NCBI GenBank assembly: GCA_963555705.1
Contig: OY743180.1
Location: forward strand, 39,526,129-39,590,128
DNA length: 64,000 bases
Direction: 5' to 3'
From: Ligustrum vulgare
Taxonomy: Eukaryota; Streptophyta; Magnoliopsida; Lamiales; Oleaceae
Shown here: piece by piece, positions 1 to 64,000 of the stretch
Numbering within the stretch: position 1 is the stretch's first letter
How the letters are laid out: the number at the start of each line of letters is the position of its first letter
Notes under the pieces: model-generated
Told to the model about the DNA's origin: nothing
What the model saw: only the letters and a program-made list of their open reading frames with translations
The model's database searches: none
Position numbers and translations under genes: made by a program

Positions 1-1178
1 AAAACTTAAGGCTGGACTTAATACATTTTAAAACATGATTTGGGATCAAAATAATTAGTTTCCAAAACTTGAGGACCCAAGAGGCAAAAATCAAATTATA
101 TATACCGACAGAGAGAGAAGGAGAGAAATGGGAGGGCGGACGCCCTCCCCACGACCAATCTCCGGCGGAAAGGCCGGCGTTAATATCGCCGGCGCGAAGC
201 AGCAGAACTGGGGAAAACTGGGTATGCGAGAAAAATAGATTTTTGGGCTGATTTTGGGAGCGGTTTGGTGCGAAACCCGAGGTTGGAAGTTAAGTTCCAC
301 AGTGACAAATCGGTGAAATTCTGACAACGGGGTCGGAGGTGATGGTAAGTATCTTGGGTTACTCTATCTCTTGGTTTTTGGGTTTCGATTTGGGTTTGAT
401 TTTTTGTTGTTGCACTGGTTGGAGGTGGAGGTGCTAGTGGCGGGGTCGTGAGACCGGGTCGTGTTGGTGGTGAATTGGCTCGCGGTGGTTATAATGGTTG
501 ATGGTGGAAGTTTTGCTACAGGTGGGTTGCGATTTTGGGTGGAGATGTTGGTGGCGTTCTCTGGTGGGAACAGTGTAATGGCAGTGGCGTTGGGCTTGGG
601 TTCGGTTGCTGCAAATGGTGGTGATAGATTGAAGTTGGGTGCATTTTGGATGTTGCGGTAGTGGTAGATGCAATCAGTAGTGGTGGTTCAGTTATGGAGA
701 GAAAATCTTAAAAGTTATACATGAACTCGTGTGTCTTGGACGTGGTAAATTCTGATCGTGAAAGGGGAGTAAAATAGCTGGGGATTAGTTTTTGGTTTGA
801 ATTGGAGTTGTAACTGGGGAAGATTTCTCGTGATAGACTTGGTTGAGTAAATATTGGATAGGAGGATTATCATGATTTGCCAAGATAAATGATGAATTTT
901 AAATTTGAAATTTAATAGAATGATAAACTCAAATGTTTCAAATAAGATTAGCTGGAATTTAATCTGAATAAATAAAATTGGGGTTTTAAGATAGATTTAG
1001 AATTTATTGGACGTAAAATCAAATTGGATTGAAATTTATTATTTTCAGCTCCAAATTTATAACTAGGCTAAATGACGTACGTAAATTTTAAATAACGGGT
1101 TAAATTATAGCGACACGGTTTTTAGTAAATAAAATATTTATTTATAATAAATTCAGAGACTTCTCGGTTGCTACAGAT
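1..1178. other. Non-coding stretch of unknown origin
   Basis: No convincing reading frame is present. Bases 100-660 are GC-richer than the rest and contain two tight inverted repeats (listed separately). A GGTGATGGTAAGT sequence near 341-353 looks like a splice donor, so the piece could be a first exon or leader of a host gene or of an element running out of the left edge, but no downstream exon was recognised. Bases 840-1150 are AT-rich and featureless. Its junction with the Ty3 gag remnant near 1150 is not marked by a visible LTR or primer site. Confidence 0.4.
131..193. repeat. Two adjacent GC-rich inverted repeats
   Basis: GGAGGGCG at 131-138 pairs perfectly with CGCCCTCC at 141-148 across a 2-base loop. 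GCCGGCG at 173-179 pairs with CGCCGGC at 187-193 across a 7-base AT loop. Both lie in otherwise AT-rich DNA. Function unknown; they could be leader RNA hairpins or remnants of a small GC-rich element. Confidence 0.6.
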
Positions 1179-2330
1179 ATGGAGGTGGCAATGATTCGGG
1201 CTAATGTGGTGGAGGATCGGGAAGCTACGATGGGTAGGTTTTTTAGTGCGCTGAATAGAGATATTGCCAACATCATTAAGCTACAACATTATGTAGAGCA
1301 AGAGGATATGGTGCATATGGCAATGAAGATGGAAAGGCAACTAAGGCGAAAGGGGGCAGAAAGACACTCACTGAGTTCTTATCCTATATCACAACCGAAG
1401 CGGGAACACAATGATGAACATGTCCTGAAAGGGAAGGAGGAACCTACAACGAAAGCTAAAAATATTTCTGATTCTCAAACTACTTGGGATAGAAATATTA
1501 AGTGTTTTAAGTGTTTGGCTTCAGGTCATATAGCATCCCAATGTCCAAATAAGAGGGTAATGATTTTGGGTGATAATGGTGAAATTACTTCCGATGATGA
1601 ATTTAAGGGAATGCCTAAGTTAGTGGATGTTGGGGCTAGTAGTAGTGATGAGGAAGGGTTGACTTATGTTGTTTAAGACTCACTTGTTAATCGGCATGTC
1701 TTTAGTACTAGAGTTAGGGTGGATGAAATTGGTGAGCAAAGGGATAATCTATTTCACACTAGATGCTTAGTAGGTGAAAAGGTTTGTGATTTGGTGATTG
1801 ACAGGGGGAGTTGTACTAATGTGGTTAGTACAATGTTGGTTGAAAATTTGGGCTTGAGCTTGATGAAACATCCAAACCCTTATGAATTGCAATGGCTGAT
1901 CGACTCGGGAGAAATTAAGGTGAATAAGCAGGCTAGGGTCAATTTTACCATCGGGGGTTATAAGGATGAGGTGGTTTGTGATGTAGTGCCTATGCATCTT
2001 AGGCATATTTTATTGGGTAGGCCTTGGCAACATGATAGAAGGGTGGGGCATGATGGGTTTAAAAATCAATATTCTTTTGTGAAAGGTGGGAAAAGGATCA
2101 CGCTTGCCCCTCTATCACCTAAAGAGGTCCAAGAAGATCAAATGAGAATAAAAAGTGAGTTTGAGGGGAAAAAAAGAGAGCTGAGGGCACGACCTCAGAA
2201 AAAGGAGAGCTCAAGTGCAAAAAGAAAAATAAAAGAGTCCACCACCAAAATGACTTTTTTCGCACAAATGTTGATGTACAAGGATTCTAACCTTGCACCA
2301 ATCCAATCTAACAAACCCTCCCCAGTTTGA
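1179..2330 (+). pseudogene. Ty3-type gag/protease remnant
   Basis: Fragment of a Ty3 (Metaviridae) gag-pol polyprotein. The first open part (1179-1676) ends with a retroviral zinc knuckle, CX2CX4HX4C, with C109, C112, H117 and C122. The same frame continues after a single TAA stop at 1674-1676 into a retropepsin-like domain (1719-2330) that keeps the family motifs SCTNVVS and HILLGRPWQHD. The active-site triad reads Asp-Arg-Gly instead of Asp-Ser/Thr-Gly, so the protease would be dead even without the stop. No reverse transcriptase, RNase H or integrase follows: the frame closes at 2330 and a polypurine tract and LTR come next, so pol has been lost. The gag start codon given is only the first ATG in frame; the true N-terminus is missing. 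Confidence 0.85.
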
Positions 2331-2516
2331 TTAATTCTGTTTTGCAGGTACCTAGTCGAATTCCAAAATTAAAGTTGGAATTGAATTTAATATAAAGAGG
2401 GAGCAGGTAAAGGAGTCCAAAGGATGCATAAAGTCCCAGCATAAATACCAACTAGCAAGGGCAAGCATAAGCATGATTCAAAAGCAAACAAACCCAGATA
2501 GGAGAACAAAGGAAAA

Positions 2517-2532
2517 ATTAGGAGAGGGGGAA
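2517..2532 (+). other. Polypurine tract of the Ty3 remnant
   Basis: A purine run (TTAGGAGAGGGGGAA) directly precedes TGATG, the start of the proposed 3' LTR. This is where the plus-strand primer for reverse transcription would form. Confidence 0.55.
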
Positions 2533-3314
2533 TGATGTGGTCCAAGATAGGAGAACAAAGGAAAAATTAGGCTACAGACGATTCCATAATAATCTACATG
2601 GGAAAAGGAGCAACTTTTGTGTTGGGCTCGAGTCGAGGATCAAATCGGTTTGAGTTGCTTCAAAGGGATGAAAATTGGAATCATCCCGGAAGACCACACG
2701 ATCGCATAGGCCAAGGAGGGAGCGATAGCATGACTACACAAAAAAATCACCCGAGAGTTTCAAGGTTAACCACGCGATCGCGCGTGTTAAAACCACGCGA
2801 TCGCGCGGTTGTGACGGAAGCAGATTTTCGCGGTTTTTATGTTAATTTCCATTTTATTATTTATTAATTATATTTTTGAACCCTAATGCGGTTAAGGTTA
2901 GTGATAGGTCTTTTTTTCTTTATATTATTCATATTCTCATTATTGTAAAGCAGTGTTGATGATTATTGATTAAATTGAGAGATTTTCTCGAAGGGTGATT
3001 TTCCCTTTTCTTGCTCTTGAAGAACAATTGAACTTATTAAAAATTCTTGAGTCTTTGTGGCATTCTAGCTAGAACTTACCAAGGAGTTGACATCCCATGT
3101 GGCGTTCACCGATCTTGGTTCTTTATTCCGCATCGATTCCTGTGTCGTGAATATTGGGTCAAGGTTTTATCGTCAATCTATCTTTTATTTTCGTTATTTT
3201 ATTTCTTGGGTTCTTGTTTTTTTCTCATGTTTAATCTATCTTAGATCTTTCCTAGGTTTTTAATTGTGTTATCCCGCGTATTCGTCGAGATTCCCGATTG
3301 GGATCGCGTCATCA
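2533..3314 (+). mobile_element. 3' LTR of the plus-strand Ty3 remnant
   Basis: The segment starts TGATG and ends CATCA, an inverted terminal pentamer typical of LTRs, and follows a polypurine tract. It contains two ACGCGATCGC-type motifs near 2771 and 2793 that recur in the Athila-like element at 52.8-61.5 kb. No matching 5' LTR is in the window; it would lie left of base 1 or has been deleted. The end at 3314 is supported because the sequence beyond is coding (in reverse) for a different element's gag. Confidence 0.55.
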
Positions 3315-3660
3315 TGCCTGGTGGAAAGAATTTGCCTAAAAAAATTTGATTAGATCATCCCAAGTAGTAATAGAGTTAGCATGTAAGGAATAAAACCATG
3401 TCTAGGCTTTATTGGTCAATGAGAATGAAAACAACTTCATCTTGAATGCATTGGTGGAACCTCATTCATTTTGAACATACTGCAGATTTCCAACAGCCGA
3501 TATGATGTAGTCCCTTAGAGGTCAAAGTACCTCAACATTTGGTTACTCATTCCCATTATCAGTCATTTTTCTTTTCAAGCTTTGTTCTCTAACTCAGTTC
3601 CTAAGTTTTTGTTGAGTCTCTGGGTCTAGCTGAACCAAATCAGCGTCACCTATACTTCGC
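3315..3660 (-). pseudogene. Athila-like gag fragment (minus strand)
   Basis: Read on the minus strand, roughly 3470 to 3315 gives the retrotransposon gag signature LFSFSLTNKA, then (after an in-frame stop) TWFYSLHANSITTWDDLI, a frame slip and a FFPPG-like end. It is clearly homologous to LFSFSLADKAKTWFYTLP...FVPPGRMSK in the intact-looking gag near 54.9-55.0 kb in this window. The frame is broken by stops and at least one frameshift, and is cut off at 3314 exactly at the 'PPG' codons by the plus-strand LTR. Bases 3480-3660 are the poorly preserved N-terminal gag and leader. Confidence 0.65.
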
Positions 3661-3749
3661 ATACAAATCTAAAGAATAAGAAAAAGAACTATAAATAAAA
3701 TTTCAAATTAAAGCTCAAACGGATTAGTATTGATATTAAAACTAATTCT

Positions 3750-3769
3750 TTTCAACGATGCCAAAAACT
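3750..3769 (-). other. Primer-binding region of the minus-strand element
   Basis: On the minus strand the LTR end GCGAACA is followed by AGTTTTTGGCATCGTTG. The Athila-like element at 54.3 kb has GTGAACA followed by AGTTTTTGGCGCCGTTG at the same place, so this is the equivalent tRNA primer-binding region, slightly mutated. Confidence 0.65.
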
Positions 3770-5073
3770 TGTTCGCTAAGATTTAATGATGTAAACCACA
3801 GGTGTACAGGTCAAAACAAGTATTAAAGTGGACGTGAGTCTAAGTATTGATCCCACGAAAAATAGTTTTAAGTACCAAAATTGACAATTTAAGCTTTATT
3901 CGAAAACACGATATTTTGGGTGATTTGAAATAACGAAAAGTAGGAAATATTAAATTAAGTACAGTAAAAAAAGGAGATAAAAAATCAAAAAACTTTTGGT
4001 TAAATTCAATTAACTTGGGGACTTGGGACTCACAACTTCACTGTCATTGATCTTCCTAGTTACGTATTTATTTATTCAACAAAAACTAACTCTTGTTAAT
4101 AATCGAAACTTTTACTTTCATTAACTATCTCTCTCAATAATAATTAATCTTATTTGATTGTGTCAATTCACCTATCTCTAAATGAGTTCATTATCAAGCC
4201 TCTTAAATGCATTAACAACAAAAATTATATAAATCTCCTCGAAATTAAACGTAATTGATCGCATTAACCACAAGATTATACCTCTGTATCTTGTCCAAAT
4301 TAATTATCGTTATTGCATAAATCTAATTTATGTTTTCATTTCTCAAATCCCACATAAATCAATATAAGATTCACCAATTAGCTAAAAGTATGAAGACTAA
4401 AAACTCACAATAAAGATTTATCAAAGAAAATTAATTATAATTAGCTGAATCAACAAACATAAAACTAAGGTTCACAACTAGGTTACATTGTTTGTCTCAA
4501 GAGAAGAAAATTAGCTATTCATAGGATTCATTGAGAAAATTGAAAGAAAGAGATACATGACTGAACTAAAAGATTGAATCTTTAAATTGAGAATTCTTGC
4601 ACCAACAATCTTCAATTGTTCCATTGAATCCAATCTTGAATTCTTGATGAATTCTTCAAAAATCTCCACAATAACTTACAACTAGGGTCTTTTTCTTCTC
4701 TCCAGAATTCTATAAAAGTCGAACCCTAATTCTTGGTCTCTTCCTCTCTTTTATATCTCCCCAAAAAAGCCTTCAAAAGGCCCACTAAAATTGTGCACAA
4801 AATCTTCAAAAATAGATTTCTAGTTGGAATAGGAAAAAACAAGATTTTCACGCATATCGTCGTGCGAGGGCATTAAACAGCCATGCGGCCACATGGATTC
4901 CACTGTAAGGTTTCTTCAATTTTTCAAAAATAAATAAATAATCGACTCATGCGGCCGCATGGGTACTGCTGTAAAAATTTACTTGATTCCTAACATAGAT
5001 TTAAACAAACACATATTTACAACACGAAAACACATTTTTAGGGAATTCTAACATATTAAATAAACATTTATCA
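3770..5073 (-). mobile_element. 5' LTR of the minus-strand Athila-like element
   Basis: In minus-strand sense it begins TGATAAATG (compare TGATAAGTG in the 3' LTR at 59949) and ends GCGAACA. The segment near 3850-3900 matches, in reverse, the 'cggtacttaatagcagtcctcgtgggac' stretch of the other LTR in weakened form. It carries the palindromic CATGCGGCCGCATG motif near 4949, in the position where the other LTR has GCGATCGC motifs. No coding sequence was found. Confidence 0.6.
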
Positions 5074-5779
5074 CATAATGTAAATCTTACAGCTGAAAAG
5101 ACATGCACAACAAACCAAGTTAATCAATAAAAATGTTTCCACCAATCTATCTATGTTAATTCAAGTTAATCAATATAAATGTTTTCACGGGTCTATCTAT
5201 GTTAATCCTCTCAATTTCATTAGTACAATCCCATGAATTAATGAAGTTTGTATGAAAATATAGGAGGATAAACGTATAAATACTATAGAAACTTCATTAC
5301 CTTTTAATCTGATATGATCATAATGAGAAATTAACAAATCCCTTCAGTTGTCTGGAATTCTTAGAATCTCCATATTCTTATGCAACAAGTTCCTAATAAC
5401 AATCATTAAAAAATATTTAACCAAACAAAAGATTTATAAACTTCAACTTTGGAGATTGTTACATAATTGCAATTTAAGATTAATGCATTGTTTCCCATAT
5501 AACTTCTCTGTAGTCCTACAGAATTATAAATACATAAAATCATCATTTCAAAATCTAGAGTACGTGTAATTATATAGGCCATCTAACAATAAAAAAACAT
5601 AAACATGAATGATAGTTGAATCTATTGTCAAACATACGGGATTATCTTAAATCAAAACTTTTGTCCATTTTTAACTTCAACAAAATTATTATAATGTATA
5701 GGAATATATATTAGTCAATAAGAAGTTGTGAAATAATTGGATTATTATCTAGTATAAGTACCGCAAGGTTTGAAGCTTT
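5074..5779. other. AT-rich intergenic stretch
   Basis: No conserved protein, RNA gene or clear repeat was seen. A short open frame at 5348-5569 has no recognisable features and the composition of random AT-rich DNA. Confidence 0.5.
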
Positions 5780-5784
5780 CTTTC

Positions 5785-6046
5785 TGATAAATATAATCTT
5801 GAACAATGTTTTTCATATTTCTTAAGAATTAATATAGTATGTATATATACTAGCATTGTCCTCAAACGATAAAGTTTAATCTATACAATAGAAGATAAAA
5901 TTTTATCTATACGATGGAGATCATGGCTGATTCATCTTCATCCTTGTCACAATCACAAAAACTGAATCATCTTCATCCTTATCAAGATAATGGCAATATG
6001 AGAAGATTGCAACATTAGTTATTCTGATTTATCTTCATCCTTATTA
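5785..6046 (-). repeat. Left LTR (3' LTR) of the copia element
   Basis: About 262 bp, reads TGATAAATATAA...CTTATTA on the plus strand. It matches the right LTR along its length, with scattered substitutions, and the terminal CA has decayed to TA. The TATATATAC stretch and CATCTTCATCC repeats are shared by both copies. Confidence 0.9.
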
Positions 6047-6058
6047 GGCCCCCGTAAG
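6047..6058 (-). other. Polypurine tract of the copia element
   Basis: On the minus strand CTTACGGGGGCC abuts the 3' LTR. This is the expected place and composition for the plus-strand primer. Confidence 0.7.
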
Positions 6059-6179
6059 ATGGAGGATCTATTGGAGACTCCAATCTTGGACCTCAATAGT
6101 TCAAACTTGGATAATGGTAATGATTTTGTTAGGATATTTGCAAGGTAATCCTGGGTAGGAATTTAAGATACACGGAAAG

Positions 6180-7665
6180 AACCATTTGTAACATGTGTCT
6201 GAACAAAATGATAGTTAATGGCAACATGTTTCATACGGAATGAAACACAGGATTGTGAGATAAGTAGGTAGCACCAAAATTATCACAATAGATTGTAGGT
6301 GAAGAGGGAAGAGAGATTCGAAATTCTAAAAGAAGATTGCAGACCCAAAGGATTTCAGATGAGCAAGAGGTAAAAACCAAAATGGGTTTTGAAATGTGGG
6401 CTGAGAGGTGGGTTGTTGAAGTGTGGGTAAGGGAAGTGGATAGGACTGTAGAATGGAGGAGGAGAAGGAATCAACAGGTGAGGGAGTTGTAAGGCGGAGG
6501 AATATGGAAAAAGATGCTAAACAAATCTAACATGACGAGATATGAAATTTTATTTGTTTGTAAATCTTGACATAGATATGAGTGGTGTTTTGTGTCATAT
6601 CCGAGGAAGATGCACTCTTTAGATTGAGCTTCAAGTTTGTTATTACCGTATGGACGAAGCCAAGGATAACATAGGCAACCAAATTGCCTAAGATGTAGGT
6701 AAGAGGGTTTGACATGAAAGAGAGTAGAGAAAGGACTTTCATTTTGTAATATAGAGGTGGTTAGGCGATTGATAAGGTAGACTGTGGTATGAAATGCAAA
6801 GGACTAGTATGGGGTGGGAAGGGAGGCTTGACGAAGCAGAGTAAGGCTTGTTTCAACAATATGCCTGTGTCTGCGTTCAGCAAAACCATTATGTTCGGGG
6901 GTGTATGGAGGAGTTATTAAGTGTTGTGTACCAGTTGATTTAAAGAGAGTTCAAAGAGATTGAAATTCACCACCTCCATCAGAGTAGACAGTTTTTATTT
7001 TTGCATCAAATTGATTTTCAACATGTACTTTTAAGACAGGAAATATAGAGGAAACATCATTTTTGAAATGTAATGGGAAGAACCATATAAATTTAGAAAG
7101 ACAATCCACAAAAATAACATAATAATGAAAACCATCCAAAGAGGGTACTAGACTAGGTCCCCATACATCAGTAAAGATAACTTCTAAAGGTTTTTGACTT
7201 TTAAGACTTGAAACATGAAACGGGAGCTTGTGGCTCTTGTTACATTGACATAAATGACAAGAAAAATTAGAAGGTAAAGTAGATCTAGATTGCAAAAGAC
7301 CAGAGCGTGTTGAGAAGTCTTGAGTGATGGGTGTCCAAGGCGACCATGCCAAAGAGTTGGAGAGACAATGAAGATGGTTTGGACCACAGGAGATGTTGAT
7401 GGAGAAGAAGGAACTAGTAGAATATTAGACAGATGAAAATTTGGAGAGAGAGAGACGAGCAGAACCTGTATGTGATATGGAGAGTGTGTTACCATTACCC
7501 AGACTACATCATCAGGGTCATCATAAGGATGGTGAAGAGATAGATCAGACAAGTGGGAGGCGACATAATGTGATGCTCCAGAATCTAATAGCTAGTTTGT
7601 CGATGATGAAGGAGACACCAGTGTGATAGACCATTGGCTTGCTGGGACGTAGATGTGGAAAGAGC
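6180..7665 (-). pseudogene. Copia pol: protease, integrase, RNase H tail; RT deleted
   Basis: Minus-strand reading. Protease shows LLDSGASHYV near 7600. The GAG-pre-integrase motif WHGRLGHPS lies near 7350. Integrase has FTDVWGP and YSDGGGEF, giving the two catalytic Asp, then PEHNGFAERRHRHIVE near 6870, giving the Glu region; one TGA interrupts it near 6945 and another stop follows LPTPY. After the integrase the proline-rich linker runs to about 6370 and then jumps straight to the C-terminal RNase H segment ([18 protein letters not shown], near 6250-6310). The whole reverse transcriptase domain, including the YVDD box, is absent. With several stops and frame changes (the protease and integrase lie in different frames) the copy cannot make active enzymes. 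Confidence 0.88.
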
Positions 7666-7715
7666 TTCCAACAAGCTAAAGCGGTGTGACCTTTTTCTCC
7701 ATAGTATTGGAAAAC
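7660..7715 (-). other. Degenerate gag zinc knuckle
   Basis: Minus-strand CFQYYGEKGHTALACW fits the copia gag zinc knuckle CX2CX4HX4C with the second Cys changed to Tyr. It lies between the gag reading frame and the protease, as expected. Confidence 0.6.
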
Positions 7716-7854
7716 AATCAAAGACTCATCACAAGAGTTAGATCGAGGATTTTGATTGTGTGATGGTCGTGGTGTTGGGAGAATACCTGCTGTGAGATTG
7801 AAGTTAGGTTAAGATGGGCGGCGGTTACTGTGGTGAGAAGGGTGGCACTAATGG

Positions 7855-8625
7855 TTAGGTGAATAAGTGTTGGTGTAGTGTATGTAAGGAGGGATTTGGA
7901 GAGACCGTGGAATTATCAAAGTCTTTAAGGAATGTTTCATGGTCTATGAGTTTGTCATATAGTTCTTCAAAGGTGATTGGGGAATCACGAGTTTGGAGAG
8001 CTCCAATTACCTCCTTGTATACAGCACCCAATGGAGCTCCAAGAGAAGAAAGCTCATCAGACAGTGTTTTAATTTGGAGAAGAAATTCAGATACTGGTTG
8101 AGCTCCTTTGTGGGGATTTGTAAGTTTATCCTTCAAATTGATTATATATGACTGTGATCGTTTAGCAAAGATACGACACAGTCTTGTCCACGCCTCATGT
8201 GAAGTGGAGAGAGTGGCAATAAGTGGAATAACAATTTCAGTAAGAGAGGCAATTATGGAATGAAGACTTAATTGATCCTGGCGCTTCCATGCAGTATAGG
8301 CCGAGTTTGGAGTAGTAGTACCGTTGATGGTTATAGTCACCGATGGAGGCGAAATACCATCAAGGAATTGTAGAAGATCGAGGTCATAGAACAAAGAAGT
8401 AAATTGCAGCTTCCAAGAGAAATAATTGGTTTGTGTGAGTCGCAGGGGAAGATGCGTAGAAGCACTAATTTGAATGGGAGGCGGTGTGGTGGAAAGAGAT
8501 GTATCAACAGCTATTTGGTGACTGGATTCACCATGAACATCGGGACTAATAGGAGAGGGATCAGAATTTTTAGTGTTTGTAGATAGTAGTAGAGAAAGAA
8601 GAGAAGAGGTATTGAAGAAGACCAC
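7855..8625 (-). CDS. Copia gag-like protein (UBN2/Retrotran_gag type)
   Basis: 256 codons. Residues about 55-100 hold the family hallmark LRLTQTNYFSWKLQFTSLF followed by FLDG, then AYTAWKRQDQ, and about 170-235 the conserved ARSxY-like RSQSYIINLKDKL...PVSEFLLQIKTLSDEL segment. This is the capsid-forming half of the copia polyprotein. The frame stops before the zinc knuckle, so the normal gag-pol fusion is broken by a frameshift or stop here. The start is placed at the first ATG after the primer-binding site, 190 bp downstream of the LTR. Confidence 0.85.
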   Translation of the reverse strand: MVFFNTSSLLSLLLSTNTKNSDPSPISPDVHGESSHQIAVDTSLSTTPPPIQISASTHLPLRLTQTNYFSWKLQFTSLFYDLDLLQFLDGISPPSVTITINGTTTPNSAYTAWKRQDQLSLHSIIASLTEIVIPLIATLSTSHEAWTRLCRIFAKRSQSYIINLKDKLTNPHKGAQPVSEFLLQIKTLSDELSSLGAPLGAVYKEVIGALQTRDSPITFEELYDKLIDHETFLKDFDNSTVSPNPSLHTLHQHLFT

Positions 8626-8805
8626 AAACGGACTACTAGGAATTAGTGTTGGCCGAGAAGTGAATTATTAGAAACAAGAAGATAATTTGTGTTTGGAAGA
8701 AATACGAATCAAGAAGAAGAAACCTGGACAAGACATTCGAAGGTAGAGAGAGACGGCCAAAGGAGAAGAGAAGGAAATTAGTTTTGCTCATGAGAGTCTG
8801 AATAA

Positions 8806-8817
8806 GCTCTGATACCA
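8806..8817 (-). other. Primer-binding site, initiator tRNA-Met type
   Basis: Minus-strand TGGTATCAGAGC directly follows the LTR end (TATATCA). This 12-mer is the usual complement of the initiator tRNA-Met 3' end in plant copia elements and fixes the element's orientation. Confidence 0.92.
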
Positions 8818-9078
8818 TGATATATATAAGCTTGAACAATGTTTTTCATATTTCATTAGAATTACAATGGTATGTATATATACTAGCAGTGACCTCAAAC
8901 GATAAATTTTAAAATATACAATAGAAGAAAAAATTTATCTATATGATGGAGATCATGGCAAATTCATCTTCATCCTTATCACGATCACAACAACTTAATC
9001 ATCTTCATCCTTATCAAGAAAATGACAATATGAGAAGATTGCAACATTAGTTATTATGATTTATCTTCATCCTTATCA
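8818..9078 (-). repeat. Right LTR (5' LTR) of the copia element
   Basis: 261 bp with TG...CA ends, matching the left LTR. Here the element's promoter would lie; TATA-like stretches are present but no sharp box can be assigned. Confidence 0.9.
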
Positions 9079-9083
9079 CTTTC

Positions 9084-9672
9084 ATTCTAATCATAAAATT
9101 CTTCTTATCTCTTCCCCGTTGCTAAACTTATCTTACGAAGGTTTGGAAGCTCATTGACATCACCAAATATGTCATGTGTTTCCTACAAGAATAAACAATT
9201 ATTGAAATTAGAGAATTTTATAATATGAGCATAATTTTCAGATTATACAATTAAGATTACATGTCTTGTTAATGCTAGTGAGCTTAAATCTCAGTATTTT
9301 AATAAGTATTAGTTGATATAGCGATAAATAATTTAATACTATTGTTTGTTAAACGCCTTTAGTTAATTTCTTGTTAAACGCTTTTAGTTAATTTCTAAAC
9401 TATTATTATTGAGAATAAAATGCTTCAAAGTTTTGTCTAGTGAATACTATTAGCATCATGCCAGTAATATATATATATATATTTTAGTTGGTGGATACGA
9501 TTATAATCTAATCATTAGCTTGTATTATTTGAAATATCAATCAATGAGATCAAATGAGTGATCATCTCGATTTTTTGAAATGTTTTTTTATGTACCAATG
9601 AGTGAAGATCAAATGACTAATGAACAAATCGGTACGTTGAGAGTTCAAGTAAAATAATTAGCAAACATATAC
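9084..9672. other. Intergenic, with a short (TA)n run
   Basis: AT-rich sequence between two copia elements. A (TA) microsatellite is at about 9467-9483 and a short imperfect duplication of 'cttgttaaacgcctttagttaattt' is near 9348-9395. Bases 9540-9670 may be the decayed start of the following copia remnant. Confidence 0.5.
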
Positions 9673-10790
9673 ATGAAAGTCCCCAATGGACTAAAAGTGC
9701 CAAAAACATATGATACATACTATAAAATTAAAAATATTATTATATGGATTGAAACATTCCGAATGCATATCGTCTTATCGGGTATTTGTTGCAGGAAGGA
9801 TATAAATGATGACGTTTGCCAGTATGTTTTCATAAAGAAAACAAATAATGGTTTTGCAATTGTAGCAACTTATGTTAATAATTTACATTTATTGGAACTC
9901 CTAAAGAGCTCAATAAAACTGCAAATCATTTGAAAAAATGATTTTTAGATGAAAGACTTGGAAAATGAAAAATAAAAATTTTGTCCTGGTTACAATTTGA
10001 ACATTTTTTAGAAGGACTATTTGTTCTTCAATCTTCAAATACAGAATTAGTCTTAAAAAGGTTTGTATGATAATCACTTCCATTGGCATCACCCATGGTT
10101 GTTCAATCACTTAATAGTAAAATGATCAATTTCATCCACTTGAAGATTAAGAAATAGCTATTGGTCCTAAAGTAACATATCTTAGTGCAATGGAGTATTA
10201 ACACATCTTTTAAATTATATTCGATCCTTTCATAGCTATTATATAAATCTCCTCAAAAGATATAACTTTACACCAACTCAAAGACATTAAATTGTGTTAA
10301 ACACATTTTTTCGTTACCTAAATAGTATTAATGATATATAATTATTCTATTCTTAAAATTTGGGATATTCTTTAGTGAGATATGTAGATGCATGTTATCT
10401 TTTTTATCCACATAAAGGTAAATCGCAAACATGATCTATTATTATATGTAGTAGAACAGTTATATCATGGAGATCCATAAAACAAATAATGATAGTTGCA
10501 TCTTCAAATCATTCATAAATTATTGCAATCCATGATGCAAAATCGAGAATGTATATATATAGTTGGTGAACACTACCCATCATATTTAATCAACTACCTT
10601 AAAGGAGACAAAATAAAGTATATTTCTCCAAAATTCTTCTACAAGAATGAACTTCAAAAGACATGTGATCAATATTCAATAAATTCGCTTAAGTGACAAT
10701 GTGGCTGAATTATTAACGAAAGCATTTTCAACATCTACATTCAAGAAATTTATCCATGAGATTGAAATGCATTGACTCATTTATTTACGA
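9673..10790 (+). pseudogene. Decayed copia pol (RT-RNase H end)
   Basis: Plus-strand remnants in shifting frames of a copia reverse transcriptase and RNase H: DVCQYVFIKKTNNGFAIVATYVNNLHL (YVDD box mutated to YVNN) near 9810-9890, GTPKEL-like and MKDLGK sequence near 9890-9970, then RYVDACYLFYPHKGKSQT near 10380-10430, TVISWRSIKQ near 10455-10485, IVASSNHS, and finally NVAELLTKAF and FKKFIHEIEMH near 10695-10775. The order is that of the C-terminal half of copia pol. Many stops and frameshifts; no gag or integrase upstream. It is a different lineage from the copia element at 5785-9078 and lies on the opposite strand. Confidence 0.8.
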
Positions 10791-10799
10791 TGATCAACA

Positions 10800-11150
10800 T
10801 CATGAAGAGTAATTGAATTCTTTCTTCCTTCGTTTAGGCTTTTTCTCACTGAATTTTTCTAACAAAGTTTTAATAAGGCAACATTCATTTTTAATACTAC
10901 AAAATAACTGTACTATATATTTTGCTTTCATTTGATATTTGTTTCCAATTTGAATTTTTACCAAACAATATTTTAATAAGACAATTTTTTGTAATGTCTC
11001 ATTCAAGGGAAATAGTGGTAAATAATATATTAATTAGTAAATAATATTTATACCACTGCAATCCTAGTTATTATTCTCATTGTATCACAATTCTTCCCTA
11101 TATATGAGGCTCTAGTTCTTAATAAATATTTAATTATAATTTCATATTTT
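10800..11150 (+). mobile_element. Possible 3' LTR of the decayed copia remnant
   Basis: Follows the end of pol directly. The stretch 'tttaggctttttctcactgaatttttctaacaaagttttaataaggca' resembles the R/U5-proximal part of copia LTRs, and it occurs twice in weakened form (about 10838-10882 and 10960-10985). 'atatatgaggctctagttcttaataaat' near 11100-11127 could be a polyadenylation region. Exact ends were not found. Confidence 0.35.
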
Positions 11151-13090
11151 TTAATCTTTACTTCCTATTTGAAATACGAAGAGCAAATAATTTTTTTTAA
11201 TGTTTTTAATGAAACTTTTGGATAAAAACTTTCATTAGAAACAATATATACTAATTAATGAGGTATGATGATAAGAATACGACCAAAAAACAAAACAAAA
11301 AAACCACTTGAGGACATAAGTATTAAAATGAGTAAAGCTGTAAACCATTATAAAAATAAATAAATCGCAGTGCAAGCATATTTAGTTTACAAGAACTCCT
11401 ATTAACATATATTTCATTTCCATGTATGCCACTGCAGGTTAGCTGGCTGCTATAGTGTCAAGCGTAAGAGTTTATAAGTAGTTTTTAATCTATAAAAGAG
11501 GGGCTTAAGTAATTTTCATTTCTAATGGTATGTTTAGTTTTTGACCCAAATTTTCCAACTTGAAGTGTTTGATTTTATTTATTTATTTATTTTAAGGAAT
11601 GGAAAATTTTCCAGCATGCCTCCAAATTCGTGCTATTTTGTAAAAAATACTTTGATTATGATATTCGCACAATTTTTTTGTACCACTTTACTTACAATGT
11701 ATGAGATAACAAATTATGATATATTGATTTTGAAGATGATGTGATATGTGAACTAATAGGATTGTGCAACATCAGTATTATAAGTAAAATTTGTACATGT
11801 ATCATGATTCAAAATACTTTCCACCCAAGATTTCCGGTTGTGGTTGATTGCCTTCTAACGGATCTTATTTCCACTCAAATTTTATATCGCAATCAAACAC
11901 ATCCTAAGTGCATGCTAGTACAAATTGACACACACACCCACACAAATATATATATATATATATATAATTTTATTGGTTAAATATTTATAATATTAGCTGC
12001 TTTGATAATGTTTTTGAATGAGTGTTGAAAAAAAATGTTAAAATACAACGCGTAAGTGTAGAAATCATGTAAATTTGCATTTTCAATTAAATTAATAATA
12101 AACCCTTGTTTGATTCTCATAATATTGTATTATGTTTTTATTTAATATAATTGCATAATTAACATATTTTCATAAATTTTGATCAAAATCATTATAACAA
12201 TCATATTTTCGAGCATCGCGCGGGTAAAAAGAAATAGCAATGCTTACTAAAAGGTAATATTAAAAGAAAAAAATGTTTTACTATTTTTCATTGAACTTCT
12301 TAATAAAATAAAGTAATAATATTTTATTTGATATGTATAAATTTTAATTCAAAACAAAGTCAACAATAAATCTATCACATATTTTATGGAAACCACAACT
12401 TTTTAAACGCACATTTTATCAACTTTTATCAAGTTATTTACAATTCTATTTTTAACTTTATCAAATATAATGATTGCATTAAATAACATTGGCTCATTTT
12501 TAATCAACCATAAAATCTATTTCTCACACAATAATATTTATTGACTTGATAAAACTATTCGTACGGGTGAAATTTGTTAGAATATGGGTTTATAGAAGAG
12601 ATATGTTATTTCACATGAGGTTGACTTAAAAAATGATGTGATCTGCGATAAATAATTTTTTATCAAAATATGTATCTGTCAATCTTTTTTTGTCAATCTT
12701 TTCATACATGACAAGCAATTAGCATGATAATTGTGTACATGTACCATGATTGATATTGACCATTACATTTTGCATCCGTTGACGAAGTACATAATTTAAA
12801 ACCGCGTAGGAATTTTGACTCTGGCTTAGTCTTCATTGACTAGTCATCTCTCTTCACTCAGTAGTTGCTCAATCTTTTCCCTCAATACCCTAAAGCCACA
12901 CGCACTATCCACTCCTTTTAAGTTCTATCCAACTTCTTCCCACTTGGGCCTCAAGTAAAATTCCTCAAAACTAAACGTGCTGCTCAATCCACGTATTCTT
13001 TGTGATATACATATATTTTCTTTTCTTTTTCTGCTATTGCCTTCCCTTCCCTTTCCTAACACTTGTGAAGCAACTTCCACCCCCCTCCCC
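11150..13090. other. AT-rich upstream region of the zinc-finger gene
   Basis: No conserved protein seen; open frames near 11541-11980 look like chance. Contains a (CA)n-(TA)n microsatellite near 11928-11966. The last 300 bases before 13090 become CT-rich (for example CCACCCCCCTCCCC), a common feature of plant core promoters. Confidence 0.5.
11928..11966. repeat. Compound (AC)n/(TA)n microsatellite
   Basis: ACACACACCCACACAAATATATATATATATATAT-type simple repeat. Confidence 0.85.
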
Positions 13091-13097
13091 TATCCCC

Positions 13098-13107
13098 TTT
13101 ATATAAT
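13098..13107 (+). promoter_or_regulatory. Probable TATA box of the zinc-finger gene
   Basis: TTTATATAAT lies 202 bp before the start codon, after a CT-rich block, giving a predicted 5' leader of roughly 170-180 nt. This is a position and sequence inference; no transcript data are available. Confidence 0.5.
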
Positions 13108-13308
13108 CCTTACACTCCCATTTTCCTTATTCCAAATTCTCACACAGAACTAATTCTTCCCTTTGATCTCAAAGACTAGATCAATTACTTCAATTCTTTT
13201 ATTGACCCGACTCCCGAGTACAATCTTCATTCAGCTTTATTCTCCATCCTCAGTATTTCTTGAGAAGAAAAGTTAGGTTAATTTCTTACTATCTTTCTAA
13301 TTATATAT

Positions 13309-13989
13309 ATGGCACTTGAAGCAATGAATTCTCAGACTACTCCGTTGCCGCCATTTCTGTTGGATAAAACCGGCATAAGTTCTTTTAGGCGGTTGATGAA
13401 GGATAAGCGATCAAGTCGACCACATAGCGTGGAACAAAAGGAAATGACTGAAGAAGAACATTTAGCTATTTGCCTTATGATGTTAGCTCATGGAGGCGGC
13501 CCAGCCACAACAGCCGCACCACTGCAGCCGCAAACTGAAACCCGTCTGCCATCAGACTCTTCGAAGGTTTTGTACAAGTGTTCGGTATGTGGCAAAGGTT
13601 TTGGATCTTACCAAGCTTTGGGAGGGCACAAGACGATTCATCGAAAGATAACTGGCGGCGGTGGTGGAAGCCAAGAATACTCCACAGTCTCTGCCTCCGC
13701 AACCACAACAAAGGGTGGCGGGACCCATAAGTGCTCCATCTGCCACAAGTGTTTCCCCACCGGCCAGGCCTTGGGAGGCCACAAAAGGCGGCACTATGAA
13801 GGAGGCCCCACTAGCAACGGCGGTGGAGCTGCCAGCAGTGCTATGACATCATCAGAACATGTACAGTCTACCGTTACTCACCGGGACTTTGACTTGAACC
13901 TGCCGGCGCTGCCACAATTCTGGCCTGGCTTTGGCTCAGGTGAAGAAGAAGTCGAAAGCCCTCATCCGGCAAAGAAACTTCGCCTTTAG
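13309..13989 (+). CDS. ZAT10: C2H2 zinc-finger repressor, ZAT10/STZ type
   Basis: Intact single-exon gene of 226 codons, the usual size for this family. It begins MALEAMNS, as ZAT10-like proteins do. A KDKRSSR basic patch (31-37) may be a nuclear localisation signal; the acidic-leucine L-box [12 protein letters not shown] follows at 48-59. Two plant-type C2H2 fingers carry the QALGGH signature: C91, C94, H107, H111 and C142, C145, H158, H162. An EAR repression motif DLNLPAL lies at 195-201 and the C-terminus ends with PAKKLRL. Family members are nuclear DNA-binding repressors induced by drought, salt, cold, wounding and high light. It is the only clearly intact ordinary host gene in the window. 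The start is the first ATG in frame, with strong N-terminal family similarity. It could be a ZAT6/ZAT10 paralogue rather than the strict orthologue. Confidence 0.93.
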
Positions 13990-14123
13990 AATTCTGAGTA
14001 CAGGGAATTGATCTTTTGAATTATTATGATTTTTCCTTGAATCATTATTTGTTGGTAAAAATTCGTTTTCCGCAGTCGTTGAGTCCCATTCCTTTGTATA
14101 TTCTTTTGCCCATTTCTTTGTAT

Positions 14124-14129
14124 AATAAA
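14124..14129 (+). terminator. Polyadenylation signal candidate
   Basis: AATAAA 135 bp after the zinc-finger stop codon, in T-rich sequence. Confidence 0.45.
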
Positions 14130-14203
14130 AATCTTATTATTAGTAAAAGTTTCGGGTATAAAGTATACTTTTTTTTTTCGCAGTAGATTCCAACCGTAAA
14201 GTT

Positions 14204-14372
14204 TAATACAATACATTCTGAGAATTATTGACGGCCAGAATGAAGTTCAGAATCTTTCATTTATCGACAGAATGAATTCAGTCTGCACGATTTCTTGCAC
14301 ACGACAAATTGACAACCAAATGGGCGGGAATTTAAACCTCTATGGCACATTTAGGGGTAAACAAAAAAGTTA
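14204..14372 (+). repeat. 169-bp direct repeat, left copy
   Basis: From TAATACAATACATTC to AAAAAAGTTA. It matches 16181-16349 base for base in length with roughly two dozen substitutions (counted by eye). The shared core includes TCTGCACGATTTCTTGCACA and CCAAATGGGCGGGAATTTA. It has no TG...CA ends, so it does not look like an LTR. Confidence 0.85.
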
Positions 14373-15240
14373 CAATAATGATACAGTCCCCTCAAGACTC
14401 ACCGCAGAGCTCACCTCAAGCAATTTATCATCCTTAAGTAACGAGATATCGTGGGAATTGAAATAAATCGCTAAAATGGATTCAAAATTACTGAGTCCTA
14501 CTAAAATTTTCAATCTCTCCCTCTCAAACGAAATTACCGCTGGAGTCATTTTCCACAGCGCCAACCACTGCAGTCAGATTTTCTCCGACCATCTCCCACC
14601 GTCCCTTCCAACGGTAACTTGATTATCGGCCACCTGTTAACATGGAATCAGGTGATTAATTTTTTGGTTTGGTTCCCTTTGCCTTGTCTGTGATTTTAGC
14701 CGACGGTGGTGATGTTAACATGATTCAAAGAAGTGATTTTGGCCGATAACTTTATTTTTGTGAATCATTCCAAGAAGTGATTAGTAATAGAAATTTTACC
14801 ATTTTGAGCTATCTCTTTCTGTAGGAAACTTGTGGAAGAAAGGGAAAAAACGTTTAGAAGGTTATCTTCCCATAAATTTCTGAGTTTGATAATCATTTAG
14901 AAAAGGTAAACATCCATTTACACTGTTTCTCACAATAGGCATTCTACGCTTGATGCACAATTTCACATAATAATATGTTTTCAACCAGCAGTTCTAACAA
15001 ACTTTCTTGCTAACCTAATGCTCAAAGAATTAAGGGCGTGTTTGATATGCTAGAATCCCATAGAACTGGAAAATGATTTCCATGAGATTTCATTTTTGGT
15101 CTGTGTGATTGCCTTTTGGTTGGGTGGAATTAATTTTTCTCCTTGTTATCCCATTTGTCATTCTCTGTTGATATCCTATTTCGTGTTTAAGTTCCAATTA
15201 CCATTTTCGGTTTATAGTTGTTCTTGTTTTTCAAAAACTA
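14373..15240 (+). other. Probable former promoter and leader of the FRS-like pseudogene
   Basis: Between the left direct repeat and the pseudogene start. The stretch 14500-14660 is rich in CT and contains splice-donor-like and leader-like sequence ('tctccgaccatctcccaccgtcc'). A Tourist-like end (TTAAGGGCGTGTTTGATA) is at 15029-15046 but no inverted partner was found. No reading frame of note. Confidence 0.4.
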
Positions 15241-16125
15241 TGGATGTGGGGGCACTGAATTTAGGGCCTTTAATATCAACAGAAACTCAATTTTCGTACT
15301 CAGATGAAGAGATGGCAAACAAGAACCTAGTGATTGAGGATGATGTGAGTTCACAAGATAATGAAGAAGGGACGGAGAAGACCGTGGGTTGAATGCGGAT
15401 GAGGACATTGAGGTTGTGCCTGCGGTTGGCATGAAATTTAAGGATGTCGAAGAATTGTATGACTTTTATGCAAAGTACGCTTACCGCGTGGGGTTTCCAG
15501 TTAGAAAAAGAAATTCGAGGAAGGGTGAGAATGGGTTATTATGAAATGTGGCATTTGCATGTTCACGAGAAGGCAAAAACCAGTGTACTACTAGCAATTC
15601 TTTGAAACAGCATCCAACCATGCAAACGGGTTGTAAATCTAAGATGACAGCTTCTTTGGACGTTAATGGAATATGGCGAATTACGAAGGTTCATCTTGAG
15701 CATAATCATTTATGTAGTCCTACAAAGTCTAGATCGTTTCGATGTAATCGAAGGGTTAGTGCACATGTGAAACGACAGCTTGAAGTGAATGATATTGCTA
15801 GAATACCCTTACATAAAACTTTTTACTCATCTATTGTTGAGGCTGGTGGATATGAGCAAGTGACATTTAGTGAAAGGGGTTGCAGAAACTACATTGAGAA
15901 GGCAAGGAGCTTAAGACTTGGGGACGGAGACGCTGCAACTATTCAAGTTTACTTCTGTAAAATGCAAGCAACATGTCCGGGATTTTATTTTTCACTTGAT
16001 TTGGATGACGAGGGTCGCCTAAGGAATGTTTTTTTGGCCGATAACAGATTTAGAGAAGCGTAAAAGGAATTCGGAGATGTTATCACGTTTGATACCACAT
16101 ACTTGACCAACAAGTTCAGTACTAG
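15241..16125 (+). pseudogene. FAR1/FRS-like transcription factor, truncated
   Basis: Homologous to FAR1-RELATED SEQUENCE proteins, which are light-signalling transcription factors domesticated from MULE transposases. It opens with MDVGALNLGPLISTETQ and an acidic region. The FAR1 DNA-binding domain follows: VGMKFKDVEELYDFYAKYA...GFPVRKRNS (15420-15520), then ACSREGK, GCKSKMTA and the WRITKVHLEHNH segment (to about 15710). The transposase-like region starts with DAATIQVYFCKMQ...FYFSLDLDDEGRLRNVFLAD and FGDVITFDTTYLTNKF, then is cut off at about 16125. Breaks: a frame change after 15391, an in-frame TGA at 15540, a TAA at 16061. The C-terminal half with catalytic-core remnants and SWIM finger is absent. 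Confidence 0.88.
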
Positions 16126-16180
16126 TGAAAACACTAAAAATTCAAAAAATAAACGACGGCTCAAGCAGCTAAACACTTCG

Positions 16181-16349
16181 TAATACAATACATTCGAAGA
16201 ATTATTGACAACCAGAATGAAGTACAGAAGCCTTGATTTATGGACAGAGTGAATTCAATCTGCACGATTTCTTGCACACGACAAATCGACAACCAAATGG
16301 GCGGGAATTTATAACTCTTTGGGACATGTAGGGGTAAACAAAAAAGTTA
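16181..16349 (+). repeat. 169-bp direct repeat, right copy
   Basis: Second copy of the repeat at 14204-14372, lying just after the point where the FRS-like pseudogene is truncated. Best explained as the promoter-proximal part of a tandemly duplicated gene copy, left after unequal recombination. Confidence 0.85.
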
Positions 16350-16417
16350 GATGATGGAAGAGGGTTTTATTTCATAATTTATTTCAATTCTTTAAATATG
16401 GATCCTTACATGATTAA

Positions 16418-16594
16418 TGTGTGTTTAGTATTGTTTAAAATGAGTTTTTTTTTAAAATTAATAATGATTTTTAGGAGAAAAAATGATTGATATTTGATTA
16501 AAAAGTCAAATATTGTGAGGTTGACTTTTAATGAAAGGTTGAGATTGAGTAAGGTAGAAAAATAAGGAAATTTTAATGAATACTAAACACACTC
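16418..16594. mobile_element. Tourist-like MITE, 177 bp
   Basis: Terminal inverted repeats TGTGTGTTTAGTATT (left) and GAGTGTGTTTAGTATT (right, read inward) flanked by TAA on both sides (16415-16417, 16595-16597). Size, TIR start and 3-bp TAA duplication fit PIF/Harbinger-derived Tourist MITEs. No coding capacity. Confidence 0.75.
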
Positions 16595-16597
16595 TAA

Positions 16598-17922
16598 ATA
16601 TCACACATGTAGACGATAAAATCACGAGCAATACTACTTGTACAACCATAGTTGTCAACTATTATTGACAATTCAGATATAGCACGATCTTGTTGCACAT
16701 CGCATCACCTTTTAAATCAACATATCACAATTTGTCACATCTACATTATCAATCATAGTTGTCATCAAAAGTTGTACAAATGTCATTTTTCTAATAAAAT
16801 CACACACGATTTAATGTTGGTGGTTAAGTGATTTGACGGTTTTGTCATTCAGCTTTTAGTCCTAAAAGTCACACGTACAAGTTGACATTTTCTTAACACG
16901 CTAGTAGTAAATGAACACGTGCATTGCACATCTTATATATAAAATGAATGATATGCGTAATATTTTTGAAGTACTAATACTATTTTTGAAATGTAATGTT
17001 TGATTACAATAATACTTCTTTGTACATAGTTATTTGTCAGCGTCCCATTATTTTTATTGTTTTTTATATTCTTCTTTTACCAAGTCTTATTGTTCATATT
17101 GAAACTCGAGAAGAAAGTGTTATATATAGTTGTTCATGAGAGAATACATGTTCATAAAAGTATATTCTAACAGTATGCAATTCTTATCTTGATCCTTGTT
17201 AATGGTCATTGTAAAGCATAGATGTATTGAAAAATCATTCATTATCAATTTGAATTGATATCCTTCACCATTTGCGGGAGTTAATTGGATCTATGGAAGG
17301 ATAACTTATATTCTAGCATATTGTCCAACGATAATTTTTGCAGACACAATTTGTCTATTGAAATCACAATAAATTATTTTTATGTCATTGCAAAGATCAT
17401 TGGATAAACTTCATATTCCATTTGAGTGTCACTGGACAATTTCTTTTGAAGACAACAAATTTGGGGATATCATTTAACAACAATATATATCTAGGAACCC
17501 TTGTTGATAAAATTGATTTGTGTCATTATGCCTTTGTTGAAACTAACAATATAATTTCTCTACTTTCTCCATGAAATAACTCAACTAGTTCTTCATTGAG
17601 GTGGTGAACGTACTATTTTTTATTGGAAAAATTGTGTTATATAAGCTACATATAATAATATATTAAATAAGAAAATGTATTTGCTAAAACCTTAGGGGTA
17701 TTTATTCTTATAGTTGTCTATTGATCTAATATGAAGAAAAAAGTAAGTGTAAATATTATATAAATATTAACTTACAAATTAATATATATTAATGTAATTG
17801 TATTCTATTGTATTGTATTGTATTGTAATGAATTTCGAAAACGTGAATTAAAATTTGTAAAATATGTTTCATGTAATCAATGAAAATAAAACTCAAGGAT
17901 TAATTAAGCCCTTGTTTGGCCC
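16598..17922. other. AT-rich intergenic stretch
   Basis: No reading frame, RNA gene or structured repeat was recognised. A short TATTG pentanucleotide run lies at about 17800-17826. Confidence 0.5.
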
Positions 17923-17925
17923 CAT

Positions 17926-17984
17926 TATTTGAGAAATAATGTGATTTTAAATAATATTTTTGGAGAATGTGTAGTTAAAAAATA
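17926..17984. mobile_element. Left part of a Tourist-like MITE split by the MULE
   Basis: Starts GCCCTTGTTTGGCCCCATTATTT after TAA. The inverse, AAATAATTGGGGCCAAACAAGAGC followed by TAA, ends at 26880. The shared 14-bp CTTGTTTGGCCCCA plus the TAA on both outer sides suggest one MITE interrupted by the 8.7-kb MULE. Confidence 0.45.
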
Positions 17985-17996
17985 GGGACATTTGCA

Positions 17997-18880
17997 TGGA
18001 TGACCAAAAAATGTATAATGCCAAAAAATGTGACAACTTTTCAAAATGAGCTCAAAAATGAATAATTTTTCCCCAGAAAAGTTCAATATGCCCTCACTCA
18101 ACTAAAAGACAAAAATGAAATCAGCAAGTGGACTCAACATACGATTGATGTGATGTACATGACATTCCATAACTACCCAATGGACAAAGAAATAAGCCAA
18201 TGGATAAAAGAGTGAACCAAAAAAATTTTTTTTAAAAATTATTTAAAGAAAACGAAAATTTCACTTTCTTTTCTTCTACTTCATTTGAACACTATCTCTC
18301 TTGCACCACAAAACTATTCACTCAATCTCCATTAACACTTGAAGAAGATACAATTTGAAACTTGAAATTCCATTTCCAAATGTAAGCATTTTTGTAACAT
18401 ATGATATATGGACATTAATTATAGACAATTCCAAAGGTCACCATTTTTGTAACATATGAATATGGGCATGAAATATATTGATGTTTTGTAAATCATTCAT
18501 GATTCTACTTTTTAGATCTTGAGACACATACATTTAGATTTGGGTGATAATAAGTGTCCTCATAAATGCCTAAAGATCTTTCTTTGTTGTCATATTGTTC
18601 ATGTGTTTACGTATTGTGGTAGTTGAGCATTGATGGGAACATTAATTTCTGTCCAAATTTTACAACAAGAACCCCAGATTTGGAATTAAAGACGCACAGT
18701 ACAGAACGTCGTGTTCGACATTTAAAATCTGTCGGTTCGAAACCAACATTTAAAACTGTCAAGAATCCCAGAAACAAATCGATACAACACAGAACTGAAT
18801 GCGAGGCTGTCTAATTTCATTTTCAATTCGATTTTTTGAAATGCATCAATGTTTGACTTACGTATACTGTTGTTTCAGGA
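17997..18880 (+). other. MULE 5' region
   Basis: Subterminal region with AAAAAATGT repeats, then AT-rich leader. A 63-codon open stretch at 18623-18814 (MSIDGNINFC...) has no recognised domain; 'ttgtttcag|gaatg' just before 18881 looks like a splice acceptor, so it may be a leader exon. Confidence 0.4.
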
Positions 18881-21185
18881 ATGAGTGCTAATTTTCGATT
18901 CATCGTCTCTTATGGCGGAGAGTTTTTGAATGTAGATGATGAATGGAAGTGGCGTGGGAACAAGACTACATCTATTGTAGTCCCTAGCGATATCACGGTG
19001 GAAGGACTAATTGAACGGTTGAATGTGAAGCTCCCACCTACTAATGTTTACAGTGACATGTTATTGCAATTCAAGGTGCCTAACATGAACATACCACCAG
19101 CCGAAATTCAGGAAGAGGAAGAATTGAAGTGGTACTTAACCATTCACAGAGAAACAACTCTATGTGTTATTGCTGTCGAAACACCCGCTCGTTTAGTGGA
19201 TGCAGCTATGGACATTAGTTCCCAACAAAATCAGTGTCATGCAACGGCCAATATAGTCACTGAGACCAATGAGAATGCAACGAACAATATTGTCTGTGAT
19301 GCATTTGAAGACACTACGCATGGTAATGTAGATAGTCCCTTTTTTGTGTTATATAACGTGGACAATGATATACTGAGTGCGGATTCTCTATCTGCACCTA
19401 ACTCTACAAACGGGGATATGCACGATGGAGTAGAGCATGTAGACACTTCTGACCTTGCATCTAATCAAAATTTCTTGAACAAGTGCTAGTTGTACAGAAA
19501 ACTGCGACTTCTTGCGTTGCGGGAGAAATTTTAGTTTCGGGTTCAGAGATCTTAGACAAATGTATTACATGTTGTGTGTGTCGACCGTAACTGTAAGTGG
19601 ATGTTACGGGCAACGACCATTAAAGGTTTAGGTGTCTTCATGATTCGAAAATTCTGTGACTTGCATATGTGTTCTGTGGACTGCCGACGTCACGCTGTTA
19701 AACATGCTATAAATTCGATCGTGGCTAAACACATTAGGTGTAGATTGAATGACCCCAACACGCCATATGCTCCTAAGGTCACTGTCCGCGACGTGGAACG
19801 TGAAATCGGCGTAGAAATTAGTTATAGCAAGGCCCGAAGGGAAAACGAAGTAGCTCTACATTCTTTGAGGGGAACACTCGAGGAGACCTTCCAAAAACAT
19901 GCGTCATATTTCCATGTTCTAGGCGAGAAAAACAAAGGAACCATTGCGCACATAGAAATCGATTCAAGCAACAAGTCTGACTGCTTCTTCTTGGCTTTTG
20001 GTGCAAGCATACGTGGATATTTGCACTTCCTCCATCCTATAATCTGCGTCGATGGTAGTCACTTGAAAGGTCCATACAGAGGAACCCTTCTACTAGTAAC
20101 TGCTCAGGATGGGAATAAACAAATATATCCATTAGCTTGGGGTGTTGTGGAGAAGGAAACAAACAAGTCATGGAATTGATTTTTGTCCAAGTTGAAGGAC
20201 CTCATAGGAGACTCTGAGGAAAAGTTATTTGTATCTGATAGGAAAAAAAGTATTGAGAAGGAAATCACCAATTTATTTCCTCTATCTCATCACGATTGTG
20301 CATATTGAGAAGAATTTAATTCAGCGATATAGTAACGCTAGCGCAACTTTTCTCTTCAAAAAAGTTTCCACAGCGTATCGACTAGAATAATTTGACAGGA
20401 TAATGGTACAGATAAGAACGGTTAGTTCACTAGTGGCGTCCTACTTGGAGAAAGCTGGGTTTGCATTTTGGTCTTGAGCACATTTCACCGGGAATCGATA
20501 CAACATTATGACCAACAACAATGCAGAAAGTTTGAACGCAATGTTGAGACATGCACGTGGCTTACCCATCACATGTCTTGTAGAACACATTTTTAGTACC
20601 ATGCAAAAGTGGTTTTATGATCGCCGTCTATCCTTATTACAATGCACTACACAACTAACTACGAGAATGGAAGAAGGGTTACGTATAGCGTTTGAATCCG
20701 GTACAAGATTGTGGGCATAAGAGCTGACAGAGAACTTGACTCAAGTTGGTATACCCACTGAGACTCACCTCATTGATTTTGAGGAAAAAACTTGCACGTG
20801 TGGAGAATTCCAAGTACACCCTATGCCGTGCTCTTATACTACCCGTGCCGCCTATTCACGGGGTATGTCTCTCTATGACCTTTGCTCCCATTATTACACA
20901 GCCGAGAACTGAAGATGTGCATATGCGGAGGCAATCTATCCAGTGGGTACTGAAGTAGAGTGGAATGTTCCCTCACATATTCGTTCGGTGCAAATATTCC
21001 CACCAAATGTACGTCGACCGCTAGGAAGGACACCAACACAAAGAAAGCGCTCACATTTCGAGGCAACCCTGAAAGTGAGAAAATGTTTGAGATGTGGATG
21101 AGTTGGGCACAATCGTGCGACATGTACAAATCCAATCGGGGGAACCCGTACTTAATTCGGTACATTGGTATTGTGTATCACAATT
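18881..21185 (+). pseudogene. MuDR-type MULE transposase, broken
   Basis: 18881-19489 is the N-terminal PB1-like part (FRFIVSYGGEF..., DITVEGLIERLNVKL). 19574-20179 holds the MuDR zinc-binding end (CVDRNCKWMLRA, FCDLHMCS), the SKARR helix and the start of the DDE catalytic domain with CVDGSHLKG (first Asp). The frame is then cut by TGA at 20177-20179, but homology resumes: LKDLIGDSEEKLFVSDRKKSIEK (second Asp), NNAESLNAMLRHAR (Glu region, 20518) and RRLSLLQ. A SWIM-like finger CTCGEFQVHPMPCSY follows (the final His is Tyr). The end is a zinc knuckle KCLRCG...GHNRATC split by TGA. At least seven stops or frame changes. The protein would cut and rejoin DNA at the element ends in the nucleus. Confidence 0.9.
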
Positions 21186-21189
21186 AGGC

Positions 21190-21683
21190 CTGTTCAGATA
21201 TGCAATATAGCACTATTCTAGGGAGATACAAGCTGTATGAAGTTATCACACCTGTGACATTTATGTACCTCCATCTGCACTTATCTATGTTATAATTCTG
21301 TTGTAATCAACTGTCGATTCCAACAGACAGGTTCTGTAATTACCGACAGTTTTACATTGTGTGCATTATACTTTCCCTAGCATCAACACATTGTCATGCC
21401 ACTGGCCACACGAAAATTATAAATGATTCACTAACAAACCATTATGTGCGTTTATCTAGGAGGGAAACACAAAAACACATATATTTGTAGCGATCCACCA
21501 TGGAATCCGATAGATGAGAATTGTAATTCCCGACACTTGTAATATCTGTGTATGTGACGTCGCCAACCGTGAACAAAATTGGAATGGCAGTGTCCACACA
21601 AATACGTTAAAGGATTCTAGCACACTAAGTGAACACAAGAACGTAAAATATTATTTTAGTCCAAGGATATCTAGAAAACTCAT
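21190..21683. other. MULE spacer between convergent genes
   Basis: Probable 3' regions of both MULE genes. Contains CTGTCGATT...ACCGACAG (21310-21350), one of several CTGTCG inverted motifs in this element. No reading frame. Confidence 0.45.
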
Positions 21684-24600
21684 TCAATAATCATCAACAA
21701 CGGACTCATCACTTGCATTTCCTTGATTTACCTCCTCATCCGAACTAATTACGATTATTTCTTGCGGAGGATATGATTGTGCCTCTTCCGAACTCCTCGC
21801 TTCATCGACGTAAGGAACCATGTAGTTGAAGACCTCCTCTACAATCTCTTCGTAGGGAAGTGCAAACGGGCTGACGACTTCATCCAAGTCGGGAAAGGGA
21901 ATAGGCTGTATAGTTGACAAAGATATCACAGGAGGGACATCATCATCATTGGACTCTATGACAATAGGTAAAAGGGGAGAAGAGCCCAGAACTGGTGGGG
22001 AGTCCCTCACATCCTCTGACTATAGGGAACAGGGGAGAAGAACCTGGAATTGGTGGAGAGTCATTGACATTGCCATTGACCATAGTAGAGCAAGAGGCAG
22101 CCATTTGTGATATTCAACTTGCTGGAGATAGAGTAATGTGTTTTAAACACAAGTTGACCTTTATATAGAAGTGTTGTGCATACGGTTTTGATAAGTTAAT
22201 GTTGTCAACCACCTTAAAACTTAATTATAAGTGTCAAGTACCTGATAACATAATGACTGTCATAATACTTAATCACAGCAAATTTCCTGCAACATCACTC
22301 CTTCAATCACACTTCAATGATTGAGTGACAATGTAGATGACAAATATTCATTTTGGTGACTTTAGGCTGAAAATACTACCCGTACCAAAATTAATTAGAA
22401 AGTACCATTGGACTAATGTTCTCCACTACAAGTGCATACACTACATTCAATGCTGTTAACACTCAGGGAAAAATACCATGACATTCGATGACAATATTTC
22501 TTTATTTTGAAACACTGTTCATAGTAATCCCTTTACAAAGCACAAAATTTACAAACAGAATGATTGAAACTAACCCAATATAATTTCAACTTAAATGCAC
22601 ATTACCATTCTACATTCAAAATCATCGAATGTCATGCCCACTTACAACAACGATTCCAACAAGTTTTCATTTAATTCGAAATATGCACATTCAAGAATGC
22701 CAATGATGTTGTCAAAGCAAAAAATGGATTGATTAAAGTCATCCTAAACAGCTAATCTGAGGAGTTCATTTCTTAGACCTCTTCCTCCCTGACCTTGTGA
22801 ACGGCGATCATGTGCTGACCGATGGCACACTTGTGTGTGTCGAACGCCTTTTCCCTGTATTGGTTGGTCGGACATCTACTAGCTCTTCATTTAATGGGGC
22901 CACTTCTACCGGAGGATTGTATACAATCATTGCAATAGATTGCTCGTCTAATGGGCCTTCATGTGATGACTCATGCGCGAAATACTCAATGTTCATGTAC
23001 AAAACATTAAAAAGTTTAACACTGAGCTTCGATGTAATTACACAGAAACTGTCGATAATTCCAGAGTATAACTGTCGATTTCTAATTAACATGCAAACAT
23101 GGGGGTTATGGACTACGTACCTGCTTCATGTGTGGCACTATCAATTGGGATATGAATATTGACATGTTCTGGCCGTACCAATGTTGGGGAAAAGTTTGTA
23201 CCTTCCATGTGAAATGAAAATCGTTAAATAGTGTGGTTGTACTATAAGCTATTATGTAATGATGAAAACAATTGGTTTACTAGTCCAGTAGTGCAGTTGT
23301 AAATTTTATTTAAAGCAAAAGTATTACCTGCTGTAGCCGGTTCTTCTGTCGACAATGGAGTATCTTCAAATGGCTCTCTCTCCTGAGTTAGTTGACGGCT
23401 CATACCCTGGACTTCAACAAACTCTTTCAATTCTCGAAGTTGCTGAGCTATGTACTTCTGAACCTCCTCCTAAGAAGAATGTAAGAGGACTCCATCCTCG
23501 TACCACTTGCTCGTACCTCGGTTTCCAGCCCATTCACAAGCCTATCCATTTCTTGGAACTTCGAAATGATAATGTCATTAAATCCTTGCATTCTCTCATC
23601 GACCTTCTGCTGAATATCCTTGAAGCCATCCATTATTATTGCCCTCTCCGTCTCCAATTTCAAATTGAATTTTTTTTTCTTGCGCCAAAAGCAGACTGGT
23701 TACATCATCTCGGGATAGTGGGGTTATAGATCTCGATGGTTCGTTCTGGGATCTACTTGGGATGGATTCGTTACGAACAGGTGTGGACTCGAAGGCACCA
23801 ATGCCAACATTTTCAAACCTCGTTCCTATGTCATGCCTTGCACTGAACATAAAATTTCGACTATCTGGGCTACTAGATTCCCCTCCATCACCTATCTCGT
23901 TCCCACTAGACCCTGCACTCGAATCTTCAAAATCCCCAGAACCACTCCCCGTATCCTGGTCTTCTGACTCAGCATTTTAGCTAGATGCATCCTCATAAGC
24001 CTCGGATGCAATATTCTCTTCAACATCACATTACGGACGGTCCATGTTCAACTCTAAATCATCAAGTAATTGCACGACATTGTCTTCCAATGGAACTAAT
24101 GTGCTGATGTACGCACTAATTTGCTCCTCTGTCAAAGGTCTAAGGGTGGCATAGACTTGAAGCTGCAATAGTAACGTAGAGAAGTTGAAGTTTTTTTGTG
24201 TAGACAAAGTACTATCAAAACATTAATATTGTAATCAATCTACGTAAAGCACAATATTACCGGTGTATTCTTGAAAAATGCCTCGTAGGTGCGTTGTTGT
24301 GGCTGCTTCTTAGCTGTCCAACTAAGAATTCATAGCGTCCAAATTCCTAGACGCTCGGAAAAGCATTCACCTAGTTCAGGGACAGCCTCGTATGCCCATA
24401 TCTGCCATGAAATGGAAATAGTTACGACGTGGATCGAAAGTGATGGGTAGGAGATTAAAAGAATTTAGAACAAAATATACCAACGATTCAAATCATATGA
24501 AATACCTACAGTGCTAGAGGGAAACCGTGAATGGTATATGTAATATCCTTCTCCTATTTAGCATTTGCATCCCCCACTTTCTTCGACCACCCACGTTTGA

Positions 24601-25126
24601 ATGCCTTGATCACCCGGTGGTAACCAATCTTCCCCCCAAGGATATTCGAAGAAAAGTTTCAAGTTGTCTACCAGAGCCAACGTGTTGAGATCAATGCCAA
24701 TGTTTTTTTAGGGGCTATAAAAAAACTTTCAACCAATAAAGCTAGGCCCAGTTTATATCGATTCGCCCTTGGTGTCGAAGAGTGCAACAGTACCCGCTCC
24801 AAGTCACCACAAGTGACTCTATCACTTCCTTTGAAGTACCTTTCTTTAAGCCTCTTCTTTTGTATTGTCTGCTCGTACTCCTCGGGATTCACCGAGGGAC
24901 CACATTTAAGCCCAGTCACAATTGCATACTCATTCAGCCCAAACCTACTGTAATGCCCATTGAAATTGAACCATAACTCATTTATCTTGCCCAAGTCAAC
25001 TAGTCGGAATAGTAGCTGCTGCATCAATTGTGCTGAGAATTGCAGCTCAGCGAGTTCTGTCAAATACCCGAAGCATGTATTTTTAAATTGTTCTTGTTGA
25101 GAGCTGTCCAATCTATCAAATACCAC
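21684..25126 (-). pseudogene. DUF1985 gene of a Ulp1-type MULE, peptidase not seen
   Basis: The best exon is 25126-24668: residues about 45-100 hold ELWFNFNGHYSRFGLNEYAIVTGLKCGP, the DUF1985 signature found N-terminal to C48 (Ulp1-like) peptidases in plant MULEs. Homology continues past a frameshift (VDNLKLFFEYPWGGRL near 24620-24660; AYEAVPELGE and LSWTAKKQPQ near 24300-24400). Further along the minus strand are an acidic/serine region (23980-23600), a coiled-coil segment MDGFKDIQQKVDERMQGFNDIIISKFQEMD (split here: 23635-23450), a piece at 23090-22808 and a C-terminal acidic piece at 22010-21684 (IVISSDEEV). No His-Asp-Cys peptidase motif was found in any frame, so the SUMO-protease domain is missing or beyond recognition. 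Several stops and intron-like gaps. Confidence 0.7.
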
Positions 25127-25129
25127 CTT

Positions 25130-25960
25130 TATGTACTTGAGCTAGCTTCTCTGCGATATGTGTGCATGCATTCTATCTTCATCGGGTAGTACGAACGGGA
25201 AGTTCATCTGCACAATATAAAAAAAAACCACTTAATGATGATAATAGTACACATTTCAGTCATCCACATGCTAGGAAATGTAAGAAGAAGATGGAAAATG
25301 AAAATGTCTATCGAATGAAACAAATTAGCCCATCTGTCGATAATAACAGATTTATTCTGTCGTGATCGACAGATGATTATAAAGATATTGCATTCTAAAT
25401 CCAGTATGTAACATGCAATCCTCAGTCCTGATTGTACAGGCCTGTAAAACTTAATGTGAGACTAAGTGGCCGAAACTATAGATAACCGTTTGTTCAAATT
25501 TTGATTCACATAATAAGAGGGATGTCTAAAAGCATTAAGCTAAACTCTATATAACTAGTCATCCAAATGCAAGGAAATGCAATCAGTAGTAGGTAAATGG
25601 AAATGTCAATCGAATGAAACAATCAACCCCAACTGTCGAGAATTACAGATTTCATCTGTCGAGAACGACAGAAATGTCTCGACATATGACTATAAACATG
25701 TAACAATCTAATTTAAGTATGTTAGACGCACCCACGTATCATTGTCCTCATTCCTGAATCTGCAAGCATGTGTCACTACAATTGTCGATATGCATGTCAC
25801 GTTCAAGAACATTTCAAGCTTTTTGAGCGATAGCAAATAATTAATGTTAGAATAAGAAATGAAAATATAGAAAACTAATTGCTCATATTTTTGAATAACA
25901 TGAAGAGATGTATGGGTGAAATCATGAAGCAAAACTTAATATTTCCCATGAATTCTATAC
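25130..25960. other. MULE spacer with CTGTCG motifs
   Basis: AT-rich. Two related blocks about 300 bp apart share 'catgctaggaaatg/atgcaaggaaatg', 'gaaaatg..tatcgaatgaaacaa' and a CTGTCGA...TCTGTCG inverted motif (25325-25372 and 25626-25680), so the segment is an old duplication. No gene. Confidence 0.5.
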
Positions 25961-25964
25961 TACT

Positions 25965-26252
25965 ACTGAACAGTTTGAGTGCTTCTTCTTCCATTCCAAC
26001 CACCCACCAGTTTACCCTAAACCACTTCCTCCCTCATTTAACATTTACAAAAAATCACTTCAACCATCCCCGTTTATAAACCAAGCCCACTTCCTACTCC
26101 TGTCATCACTTATAATCCGAAACCAGTTCTTCCTCCCATCTCCATTTACAAGCCGAACCAACTTCCCCCACCTATTCCCATTTACAAGCCAAAGCCAAAT
26201 GAAGGGCATAAAGCACCAACACCCATTCAAAACTCAATCCACTACAAAAATT
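25965..26252 (+). pseudogene. Captured proline-rich cell-wall protein fragment
   Basis: Reads PPVYPKPLPPSFNIYKK, then after a one-base frame slip PVYKPSPLPTPVITYNPKP and LPPPIPIYKPKPNEGHKA, ending in TGA at 26250. The repeated Pro-Pro-x-x-Ile-Tyr-Lys-Pro pattern is that of plant proline-rich structural cell-wall proteins. No signal peptide or start is present. Its place just inside the right MULE terminus suggests capture of a host exon by the element. Confidence 0.55.
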
Positions 26253-26429
26253 GATTTCAGCAATGAATTTGGGTTCCACATCATATGGGAAAACTCTCTG
26301 TGAGTTTTATTCCAAAAAGAAAAAAGAAAATCGAAACCAACAATGGCTGGCGAGAGATCGGTCGAAAACAAACAACAACAACACGTGAGTCGCTGAATGA
26401 ATGTGCGGATTTTTGGTTACTAACCTTCA

Positions 26430-26645
26430 ATGTCGACGCCGGAGTATGTCGATCGTGATTGGGGAGGGATTTTGGATGAAACTGATTTCTCACTTTTGGA
26501 TGAAGAAGATGGAGTGACTTTGGAGGGATTTCGTTCCCCTTCTATTTTTCCTTCTGCACAAGTACCAAAATTGGCGGTTACAGCATTGTTTGATAATGGG
26601 TCTACTTTTTGTACTTCTAATTTTAAAATGTCAAATCCGTACTAG
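26430..26645 (+). CDS. Short unknown reading frame near the MULE right end
   Basis: 71 codons, acidic N-terminal half (DRDWGGILDETDFSLLDEEDGV). No recognised domain. It follows 'ggttactaaccttcaatgtcgacg' and sits 40 bp inside the right terminus. Could be the N-terminus of a captured gene or chance; nothing beyond composition supports it. Confidence 0.2.
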   Translation: MSTPEYVDRDWGGILDETDFSLLDEEDGVTLEGFRSPSIFPSAQVPKLAVTALFDNGSTFCTSNFKMSNPY

Positions 26646-26691
26646 TTGGATGCAAATGGGAAAAAAAATTCTGCAATGGGGCAAATGTCTC

Positions 26692-26880
26692 AAAAAATGT
26701 TAGATTTGTCAAAATCATGAAAAGTGTCCTTTTTGTTCATACAAATCCAAAAAGTGTCAGGGAATGCAATTCCCTCTAAAAAATATTGGAAAAGTAAAAA
26801 ATGGTGGGTTTGACTAAGATGGATGGTTGAGATTAAGTGTTGAATAAATTTGATTTTGAAATAATTGGGGCCAAACAAGA
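26692..26880. mobile_element. Right part of the split Tourist-like MITE
   Basis: Ends GGGGCCAAACAAGAGC then TAA, the inverse of the left end at 17926. See the left part. Confidence 0.45.
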
Positions 26881-27576
26881 GCTAAATTGTTAAATTTTGA
26901 ATTGAAATTTATACAGTAATGACATTCATTTTTAACCACATATTTCTGTGAGACTCACAACTTTTCAATAACATTTCAACCACACATTCACCTCAGAAGC
27001 AAAAAAATCCTCAAAATTTTAAAAATAAATGCATTGGACCAAGCAAGCTCTAAAAAGAGGTAAATGTAAACTAAAAATGGTAAAAAAAAAATAAATAAAA
27101 AATAAATAAATAAAATAAAAAATAATACATGTACTCTCTGAATTACCTTTTAAATTAAAGTCCATGTAAGTATTACATTTATAATATATATATACATAGT
27201 CAAATATAAAATTTTATTATATAATTTAATTTTTTGAAATTTATAATGTATTATTTGAAGTTTAATTTTATTATATTATAGTCATAATCAAGTGAGTGTA
27301 ATCAAAATCAAATTATTAAATTTCAACTTAATTCCATTTTTGTAATTTGACCAAAAGGAAGGGAAATTTCTCTCTCTATAATAGGCTCTCCATTTTTGCG
27401 GGAATTTCTGTTCGAGAAGAAATCACCCACTACTTGGTGTTTTTCACACAGCTTTCGATCTTCAATTTGATCTCTTCCTATTAGAAATTTTGTCTCTAAG
27501 GTGGTTTGGTGATGATCCAGGAGGGGAATCCTCCTAGGATATCGTAGGCTGAGTGGTTGGAGGTAGAAGATCTATT
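26881..27576. other. AT-rich stretch with a single MITE-like end
   Basis: GACCAAGCAAGCTC followed by TAA at 27039-27055 is a Tourist-like right end without an obvious left partner. An A-rich (AAATA)n simple repeat lies at 27086-27126. From 27385 the sequence resembles a transcript leader ('gaagaaatcacccactacttgg') leading into the LINE-like fragment. Confidence 0.45.
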
Positions 27577-28065
27577 ATGCCTTCAAATGAGAAGTCTTTT
27601 AAAGAGGTTGTGAAGGAGTTGAAATCGGATGCGTAGGATGTCAGGGAAGCATCAATCTACAAGAATGAGTCATATATTCATGTTTCCAAAGGAGAGACCC
27701 AAAAAATTTTGGCTTGGTTTAAATGTGGTTTGGTAGGTAAATTTTCTCACCTTAATCCGACTCTTAGTCTATTTAAACAAGCTTTAATTTAAATTCGTTT
27801 TAACATGGTTGGCGAAGTTCATGTGGGAAATTTAGATCGGAAACATGTCGTTCTCAACTTTGAAATGGAGGAAGATTATTGTAGATTTTTTTCAAAACTA
27901 GTCTGGTATATCCTAGGGATGCCTATGAGAATCTTAAAGTATGCTATAGCGGTAGAAAATTTAGATGAGCCTATAGAGGTCGAGCCCATAGATTTTTACC
28001 AACCTCCATCCATAGCTTGGGATTGGGAATCTGATGAGAGTGGGGCAAATGTAGAGGATATATAG
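27577..28065 (+). pseudogene. LINE-type ORF1 fragment (DUF4283)
   Basis: Frame beginning MPSNEKSFKEVVKELKSDA. It shows the DUF4283 pattern of plant LINE ORF1/zinc-knuckle proteins: GLVGKFSHLNPTLSLFKQAL, GEVHVGNLDRKHVVLNFEMEEDYCRFFSKLVWYILGMPMRILKY (split here across 27730-27950). In-frame TAG at 27634 and TAA at 27790 break it. No endonuclease or reverse transcriptase follows. The fragment is followed at once by a different transposon gene, so the two may already have been fused before decay. Confidence 0.65.
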
Positions 28066-28077
28066 AGAGAGGGGAGG

Positions 28078-28610
28078 AGACTTGGCAAGGCTGAACTTGA
28101 ACTCCCATCCTTTACAAATAGAATGAAGGACCATTATGCGGATGTGGATATGAGGAGGTTTGGCAATGCCAATAGATATACAGCTAGAGTCCTGGACTTT
28201 GTTGATATTGCACACATCTGCCAAGAGGGCGAGGTCATTGTTTATCACGACTCTCTGATGGTCGGGCTTAGGTTCTTGTTACACCATTTTTTATAGTTTT
28301 TTTTAATTAATCTCAATCATTGTCTTGGGCCAACTAGCTCCTAATGGTTGGACGTTGTTGTTTTACTTTTTTGTTTTATGCATATGTGTAGGGGTCCAGG
28401 AAACTGTTGACCTATGTAAATGTATCATTGAATTAAAACACCTTCCTTATTGTAATAGATTTGTATATTTGAGTGGGGAAGGTAGTTTTAGTGCGCCTTG
28501 GTTCCCGTCCTCCATAAAACACTGGAAAAAAATTATGTGAGGCATAAGGAGGGAGAGTCGATCTTTTAGCCGAGCTGAAAATTGCCTAACATTGACAGTT
28601 TTAGTAATAT
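28078..28610 (+). pseudogene. 'Putative gypsy type transposon' protein, N-terminal half
   Basis: Matches the plant family of gag-like proteins called 'putative gypsy type transposon' (Transposase_28). Seen in order: IVYHDSLMVGLRFLLHHF near 28235-28295, ending with TAG; PNGWTLLFYFFVLCICVGVQETVDLCKCIIELKHLP (28340-28450); LSGEGSFSAPWFPSSIKHWKK (28470-28535); and VRHKEGESIF just after. Broken by TAG, TGA and frame changes. The C-terminal half of this gene family is found at 49190-50248, on the same strand, so the gene was split by the hAT and CACTA insertions. Confidence 0.65.
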
Positions 28611-28613
28611 GGG

Positions 28614-29433
28614 TAGGCCTGGGTAAAAGAACCAGAACTAACGATTTAATTCTATTCTTTCAAAATTTAAATGGTTCTGGTTATAATTATCAAGAATCCT
28701 TCTATTTTGGTTTCGATTCTAGTTTTTGATTCGGAACCAAAACAAAGAACTAGAACCGATAGAACAAAACATAATTTTTTTATTTTTTAAAAATATAAAT
28801 TTAAAAAAATCATCAATTCTTAATCTTAATGCGTGTTATCCAGTCCATTAGTCATTATCAATTACCCAACAACTATTGACTCATTCAACATTACAATAAC
28901 TATAAGCAAAACAAGTAATAAGCAAAAAATCAAAAATAGTTTTTCTATAACTAGTTTTTTGTCATTCAGCTTCAAGCCTTAAGCCGTCAAGCCTTCAAGA
29001 ATCAACAAACAATAAATCTTCACTCTCTATCTTATAATCAGTTGTTATCTTATTTTCAAGGATTTGCTGGATTTATGCTACTGTTACTTGAAAAGTGGAG
29101 AACTATGAACAGAAATTGAAGAATTTTTAGGATGATGTACCCACGGATGAGGAGATACGTTACTATCTGGAAGGGAGTAAATATTTTGATGTTAAGGATA
29201 AATATGGCTGTTGTATTTGTATCTTGATCAAGGTCGATGATTTTACCGTCTTACGAATTTTACTAGCCGAAATCTACCATCGATTCATCGCAAAAGTTTA
29301 AAAATTTTAGTTTAGGAAATCATTACTAGAGCCAAAAGAAGTGAATGGTTTGGTTTTGATTCGGTTATTTTCTTACAAAAAGAACCATCGGTTCCTAGAA
29401 AATTAGAACCATATGGAACCACGCCCACGCTTG
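28614..29433. mobile_element. Non-autonomous hAT element, 820 bp
   Basis: Ends TAGGCCTGGGTAAAAGAACC (left) and, read inward from the right, CAAGCGTGGGCGTGGTTCC; this TAGG-TGGG-GAACC type terminus is common in plant hAT elements. Flanked by AATATGGG (28606-28613) and AGTATGAG (29434-29441), a 6/8 match for an 8-bp target duplication. Subterminal GAACC motifs are abundant at both ends. The interior has no recognised transposase. Confidence 0.65.
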
Positions 29434-29484
29434 AGTATGAGAAACTTGATTGTAGAGGTTGTGGCCAATCCTATAGCCAATGCA
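29434..29484 (+). pseudogene. Short piece of the gypsy-type gene between two insertions
   Basis: Encodes EYEKLDCRGCGQSYSQC-like sequence, continuing the split 'putative gypsy type transposon' gene between the hAT element and the CACTA terminus. Confidence 0.45.
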
Positions 29485-29499
29485 CACTACAAGAAAAAG

Positions 29500-29945
29500 G
29501 TCCATCATCGACGGCCAACTATCCGACGGGGGTCGGCACCGTCGGAAATTTTCGACGGGAAAAAAACCCGTCGGTAATTTCCGACGGTACTTGTAGTACC
29601 GTCGGAAATTACCGACGGAAACTTATATTTCCGTTGGAAATTTCCGACGGAATAATATCCGTCGGTAAATTCCGACGGGAGCTTATATCCCCGTCGAAAA
29701 TTTCCGATGGTATTAAACTTTTCCGCCAGTACTTTCCGGCGGAAAGTACTTTTCGTCGGTAATTTCCGACGGCTCCTACTTTCCGTCGGTAATTTCCGAC
29801 GGAAAATTACTTTCCGTCGGAAATTACCGACGGAAAGTAGGAGCCGTGTACTCTACTTTTCCGTCCGAATTTTCCGATGACCTCCTACTTTCCGTCGAAA
29901 ATATCCGACGGTCTTCTACTTTCCGTCGGAACCGTCGCAGATTCT
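29500..29945 (+). repeat. CACTA subterminal CCGACGG/CCGTCGG repeat field
   Basis: About 18 exact copies of the 7-mer CCGACGG or its complement, plus several one-mismatch copies, often as facing pairs joined by 'AATTT'. In En/Spm relatives such subterminal motifs are the binding sites of the TNPA protein and are needed for excision. The facing pairs can fold into nested hairpins (for example 29785-29845). Confidence 0.9.
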
Positions 29946-30704
29946 TTTCCAGTTGCTTTTAAAACTGAATCATCGCAGCTTCTCTTCCGTAAACACTAGC
30001 TTCACTGCGCCTTCTTTCTCCAATTAAGGTATGTAACTTTTTTCTTTTTTTTCTTCTCTCTCTTGTATTTTATCCAATTTTATCGTTAAAATTAGTTTTG
30101 CAAGCTAATTGATTATGAAATATTACCTATAAATAAAACAAAATAAAAAGTTGTCAAAATGGTGAACTTCAAAAATTGAACATGTTAAATTATATATAAT
30201 AGATTTATTGTATGTGTATTGTAGTTAGTATGTATATTTTTTTTTTCTAATTAGTGTATACTTGAGTACATTAATAATATTAATATATTAGATTTATTAT
30301 TATAATATGTATACTAAATTAGGGATAATATACTACATATGTATGTATTAGATTAGTATGTTGATTTTTTGTTGTTACTTTGTCCATTTTTATTAGTAAT
30401 TGTTATGTATTTTAGATAGATATAATATACATATACTAATTGTCCTTTCAGAAAAAAAAAAAAATGCATATGCTAATTGTTATTGTAGTCTTACTAATTA
30501 GTAATTTGTTCAATTTTATTAGTAAATTGTTATGTATTTTGTATAAAAAGAGATTTTTTAAGATGGAAAATGCAAAATTAAATTAATTTTTTACATATTA
30601 TTTTTAATATTAGTATGACACATAAGTATCAAAAGTAGTGTAATGAAGTAATCTTTTTATTGTTAAATATAATCAACTTTATATATCATTTGATATTGTC
30701 CAGT
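29946..30704 (+). other. CACTA leader/intron region
   Basis: 'tctccaattaag|gtatgtaac' near 30022-30036 looks like a leader exon ending in a splice donor, and 'ttgatattgtccag' just before the transposase ATG like the matching acceptor. The interval is AT-rich and non-coding. Confidence 0.45.
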
Positions 30705-33700
30705 ATGGAAGATGATCGTAGTTGGATGTATGCACGCTTAGGTGACGGGTTTCTTTCTGAAAGATTTATTACTGTGGTTGAAAGATTTATTGAATATGCA
30801 TTTTCCCAACCAGATATTGGCAACACCATGAAGTGTCCATGTAGTAGATGTGGAAACACGAGATTATTTAATCAGGATGATATAAAAATCCATTTGTACA
30901 AATATGGATTTATTGGTGGGTATATTACATGGACTGAACACGGTGAACATGTTAATGTCAGTTCTTCAAATTATGGTGAATCGTCAACAACACAGGGAGT
31001 AGGGGAATACAACCTCCATACCATGGTGATGGATGCAATGGGCCTTGAGATGTACAATGTGTCTTCCAATCTTGGAAATAGTGAGCCTGAGGAACATATA
31101 CCTAATTCGAAAGCTGCAAACTTTTTTACACTTTTACAAGAAGCTGATAAACCTTTATGGCCGGGTTGTGTAAAGCATACTAAATTATCTGCAATGTCAC
31201 AACTTTTGAACTACAAATCTGAATATAATATGCCTGCAGCATGTTATGATCGTCTAATGTCCATCGTGGCGGACATGTTACCGAAAAATAACCTGCTAGA
31301 AAGTACCTTTTACAAGACAAAGAAGATGCTATCGAGTCTTGGCCTTGGTGTTGTCAAAATTGATGCATGTATCAACGATTGCATGTTGTATTACAAAGAA
31401 ACTGAGAACTTGGTTCAGTGCAAGAACTACAATAGCCCTCGGTTTAAAGATGCAATCTCAAGATCTGGGAGCCGGGTTGCTCATAAAGTTTTGCGATATC
31501 TGCCTCTAACTCCTAGACTTCAAAGGTTGTACATGTCAAGACGCACAGTAGAACACATGATTTGGCATGCAAACAATGCCTTTACATACGGGGAAATGTC
31601 CAATCCAGTACATGGTGAGGCATGGAAGCATTTTGATAGAACCTACCCCGATTTTTTTTATGAACCACGTAATGTACGTCTCGGTCTTTGCACAGATGGC
31701 TTCAACCCATTTAACATGACAAGTACAAATTACTTGTGTTGGTCGGTGATTACTACAGTGTACAATTTTCCACCTGGTTTGTGCATGCGACGAGATAACT
31801 TATTCTTGACTATGGTTATCCCTAGACCTAAAAGTCCTGGGAAAGATATCGATGTTTACTTACGTCCACTAATAGACGAACTGAAAATGTTATGGGACGA
31901 TGGAGTTGAAACATATGGCATACATAGAAGGCAAAACTTCACAATGAAAGTTGCATTGATGTGGACTATTAGTGATTTCCCAGGACTTGGCATGCTGTCC
32001 GGGTGGAGTACACACGGTCCTTTGTGTTGTCCGTAATGTATGGGTCAACAAAAATCATTTAGATTGAAGAATGGACAAAAGTGTTGCTTTTTTTATTGTC
32101 ATCGTCGATTCCTGCCTCACAACCATCCTTTTAGAAGACAACGAGATAAGTTCTTTAAAAGAAGAATGGAGAAGGATGTTCATGCACTAACTCCTCCAAT
32201 TGCAGGTGAATATTTGCGTGGGGTTGTTGACAGTCTTCCTCCCTTCATAAGTGGTAAAACCGTTAGGAGATCAGTAATTGAAGGATTTGGAAGTAGGCAT
32301 AATTGGATAAGGAGAAGTATTTTCTGGTATTTGCCTTATTGGCATACCAATCTTATACGACACAATTTAGACGTCATGCATATCGAGAAGAATGTATTCG
32401 AAAATATATTCAACACAGTTATGGATGTGAAAGATAAAACCAAAGATAATTTTAATGCCATGAAGGATTTAGAGCTTTATTGCAACCGTCCAGAGCTGCA
32501 CATAATGGAGAATAGGGGGAGATTTTATAAGCCGAAAGCTTCTTACAGTTTGACAAAGGAGCAGAAGTTGGTGGTTTGTAATTGGATGAAGACATTAAGA
32601 ATGCCAGATGGATATGCTTCTAATATTTCACGATGCGTTAAGGGTAATTCTGATTTTTATCGGATGAAGAGCCATGACTGGCACATTTTTATGCAGAGAC
32701 TAATACCAATAGCATTTAAAGATGTATTGCTAAAACCAGTTTGGGAAGCATTAACGGAGCTTAGTAATTTTTTTAAGGATCTGTGCTCCACTATCGTGAA
32801 GGTTGAAGACATGAAGTGTTTGGAAAAAAATATCATTATAATAATATGCAAACTTGAGAAGATATTTCTACCTTCATTTTTTGATTCAATGGAGCATTTA
32901 CCAATTCATTTGCCATATGAAGCAAGAGTAGGTGGTCCGGTACAGTATCGTTGGATGTATCCTTTTGAAAGGTAATTTAGTTATGCACGTTTTATTTTAG
33001 TTATTATATGTATAATAATTAAAATAAAAGAAATAACTTTTTTAGTTTAATCAATTTAATATCACATGTTTCAGGTTCCTTAATCATCTGAAGAGGAAAG
33101 TGAAAAATCGTGCCTCTGTGGAAGGATCTATAGTAGAGGCATATTTGGTAGAAGAAACATCGACATTTTGCTTATTATATTTTGAGGATGACATCCAAAC
33201 TAGATTGAATCATCCTCCAAGAAATGATGACGGAGGGTTAAATGATCCATTGGGTTGATTGTCAATCTTCACATACACTGGTCGACCTCTAGGCAAGCAA
33301 AGTGGAAATTCTAGATATCTAACTGACGAGGAATATCGAGCTGCTTCAAGATATGTGATACTTAATTGTGAAGAAGTCACCACATTCGTTACGTAAGTAA
33401 TAATAATTTTAATGAATAATTATTGGTACAGTCTATCAGCTTGATTGACATATATTTTATGTTTTAGCTTGCAGGGAGTTTGAGAGGCAAATGAGAATAA
33501 ATTATCCACGATCATCTGATGCACAACTAGATCGTATGCGTGATGAATACTTTGGAGAGTGGTTAAGAAATAATGTAAGAAAAATTCATTTCTTTTTTAT
33601 ACCTCAAATATAGACTATACAATGACTGATAAATATTTTTAGGTCTTGTATGATGACGAAGTTGATCCCCGCATCAAGCAATTGGCAGAGGGACCATGTC

Positions 33701-34304
33701 GTCGAGTGAAGTGCTATAATGGTTATTTTGTGAATGGTTTCAAATTTCACACTTCAGATTATGGTCAATACAAGAAGACAATGAATAACGGTGTTTGTAT
33801 TTTGGGAAGTTGTTACAATGAGCAGATCGTGATTATTACGCCATTTTAACCGAGATTGTTGAGTTGGTATATTTTGGGTTCGGAAATACGGTTACATTAT
33901 TCAAATGTGATTGGTTTGACAACGAACGTGGAGTTCATGTGGATCAGCAACTCAACCTTGTGGAGGTCAACCATAGAAGAATAGTAGCATCACCTGATTG
34001 CTTCGTACTAGCCCAACAAGCTCAACAAGTATACTATACTAGTGTTGCTTCAACGCGTAGAGATAGACAAGATTGGTGGGCAGTTGTGAAGACCAAAGCT
34101 AGACATCTCACCCAAGTGGAAGGAGTCATATCAAGAGATCAAGAGATCAATTTATGGGTAGAATTTGCATTTCAAGACGATCGACCACCGTATGCTTTGT
34201 CACTCGTTTCTGATGCTTTGGAGTTAGATGTGCAACCATTGGTACAGAATGATGTCTATCCCAAAGAAGTAGATAGTGATGAAGTTACAACTGAGGGCAT
34301 GGTT
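30705..34304 (+). pseudogene. CACTA TNPD/TNP2 transposase, 5' part
   Basis: Start at 30705 (MEDDRSWMYARLGDG). Exon 1 (to 32971) has the transposase-associated Zn domain (CPCSRCGN), then the TNP2 core: WPGCVKHTKLSAMSQLLNYK, LRYLPLTPRLQRLYMS, LGLCTDGFNPFN (a catalytic Asp) and CHRRFLPHNHPFR. An in-frame TAA lies at 32034-32036. Exon 2 (33075-33392) carries DUF4218 (LPIHLPYEARVGGPVQYRWM spans the junction area; FLNHLKRKVKNRASVEGSIVEAY) with an in-frame TGA near 33257. Exon 3 is 33477-33573, exon 4 starts 33643. A frameshift near 33827-33849 separates it from the DUF4216 part (33864 on; TVTLFKCDWFD). All introns are GT-AG and keep frame. At 34304 the last exon is interrupted by a retrotransposon; it resumes at 43434. 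Confidence 0.9.
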
Positions 34305-34598
34305 TGTAGCAACCAAGAATTTTTACGCGATTAATAATTATTTTAATAGAAAATCGTGTCGCTACTATTTCACTCATTTTTATTAAGTTAACGCAGCGAC
34401 GTATTCGTATAGCCAAGTCAAGAAATAATCGAGATCGTTCGATTTTAAATTAAATTCCGAATTTCTAAAAATATCTCCATTTTCTTGATTTAAAGTATAT
34501 TAAGTCCAAATACTTAATTCAATGTTATCCCAATATTTATTTATACAAAAATTACTTTTATTATTTAAATTAAGAAAATATATGCAAGCATGAGAGGT

Positions 34599-35095
34599 TC
34601 CATTATATGTAATCATGAAGAGCATAATATTTGTATAAAAAATGGAAAAGTATATGAATGATTTATATACTCCATTATATATAATCATGAAGAGCATAAT
34701 ATTTGTATAAATATAGAAAAGTATATGAATGATTGATAGACTCCATTATATATAATCATGAAGAGCATAATATTTGTATAAATATGGAAAAGTATATGAA
34801 TGATTTATATACTCCATTATATATAATCATGAAGAGCATAATATTTGTATAAATATGGAAAAGTATATGAATGATTGATAAGACTCCATTATATGTAATC
34901 ATGAAGAGCATAATATTTGTATAAAAAATGGAAAAATATATGAATGATTTATATACTCCATTATATATAATCATGAAGAGCATAATATTTGTATAAATAT
35001 GGAAAAATATATGAATGATTGATAGACTCCATTATATATAATCATGAAGAGCATATTATTTGTATAAATATGGAAAAGTATATGAATGGTGCTTT
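34599..35095 (+). repeat. 71/72-bp tandem array, seven units (5' LTR)
   Basis: Units start TCCATTATAT at 34599, 34671, 34742, 34813, 34885, 34957 and 35028, spaced 71-72 bp. Each contains AATCATGAAGAGCATAATA. Alternate units carry 'gatttatata' and 'gattgataga', hinting at an older two-unit period. Repeated in the 3' LTR at 41339-41835. Confidence 0.95.
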
Positions 35096-35317
35096 ACTTT
35101 AAGAAAAGGATGTGTTAAAATTAATAGAATTGAATGATTATGTTTACAATATGCCAACTTTATACATCTATTTAAACCCATCTCTTTTACACACAACTCT
35201 ACACATATACACTTATTTCCAACCTCTTGACAAAATCCACAAGTAAGAGAAATTCAAGGTGGTCAAGAAAGTTTTGGTCCATTTACTACTACACTTCATT
35301 TTAATCTTTTAAAAGGT

Positions 35318-36235
35318 AAGTATATCTTATGTTTTTATGAAAATTAAGTATGTTGTTATGAAATGTAAGTATATCTTATGTTTTTATGAAAATTAAGTAT
35401 GTTGTTATGAAATGTAAGTATATCTTATGTTTTTATGAAAATTAAGTATGTTGTTATGAAATGTAAGTATATCTTATGTTTTTATGAAAATTAAGTATGT
35501 TGTTATGAAATGTAAGTATATCTTATGTTTTTATGAAAATTAAGTATGTTGTTATGAAATGTAAGTATATCTTATGTTTTTATGAAAATTAAGTATGTTG
35601 TTATGAAATGTAAGTATATCTTATGTTTTTATGAAAATTAAGTATGTTGTTATGAAATGTAAGTATATCTTATGTTTTTATGAAAATTAAGTATGTTGTT
35701 ATGAAATGTAAGTATATCTTATGTTTTTATGAAAATTAAGTATGTTGTTATGAAATGTAAGTATATCTTATGTTTTTATGAAAATTAAGTATGTTGTTAT
35801 GAAATGTAAGTATATCTTATGTTTTTATGAAAATTAAGTATGTTGTTATGAAATGTAAGTATATCTTATGTTTTTATGAAAATTAAGTATGTTGTTATGA
35901 AATGTAAGTATATCTTATGTTTTTATGAAAAGTAAGTATGTTTTTATGAAAGGTAAATACACCTTATGTTTTTATGAAAAGTAAGTATGTTTTTATGACA
36001 AGTAAGTATATCTTATGTTTTTATGAAAAGTAAGTATGTTTTTATGAAAGGTAAATACACCTTATGTTTTTATGAAAAGTAAGTATGTTTTTATGACAAG
36101 TAAGTATATCTTATATTTTTATGAAAAGTAAGTATGTTTTTATGAAAGGTAAATACACCTTATGTTTTTATGAAAAGTAAGTATGTTTTTATGACAAGTA
36201 AGTATATCTTATGTTTTTATGAAAATGTTTGGATC
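35318..36235 (+). repeat. 49-bp tandem array, 12 + 3x98 bp (5' LTR)
   Basis: Twelve identical 49-bp units (starts every 49 bases from 35318 to 35857) beginning AAGTATATCTTATGTTTTTA. They are followed by three 98-bp units (from 35906, 36004, 36102), each two diverged 49-mers, and a partial copy at 36200. Confidence 0.97.
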
Positions 36236-36739
36236 ATTGCTATGAAATCAATCTCACAAGATTGTTATGGGTTCCATATGATATGTTTATGATTATGCTA
36301 AGGGGACCGGAGTTTAGTAGCGCTACACATAAGAATTCTTGCCATTTAAGTTCGGTAAAATTCTTGTGTCTCCCTATGTTTATGAATATTTCAATCCTAT
36401 CCTATGTTATGATGAAAATGATCCATATGCATTCAAAAGAAAATTTATGCTTGGTATACTTACTGGGATTTTATAAATCTCACTCCACGATATTTACCAT
36501 TTTCAGATAATTGAAGGTTCGAGGCGGTCAACATGGAAGTGGCAAAAGTGGTTAAGATTGATGAGATAATTATGTTGAACTTTATGTAAGAAAATTATGT
36601 TCTATTTTTATTCACAAATAAAATTATGGGATTCTAATTATTCTTTTGAATAATTTTACATTACTATTTAAGTCTCGATAATATGATATGAGTCACTTTT
36701 AGTGGCACTCGAATGGTCGAGAATTCGGGTCGTCACAGT

Positions 36740-36755
36740 TGGTATCAGAGCCAGG
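36740..36755 (+). other. Primer-binding site of the LARD-like element
   Basis: TGGTATCAGAGCCAGG, two bases after the 5' LTR; complementary to initiator tRNA-Met. Confidence 0.9.
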
Positions 36756-38290
36756 TTTTAAAAACGATTCTGTAGATTTTTGAAATTTTATTTCTTAAAA
36801 AAAAAAAAAAAAAAAATTGAATTTTCACATGTCAAGTATGGTTATGATTTTGAAAAGTATGATGAAATTTGGTGTGCGAATTTCAAGGACAAAATTCATT
36901 TTAAGCAAGGGAGTTTGTAATGTTCTGAAGATTTTATGGAATATAATTAGTTAGTGATATGATGTTTATATTGATGTCTTTGATAAATTTCTAGAAGTTC
37001 GGGGACTAAAGGAAAATAAGATTTGACGATAAAATTTTATTTGGGTTAATTAGGCCCAATCTTATGTAAAGATGCGAAATGATTAATAATAATTTTTTTT
37101 TAAAATATTTTAACTCATCACTCTACTATGTCACTCTCCACGTATTGACTCCTCGAACCAGGTATGTTATATGCTTTGCAAGTCATTTACGATTTTATTA
37201 AGACATGTTAAGTATGAAATATTCATATGTTATGAATCTTTAAGTGAAATATACATGTTGAGTATGATATGAATTGATAGAAGCCTAAATTTTAATTTAT
37301 TCATTTTAATGTAGAATCATGAGACATAGAGGATATTGATATGAATTTTGGTTCATATTAAGCTTAGTAAGATTGACTCAATTAGAAATTAAGTTGGGTT
37401 GTAACTTTGGCCCAAAATATATGGAATAATATATTAAACAAACAAAATTGATAATGAATTGTACAATAATTTATCCCTTTATCACTACCTTTGTGTAAAA
37501 ACAAGGGAAAAACTGTGGATGGTTATTAGTACTTCCTCTTCAAGTTTCAATTTTCGGTTCAATAATTTATCCCTTTATCACTACCTTTGCTTAAAAGCAA
37601 GGAAAAACTGTGGATGATTATTGGTACCACTCTTCAAGTTTCAATTTTGAAAAAAAAAATAAAAAAATATGATTTACGAATGATTTTCAAAATAATCTTT
37701 GTCGTCAAGTTTAGAAATGATGAGCCCTAAATGGACTTTGCATAATTGATTTTAGACATGGCACTAAGTATGAGAAGTCAACAGAAAGGACTAGATAATA
37801 TTTTCGAATTATTCATCGTTTAGATTAAACGAGAAATAGAAAGTCAGTTTTATGAAGTTATGATGAGATGTTGAGATTATAAGTGATATGATTTTATTGA
37901 GATTTTTATGAGAAGAATTATGAAGTTGGAGATTTAAAGTTTAGGCTCTTAATTATTGAGAAATAAGGACTTGATATGGTGATATTAGAAATTATGATTT
38001 GAAATTTCTATGTTGAGGAATTATGAATTGATTTTCTGGAATATTTATGATGATATTGAAGTTTGATGAAATTGTGATCAAATGTACAATTAGTTATTAT
38101 TGTGAGTTATGAAGTATGCTTACGATTTGGATAAGTCCAAATTTCAAAGGAAAACTCTGCCTAGAATTTTATCGTTTGGAGTTAAGAGCATAGTATGATA
38201 TGCAATCACTAAGAGAATTGAAGTTAGACATACAAGTTCATTTACATCACAAACGAGATTTAGTAGATGATAACAGAGATATTATTATTT
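36756..38290 (+). other. Non-coding interior of the LARD-like element, left part
   Basis: AT-rich. A poly(A) run is at 36798-36817. At 36881-36915 'tttcaaggac...ttaagcaagggag' copies the element's own pre-LTR block (41011-41044, 'tttcgaggac...ttaagggggtaag') and is followed by TGTAATGTTCTGAAGA, which looks like the start of another Ty3 LTR. A 96-bp tandem duplication lies at 37464-37649. No gag or pol similarity in any frame. Confidence 0.55.
37464..37649 (+). repeat. 96-bp tandem duplication
   Basis: Two copies starting CAATAATTTATCCCTTTATC at 37464 and 37560, both ending near TCAAGTTTCAATTTT; several substitutions and small indels separate them. Confidence 0.85.
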
Positions 38291-38390
38291 TCTCATAAGG
38301 AGAACACACAAGAGTCACCCTAGAAAGGAAATACATGAAAACACGCAAAAGCAAAAGAAAGCAACATGGGAAATTCCTCAAATTGAGAGA

Positions 38391-38599
38391 TGTGTTTCCG
38401 GAGTAGCCGTATCCTACCACCTCTGACCTTTTGAGGAAATAAAGAAACCTTCAAAAAGGTGTGTTTCGAGAGTAAGAATACTCCGTAATCTACCACCTGG
38501 AACCTTTGAGGTACACACAAGATTTAAACATTAAGGAAAATCCTAGGAAATTAGAGGGGTGTCTCGAGAGTAAGAATACTCCGTACTCTACCCCCACCT
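38391..38599 (-). repeat. Three hairpin-bearing repeats downstream of LOG
   Basis: Copies at 38391-38422, 38460-38498 and 38556-38599 share the pattern GTGT(T)TCGAGAGTAAGAATAC, TCCGTA and CTACC. Copies two and three contain GAGTA-AGAA-TACTC, a 5-bp stem with a 4-base loop, and copy three has an outer GGGGT/ACCCC pairing. On the LOG strand they begin 11 bp after its stop codon, so they would fold in the 3' untranslated region. Confidence 0.7.
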
Positions 38600-38609
38600 A
38601 TTCTAAGAT

Positions 38610-39263
38610 TCATAAAGTTAAGTTTACATTAACCGGACTCCATTTTCGCTTGATTCCCCTTCCTTGCGACCAATCTATCTTAACCCCTGCTGGATCTTGT
38701 ATTGAGATATATGACTGCAGCTTATCCAGTAGTTCATCAATAGTAGGAGCAGAAATAAGAAGCCTTCTGGAAAATGGAGAGATGAATCCCTGTTCCACAG
38801 CATAATCAAGAAAGGTTAACAAGCCATCAAAGAAATTGTTAACATTCAAAAGCCCAATAGGCTTAGTATGGAGATCTAGTTGAGCCCATGAGGTAATGTT
38901 AAAGATTTCTTCTAAGGTACCAAAACCTCCGGGCAGGGCTATAAAGGCATCAGAACCATATAGCATACAAGTTATGCGTTCATGGATGGATAAGGTTTGA
39001 ACTTCATGCCCTCGTGTTTTTCCTGCAACATCTACCAAAGGGACAGGTATGACACCGATTACTTTTGATTTCTCTGCAAGAGCAGATTGGGAAACACAAC
39101 CCATTAGACCACTGCTACCACCCCCATACACAAGAGTGATACCTTTTTCCCCCAGTTTCTTTCCAAGATCTACGGCCGCTTCTAGATAACTGAAGCCTTT
39201 CCCCACTTTTGATCCACAAAATACACAAATAGTTTTGATCTGTCGAAGTTTTGGTGCTTCCAT
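38610..39263 (-). CDS. LOG: LOG-like cytokinin riboside 5'-monophosphate phosphoribohydrolase, intronless
   Basis: Intact frame of 217 codons on the strand opposite to the host retrotransposon. LOG enzymes release active cytokinin bases from their riboside 5'-monophosphates, in cytosol and nucleus. Seen here: a Rossmann-type start TICVFCGSKVGK (11-22), LVYGGGSSGLMG (44-55), HERITCM (94-100; family members usually have HERKAEM) and the signature PGGFGTLEE (111-119) with the catalytic Glu119; Arg96 is the other likely catalytic residue. WAQLDLHTKPIGLLNV (126-141) is also typical. The C-terminal tail after about 195 is basic and not family-like. Plant LOG genes normally have several introns, so an uninterrupted 654-bp frame points to a retrocopy. 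A TTTAAATA box lies about 80 bp upstream. The start is the first ATG, in the family position. Confidence 0.88.
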   Translation of the reverse strand: MEAPKLRQIKTICVFCGSKVGKGFSYLEAAVDLGKKLGEKGITLVYGGGSSGLMGCVSQSALAEKSKVIGVIPVPLVDVAGKTRGHEVQTLSIHERITCMLYGSDAFIALPGGFGTLEEIFNITSWAQLDLHTKPIGLLNVNNFFDGLLTFLDYAVEQGFISPFSRRLLISAPTIDELLDKLQSYISIQDPAGVKIDWSQGRGIKRKWSPVNVNLTL

Positions 39264-39572
39264 CTTTGATAGTATAGAAGAGAAAACTTACCAAGAAGAT
39301 GTGATTTTGGGATGCTTGAACTATGAAATATGTTTGGCTATTTAAAGCCGGAAAAATTTACTGTTTTTGATTGATTCTGAAAAAGTAAAGATTTACTTTT
39401 GACAAAATCAGCCTACTTTTGACTATTTTATCAAAGCTTTCATCTTTCGGTGATTTATTTTCCAGCTTTATCAAACCTCGAGAAAGGAAAATATATTTTA
39501 CCAACCTTTATCAAAACGCGTGAAAGGAAACAGAAGAATATTTTAAATATGTATCAAGAGATTTACCTTATA
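39264..39572 (-). promoter_or_regulatory. Spacer upstream of LOG, promoter-like
   Basis: On the LOG strand it has GGCTTTAAATAGCC (about 39337-39350), a palindromic TATA-like box about 80 nt before the ATG, and three TTTGATAAA(G) motifs between about 39430 and 39520. A GGTAAGTTTT sequence close before the ATG resembles a splice donor, but no intron is needed by the reading frame. Confidence 0.4.
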
Positions 39573-40118
39573 TCAATGCTGATTTGCCACAACCTCATTG
39601 TGTAAAACAGACTGGCAGATAGGATCTTTTGCAGTTATATTTTTGAGACTATAACGATTTTTGTCTTCGTTAAACTGAGCGTATAAGGAGAGAAGTTCAC
39701 GTTGCACATAACCACTTGGGTGCGTCTCAAGAGTCAGTCGAATATCATCCAAAGACTCCTTACTCAGTCCACCCTTTATGAATTTGATTTTATCATCCCG
39801 ATTAGTAGAAGAATATCCTACTGTTTTGCAACGAGTATCACAGTTCCAACGAGCACATTTGTAGCAACCATTCAGCCTTTTTGCTCTTCGTTTCTTTGCG
39901 AAGGTGCTTTTGCCTAAACCAGGCATGTGCTTTGGAAATGTCATAGGTAATTCACCAGATAATCAAACTTTTGCTTCGATCAACCAGCGAACATCTTCTG
40001 GAATACCATGAGCCATCAGCAACCTCAACCTTTCGAGCCTAATTCGATAAATTTTTCTCAGATCATTCATAGGAAGATTGGAATAATACTTGCGAATGTT
40101 TGAAAGGATGATATCCAT
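39573..40118 (-). pseudogene. Virus-like nucleic-acid-binding protein (Betaflexiviridae type), one stop
   Basis: Two in-frame segments separated by a single TGA (39963-39965): 51 codons from ATG 40118, and 123 codons from ATG 39944 to 39573. The second has the hallmark of the small nucleic-acid-binding protein at the 3' end of carla-, viti- and related betaflexivirus genomes: a basic arm GKSTFAKKRRAKRL (11-24) directly before a Cys cluster C27-x2-C30-x4-C35-x3-C39, then a D-x-x-x-F-x-K-G segment (51-58). The first segment resembles the helical N-terminal part of such proteins. In viruses they bind RNA and suppress host silencing. It is read on the same strand as LOG and precedes it by 310 bp. 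A host Cys-rich protein of unknown type remains possible. Confidence 0.55.
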
Positions 40119-41010
40119 TTTTGATGGATCTAACCTCTTCCCAACATGATCTATTTAAAGGTATAAAGGAACTAAGTGGATCCATCTGATATTGATTCCA
40201 GCAAGAAAGCGCGGAATAGAATAATGAAAAGAAGAGACAAGAATTAATGCGCTGTTTAATTTTATCGATAAAGGAAGATTTGATGATAAGATTTTGAGAT
40301 ACAGAATATTTTCTTGGATTTGGTACTGATATTTTAGGTATAATAATAAGTAATTAAGGTATGGTGTGATGATACGGGAATACGTGAAAGTGAAATAAGG
40401 ACCGTATCGAATCAGAATTCATAAGTATGTACAAGTGAAAGAAATACCTTGCGGGAAATGTTGTGACAATTAAGTGAAGAATTTTAGTTATTTGGGAGCT
40501 AATTATTTATTTGAATTTTGCAGAACGTTTTGGTTACAAATATGGGAAAAGATAAGCTGATGATATTATGTTGATTTATGAATAATATGTTTGGATATAT
40601 TACATAGGGGATATTCAGGTAACCATTTTATTTACTTTGGGATATTTGGTGATAAGAAGAAATGACTAATTATTATGGTATGATATGTTAGTAAAGATTT
40701 ATTGAAATTTTAGAGATATTAATACGAATATTTGAGGTCACATGATACGATGATAAGTGACAGGTTACATGAGTACTACAAGACATGATAAAATATCACA
40801 TACGATTGGGAATTTTCCTTTTGAGTCAGAATTTATGAGTAGACACATATGTCTATTATTGATAGAAAAGTCCATGTTTTTAAGAAAAACAAAGATATGC
40901 ATTTAGTCAAAGTCCAGTGGGTTAAATATAGTAGCAATGATACTACATAAGAGAAGAAGAGAAGAGATTCTGATTAAGTGTTCAGAAATCATAAGATCAA
41001 GTAAGTTTAA
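40119..41010. other. Right interior of the LARD-like element
   Basis: On the minus strand a second TTTAAATAG box (about 40150-40160) lies about 35 nt upstream of the virus-like frame, paralleling the one before LOG. Coding-like composition fades by about 40260. The remainder is AT-rich, typical non-coding LARD interior. Confidence 0.45.
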
Positions 41011-41044
41011 TTTCGAGGACGAAATTATTTTAAGGGGGTAAGTT
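41011..41044 (+). other. Polypurine tract of the LARD-like element
   Basis: 'tttcgaggacgaaattattttaagggggtaagtt' is the block that commonly precedes the 3' LTR of plant Ty3 elements; the GGGGG tract primes plus-strand synthesis. Confidence 0.8.
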
Positions 41045-43428
41045 TGTAGCAACCAAGAATTTTTACGCGATTAATAATTATTTTAATAGAAAATCGTGTC
41101 GCTACTATTTCACTCATTTTTATTAAGTTAACGCAGCGACGTATTCGTATAGCCAAGTCAAGAAATAATCGAGATCGTTCGATTTTAAATTAAATTCCGA
41201 ATTTCTAAAAATATCTCCATTTTCTTGATTTAAAGTATATTAAGTCCAAATACTTAATTCAATGTTATCCCAATATTTATTTATACAAAAATTACTTTTA
41301 TTATTTAAATTAAGAAAATATATGCAAGCATGAGAGGTTCCATTATATGTAATCATGAAGAGCATAATATTTGTATAAAAAATGGAAAAGTATATGAATG
41401 ATTTATATACTCCATTATATATAATCATGAAGAGCATAATATTTGTATAAATATAGAAAAGTATATGAATGATTGATAGACTCCATTATATATAATCATG
41501 AAGAGCATAATATTTGTATAAATATGGAAAAGTATATGAATGATTTATATACTCCATTATATATAATCATGAAGAGCATAATATTTGTATAAATATGGAA
41601 AAGTATATGAATGATTGATAAGACTCCATTATATGTAATCATGAAGAGCATAATATTTGTATAAAAAATGGAAAAATATATGAATGATTTATATACTCCA
41701 TTATATATAATCATGAAGAGCATAATATTTGTATAAATATGGAAAAATATATGAATGATTGATAGACTCCATTATATATAATCATGAAGAGCATATTATT
41801 TGTATAAATATGGAAAAGTATATGAATGGTGCTTTACTTTAAGAAAAGGATGTGTTAAAATTAATAGAATTGAATGATTATGTTTACAATATGCCAACTT
41901 TATACATCTATTTAAACCCATCTCTTTTACACACAACTCTACACATATACACTTATTTCCAACCTCTTGACAAAATCCACAAGTAAGAGAAATTCAAGGT
42001 GGTCAAGAAAGTTTTGGTCCATTTACTACTACACTTCATTTTAATCTTTTAAAAGGTAAGTATATCTTATGTTTTTATGAAAATTAAGTATGTTGTTATG
42101 AAATGTAAGTATATCTTATGTTTTTATGAAAATTAAGTATGTTGTTATGAAATGTAAGTATATCTTATGTTTTTATGAAAATTAAGTATGTTGTTATGAA
42201 ATGTAAGTATATCTTATGTTTTTATGAAAATTAAGTATGTTGTTATGAAATGTAAGTATATCTTATGTTTTTATGAAAATTAAGTATGTTGTTATGAAAT
42301 GTAAGTATATCTTATGTTTTTATGAAAATTAAGTATGTTGTTATGAAATGTAAGTATATCTTATGTTTTTATGAAAATTAAGTATGTTGTTATGAAATGT
42401 AAGTATATCTTATGTTTTTATGAAAATTAAGTATGTTGTTATGAAATGTAAGTATATCTTATGTTTTTATGAAAATTAAGTATGTTGTTATGAAATGTAA
42501 GTATATCTTATGTTTTTATGAAAATTAAGTATGTTGTTATGAAATGTAAGTATATCTTATGTTTTTATGAAAATTAAGTATGTTGTTATGAAATGTAAGT
42601 ATATCTTATGTTTTTATGAAAAGTAAGTATGTTTTTATGAAAGGTAAATACACCTTATGTTTTTATGAAAAGTAAGTATGTTTTTATGACAAGTAAGTAT
42701 ATCTTATGTTTTTATGAAAAGTAAGTATGTTTTTATGAAAGGTAAATACACCTTATGTTTTTATGAAAAGTAAGTATGTTTTTATGACAAGTAAGTATAT
42801 CTTATATTTTTATGAAAAGTAAGTATGTTTTTATGAAAGGTAAATACACCTTATGTTTTTATGAAAAGTAAGTATGTTTTTATGACAAGTAAGTATATCT
42901 TATGTTTTTATGAAAATGTTTGGATCATTGCTATGAAATCAATCTCACAAGATTGTTATGGGTTCCATATGATATGTTTATGATTATGCTAAGGGGACCG
43001 GAGTTTAGTAGCGCTACACATAAGAATTCTTGCCATTTAAGTTCGGTAAAATTCTTGTGTCTCCCTATGTTTATGAATATTTCAATCCTATCCTATGTTA
43101 TGATGAAAATGATCCATATGCATTCAAAAGAAAATTTATGCTTGGTATACTTACTGGGATTTTATAAATCTCACTCCACGATATTTACCATTTTCAGATA
43201 ATTGAAGGTTCGAGGCGGTCAACATGGAAGTGGCAAAAGTGGTTAAGATTGATGAGATAATTATGTTGAACTTTATGTAAGAAAATTATGTTCTATTTTT
43301 ATTCACAAATAAAATTATGGGATTCTAATTATTCTTTTGAATAATTTTACATTACTATTTAAGTCTCGATAATATGATATGAGTCACTTTTAGTGGCACT
43401 CGAATGGTCGAGAATTCGGGTCGTCACA
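41045..43428 (+). repeat. 3' LTR of the LARD-like element
   Basis: 2384 bp. It matches the 5' LTR throughout apart from having 11 rather than 12 units of the first 49-bp array (array 42058-42926). The 71/72-bp array is at 41339-41835. Confidence 0.93.
42058..42926 (+). repeat. 49-bp tandem array, 11 + 3x98 bp (3' LTR)
   Basis: Eleven 49-bp units starting at 42058, then the three 98-bp units from 42597, as in the 5' LTR but one unit shorter. Confidence 0.96.
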
Positions 43429-43646
43429 TGGTTGGTATTGAAGAGTTAGCACAAGATAGCGAGGGAGACAGTGACACACATGAATATGAAGAAAAAACTG
43501 ACACAGAGGACGTAGAAGAGGAGGTATGTTCTAAATAAAACATGGAGTTTTTTTATTAGATTAATGTTAATTAGTCACGATTCATACAGTGTATTGTTGC
43601 TATTTTTTAAAGTGAAATATTTTCTTATCTATAGAACGACTATTGA
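43429..43646 (+). pseudogene. CACTA TNPD transposase, 3' end
   Basis: Continues the transposase exon after the retrotransposon: the target duplication TGGTT is followed by GIEELAQDSEGDSDTHEYEEK and an acidic tail to a GAG|GTATGT donor at 43524. The acceptor TTATCTATAG leads to a last exon AACGACTATTGA (43635-43646), giving the C-terminus EENDY. Without the insertion the DUF4216 exon would be open across the junction. Confidence 0.85.
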
Positions 43647-45139
43647 TGGAGGGGATTGCTAAATTATAGTGAATACAGATAATCGTACGTCAAAGGTAAA
43701 GCTCATACATTCAACTAATTTTCAAATTATGTTTGGGAGAAGTATTGGTAAATTTTTAAAATTTTTGTTCTAAAAATTAAGGTGGCGTTCTGTTTGTATT
43801 TTATTTTGTATTTTCATTTTGGAAAAAATTTTGTGTTTCCTGTTTTTATTTTTGTTTCCAAAGTTGCTGAAAACGCGTTTGGTTTGTCATTTTTGAAAAC
43901 TGTTTCTGAAAATGAAAAGCTGAAAAATACATTCTATTTGAAATTTTGCAGAATACTATCTAAATTATTTTGAATGATTTTGCTTGTGGATTAAATTAAA
44001 CAATCTATATTTTTTAACTATTTTTTGTTGGACTAATTAATAATGTCATTAATGTTCAACTCCAAAAAATATTATAAGAAATTAACAATATAATATTCAA
44101 GTCCAAATTACTTCCCCAATACATGTGACTCAAATTACTCACAGAGTTTGACCAAAAAAAATAATTTTAAAAGTCATCTTGACGTTCTGGAGTAATCAAT
44201 CCACATTTGATTACCAATTTCTTCTCGCACTAGTCCATTTGAGCTATTTGACTAATGCATAGACAGAAAATATTCACAAGATTACTAATGTATATCATGC
44301 CGAAAAATCATTTGCAAAGGTCATTAGGAGATCATAATGTATAGGAAAGTGGCATTCATCCTAGGTAATATATTACTGTCATAACTATATCATGCCGAAA
44401 AATCATTTGCAAAGGTCATTAGGAGATCATATGTTATGCCTGTGAATCAACACAAGTCAAGGCCAATAAAAAATTAAGTAACAGAGAAAATGTTTTCTAT
44501 CTTTTGCCCAATTCTCTATTGAGTCATGACAAATATTTTCTCATTATTTGATAGGTAAAATATTTTCTATCTAAGTTGAAAAAAAATTTCGGCACGTTAG
44601 ATCATTTCTGGTGTTGTTATTGAATTTATTTTTTTGAAAATAAAAATTTTATTATGAAATACAATTACTTATAACATTAATAATATAAATCTAATTATAT
44701 TATATTATTATAATGTATAATATAATAATAATATACAAAAAAAATAAAAACAAAGCTTTACCTTGCAGAAGGGGGGGGGGTGGGTCGACCCCCTCCCCTA
44801 TATTTTAAAGGGGGTTGACGCCCCAGTTAAAAACATGAACGAATTTCCTTTTTCCCCTTTTTTTCTCTCTCTCTTTTCAACATCCGAGCTAAAAGTTATT
44901 GTTATCAAAGTTTACCACTTCAAACTATTTTATTTCGATTTATTTTTAAATGTCTACTTTCGTCTTAATTTTCGATACTCTTATTATCATCAACATTGAA
45001 CTTTCATAAAATCATTCTACAATATTCACGGATTAGTTTTGATATATTATTTTTCAACGTTGTGACGAATTCTTAGTTTCACTTTGAAAAATATTTTCTT
45101 ACCATCTATTTTTTTTTCGCTATCAAACAGAGGGCATAA
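43647..45139. other. Non-coding CACTA interior with small repeats
   Basis: 43779-43970 is MITE-like (GGCGTTCTGTTTG..., 'gttgctgaaaacgcgtttggttt') but no partner end was found; related sequence recurs near 62200 and 63100. A 46-bp sequence (TATATCATGCCGAAAAATCA...) is repeated at 44291-44336 and 44386-44431. A G10 run followed by the palindrome GGGTCGACCC is at 44770-44790. No gene. Confidence 0.5.
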
Positions 45140-46070
45140 TTGGCGGTATATCAAAAATATGGCGGTAATCTGAAATGGGACGATAATACACAACCATTCT
45201 CTGTGAAAGCCATTCTTCCCAATCTCTCCATACCTCTCTTGCTCACTCACGGTAAAATCGAAATTCAGACTCGTGTATTCGATTTCTCACACAACCGCGA
45301 TGGAGGCTTTGCAGCTAACCCTCTTGCCCATTCATTTGGTGTGATTTTGGTAAGGGTTTTCTGGTTTTTTTTAAATTAGACAAAGGGATTCAGGTTTATA
45401 TGTATTTGAGTTTTCTGATTTTGCTGTTAATTTTGAATAGGCATTTTAATTAGCAGATGAATTTGTCATTTTGTTTGATAAATTCTATTGGTGGCTACGA
45501 TACTGTGTGTGTTGGGCCTTAAAGGTTATCGTAATGGTAGCTGATTGATCTTCAAGTATGTTCTTCTACATTTCATATTTGTATTTGTATTTTTATTTTA
45601 TTTTTAATTTTTTGATACTATTCTCGTATTTTCTGGTATGATTTTTGGCCATATGTGTACAGGTAGTTCTCTTGAGAACTTAAGTTTCAAGACTCTGTGG
45701 CTATCTTCTGCTCCTTTAATGCCAAATGATTTATTAGAAGATAAATTAATTGGACCTGCTATAAATCATGAACAATATGCGCAGACTACAATTGTTGCCT
45801 ATAGAAATCCTATTGTGCATCCTTTTCATATCTGTTAATGTTCTTGGTTCTTTATGCCATAAAATGCTAAAAACTTGAGATATAATATTTAGATAGAAAA
45901 TTAACAATGTAAACCCAATTTTGCTATCTGCTGAAATTTTTAAGGGGAACTTATAATTATTATTCTTTTTAATCATCTCTTGCTGTTTCTAGCTGTCAAG
46001 CGTCAGCATTCTTTGGTCTATTTTATAGAGACACACAAATCTGGAACTCTGTTCAAGTATGAATAGTTTA
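45140..46070 (+). other. Exon-like pieces of an unidentified gene
   Basis: Three pieces have GT-AG-like borders: 45140 to about 45350 (ends TTGGTAAGGG; contains CTCTTGCTCACTCACGG), 45662-45834 (after ...TGTGTACAG; encodes SSLENLSFKTLWLSSAPLMP and HEQYAQTTIVAYRNPIVHPF) and about 45994-46054 (after TTTCTAG; encodes VKRQHSLVYFIETHKSGTLF). I do not recognise the protein. The pattern suggests a captured genomic fragment of a host gene inside the CACTA element. Confidence 0.35.
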
Positions 46071-46529
46071 AACATTATATGGTCGATGATGAATCGTTGA
46101 TTAGCCTTCATGGAGCACTATATGTTATTAATAATGGTCGTCTCCTTCTATATTTAATTGTCCAATTATGAGTCTCACTAAGAATGAAACAATTGATACT
46201 TAGCATTATTACACAGGGATAAATTCTTCCCAAATTAGATGAGATAATGATGCTTAATTAGCTTCCAGTCCTCTATGGCTAATTTTGACACTTGATATCA
46301 AAGACTATGGCTTCAAAAATGGCAGGATGAAACTTTTCCTTTACATTGTGTATAATCTTATCATGCAAACATAGGAGAAAAGCAATAAGATGCAAATATG
46401 TACTAAACAGGAATGAGAAATGAGGAAACACCTGAGCATTAATGAGTAAAGCTTCATGATCAAAAGTTGGGATTGATATTTGGGTTCTACATCCATACTA
46501 TCTTGATAAAGTAATAGAAGGGGTGCAAC

Positions 46530-47130
46530 TTACCTCACACTAGGCTTGATCCAAACTGGTAGAGAAAACTTGAAGCGAGAAACATCCTCTCGAAGAAAAG
46601 TTTGTATCATGGGGCCATCTAAGTCATAGGTACCTATGTCATATGTCATGTAAGTTGTAGTATTATAATACAGTCCAGAATAGTCATCAGTGAAATATAT
46701 GCAATTCCTAAGGCACTCTGGGTAATCAGAAGCTGAAATGGAGAAAGAATGATTGCTTCCAATAAAGATAGACCAGTCACCCAAAGACTTCACATCCTCC
46801 CACTTCTCATTGCAGACATCCACCCGATAAATTACAAAATTCCATGTTCTGAGAATGAGGAGATCATAAATTTTAGTGTCATACATAATTCTTTGGACCA
46901 CATGTATATGCCCTCCTAGCTCCACAAGATATATAGAGGTTTCGCCAAGCTCATTATCAACCTCTTGTACTGGTGAAGATATGGTCTTTAAATGAGAGCC
47001 TTTTGAATCATAGATTGTAATGTCACCAGAGGAATCAACAGAATAGAAGATATTTGGGGTTTTTCTGATAGAACATAATGCAGTGATGGTTCTAATAGAT
47101 ATATTACATGAAGACTTTCCAAATTTAGAT
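46530..47130 (-). pseudogene. DUF295 (KIB1-4, F-box associated) beta-propeller fragment
   Basis: Open on the minus strand from about 47130, just after a TGA, to 46530. Typical of the DUF295 domain of plant F-box proteins: SIRTITALCSIRK, FYSVDSSGDITIYDSKGS, IYLVELGGHIHVVQR, FVIYRVDVCNEKWEDVKSLG, DWSIFIGSNHSFSISASDYP, NCIYFTDDYSG and a final VWIKPS. The F-box half is missing and there is no start codon. AG|GTAAGT at about 46530 could be a splice donor, or the frame simply ends. It lies between the two CACTA genes, in opposite orientation, so it is probably a captured fragment. Confidence 0.7.
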
Positions 47131-47491
47131 TCTCATTTTAGGTAAAGTAATTAGGGTTTAGTCATAAGACTTCTTTAAACCCTATCTAGAGAGGATATTT
47201 GCGTTGTAATACTTAAGACTTATTTTGAAGTAAAACCGTAATTCTCTCCTCCAATTTCTGCTTCTCTTTCTTCTTTCTCGTGTCTCTGGCTCCTCCCCCT
47301 TTTTAGTTTGCCTTCTCTTTCTACCTCTCTTATTCTTCTCCTCTTGTTCTTCCCTTTCCCCTTCTTCCATCTGGATATTTCTTCATGCTGTGTAATTTTT
47401 TTCCTATTGTTTTCAATAGTACTTAGAAAATATTATGATAACATTCGCCATGTTTCTGTTTCTTTTTTTATTTAGATAATAGTGATTGGTC

Positions 47492-49134
47492 ATGAATGAT
47501 TATCGACCAACAGGAGGACGTGGCAGCACCTCAAGAACTAGAGCAAGGTCCTCCCCTGCAAGTAGAGATGAGGCAATCAACAGAGATGAGGCACATTTAA
47601 GTGATGAACTAAATAGTGAAGAGGAAGTGATTGGCCTAAGAAATATCAACGATGCTACCGAGGAGGAATCATCTCCAAGGGAAGAAAATGGTAGGAGAGT
47701 TAGGCGGCGGGGTCCTAATCAGGGTACTCCTATCCCTAATTCACTTGGACGGCGTGAAACTATTGTTCTTGAAACACGAGAGAGGTATCTTCAAAATTAT
47801 TTTACTCAATTTCTACTTACCTCTTCTATTAATAATAAAATATGTTTTCATGTTACAACTTGGTTTTATTTTAGTTTCGATAGTATTCCGGCCACGAGAG
47901 AAGTAATGTGCATCGTGAAAGGATTCACGCATGGTCGTTATACTAGTTACGGTGATGTGCCTGATGACTTGCACGAGAATATGTTCAGAGCGTTTGCAGT
48001 AATTTCAATATACTTTTTCGCTTGAAATTTTTATATTTACATATTATTACCTGCAAGTAATATGAAATATTACATCAATTTTTTAAATTGCTTTAGGAGA
48101 AATTCAAATGGCCAGATCATACAGATAGTGAATTAGATATGGTATTTCGGAATATAGCTAGTAAACGATTGCGAGATATCTATTGTGGACTTCGAGCACG
48201 CTTTAAAAAGAAAAGCTATTCAAATAATCCTTTTGATTGGAAGAACTACAAGCCAACTTGGATTGACCATGAAGAATGGCTCAAGCATTTAGAGGAGTGG
48301 AGTACTGAGGAGTGGCAGAAGTTATCTCATACTAATTCGAATAATCGTGCCTCAACAGTGAAGGGTCTGCCACCTAAACATACGGTGGTTCGGTGTCCTA
48401 TGTGGTACATAAGAACCGTTTGGTATTATTCTTGATCTTTATGCTTATTTTTTACAATTAATATTATTTATTCTTAGTATTAACTTTTTCACCCCGTTCA
48501 GGCAAAGGAGTTGAAATGTCCGCCGACTCCAGTGGAGCTTTTTGAGCGAACACATAGGAAACCATCTGGAGAGTTTATAGATGAGAGGTCAAAGAGTACA
48601 TACGTAAGAATGCAATACCTATACACTTATCTCGGATAGTTAGTATTTGTTTTTTTAATGAATTTTATATTGTTTACAGTTATATTTATTTCTTCACTAA
48701 CAATAATATTTTGTTATTTTAATTTTACAGGAAAATTATAATAATGCGATTGAGAAGCAATGGCCAAATCCATCTGAGCGTCCAGAATTCCACCCAGATA
48801 TGTGGATCCAGTCTACGAATGGCATAAACAAGGGTCGTGTATATGGCTTGGGGAATTTACAATTTGCTGAGGAAGTGAGAAATTCCGCTCGACGTTCACA
48901 ATTGCGCTCACAAGGTGCCGAAATAGAGGCACTTAAGAAGTAATTAAGAGAGTCAGAAGAGAAGAGACAGAAGGAAATGGAAGCTGCAGAAGAGAGTAGA
49001 CAAAAGGAATTGAAAGATTTAAAGGTCTCAATGGAAGCTAAAATGGAATCGACTATGGAAGAGAAAATTAGAAACTTTCTTCGAGAAATTGGCTTCGCAA
49101 ATTCTAAGTTCCCATCATCGTTTGGATCATCATA
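47492..49134 (+). pseudogene. CACTA TNPA / Transposase_24 gene
   Basis: Second CACTA gene. Exon 1 (47492 to about 47785): acidic/arginine-rich N-terminus ending GRRETIVLETRER. Exon 2 (about 47875-47998): PATREVMCIVKGFTHG and DDLHENMFRAFA. Exon 3 (48097 to about 48400): EKFKWPDHTDSELDMVFRNI, RLRARFKK-like sequence and NNRASTVKGLPPKHT. Exon 4 (48503-48609): AKELKCPPTPVELFERTHRK. Exon 5 (48731-49134): YNNAIEKQWPNPSERPEFHP, GINKGRVYGLG and a coiled-coil tail. This is the plant Transposase_24 (Ptta/En/Spm) layout; the protein binds subterminal repeats. A TAA inside the coiled coil (48942-48944) truncates it, and the exon 3 end is unclear. Confidence 0.85.
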
Positions 49135-49189
49135 GAAATATAATAATTAGATGATGTGATCATGCATGTATATTCAAACAAATATATTC

Positions 49190-50248
49190 AAAGCCGGTCT
49201 TGATCTCGCACAAGGTAGGGATCAATCTTATTAGCTTAATTAGTTTAGTTCTTCCATCGTCTTTTTCCCCTTTCTTCATGTTCTTACTTTTTACCTGTGC
49301 TCTTTTTTTCTCAGGATTGGCTTTTGACTCGGAATCTCTGAACTTGGCTGCCCAGGCTAAAGCCCGGGCTTCTACTAATAAGAGGACAGATCAAGGGGTA
49401 ATGTAGAGAAAGCACAAAAAAAGACCATGTGCTACCTTCTTAGGTCCCGGAGAGACTTCCCTATGTTTAGGGACAACATGGAGGGGGGACTTGTTGTCCC
49501 GCAGCTCCACCTCCCATGCTAGAGCATGCTTCAAAGGTTGAAGACCAGCCAGAAGGTCCTTCTCTTGCAGAATGTCGGAGGAAGATGAAGGAAGACCTAC
49601 ACCCAAACATTGTGGAGAAGTACAAAACTAAGGTTGACCTCGAGCAAAGGGTCAAGAACTTTATGAGTGTAGCCTTAAAGGTAAGTTACCTGATCTATTC
49701 TCCCTGTTAATTTATATTTTTGGTGAGAAAAATGTCTAACTATTTGCTCAACATGCAAATGCTTAGCATCAAGCAAAGCATCATCCTTCAAGGCCTGGAG
49801 CACAGACAAACGATCAGCTAGCTAGACCACTCTGTCCAGTATGAGGTCAAAAGGTCTAGTGCTGCTTAGTAGAAGGTCAGATGGTTGGAAATCGACCTTA
49901 ACACCGTTACCCAGGAGCGCGACCTTGTAAGAAGGGAGGTCGCGAAGATGGCGGATGAGCATAGACAAGCTAAAGAAAACAAGGACTAACTGAGGTGGGA
50001 GGCTAAGGAGACGTTCAAGAGCTCGAAGGAGTACAAGCTCGTGCTTGGCACTTATCCACTTGACTCCTACTCACAGGCACTTAAACAAGCACGAGCATGG
50101 TGACGGCTTTGCATCCCCAACTTGGATACTATTCCTCTGGCTCAGTTTCTGGAAGGAATTGATGAGTTAGATCTGACTTCCTTTGAGACGGTGCACGAGG
50201 AGGCCAAGATAGAAAACGAGGCCGATGAAGCTAGCGATCCAAATCGTT
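49190..50248 (+). pseudogene. 'Putative gypsy type transposon' protein, C-terminal half
   Basis: Resumes the gene begun at 28078. Seen: AGLDLAQG at 49192-49216, a GT-AG intron-like gap to 49313, basic RKAQKKT-like and MFRDNMEGGLVVPQL (49405-49515), a heptad-rich region (VEKYKTKVDLEQRVKNFM; RDLVRREVAKMADEHRQAKEN) and the family-typical end FKSSKEYKLVLGTYPLDSYS, ALKQARAW, PNLDTIPLAQFLEGIDELDL, stopping at 50248. Several stops and frame changes. A 3' untranslated-like stretch with a polyadenylation-like AATGAAAT follows at about 50368. Confidence 0.6.
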
Positions 50249-50454
50249 AGCTCTAGGTTTTTTCTTTTTGTTGTTATCCCAAGGCATACCCCAGGGCTAT
50301 TTTGTACGTCTTTTGACTTTTTGTACCGGGGTATGCACTGAAGACCTTTGTAAAGTCATTTTATTTCAATGAAATCTCAATTTGCTTCCACGAATTATTT
50401 TACTTTATTTTAAGTTTGATAAGCATTCGTCAAGAACCAATCTGATTTTTACTT

Positions 50455-52435
50455 CGTGATTTAGAAACAAATATCTAGGTCATGCTTTAGGACAAACTTG
50501 TCAATTTAATTCACAAAGAAAGGTCTTTTACTTTGACTTTGTAACTAAAATAATAATAGTAGATGTCGTTCCTTAGGGGACCTCATCAATTTAATTTACA
50601 AAGAAAAATCAAAACATTTTACTTTGTAATTCAAAATAATAATAGGTAGTGATTGTGCCTTAGGGCTACCTTCTTAATTTTATTTACAAATAAATGTCTG
50701 ATCTTTACTTTGTAATTGTGTCTTAGGGCGACCTTGTTAATTTCATTTACAAAGAAAGGTCTGACATTTTACTTTGTGACTTAAAATAATAATAGATAGA
50801 GATCCTGCCTTAAAGCAACATTGTAAATTTAATTTACAAAGAAATGTCTGACATTTTATTTAATAACTTAAAATAATAATAAATAAAGGTCATGCCTTAT
50901 GACGTCCTTATCAATTTAATTTACAAAGAAATGTGTGAACTTTTACTTTAATTTAAAATAATAACAGGTAGAGGTCATGCTTTAGGGCGGTCTTGTCAAT
51001 TTAATTCACAAAGAAAGGTCTAGTCTTTTACTTTGTAACATAAAATAATAATAGGGGCAACTTTTTTCAATTTAATTTATAAAGAAATGTCTGGTAGGCT
51101 TGTGCCTTAGGGTAGGGGTGGACAAAAAAATCGGAACCGATATGATCGAACCGAAAAAGTCAGAACCGTATGATTTTTAAAAAATAAAATAGGAAATCGG
51201 TTTTGAAACCGATCTGCTTTTAGAACCGAAAAATTGAAATTAGAACAACGTCTTTGACCCTTGTTTATTTTTTTACGGTTTTAATTGGTTCTCCTAAAAC
51301 TAAAAATCAAAAAAAATTGTAATTTTTTGGGGTAAAGTGAAGATGATTAAGTTCTTTTTATGAAATTTGTTATGTTTCTACTTCATTATAACATTTAACT
51401 TCACACTTTAACTGAAATTATTAGTAAATGAAAATAGAACAAAACTAACTTATTAACAAGCGAAGTTGTAAATGACCACGATGAAGTTAATGAAATATTT
51501 AAATACAAATATAAAATAATTAATAATAATGCATTTAAAACTTATGATTCATCCCACAAGTTTACCATACAAATTTATTGCCATGCTCAAAACACCATAT
51601 AGGCCATTTGTTTGTTATTTTGGTTTATGAATATCTTCTGTTTCATGGAGAATCATATGTTCTCTTCAGGGTGAAAGGATTTTCAAAACCCTTGATCTTG
51701 GTATATTCGGTAGAAGTTTATTTCAGGTTATTGACTCGCTTCCCAAGGTCTGATACTCCTCGATAAAGCTCCCGAAAAATAATTATTATTGTAAAATCGA
51801 ATTAATTTGGTTTTTATTTGGTTCTTGTGATTCAATGGAACCGAATTGTTCCATTTTACAAGAATTGAAAGAATGGTTCGATTCCAGTTCTTAAGATACC
51901 CGAACCGAACTACCCGACGCCCACCCTAACCTTAGGACGACCATGTCAATTTAATTTGTAAGAAAGGTCTGACATTTTTCTTTGTGACTTAAAATGATAA
52001 TTGGTAGAGGTCGTGTCTTAAGACAATCTTATCATTTTAGTTTACGAAGAAAGGTCTGACATTTTAATTTAAAACTCAAAATAATAATAGTTAGAGGTCT
52101 TGCCTATGGAGACTTTGTCAATTTTATTTACAAAAAAATATTTGACATTTTACTTCGTTACTTAATATAATAATCGGTAGAGGTCGTGTCTTGGGACGGC
52201 ATTGTCATTTTAATTTACAAAGGAATGTCTATCATTTTACTTCATAACTTGAAATGATAATAGGTAGATGTCATGTCTTAGGAGACCTTATCAATTTAAT
52301 TTGCAAAGAAATGTCTGACCTTTTATCTTGTAACTTAAAATAATAATAAGTTGAGGTCGTACCTGGTTGTCTTTGTCAGATTAATTTAAAAAGAAATGTC
52401 TGGCCTTTTATTTTGTAACTTAAAATAATATGTAG
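50455..52435 (+). repeat. Degenerate 86-bp tandem array
   Basis: Landmark TCAATTTAATTTACAAAGAAA recurs at about 50501, 50586, 50672, 50735, 50822, 50911, 50996, 51066, then (after the hAT element) 51946, 52031, 52118, 52205, 52291 and 52376: mostly 85-89 bp apart, with two shortened units. Each unit has 'gaccttagggcgaccttgtcaa' and 'actttgtaacttaaaataataatag'-like parts. Probably the 3' region of the gypsy-type element. Confidence 0.88.
51112..51928. mobile_element. Non-autonomous hAT element, 817 bp
   Basis: Left end GTAGGGGTGGACAAAAAAAT, right end (inward) TTAGGGTGGGCGTCGGG; subterminal GAACCGA motifs. Flanked by GCCTTAGG (51104-51111) and ACCTTAGG (51929-51936), 7 of 8 bases matching. It is inserted in the 86-bp array. 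Interior has no recognised transposase. Length and termini resemble the hAT element at 28614-29433. Confidence 0.75.
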
Positions 52436-52452
52436 AAGTGGTTATTCTGTTT

Positions 52453-52785
52453 AAGAGATTTAGCCAAGAGAAGGCAATCCTGCTTAAGAGATTTGGCCAA
52501 GAGGATGTCATCCCACTTAAGGATTTGGTCGAGAGGATGTCATCTCACTTAAGGATTTGGTAGAGAGGATGCCATATTGCTTAAGGGATTTGTTCGAGAT
52601 GAGGCCATCACGCTTAAGGGATTTAGCCAAGAAGAGATCATCCTACTTAAGAGATTTAGCCAAGAATATGTCATCCCATTTAAGGGATTTAGGCATTTAG
52701 GCAAGAGGAGGTCATCCCACTTAAGAGATTTAGCAAAATAGATGTTATCTCACTTAAGGAACTAAGTCAAGAGGATGTCATGCCA
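52453..52785 (+). repeat. 33-bp tandem array, left part
   Basis: About ten degenerate units of about 33 bp built on 'ttaagagatttagccaagaggatgtcatccca'; one unit is enlarged by an internal duplication of GGCATTTA. The array resumes at 61462 after the Athila-like insertion. Confidence 0.9.
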
Positions 52786-54298
52786 TGTTAAGTGTATTTT
52801 ATACACTTATTTGTATGTCTAAATTAGGTGTAATTATTGTCGTTTTGGAATATTTGCTATTTAATTTGTGTTTATCGTTCACTTTTCAGAAAATATCCCA
52901 AAAGATGAAGAATGATGAAATCAATGGAAAAATGACACAATTGGATGTTAATTGGAGCTAAATTGGACAAGTGAGGAGTTTGTGACAACAACCGGGAAAC
53001 ATGCGTGGTGCCAAAGTGAAGAAATCAAAGGTTGGAGGAACGAATTGAAGGATATGAGAGCTTAAATGGGCAAATCAAGAAGAAGATAAAGTTTGGGGAC
53101 TAAATTGCAACAATTGAAAGTTGAGGATTGAAGGTGCAATTAAAAGTCAGGGACTAAATTGTACAGCCGAGAAAAGAGGAAGTCGCGATCGCTGGATACG
53201 TTCCATGCGATCGCGAGATGGTGCAAATTCTTAACCCGAGAGTTTTTAACGTCTACCACGCGATCGCCAGAGGTTCTACCACGCGATCGCGCGGTTGTCT
53301 GACTAAGCCGCAGATCAGATTTTTCTCGCGATTTTTAACAGACTTTGGGCTTTTTGACCTAGGTTTTCTCCAAAACCTATATATACAACATAAGAGGCAC
53401 AAAAATCAGACATTTGCCTCTCCATAGAACGAGCCACAATAGAGAATTCAACATCAAATTCTTGAAGAATCAAGCATTGCAAAGGCGCGTGAATTGAAGA
53501 TAATTGAAGAATCAAAACTTGGTGCAAGATTTCCATTCTTTATATTATCTTTAATGAACGTTAATTTTTATTGTTTTTGTTATTCATTGATGATGTATAA
53601 CTAAATTCTATGTTGGGATGAACGATGTAGCCTAGTTATATTATTTTAATTCCATATTCTTTGTTTTAACGCTTTGATGCACGTGTTGATTTATTATTGC
53701 ATTTAATGCGTGAATGAACTGGCCACTTGTTCATGATTTATTGAGTTATTTCCATAATCCGAGAGGTGAATTAATAATTTAGAACGTGGTAATAAATCCA
53801 GTAATTGAACAAGAGATAGAGATATACTCGTGTTATTATTGCGGTCCTGTGTGAATTCTTGTGTGTTATGCATCTAAATAAGGAATATTCGGACCCTCTG
53901 TAGAGATACATGGTTGACTTATTTAGGTAGAATTGATTTAAACTCGAGAGAGGAATTTCAATTTAAAATAGTGAATTCGACCGAATGCATAATTAGGAAA
54001 TAAAACTTGAATTGGAGTTAATATAATTGGTTAGGTGAAATCGGGATTCCCAACTACTTTACAATCGTATTTAAAAACAAAAGCAATTTCGCAATTTTAT
54101 TTCTTTAGTTTAACTCTTTAGTTGTAACTAAAAATCTCAAACAAATTCGTCCGTTCAAATAGAGTTAGGAACTAACATATTTCGGTACTTAATAGCAGTC
54201 CTCGTGGGACGATAATCCGGACTCTTAGGTCCACTTTATTACTTCTCACAATCCGTGCACTTGCGGGGATATCTTGCATCGCGAGATATTAGTGAACA
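52786..54298 (+). repeat. 5' LTR of the Athila-like element
   Basis: Starts TGTTAAGTG, ends GTGAACA. Four GCGATCGC-type palindromes lie at 53185-53295. 'ccaaaacctatatataca' (53370-53387) is a probable TATA box with transcript start shortly after. The short open frame at 53218-53427 recurs in the 3' LTR and is not a gene. Confidence 0.93.
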
Positions 54299-54320
54299 AG
54301 TTTTTGGCGCCGTTGCCGGG
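54299..54320 (+). other. Primer-binding region of the Athila-like element
   Basis: AGTTTTTGGCGCCGTTGCCGGGGACTG (split: 54299-54325) directly follows the LTR; TGGCGCCGTTGCCGGGGA is the usual sequence at this place in Athila/Tat relatives. Confidence 0.85.
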
Positions 54321-54449
54321 GACTGTTTTTATATTAATATCGATACCCATTAGTTCTTATTTTACTTTGAACTTTAATTATTTTGCTTATTTTGATTATT
54401 TGTATATTATTTTTCAGTTTTTGCTTTTAATTTTTGTTTTCTTTAATTT

Positions 54450-56928
54450 ATGTTAAGAAGGACTAAGTCATTTGATTTGCTTCCTTTTGATACAGAAATT
54501 GAACGCACTTTTCGACAGAGGCGTAGACAACAGTTGGAAGCGAATCAACAAACAGACTTAGCCATGGCAGATGATAGGATTCAAGATAATCAGGGAAATC
54601 AACAAAATCTGCCAGCAGCTGTAAATGGACAGCAACAAAATCATGGAATGCGTGTTTTGCGAGACTACATGATTCCTCCTGTGGGGAACATTGGAACATG
54701 CATAGTACCTCCTGCAATCCAAGCTAACAATTTTGAGATCAAAACCTCTTTGATCTCACTGATCCAAAACTCATGTGTTTTCCATGGATTGCCGACTGAA
54801 GATCCTCATGCACATCTTCGATCCTTTTTGGAATTGTGTGAAATGCAGCACATGAATGGAGTTTCAGAAGATGCTGTGAAATTGAATTTATTTTCATTCT
54901 CTTTGGCAGACAAAGCTAAAACTTGGTTCTACACTTTGCCCCTACATACAATCACAACTTTTGAAATTATGAGTCAGAAATTTGTAGATAAATTTGTCCC
55001 ACCTGGCCGCATGTCAAAGCTAAGGCGTGAGATTTTATCATTCTGTCAACAACCTGGGGAATCAATTTTTGAGGCTTGGGAAAGGTTCAACGAGCTCATC
55101 GGACAGTGTCCTACACATGGAATCGCTGATTGGATACTAGTTCAAACATTCTACAATGGGCTGACAAATGAAAACAAGAAGTACGCCGACTCAGCAGCTG
55201 GAGGATCAGTAATGGATATGACATATGAAGAAGCTTCTGAGATTTTTGAGAAGATGGCTGCGAACAGTTACCAGTGGTACTCAGATAGATCTACACCAAA
55301 GTCTGAAGGAAGTTTGGAGTTAATGAGATTACAGCATTAAATGCTAAGCTGGATGCCTTAACAAGGAAAATCGACAGTATGGGTGTGCAGCCAGTGAATT
55401 CAGTTCATACAACTTTGTGTGATTTTTGTTTTGAAAATCACGCGATAAATTTCTGCCCACTTCAACAAAATCAATCAAACCCAGAGCAAGTCAATTTCAT
55501 GGGCAACAGGCAACAGGGTGGTCCTTATTCACAAACCTACAACCCAGAATGGAAGAACCACCCCAACTTCTCCTGGTCTAATAATCAAAATGTTCAGCAT
55601 CCGCCTGAATTTCAGCAACAGCAACAATCTCAAAAAAACATATCCGAAAACATAGAAGTGTTAATTCAGCTGGTCAAGAGTCAGAATGGTGAGATAATGA
55701 ATCAAGCTGCTGAAATAAAAAATTTGAAGAAACAGATGGGAGAGCTGGCAGCAAGCAGTTCAATAAGGCAGCCTGGACAGTTACCAAGCAACAATGAAAT
55801 GAACCCTCGTGAGCATGTTAATGCAATAACAACCAGAAGCGGGGTTCAGTTATCCGAAGTGAATGCAGAGGAATATGAAAAGCAGAAGAGCCAAAAGAAA
55901 GATGAGGTGGAAGAGGAAACAGGTGAAAAAGAACAGAGATCGACTCCTGAAGTTCAAGAAGAAGTTCGAGTTCGACCACCAGTCAAAGCTTATGTGCCCC
56001 CAGTTCCTTATCCACAACGATTGATAAAGCATAAGTTGGAGCAGCAGTTTGGAAAATTTTTGGAAATATTCAAGAAATTGTACATAAATATTCCTTTTGC
56101 CGAAACCTTGGCCCAAATGCCCCTCTACTTAAAGTTTATGAAGGAGATGCTGTCAAACAAAAGAAAGTTGGTTGATTTTGAGACAGTAGCACTGAGTGAG
56201 GAGTGGAGCGCCATACTTCAAAAGAAATTACCACAAAAATTGACCGATCCAGGGAGTTTCTCTATCCCTTGCACTATTGGTAATTTCACTTTTGATAATG
56301 TATTGTGTGACTTAGGGGCTAGTGTTAACCTAATGCCTTTGTCTGTATACAGGAAACTTGGTTTGGGGGAGCCTAAACCAACAAATATCACACTAAAACT
56401 TGCTAACAGGTCTATACAGTTTCCATATGGGATAGTGGAGAATGTGATTGTGAAAGTGGACAAGTTCTTCTTTCCAGTTGACTTTGTGATCCTTGATATG
56501 GAGGAGGACTCTCAGATGCCCTGATATTTGGAAGACCATTTCTTGCTACAGGGCGAGCTCTCATAGACATCGAAAAAGGGGAAATCATTTTTCGAGTCGA
56601 GCATGAACAAGTCAGTTTCAGCATCAAGCCAAGACAGAATCTCGAATATCTAAAGGAAAGTTGCTTCAAGGTGGAAGGAGTAATTCAGAAACCAGAAGAA
56701 AATGAGAAGCAAGGGATTAAGTTCGAGGAGGATCTAATCACAAAATATGAGTTCGTAAAGGAAAAAGATGGATGGAGGGACAAAAAGGAAGAAAAGCCGA
56801 ACATCCCTCAACACTTGGCTAAAAGTGAGGCTTTGGAATTCAAGAAAGTGAGAAAACGAATGGAGATATGCAAGGCAGGGAATTGCAAGAAATGCAAAGC
56901 CTCAAGAGGATCATTCAAGCCTCCATGA
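54450..56928 (+). pseudogene. Athila-like gag-protease with two frameshifts
   Basis: Frame one (54450-55340): MLRRTKSF, a Gln-rich stretch, then the gag capsid domain (about residues 95-260: LISLIQNSCVFHGLPTEDPH, LNLFSFSLADKAKTWFYTLP, FVDKFVPPGRMSKLRREI). A frameshift near 55315 moves homology (ITALNAKLDALTRKIDSM) into frame two (to 56524), with a zinc-knuckle-like CDFCFENHAINFC, a coiled coil, TTRSG and a retropepsin DLGASVNLMPLSVYRKLG. A second frameshift at 56520 leads to IFGRPFLATGRALIDIEKGE and a lysine-rich tail ending at 56928. Gag packages the RNA; the protease would cut gag-pol. With both shifts no full product is possible. Confidence 0.92.
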
Positions 56929-59900
56929 TAAAGAAGTGCAAAAAGTCGAGCTTTAGACTTAAAACGGAGCGCTTGTTGGGAGGCAACCCGACCTTTCTTC
57001 CCTTTCATTTATTACGCTTTCATAATTTATTTATTTGTTGAATTTTAGATATATGCATGGTAGGAAAATTGTTTGGGTGTTTTGCATGTTCATGTTAAGG
57101 ACACTTTTGCATGTTAGTCTATTATTGCATATTTAGTAATGTTTTTGGATTTTGCATGTTTACATTAGGCTAGGTGTCTATCGTCATTCCAAACTCACAC
57201 ACACTAGTTTGAATCATGATGTTAATGTTTGGAAAATCATCGCATCAATCATGAAGTGATTAGGGGGATAAAAACGATTTTGAAAATCAAAAATAGGAAA
57301 AAATTTCAGTACTACCGTGTACTAAGCGATCGCGTGCCAATAGGCTTCGGCGATCGCGACTTTGCATTAAAAAATCAACATATTTTTAAACCTTGAACCA
57401 CGCGATCGCGGGCACTCCAGCCAGGCGATCGCGTGGCTGTACTGAGAGTAAAATTGGCAGTTTAAGTGTTGTGCCTCATGTTTTCAATTTCAAACATTAT
57501 AAACTCGTTTTCTCTCCCCTAATCACCTCATATTTGATCTTACATTCTGTGTGCATGTCATCAACACCTAGTTGTATCAATATCATTGCTATTTCCCGCA
57601 TCCAAATCAATCAAAGGTATGTAATTCTTCACTTGAAACATACTTACTCAAATTTATGAAATTTTCTTTTAGATTTCGAATAATTGGAATTGTGAATTGT
57701 GAAGAAGGGGCTTAAGCTAGTTGTTGGAGTTTCTGATTTATGGTTTAGTAGAAAAAAAAATTTTGGGTTCATTCATGCCTCCAACCCTATGCATATCCAT
57801 TGATTTTTGCAATGCCCATATAGTGTTTGATGAAATGCCACAAAGACATTCTAGTGCTAATTTTAGACATCCTTCCGAGCATTTATCTTCATGATATGTT
57901 TCTCATTGATTATATGTGTGTAGTTCATGAATTAGTTCACTTCATTTCACAGAATTCATGAAAACAAATTTCGTACCATGGCAGCCTCAATGCAAGGCCA
58001 CTGCAGGCCATTGCACCTGAAAATCCACTCACGTCACCAACTTTGCCATAGTTTTACATGACCCTATAGAACTTTAAATGACCTAAATTTTTAATATGTT
58101 GTAGACCATGCTATGAACTTTAACATATCAAAATATGGCTCGGAAAAAGTTGTGTTTTTCGAGGTTATATCAAGGCTTGAATATGTGTGGTCTACCATTG
58201 TTGAAAATTAAAAAAATTGTGCTTTAACTTTAGTTTGGGGGTGTGGTACTGAACTTCCATTATTTCTTATTGGTGTTTATGACTTCTGATGTTAATTATT
58301 TCTTATTTGCAGGGAAAACACCAGTCAAAACACGCCAACCCAATTTGAACAATACAAACAAAGGATCGATTCATCCAATGCAGTGCAACAGGGAGCTTCA
58401 AAGAAATACATCCATTACATTTGGGAAGTTCTCGTTCTCTCTTCGTTGTCTTGTATTACATTTTTAGATCTTTTTGACAAATATTGAGGACAATGTTTAT
58501 TTCTAGTTTGGGGGTGGAATCTCACACTTAAAAAAAAATTGCTTCCATAGTCATGATATTCATTCTATGCCTCCATTCGATTTTATTGGGATTAAAAAAA
58601 AAAATTGAAAACATTGTTAACATATTTATTGCCTAGGATATAGTATGAATCAATTTGTGCTTATGTTTGAAAATTGGACAACATGAAAGTATGAACTTAT
58701 TTTTGAACTAGTTATGTTTTGTTAGATTCATATTTATTGCACACATAGCCAGTGTTGGATAATTGCTTGTGTGAGGGATGTTGTTTAATGCATGTGGGGC
58801 AAAGTTTTATGCAATTTGAACTTAGGAATGACTCAAAAAGCCCTGAACTTAGATCGTTAGACATCTCACCCCTAAATTAGAACCAATCATGCTAAAAGGC
58901 AAGTTTGGGGGTAAAATGGTTGGAATTTGTGTGTATTGACGGGTTGGAGGTCTGTGGTTCTTGGTTTTTCACTTTAGTCATTGTAGTTTGGTCAACTGGT
59001 ATAAACCATTTCCAGCATAAAAACAGAAAAATGCTGAAGGTCTTATTCTGCTCTTCAAATGCCTTTTTGACTCTAGTAAGTAAGTCCGAGGGGTCTTTCA
59101 AACCTGGTGCCCTAAAGCCAACTGGCTTGGGAGTCATCGACCTAAAGCTCGCTACATAGGTCAATTAGAAAGCAAGTACGGAGAGTGGACTTACACATAA
59201 GACATTATAACATCTTTAACTTTTCTCTTTAAGCCTTTATGACTCGGGCAAGTACGTCTGAGGGGTTCTTTGAACCTGGTACCCTAAAGCCAACTGGTTT
59301 GGGAGTTTCCAATCTGAAAGCCCGCTACAGGGGTCATATAGAAAGCAAGTATGAAAAGTTCTGCACAAAGATGGTAAAAGACATGGACAATCAAAAGAAA
59401 AGGTCATCCAATAAAAAAAATAAAAAAATTATTGTATGGTATAAGCTTTGTTGACTGAGCTGTAGTGGTTAAGGTTGTAGAATTGGGGTCTACTTTCTTT
59501 TGATTTGTCATGCACGTATATTTCTGATTCAGACTACCTTGTGTAGAAAAAGCAAAGAATATTTTTTAGAACCCACATAGATAGAAATCCGGGATATGTG
59601 AGAGAAAAGCAGAAAGTGGTGATCATCAATGAGCTTTGAAAGGAATTTTATTAAAAATCATAGATTGACCACATGGGATTCGGGCTTGATTATGCATAAT
59701 GAGCCACACAGTGTTGAGCACATATTTTGCATAAGTATGCGTTTGACATTGGCTACTCACACACACACTTAAAAATCTGGCAAATATAACTAGAAAATTA
59801 TTTTGCATTGTTGTTCATGACTCTTGCTTAAAGCTTGAATTGATTTGGAGTATGGAGGCATATGGTAAACATGTTGACACAACAAAAATATTTGATAGTT

Positions 59901-59935
59901 TAGTTTACATTGTTCGAGGACGAACAATAGTTCTA
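56929..59935 (+). other. Long non-coding 3' region of the Athila-like element
   Basis: 'agcgcttgttgggaggcaacccgacc' (56973-56998) is the conserved block found after gag-pol in Athila relatives, so pol has been deleted upstream of it. Four GCGATCGC motifs lie at 57327-57435. AGTTTGGGGGT polypurine-like motifs occur at about 58231, 58505 and 58903. A pair of 100-bp direct repeats is at 59078-59350. No env-like frame was recognised. Confidence 0.7.
59078..59350 (+). repeat. Direct repeat of about 100 bp
   Basis: AAGTCCGAGGGGTCTTTCAA... at 59082 and ACGTCTGAGGGGTTCTTTGA... at 59251 share 'cctggt.ccctaaagccaactgg.ttgggagt' and 'agaaagcaagta', 169 bp apart. Related sequence is common in the 3' part of Athila elements. 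Confidence 0.75.
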
Positions 59936-59948
59936 GTTTAGGGGTATT
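59936..59948 (+). other. Polypurine tract of the Athila-like element
   Basis: GAGGACGAACAATAGTTCTA precedes GTTTAGGGGTATT, which abuts the 3' LTR (TGATAAG). Confidence 0.65.
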
Positions 59949-61461
59949 TGATAAGTGTATTTTATACACTTATTTGTATATCTAAATTAGGTGTAATTAT
60001 TGTCGTTTTGGAATATTTGCTATTTAATTTGTGTTTATCGTTCACTTTTCAGAAAATATCCCAAAAAATGAAGAATGATGAAATCAATGGAAAAATGACA
60101 CAATTGGATGTTAATTGGAGCTAAATTGGACAAGTGAGGAGTTTGTGACAACAACCGGGAAACATACGTGGTGCCAAAGTGAAGAAATCAAAGGCTGGAG
60201 GAACGAATTGAAGGATATGAGAGCTTAAATGGGCAAATCAAGAAGAAGATAAAGTTTGGGGACTAAATTGCAACAATTGAAAGTTGAGGATTGAAGTTGC
60301 AATTAAAAGTCAGGGACTAAATTGTACATCCGAGAAAAGAGGAAGTCGCGATCGCTGGATACGTTCCACGCGATCGCGAGATGGTGCAAATTCTTAACCC
60401 GAGAGTTTTTAACGTCTACCACGCGATCGCCAGAGGTTCTACCACGCGATCGCGCGGTTGTCCGACTAGGCCGCAGATCAGATTTTTCTCGCGATTTTTA
60501 ACAGACTTTGGGCTTTCTGACCTAGGTTTTCTCCAAAACCTATATATACAACATAAGAGGCACAAAAATCAGACATTTGCCTCTCCATAGAACGAGCTAC
60601 AATAGAGAATTCAACATCAAATTCTTGGAGAATCAAGCATTGCAAATGCGCGTGAATTGAAGATAATTGAAGAATCAAAACTTGGTGCAAGATTTCCATT
60701 CTTTATATTATCTTTAATGAACGTTAATTTTTATTGTTTTTGTTATTCATTGATGATGTATAACTAAATTCTATGTTGGAATGAACGATGTAGCCTAGTC
60801 ATATTATTTTAATTCCATATTCTTTGTTTTAACGCTTTGATGCATGTGTTGATTTATTATTGCATTTAATGTGTGAATGAACTGGCCATTTGTTCATGAT
60901 TTATTGAGTTATTTCCATAATCCGAGATGTGAGTTAATAATTTAGAACGTGGTAATAAATCCAGTAATTGAACAAGAAATAGAGATATACTCGTGTTATT
61001 ATTGCGGTCGTGTGTGAATTCTTGTGTGTTATGCATCTAAATAAGGAATATTCGGACCCTCTGTAGAGATACATGGTTGACTTATTTAGGTAGAATTGAT
61101 TTAAACTCGAGAGAGGAATTTCAATTTAAAATAGTGAATTCGACCGAATGCATAATTAGGAAATAAAACTTGAATTGGAGTTAATATAATTGGTTAGGTG
61201 AAATCGGGATTCCCAACTACTTTACAATCGTATTTAAAAACAAAAGCAATTTCGCAATTTTATTTCTTTAGTTTAATTCTTTAGTTTTAGCTAACAATCT
61301 CAAACAAATTCGCCCGTTCAAATAGAGTTAGGAACTAACATATTTCGGTACTTAATAGCAGTTCTCGTGGGACAATAATCCGGACTCTTAGGTCCACTTT
61401 ATTAATTCTCACGACCCGTGCACTTGCGGGGATATCTTGCATCGCGAGATATTAGTGAACA
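59949..61461 (+). repeat. 3' LTR of the Athila-like element
   Basis: 1513 bp, TGATAAG...GTGAACA; same length as the 5' LTR. Differences are mostly C/T and G/A transitions, several at CG sites. Confidence 0.93.
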
Positions 61462-61515
61462 TGCCACTTCAGAGATTTAGCCAAGATGAGGTCATCCCAC
61501 TTTAGAGATTTAGTC
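61462..61515 (+). repeat. 33-bp tandem array, right part
   Basis: About one and a half further units (CACTTCAGAGATTTAGCCAA...GAGGTCATCCCACTTTAGAG), showing that the Athila-like element split the array. Confidence 0.85.
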
Positions 61516-61923
61516 TGACCAACAAAAAGCAATCAAATGGACCAAAAATATTTTCGATTTCCATGGAATTGACCCCAATAAAACATACCCTTGATTCCCA
61601 TTGGAGTAACAAATTATATGTGCATTTTCAATTGGAAAAATTGACATTTGACACAAGAATTTTCATCTATTTTCCCAAACATCAAATGTTATTTCAATCG
61701 TGCACCGTAAGGATTAATGTGCAATGTCGAAAACTTATTTTTAATTTTTACTTCTTTGAAGGCCAGATCATCAAAGGTCACAAAAATGATATTGTTCACC
61801 TAAATATGATCCAAAATAACCATTCATGTCAAGATATCCGTCATACACTAAATAAAATTTGCCTACACATAAAAATACACAATATCTAATTCAAATATTT
61901 AAAAAATAAAAATCAATACAAAT
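61516..61923. other. AT-rich intergenic stretch
   Basis: No recognised gene; a 108-codon open frame at 61563-61889 has no domain, no promoter and ordinary non-coding composition. Confidence 0.45.
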
Positions 61924-61926
61924 TAA

Positions 61927-62090
61927 GCGTGTGTTCGATAAAGTGTAAAAAATAGTTTATAAATACACAATTTCCCAAATTACTTTTTAACCACACACAT
62001 TCTCTCTCTCCAATTTTCAATGACTGTCATTTACCTCAAAATCATAAATAAATAAGTTTATAAATCAAATAGTGTTACCAAACAACACCT
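61927..62090. mobile_element. Tourist-like MITE, 164 bp
   Basis: Left end GCGTGTGTTCGATAA, right end (inward) AGGTGTTGTTTGGTAA, flanked by TAA at 61924-61926 and 62091-62093. Non-coding. Confidence 0.6.
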
Positions 62091-62385
62091 TAATAATAGA
62101 AAAACGCAAACATCTTGTAAATAATTGTTCTTGATTCACAAACTTTCAAGTGGATGAGGAAAATTAAGGTCATATTCTCTTTACTGTTTACAAGTCATTT
62201 TCTGTTTCCATTTTTCGCAACAACTAAAACGTGTTCTCTTCCCCATTTTTAAAAATGCATTTTGAATAACATAAAGGAAAATTGTAAAGGTAATTCAAAA
62301 CGTGTAAAAAGTTGTTTTGATCATTTTTAATTATAAAAACACAACACATCAAAAATGCGGAAAACATTACCTTTAATTAAAATGC

Positions 62386-62500
62386 TTGTAGCTCAGTTGC
62401 TATGGTCTTAGTATTTAGGAAAGGTTGGCAGTTCTAATCCGAGTCAAAGGTAGTTTTGGACAAATTGTTTATTTTATTTTTTTTAAGATGAAGACTTAAA
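62386..62500 (+). mobile_element. Possible tRNA-derived SINE
   Basis: TTGTAGCTCAGTTGCTATGG resembles an RNA polymerase III A box (TAGCTCAGTTGG) and GGCAGTTCTAATCCGAG about 40 bp later a B box (GGTTCGAATCC). It does not fold as a full tRNA. It is followed by a T/A-rich tail. Target duplications were not identified. Confidence 0.35.
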
Positions 62501-63065
62501 AAATCTTTTTAAATGGAACATTCATCATGAAGATTCAAACCCAAGTGCCCTGCTTGGAATTTCAACAAGTAAACCAAATGTTCATTAACTCTTGTTTGGT
62601 TTCTTGGTCAACAAAACTACATATATCCCTGCTCTTGTTTGGTAAACTACATGTCTGTGTATAGACATGTATATATATATATATTAACTTTATCTATTTT
62701 TGTAATATTTTTCAAGTCATTATTAAATTAGTCCAGTAAAAAATTAGATAATCTAATTTTTCATAATATAGAGTATATCTTTAAAAAATAAAAATAAAAT
62801 ATTATAATTTAGTTCAGCAATACTGTAATAATTATAAATTGATTTATTTATATTTTTGAGGTAAAATACGTTATTAAAAAGTGAAGAGATAAAATATATG
62901 TAATTAAAAAGTGGTTTGAAAAATTATGTTAATTATAAATTGGTTTATAAATTGTAATGATTACTTTAAAGAAAATAGGTTTAATCCACGAGTAAATTAA
63001 TTAAAAATAGTCAAAATATTATTTCGCAAAATTTCAAACATAACATGTTTTTCATTTTTCATTTT

Positions 63066-63100
<35 letters not shown>

Positions 63101-63313
63101 GAAATGCCAAACTAAACGTGTTTTCAATAACTTTGAAAAAAGAAAATGAAAACTTAAAATATTTTCAAAAATAAAAAAATAAATAAAATACAATTAGAAT
63201 GCCACATAAGTGTTTCTCTTTGTAAAGCTTCTAAGAAAATACGTATAGCAAGAACAACGTCATTCTATCAGTGTTCTAAAATACGGGAATAAACGCCGCC
63301 TAGGCCCGCATTT

Positions 63314-63347
63314 GGGCAATGCGTGAGGAAAACTCCTCGCATTACCC
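63314..63347. repeat. Near-perfect hairpin
   Basis: GGGCAATGCG and GAGGA pair with TCCTC and CGCATTACCC around an AAAC loop, with one mismatch and a one-base bulge. Confidence 0.65.
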
Positions 63348-63708
63348 ATATGCGTGGAATAATGATTTTTACTAAATATAAATCGAAAAAATCAGTAATT
63401 AATGGTCAAGAACCAATAATAAATCGTTACTTTTCCAATTCAATCAGTTATAAACTAATTGAACCAGTGTTATTTAAATAAATAAAATAAAATAAAAAAT
63501 TATACTCAGGGGCTGCATGTAAACGTATGCAATCTCTTTGCAAACTTAATTCAGGTTAGCACTGAATAGCCTATTTATAAGGGTAATAGGTGTTCTCATC
63601 CCACATCAACATCTGATGTGTGATGGGAACTGATAGACTTTTTCTTTCTTGCTTTCTTTTTAAATTGTTTTGCTTCCTTTTTTCTTTTCTTTTTTTTATT
63701 GTTTTTAT

Positions 63709-63961
63709 CAATGTTGTCAAAACCCGGCCCGACTGGTCAACCCGGAACCCTGCGACCCAGTCCAAAATCCGGGTCGGGTGACCCCACAATTCCATTTTGG
63801 TTGAACTCAGTCAAAAACCTGGGTTGACCCGGTAAACCGGGACCAGGTTGACCCGGATTTTAGTTTTTTTTTTTTAATTTATGATTTATTTATTTTTTAA
63901 AATATACCCTTAACACAATTCCTCGACCGGGGCGATGATCGGACCGGGTTTCAAAACATTG
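63709..63961. mobile_element. hAT-type MITE, 253 bp
   Basis: Left CAATGTTGTCAAAACCCGGC and right (inward) CAATGTTTTGAAACCCGGTC form the terminal inverted repeats. Flanks GTTTTTAT (63701-63708) and GTTTTTAC (63962-63969) match at 7 of 8 bases, fitting an 8-bp hAT duplication. The interior is made of CCCGG/GGGTC-rich blocks. Confidence 0.75.
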
Positions 63962-64000
63962 GTTTTTACTTATAATTATTTGTTTGACTTTTCTCTCAAA

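What the first reader, a model, noticed from the sequence alone, without database searches (positions are those of the whole stretch)
38610..39263. Intact intronless LOG gene riding inside an LTR retrotransposon
The sequence shows an undisturbed 217-codon LOG-like frame, antisense, in the interior of a 9.1-kb LTR element that lacks gag and pol. Family knowledge: LOG enzymes make active cytokinin and plant LOG genes contain introns. Inference: a LOG mRNA was reverse-transcribed into the element and is carried as cargo. The surrounding TNPD, TNPA, gag and FRS copies are all broken while this frame is intact, so it is either very recent or under selection. A transposon family that spreads a hormone-activating enzyme would be notable.
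Basis: partly seen in the sequence, partly recalled or inferred. Interest (0 to 1): 0.85.

Follow-up and report, generated by a model that had tools for sequence, protein, structure and literature searches.

The report
Jumping element carrying hormone-enzyme gene
A plant jumping element that has lost its own copying genes carries, on its reverse strand, an intact gene for a hormone-activating type of enzyme next to a gene resembling a plant-virus protein, and selection has kept the enzyme intact while the element spread across the genome.

Summary
Window 34305-43428 is a 9,124-bp LTR element with a perfect TSD and no gag/pol domain found. Its minus strand carries an intact 217-codon LOG frame. 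Three hairpin units follow LOG. The identical LOG protein is at 150 of 150 scored places in the genome (capped list). In copies chosen by NABP, not by LOG, LOG has pairwise pN/pS 0.05, and every change shared between copies is synonymous.

Recent capture of a host LOG mRNA is not supported. This LOG belongs to a lineage well separated from the canonical LOGs sampled, with a changed base/prenyl pocket and, in 92 of 121 relatives, an LxLxL tail. NABP-LOG-hairpin also occurs in sense in Athila-type elements of the same genome, once after integrase. LOG-like frames in Athila-type elements are already published. I found no report of the NABP partner, the antisense move into another LTR family, or the selection signal (open-access library only). 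Function is inferred.

The parts
34305..36737 (+). 5' LTR (TGTAGC...GTCACA), with 49-bp and 71-bp tandem arrays inside
36740..36755 (+). primer binding site TGGTATCAGAGCCAGG, initiator-Met-tRNA type (assignment recalled)
   Evidence: sequence
38386..38424 (-). third, most diverged hairpin unit downstream of LOG
38457..38499 (-). second hairpin unit
38553..38599 (-). first hairpin unit, just downstream of the LOG stop codon
38610..39263 (-). LOG-type phosphoribohydrolase gene, 217 codons, intact, intronless
39264..39572 (-). spacer between NABP and LOG; TATA-like TTTAAATAGCC before LOG (unproven promoter)
   Evidence: sequence
39573..40118 (-). NABP gene (carlavirus-type nucleic-acid-binding protein), 181-codon frame; interrupted by an in-frame stop at codon 52 in this copy, open frame 39573-39944 remains; open in 17 of 20 other fetched copies
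41032..41044 (+). polypurine tract AAGGGGGTAAGTT
   Evidence: sequence
41045..43428 (+). 3' LTR
34300..34304 (.). target-site duplication TGGTT, left copy
43429..43433 (.). target-site duplication TGGTT, right copy

Best explanation
This is a recently active, non-autonomous LTR retrotransposon family that carries an antisense two-gene cassette: NABP (virus-type nucleic-acid-binding protein), then LOG (phosphoribohydrolase type), then repeated hairpins. Shown: anatomy, spread, young insertions in the copies examined, linkage of the cassette in two element families, and purifying selection on LOG. Inferred: the module belongs to the 3' (env-position) gene region of Athila-type Ty3/gypsy elements and was moved in reverse orientation into this LTR family, where it spread using another element's gag-pol. 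Proposed mechanism (inference): the cassette is transcribed from its own minus-strand promoter; LOG releases an active base, most likely a cytokinin or a related nucleobase, and NABP damps RNA silencing or changes nuclear transcription, so that cells carrying the element become more permissive and more proliferative and its chance of reaching the germ line rises.
For: Element anatomy and TSD. Only LOG and NABP domains inside. 150 of 150 scored tblastn places identical over 217 aa without stops. TSDs in 18 of 21 copies examined; LTR pairs differ at 0-2 unique positions where both LTRs were rightly paired (these copies had been picked for LOG identity). In 20 copies chosen by NABP match and not by LOG, LOG is at the same place in 20 of 20 with no internal stop in the aligned part (19 full length, L050 over 627 of 654 bases). 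LOG: 24 synonymous changes (15 shared) against 11 non-synonymous (each in one sequence only), binomial p 3.5e-8; pairwise pN/pS 0.051. Catalytic R99 and E122 and PGGFGTLEE are kept in the window LOG (roles after PMC4979012, passages). Second family in the same genome: NABP-LOG-hairpin in sense, with an Athila-type PBS (L034, L035) or with integrase before and an Athila-type PPT after (L036). L031: integrase then NABP in sense. Three pairs of equal contig lengths in the LOG and NABP lists (8723, 4511, 2128 bp) suggest that the two genes share contigs elsewhere too (inferred from length alone).
Against: No expression data; no promoter shown. K100 and E125, which help to form the adenine/prenyl pocket in the bacterial LOG, are I and N here; the paper says that alanine at its AMP-binding and catalytic residues, one serine excepted, nearly abolished activity, but the passage seen does not list each mutant. 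So cytokinin activation is not assured. The window family's tail VNVNLTL is not a perfect LxLxL. NABP is under weaker constraint (pN/pS 0.30), and the window's own NABP is broken. The autonomous partner was not found. In the Athila-type copies the LOG has lost R99 and E122 and evolves near neutrality (pN/pS 0.85-0.96; NABP 0.43-1.23), so the module is not always kept. No LOG lies in the 3,330-base contig L031. The direction from Athila to this family is inferred.
Confidence: 0.55

Rival explanations
1. Recent retro-capture of a host LOG mRNA by the element.
For: Intronless frame inside an LTR element.
Against: Deep separation from the canonical LOGs sampled, pocket changes, and a shared NABP-LOG-hairpin module in another element family of the same genome. 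Limits: the canonical set was 120 LOG1/LOG3-like sequences plus AtLOG8 (14 plus AtLOG8 in the tree), not every host clade, and the host's own LOG genes were never obtained.
Confidence: 0.05
2. Neutral hitch-hiking: the frame is intact only because the copies are very young.
For: LTR pairs nearly identical; 20 of 20 fetched copies identical at DNA level over LOG, but those were picked for LOG identity.
Against: Copies diverged by about 4% at synonymous sites keep the protein (pN/pS 0.05; 15 shared synonymous against 0 shared non-synonymous changes). The Athila-type copies, a natural contrast, show 0.85-0.96.
Confidence: 0.1
3. The LOG protein is no longer a cytokinin enzyme but acts on other nucleotides, or as a nuclear scaffold whose basic/LxLxL tail recruits TOPLESS-type corepressors. 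(Overlaps with the main explanation, so the odds do not sum to one.)
For: K100 kept in 8 of 111 and E125 in 7 of 111 transposon-type LOGs against 108 of 108 each in canonical LOGs; LxLxL within the last 15 residues in 92 of 121 against 0 of 120. The tail is identical in 20 of 20 sequences (19 copies plus window) and predicted disordered. A pathogen effector uses a C-terminal EAR motif to bind TOPLESS (PMC7446885, passages).
Against: Catalytic residues are kept in the selected family (R99 107 of 111, E122 109 of 111 overall). The window tail lacks a perfect LxLxL. The same paper reports that none of ten other LxLxL effectors bound TPL, so the motif alone is not sufficient.
Confidence: 0.35
4. 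An endogenised RNA virus fragment: NABP and LOG came together from a betaflexivirus-like virus.
For: NABP matches Viral_NABP (1.1e-7) and Carla_C4 (2e-5).
Against: The module sits in LTR elements, once after integrase. No relative in the viral-contig scan, a collection that may hold few plant viruses. Of the 120 NABP relatives listed, 7 carry plant names, one a bacterial name and the rest none; no viral name is shown. LOG is not known to me in such viruses (recalled).
Confidence: 0.05

Closest known systems
LOG-like (YgdH/LOGL4) extra ORFs in Athila-type Ty3/gypsy elements (Steinbauerova et al. 2011; Citrus and Populus in PMC9289625)
   Same: LOG-type protein carried by plant LTR retrotransposons.
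   Different: Here the carrier has an initiator-Met-type PBS and no gag-pol, LOG is antisense, and it is paired with a NABP. The 2011 paper was not held and its LOGL4/Athila statement is recalled; PMC9289625 was seen as passages.
Antisense additional ORFs (aORF-3R) of Grande, RIRE2, Retand (review PMC7264820, first of three parts read)
   Same: Antisense conserved frame between the LTRs.
   Different: The review says that those frames lack similar genes outside TEs and similarity to other TEs or viruses; these two frames have such relatives.
Carlavirus nucleic-acid-binding protein (Pfam PF05515 / PF01623)
   Same: Basic stretch followed by a cysteine cluster, same Pfam families.
   Different: Part of a clade found in plant repeats; only part of the protein matches the viral profiles.
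ALKBH5-like m6A demethylase domain in orchid Ty3/gypsy elements (PMC9289625, passages)
   Same: Retrotransposon family with a fixed extra enzyme domain.
   Different: Different enzyme and element; no viral partner gene in the passages seen.

Membership tests
LTR retrotransposon, non-autonomous | two near-identical LTRs bounded by TG..CA | tested here: met
LTR retrotransposon, non-autonomous | target-site duplication | tested here: met
   5 bp in 18 of 21 copies; L015, L018 and L021 not scorable as run
LTR retrotransposon, non-autonomous | PBS and polypurine tract next to the LTRs | tested here: met
   tRNA assignment recalled
LTR retrotransposon, non-autonomous | no gag/pol | tested here: met
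   window copy only
LTR retrotransposon, non-autonomous | autonomous partner supplying gag-pol | tested here: inconclusive
   LTR search returned 40 of 40 scored places at 99-100% (822 candidates); a more distant partner could not appear, and the interiors of these places were not read
LOG cytokinin-activating phosphoribohydrolase | Lysine_decarbox fold and PGGxGTxxE motif with catalytic R and E | tested here: met
LOG cytokinin-activating phosphoribohydrolase | K100 and E125 of the adenine/prenyl pocket (CgLOG numbering) | tested here: not met
   I and N in the window LOG; 108 of 108 canonical LOGs with the anchor have K and E
LOG cytokinin-activating phosphoribohydrolase | release of free cytokinin base from the nucleotide | not testable with these tools
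   needs an assay
Carlavirus-type NABP | profile match with basic stretch plus cysteine cluster | tested here: met
   window part above both gathering scores; PF05515 in 17 of 17 and PF01623 in 16 of 17 aligned relatives at E 0.01
Carlavirus-type NABP | silencing suppression or nuclear transcription activity | not testable with these tools
   function in carlaviruses from PMC8839810, passages
Athila | Athila-type PBS (TTGGCGCCGTTGCCGGGGA) and integrase of that kind | tested here: not met
   the window element has a different PBS and no pol; L034 and L035 have the PBS, L036 the integrase; type signature recalled

The most novel reading that the evidence does not exclude
A plant retrotransposon 'oncogene-like' cassette: LOG raises a growth-promoting base and NABP blunts silencing or reprograms nuclear transcription, so the element steers its host cell towards division and meristem fate. 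It would be a plant counterpart of transforming retroviruses, with the gene pair maintained by selection on the element over long times and traded between LTR lineages.
Probability: 0.25. Interest if true: 0.93.

Novelty: new variant of a known kind. Interest (0 to 1): 0.76.

Why it matters
The review PMC7264820 (part read) calls the function of antisense extra genes in plant LTR elements unknown. Here is a pair with recognisable chemistry (LOG-family nucleotide hydrolase) and a recognisable virus-type partner, the enzyme kept by selection in many copies inside one genome, with a natural contrast (Athila-type copies whose LOG lost its catalytic residues and drifts). This makes 'what do retrotransposons gain from host-like genes' directly testable. 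It also suggests (inference, not tested) that some proteins annotated as plant LOGs are transposon genes, for example the many Reevesia copies.

Tried and rejected
Viral contigs: NABP alignment, 53 stretches matched and none was a relative; LOG alignment, 2 distant loci (L029, L030) not used further. Plasmids: no NABP match. Rfam: one chance-level tmRNA hit (E 0.58). The 281-nt fold of the region downstream of LOG is not more stable than shuffles (z -0.57); the single hairpin is supported only by recurrence and modest covariation (2 pairs with changes on both sides, which 264 of 500 shuffles also reach; covariation score reached by 3 of 500; 84% of cells paired against 35-65% when slid; 6 sequences). 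Splice-acceptor-like sites stand before NABP in L034, L035 and L036 and before LOG in L035 and L036; by the same scan none in L031, none before LOG in L034 and none in the window cassette. The idea that LOG is unusually conserved because 20 of 20 copies were identical was dropped, since those copies were chosen by LOG identity; replaced by the NABP-chosen set. In that set NABP is open in 20 of 20, but this is biased, because the copies were among the best-scoring NABP matches (150 of 8543 candidates scored). The autonomous partner and the host's own LOG genes were sought and not obtained. Dropped rows: L050 left out of the LOG counts and 6 of the 20 copies left out of the NABP counts because the aligned length differed; 10 of 121 transposon-type and 12 of 120 canonical LOGs lacked the anchor motif and were left out of the pocket counts; L032 is the same place as part of L034 and is not counted twice.

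Full report
Observation. The LOG frame 38610-39263 (-) is intact over 217 codons and matches Lysine_decarbox at 1.3e-33 and AtLOG3 (2a33) at 4.7e-58. It is antisense in an LTR element bounded at 34305 and 43428, with TGGTT duplicated on both sides, a PBS of initiator-Met type at 36740 (assignment recalled) and a polypurine tract before 41045. A six-frame domain scan of the internal region of this copy, stops read as X, finds LOG and NABP and nothing else at E 0.01.

The missed gene. Upstream of LOG on the same strand, 39573-40118 is a 181-codon frame of the carlavirus-type nucleic-acid-binding protein (Viral_NABP 1.1e-7, Carla_C4 2e-5 for the part open here). This copy has an in-frame stop at codon 52. 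Of 20 other fetched copies (L009-L028, picked for LOG identity) 16 have the frame open to the same end, one more (L019) is open over all 182 codons examined, and three (L009, L017, L026) are broken. A database search finds 236 related proteins; of the 120 listed, 7 carry plant names (Orobanche, Xanthoceras, Acer, Populus), one a bacterial name (probable contamination), the rest none. PF05515 matches 17 of 17 and PF01623 16 of 17 aligned members.

Spread and age. Of 21 copies examined (window plus L009-L028), 18 have a perfect 5-bp duplication; LTR pairs differ at 0-2 positions in up to about 800 non-repetitive bases, leaving aside L015 and L021, where the pairing was wrong or cut, and L018, which had no LTR match. 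Pairs and longer series about 6.5-7 kb apart (for example five at C23:10311325-10338630) suggest tandem arrays sharing LTRs. Several copies are mosaics: in L017, L018, L019 and L028 parts of the backbone are 81-95% alike to the window while LOG is identical; these copies had been picked for LOG identity.

Selection. To avoid that bias I took 20 copies, one on each of 20 contigs, from a search made with a NABP of another source (P0124). LOG is at the same place in 20 of 20, 97.2-98.8% identical to the window (L050 over 627 of 654 bases); NABP is at 92-93% and the spacer at 84-89%. NABP openness (20 of 20) is biased in this set, since it was drawn from the best NABP scores. Over 20 LOG sequences (19 copies plus window) there are 24 synonymous changes, 15 of them shared, and 11 non-synonymous, each in one sequence (the window itself differs from the rest at residue 25); pN/pS is 0.146 by distinct changes (binomial p 3.5e-8) and 0.051 pairwise. 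NABP (14 copies plus window; 6 dropped for length) gives 0.31 and 0.30. Purifying selection on LOG is thus seen at the level of the family; related sequences are not independent, so the p-value is a guide.

Where it comes from. Nine of the 150 scored NABP places stand apart at 70-73% identity to P0124, three of them with a stop. Of these I read L033, L034 (which contains L032), L035 and L036: in four of four NABP is followed by LOG on the same strand, LOG being 51-58% identical to the window's. L034 and L035 have a PBS TTGGCGCCGTTGCCGGGGA (Athila type, recalled), L035 with LTRs 99.7% identical over 1993 bp and no pol match; L036 has an integrase stretch 62.6% identical over 257 aa to that of L031, then NABP, LOG and TTTGGGGGGTGTGATAAGTG. 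L031 is plant DNA inside a record labelled as a bacterial MAG and has integrase, then NABP, in sense; it holds no LOG match. About 220-270 bases after the LOG stop, L034 (two copies), L035 and L036 (one each) carry a hairpin, in L034 and L036 GATGGCAGAGTACGGAGTTTTACACTCTCGAGACGCATTC, whose relatives stand three times after LOG in the window. So NABP, LOG and the hairpin form a module of the 3' region of Athila-type elements; its reverse insertion into the window's LTR family is inferred. In L034-L036 LOG has lost R99 and E122 (IHES; LEQ), and pN/pS among the three is 0.85, 0.89 and 0.96 (NABP 1.23, 0.43, 0.73): a decaying contrast to the selected window family.

What kind of LOG. Residue roles are from PMC4979012 (passages). 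Among 111 of 121 transposon-type sequences with the anchor motif, R99 is kept in 107 and E122 in 109, but K100 in 8 and E125 in 7, nearly always together. 'Transposon-type' means the window LOG and its 120 best database relatives; that each of these lies in a transposon was not shown. Among 108 of 120 canonical LOGs with the anchor, K100 and E125 are kept in 108 of 108. LxLxL within the last 15 residues occurs in 92 of 121 against 0 of 120. The window LOG has I and N at the two pocket positions and ends VNVNLTL, an imperfect version. The canonical set was drawn with AtLOG3 and adds AtLOG8 only, so other host clades are not excluded. In a 46-row tree the 15 canonical rows lie beyond a branch of 0.9 changes per column (100/100); three Xanthoceras rows (P0002, P0092, P0117), which keep K100 and E125, fall nearest to them, and the window pairs with P0001, then with P0004-P0006 (P0005 is annotated in Diospyros). 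The AlphaFold model is confident for most of the core and disordered at 201-217 (mean pLDDT 80.6); the tail is identical in 20 of 20 sequences.

Mechanism. Shown: two genes travel together, LOG is selected, the carrier is young and no gag/pol was found in it. Inferred: they are expressed from the minus strand; LOG makes a free base, probably a cytokinin or relative; NABP acts as in carlaviruses, where such proteins are described as silencing suppressors, one with a nuclear signal being linked to cell proliferation (PMC8839810, passages). A cassette combining a growth-signal enzyme with a silencing or transcription modulator would benefit an element that must transpose in dividing, germ-line-destined cells. 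The puzzle left is how selection sees one copy among so many; cis action or selection among source elements are possibilities.

Literature. LOG-type domains in plant LTR elements are known: PMC9289625 (passages) reports the YgdH domain in two Citrus species and, with a filter disabled, in Populus trichocarpa, citing Steinbauerova 2011 (not held). Antisense extra ORFs are reviewed in PMC7264820 (part 1 of 3 read). Searches combining retrotransposon with carlavirus (no paper), Athila with lysine decarboxylase (no paper), Athila with carlavirus (one paper on viral proteases, listing only), and retrotransposon with LONELY GUY (one and four papers, listings) showed no report of the NABP-LOG pair; PMC11728184 (passages) describes other extra ORFs in sunflower. 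The library lacks most subscription papers.

Noticed in passing
window 38386-38599 (-); L034, L035, L036 downstream of LOG: Repeated hairpin element conserved after LOG in two element families whose LOG proteins are only about half identical; no Rfam family matched in the window stretch searched (36000-43000).
   Followed up: partly
L034, L035, L036: Athila-type LOG copies have lost both catalytic residues, yet L034 and L035 keep a C-terminal LDLELRL; pN/pS near 1.
   Followed up: partly
L031 (DAIEQH010000041.1); P0193: Plant retrotransposon DNA inside records labelled Candidatus Nomurabacteria and Clostridioides difficile: probable contamination.
   Followed up: no
G000 C23:10311325-10338630, C22:1306460-1326780, C13:30457863-30485204: Series of up to five NABP copies about 6.6-6.7 kb apart, as if tandem elements shared LTRs between units.
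   Followed up: no
window about 35160-36340 and 41900-43080: The LTRs carry long arrays of a 49-bp unit and, before them, a shorter 71-bp repeat; the two LTRs of the window copy differ by one 49-bp length.
   Followed up: no
L017, L018, L019, L028: Mosaic copies with diverged backbones around an identical LOG block, suggesting recombination or template switching between subfamilies.
   Followed up: partly
window 13309-13989 (+): Intact 226-codon C2H2 zinc-finger frame (two zf-C2H2_6 stretches) with DLNLP near its end, ZAT-like (name recalled).
   Followed up: no
window 54450-56524 (+): Two long open frames of a gag-like region (Retrotrans_gag 4.3e-20 in the first; the second not scanned); Athila type by recall.
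   Followed up: no
genome G000: Contigs C1-C23 appear in the hits; those whose length is given are of chromosome size (38.6-100 Mb), which would fit n = 23; species not identified.
   Followed up: no
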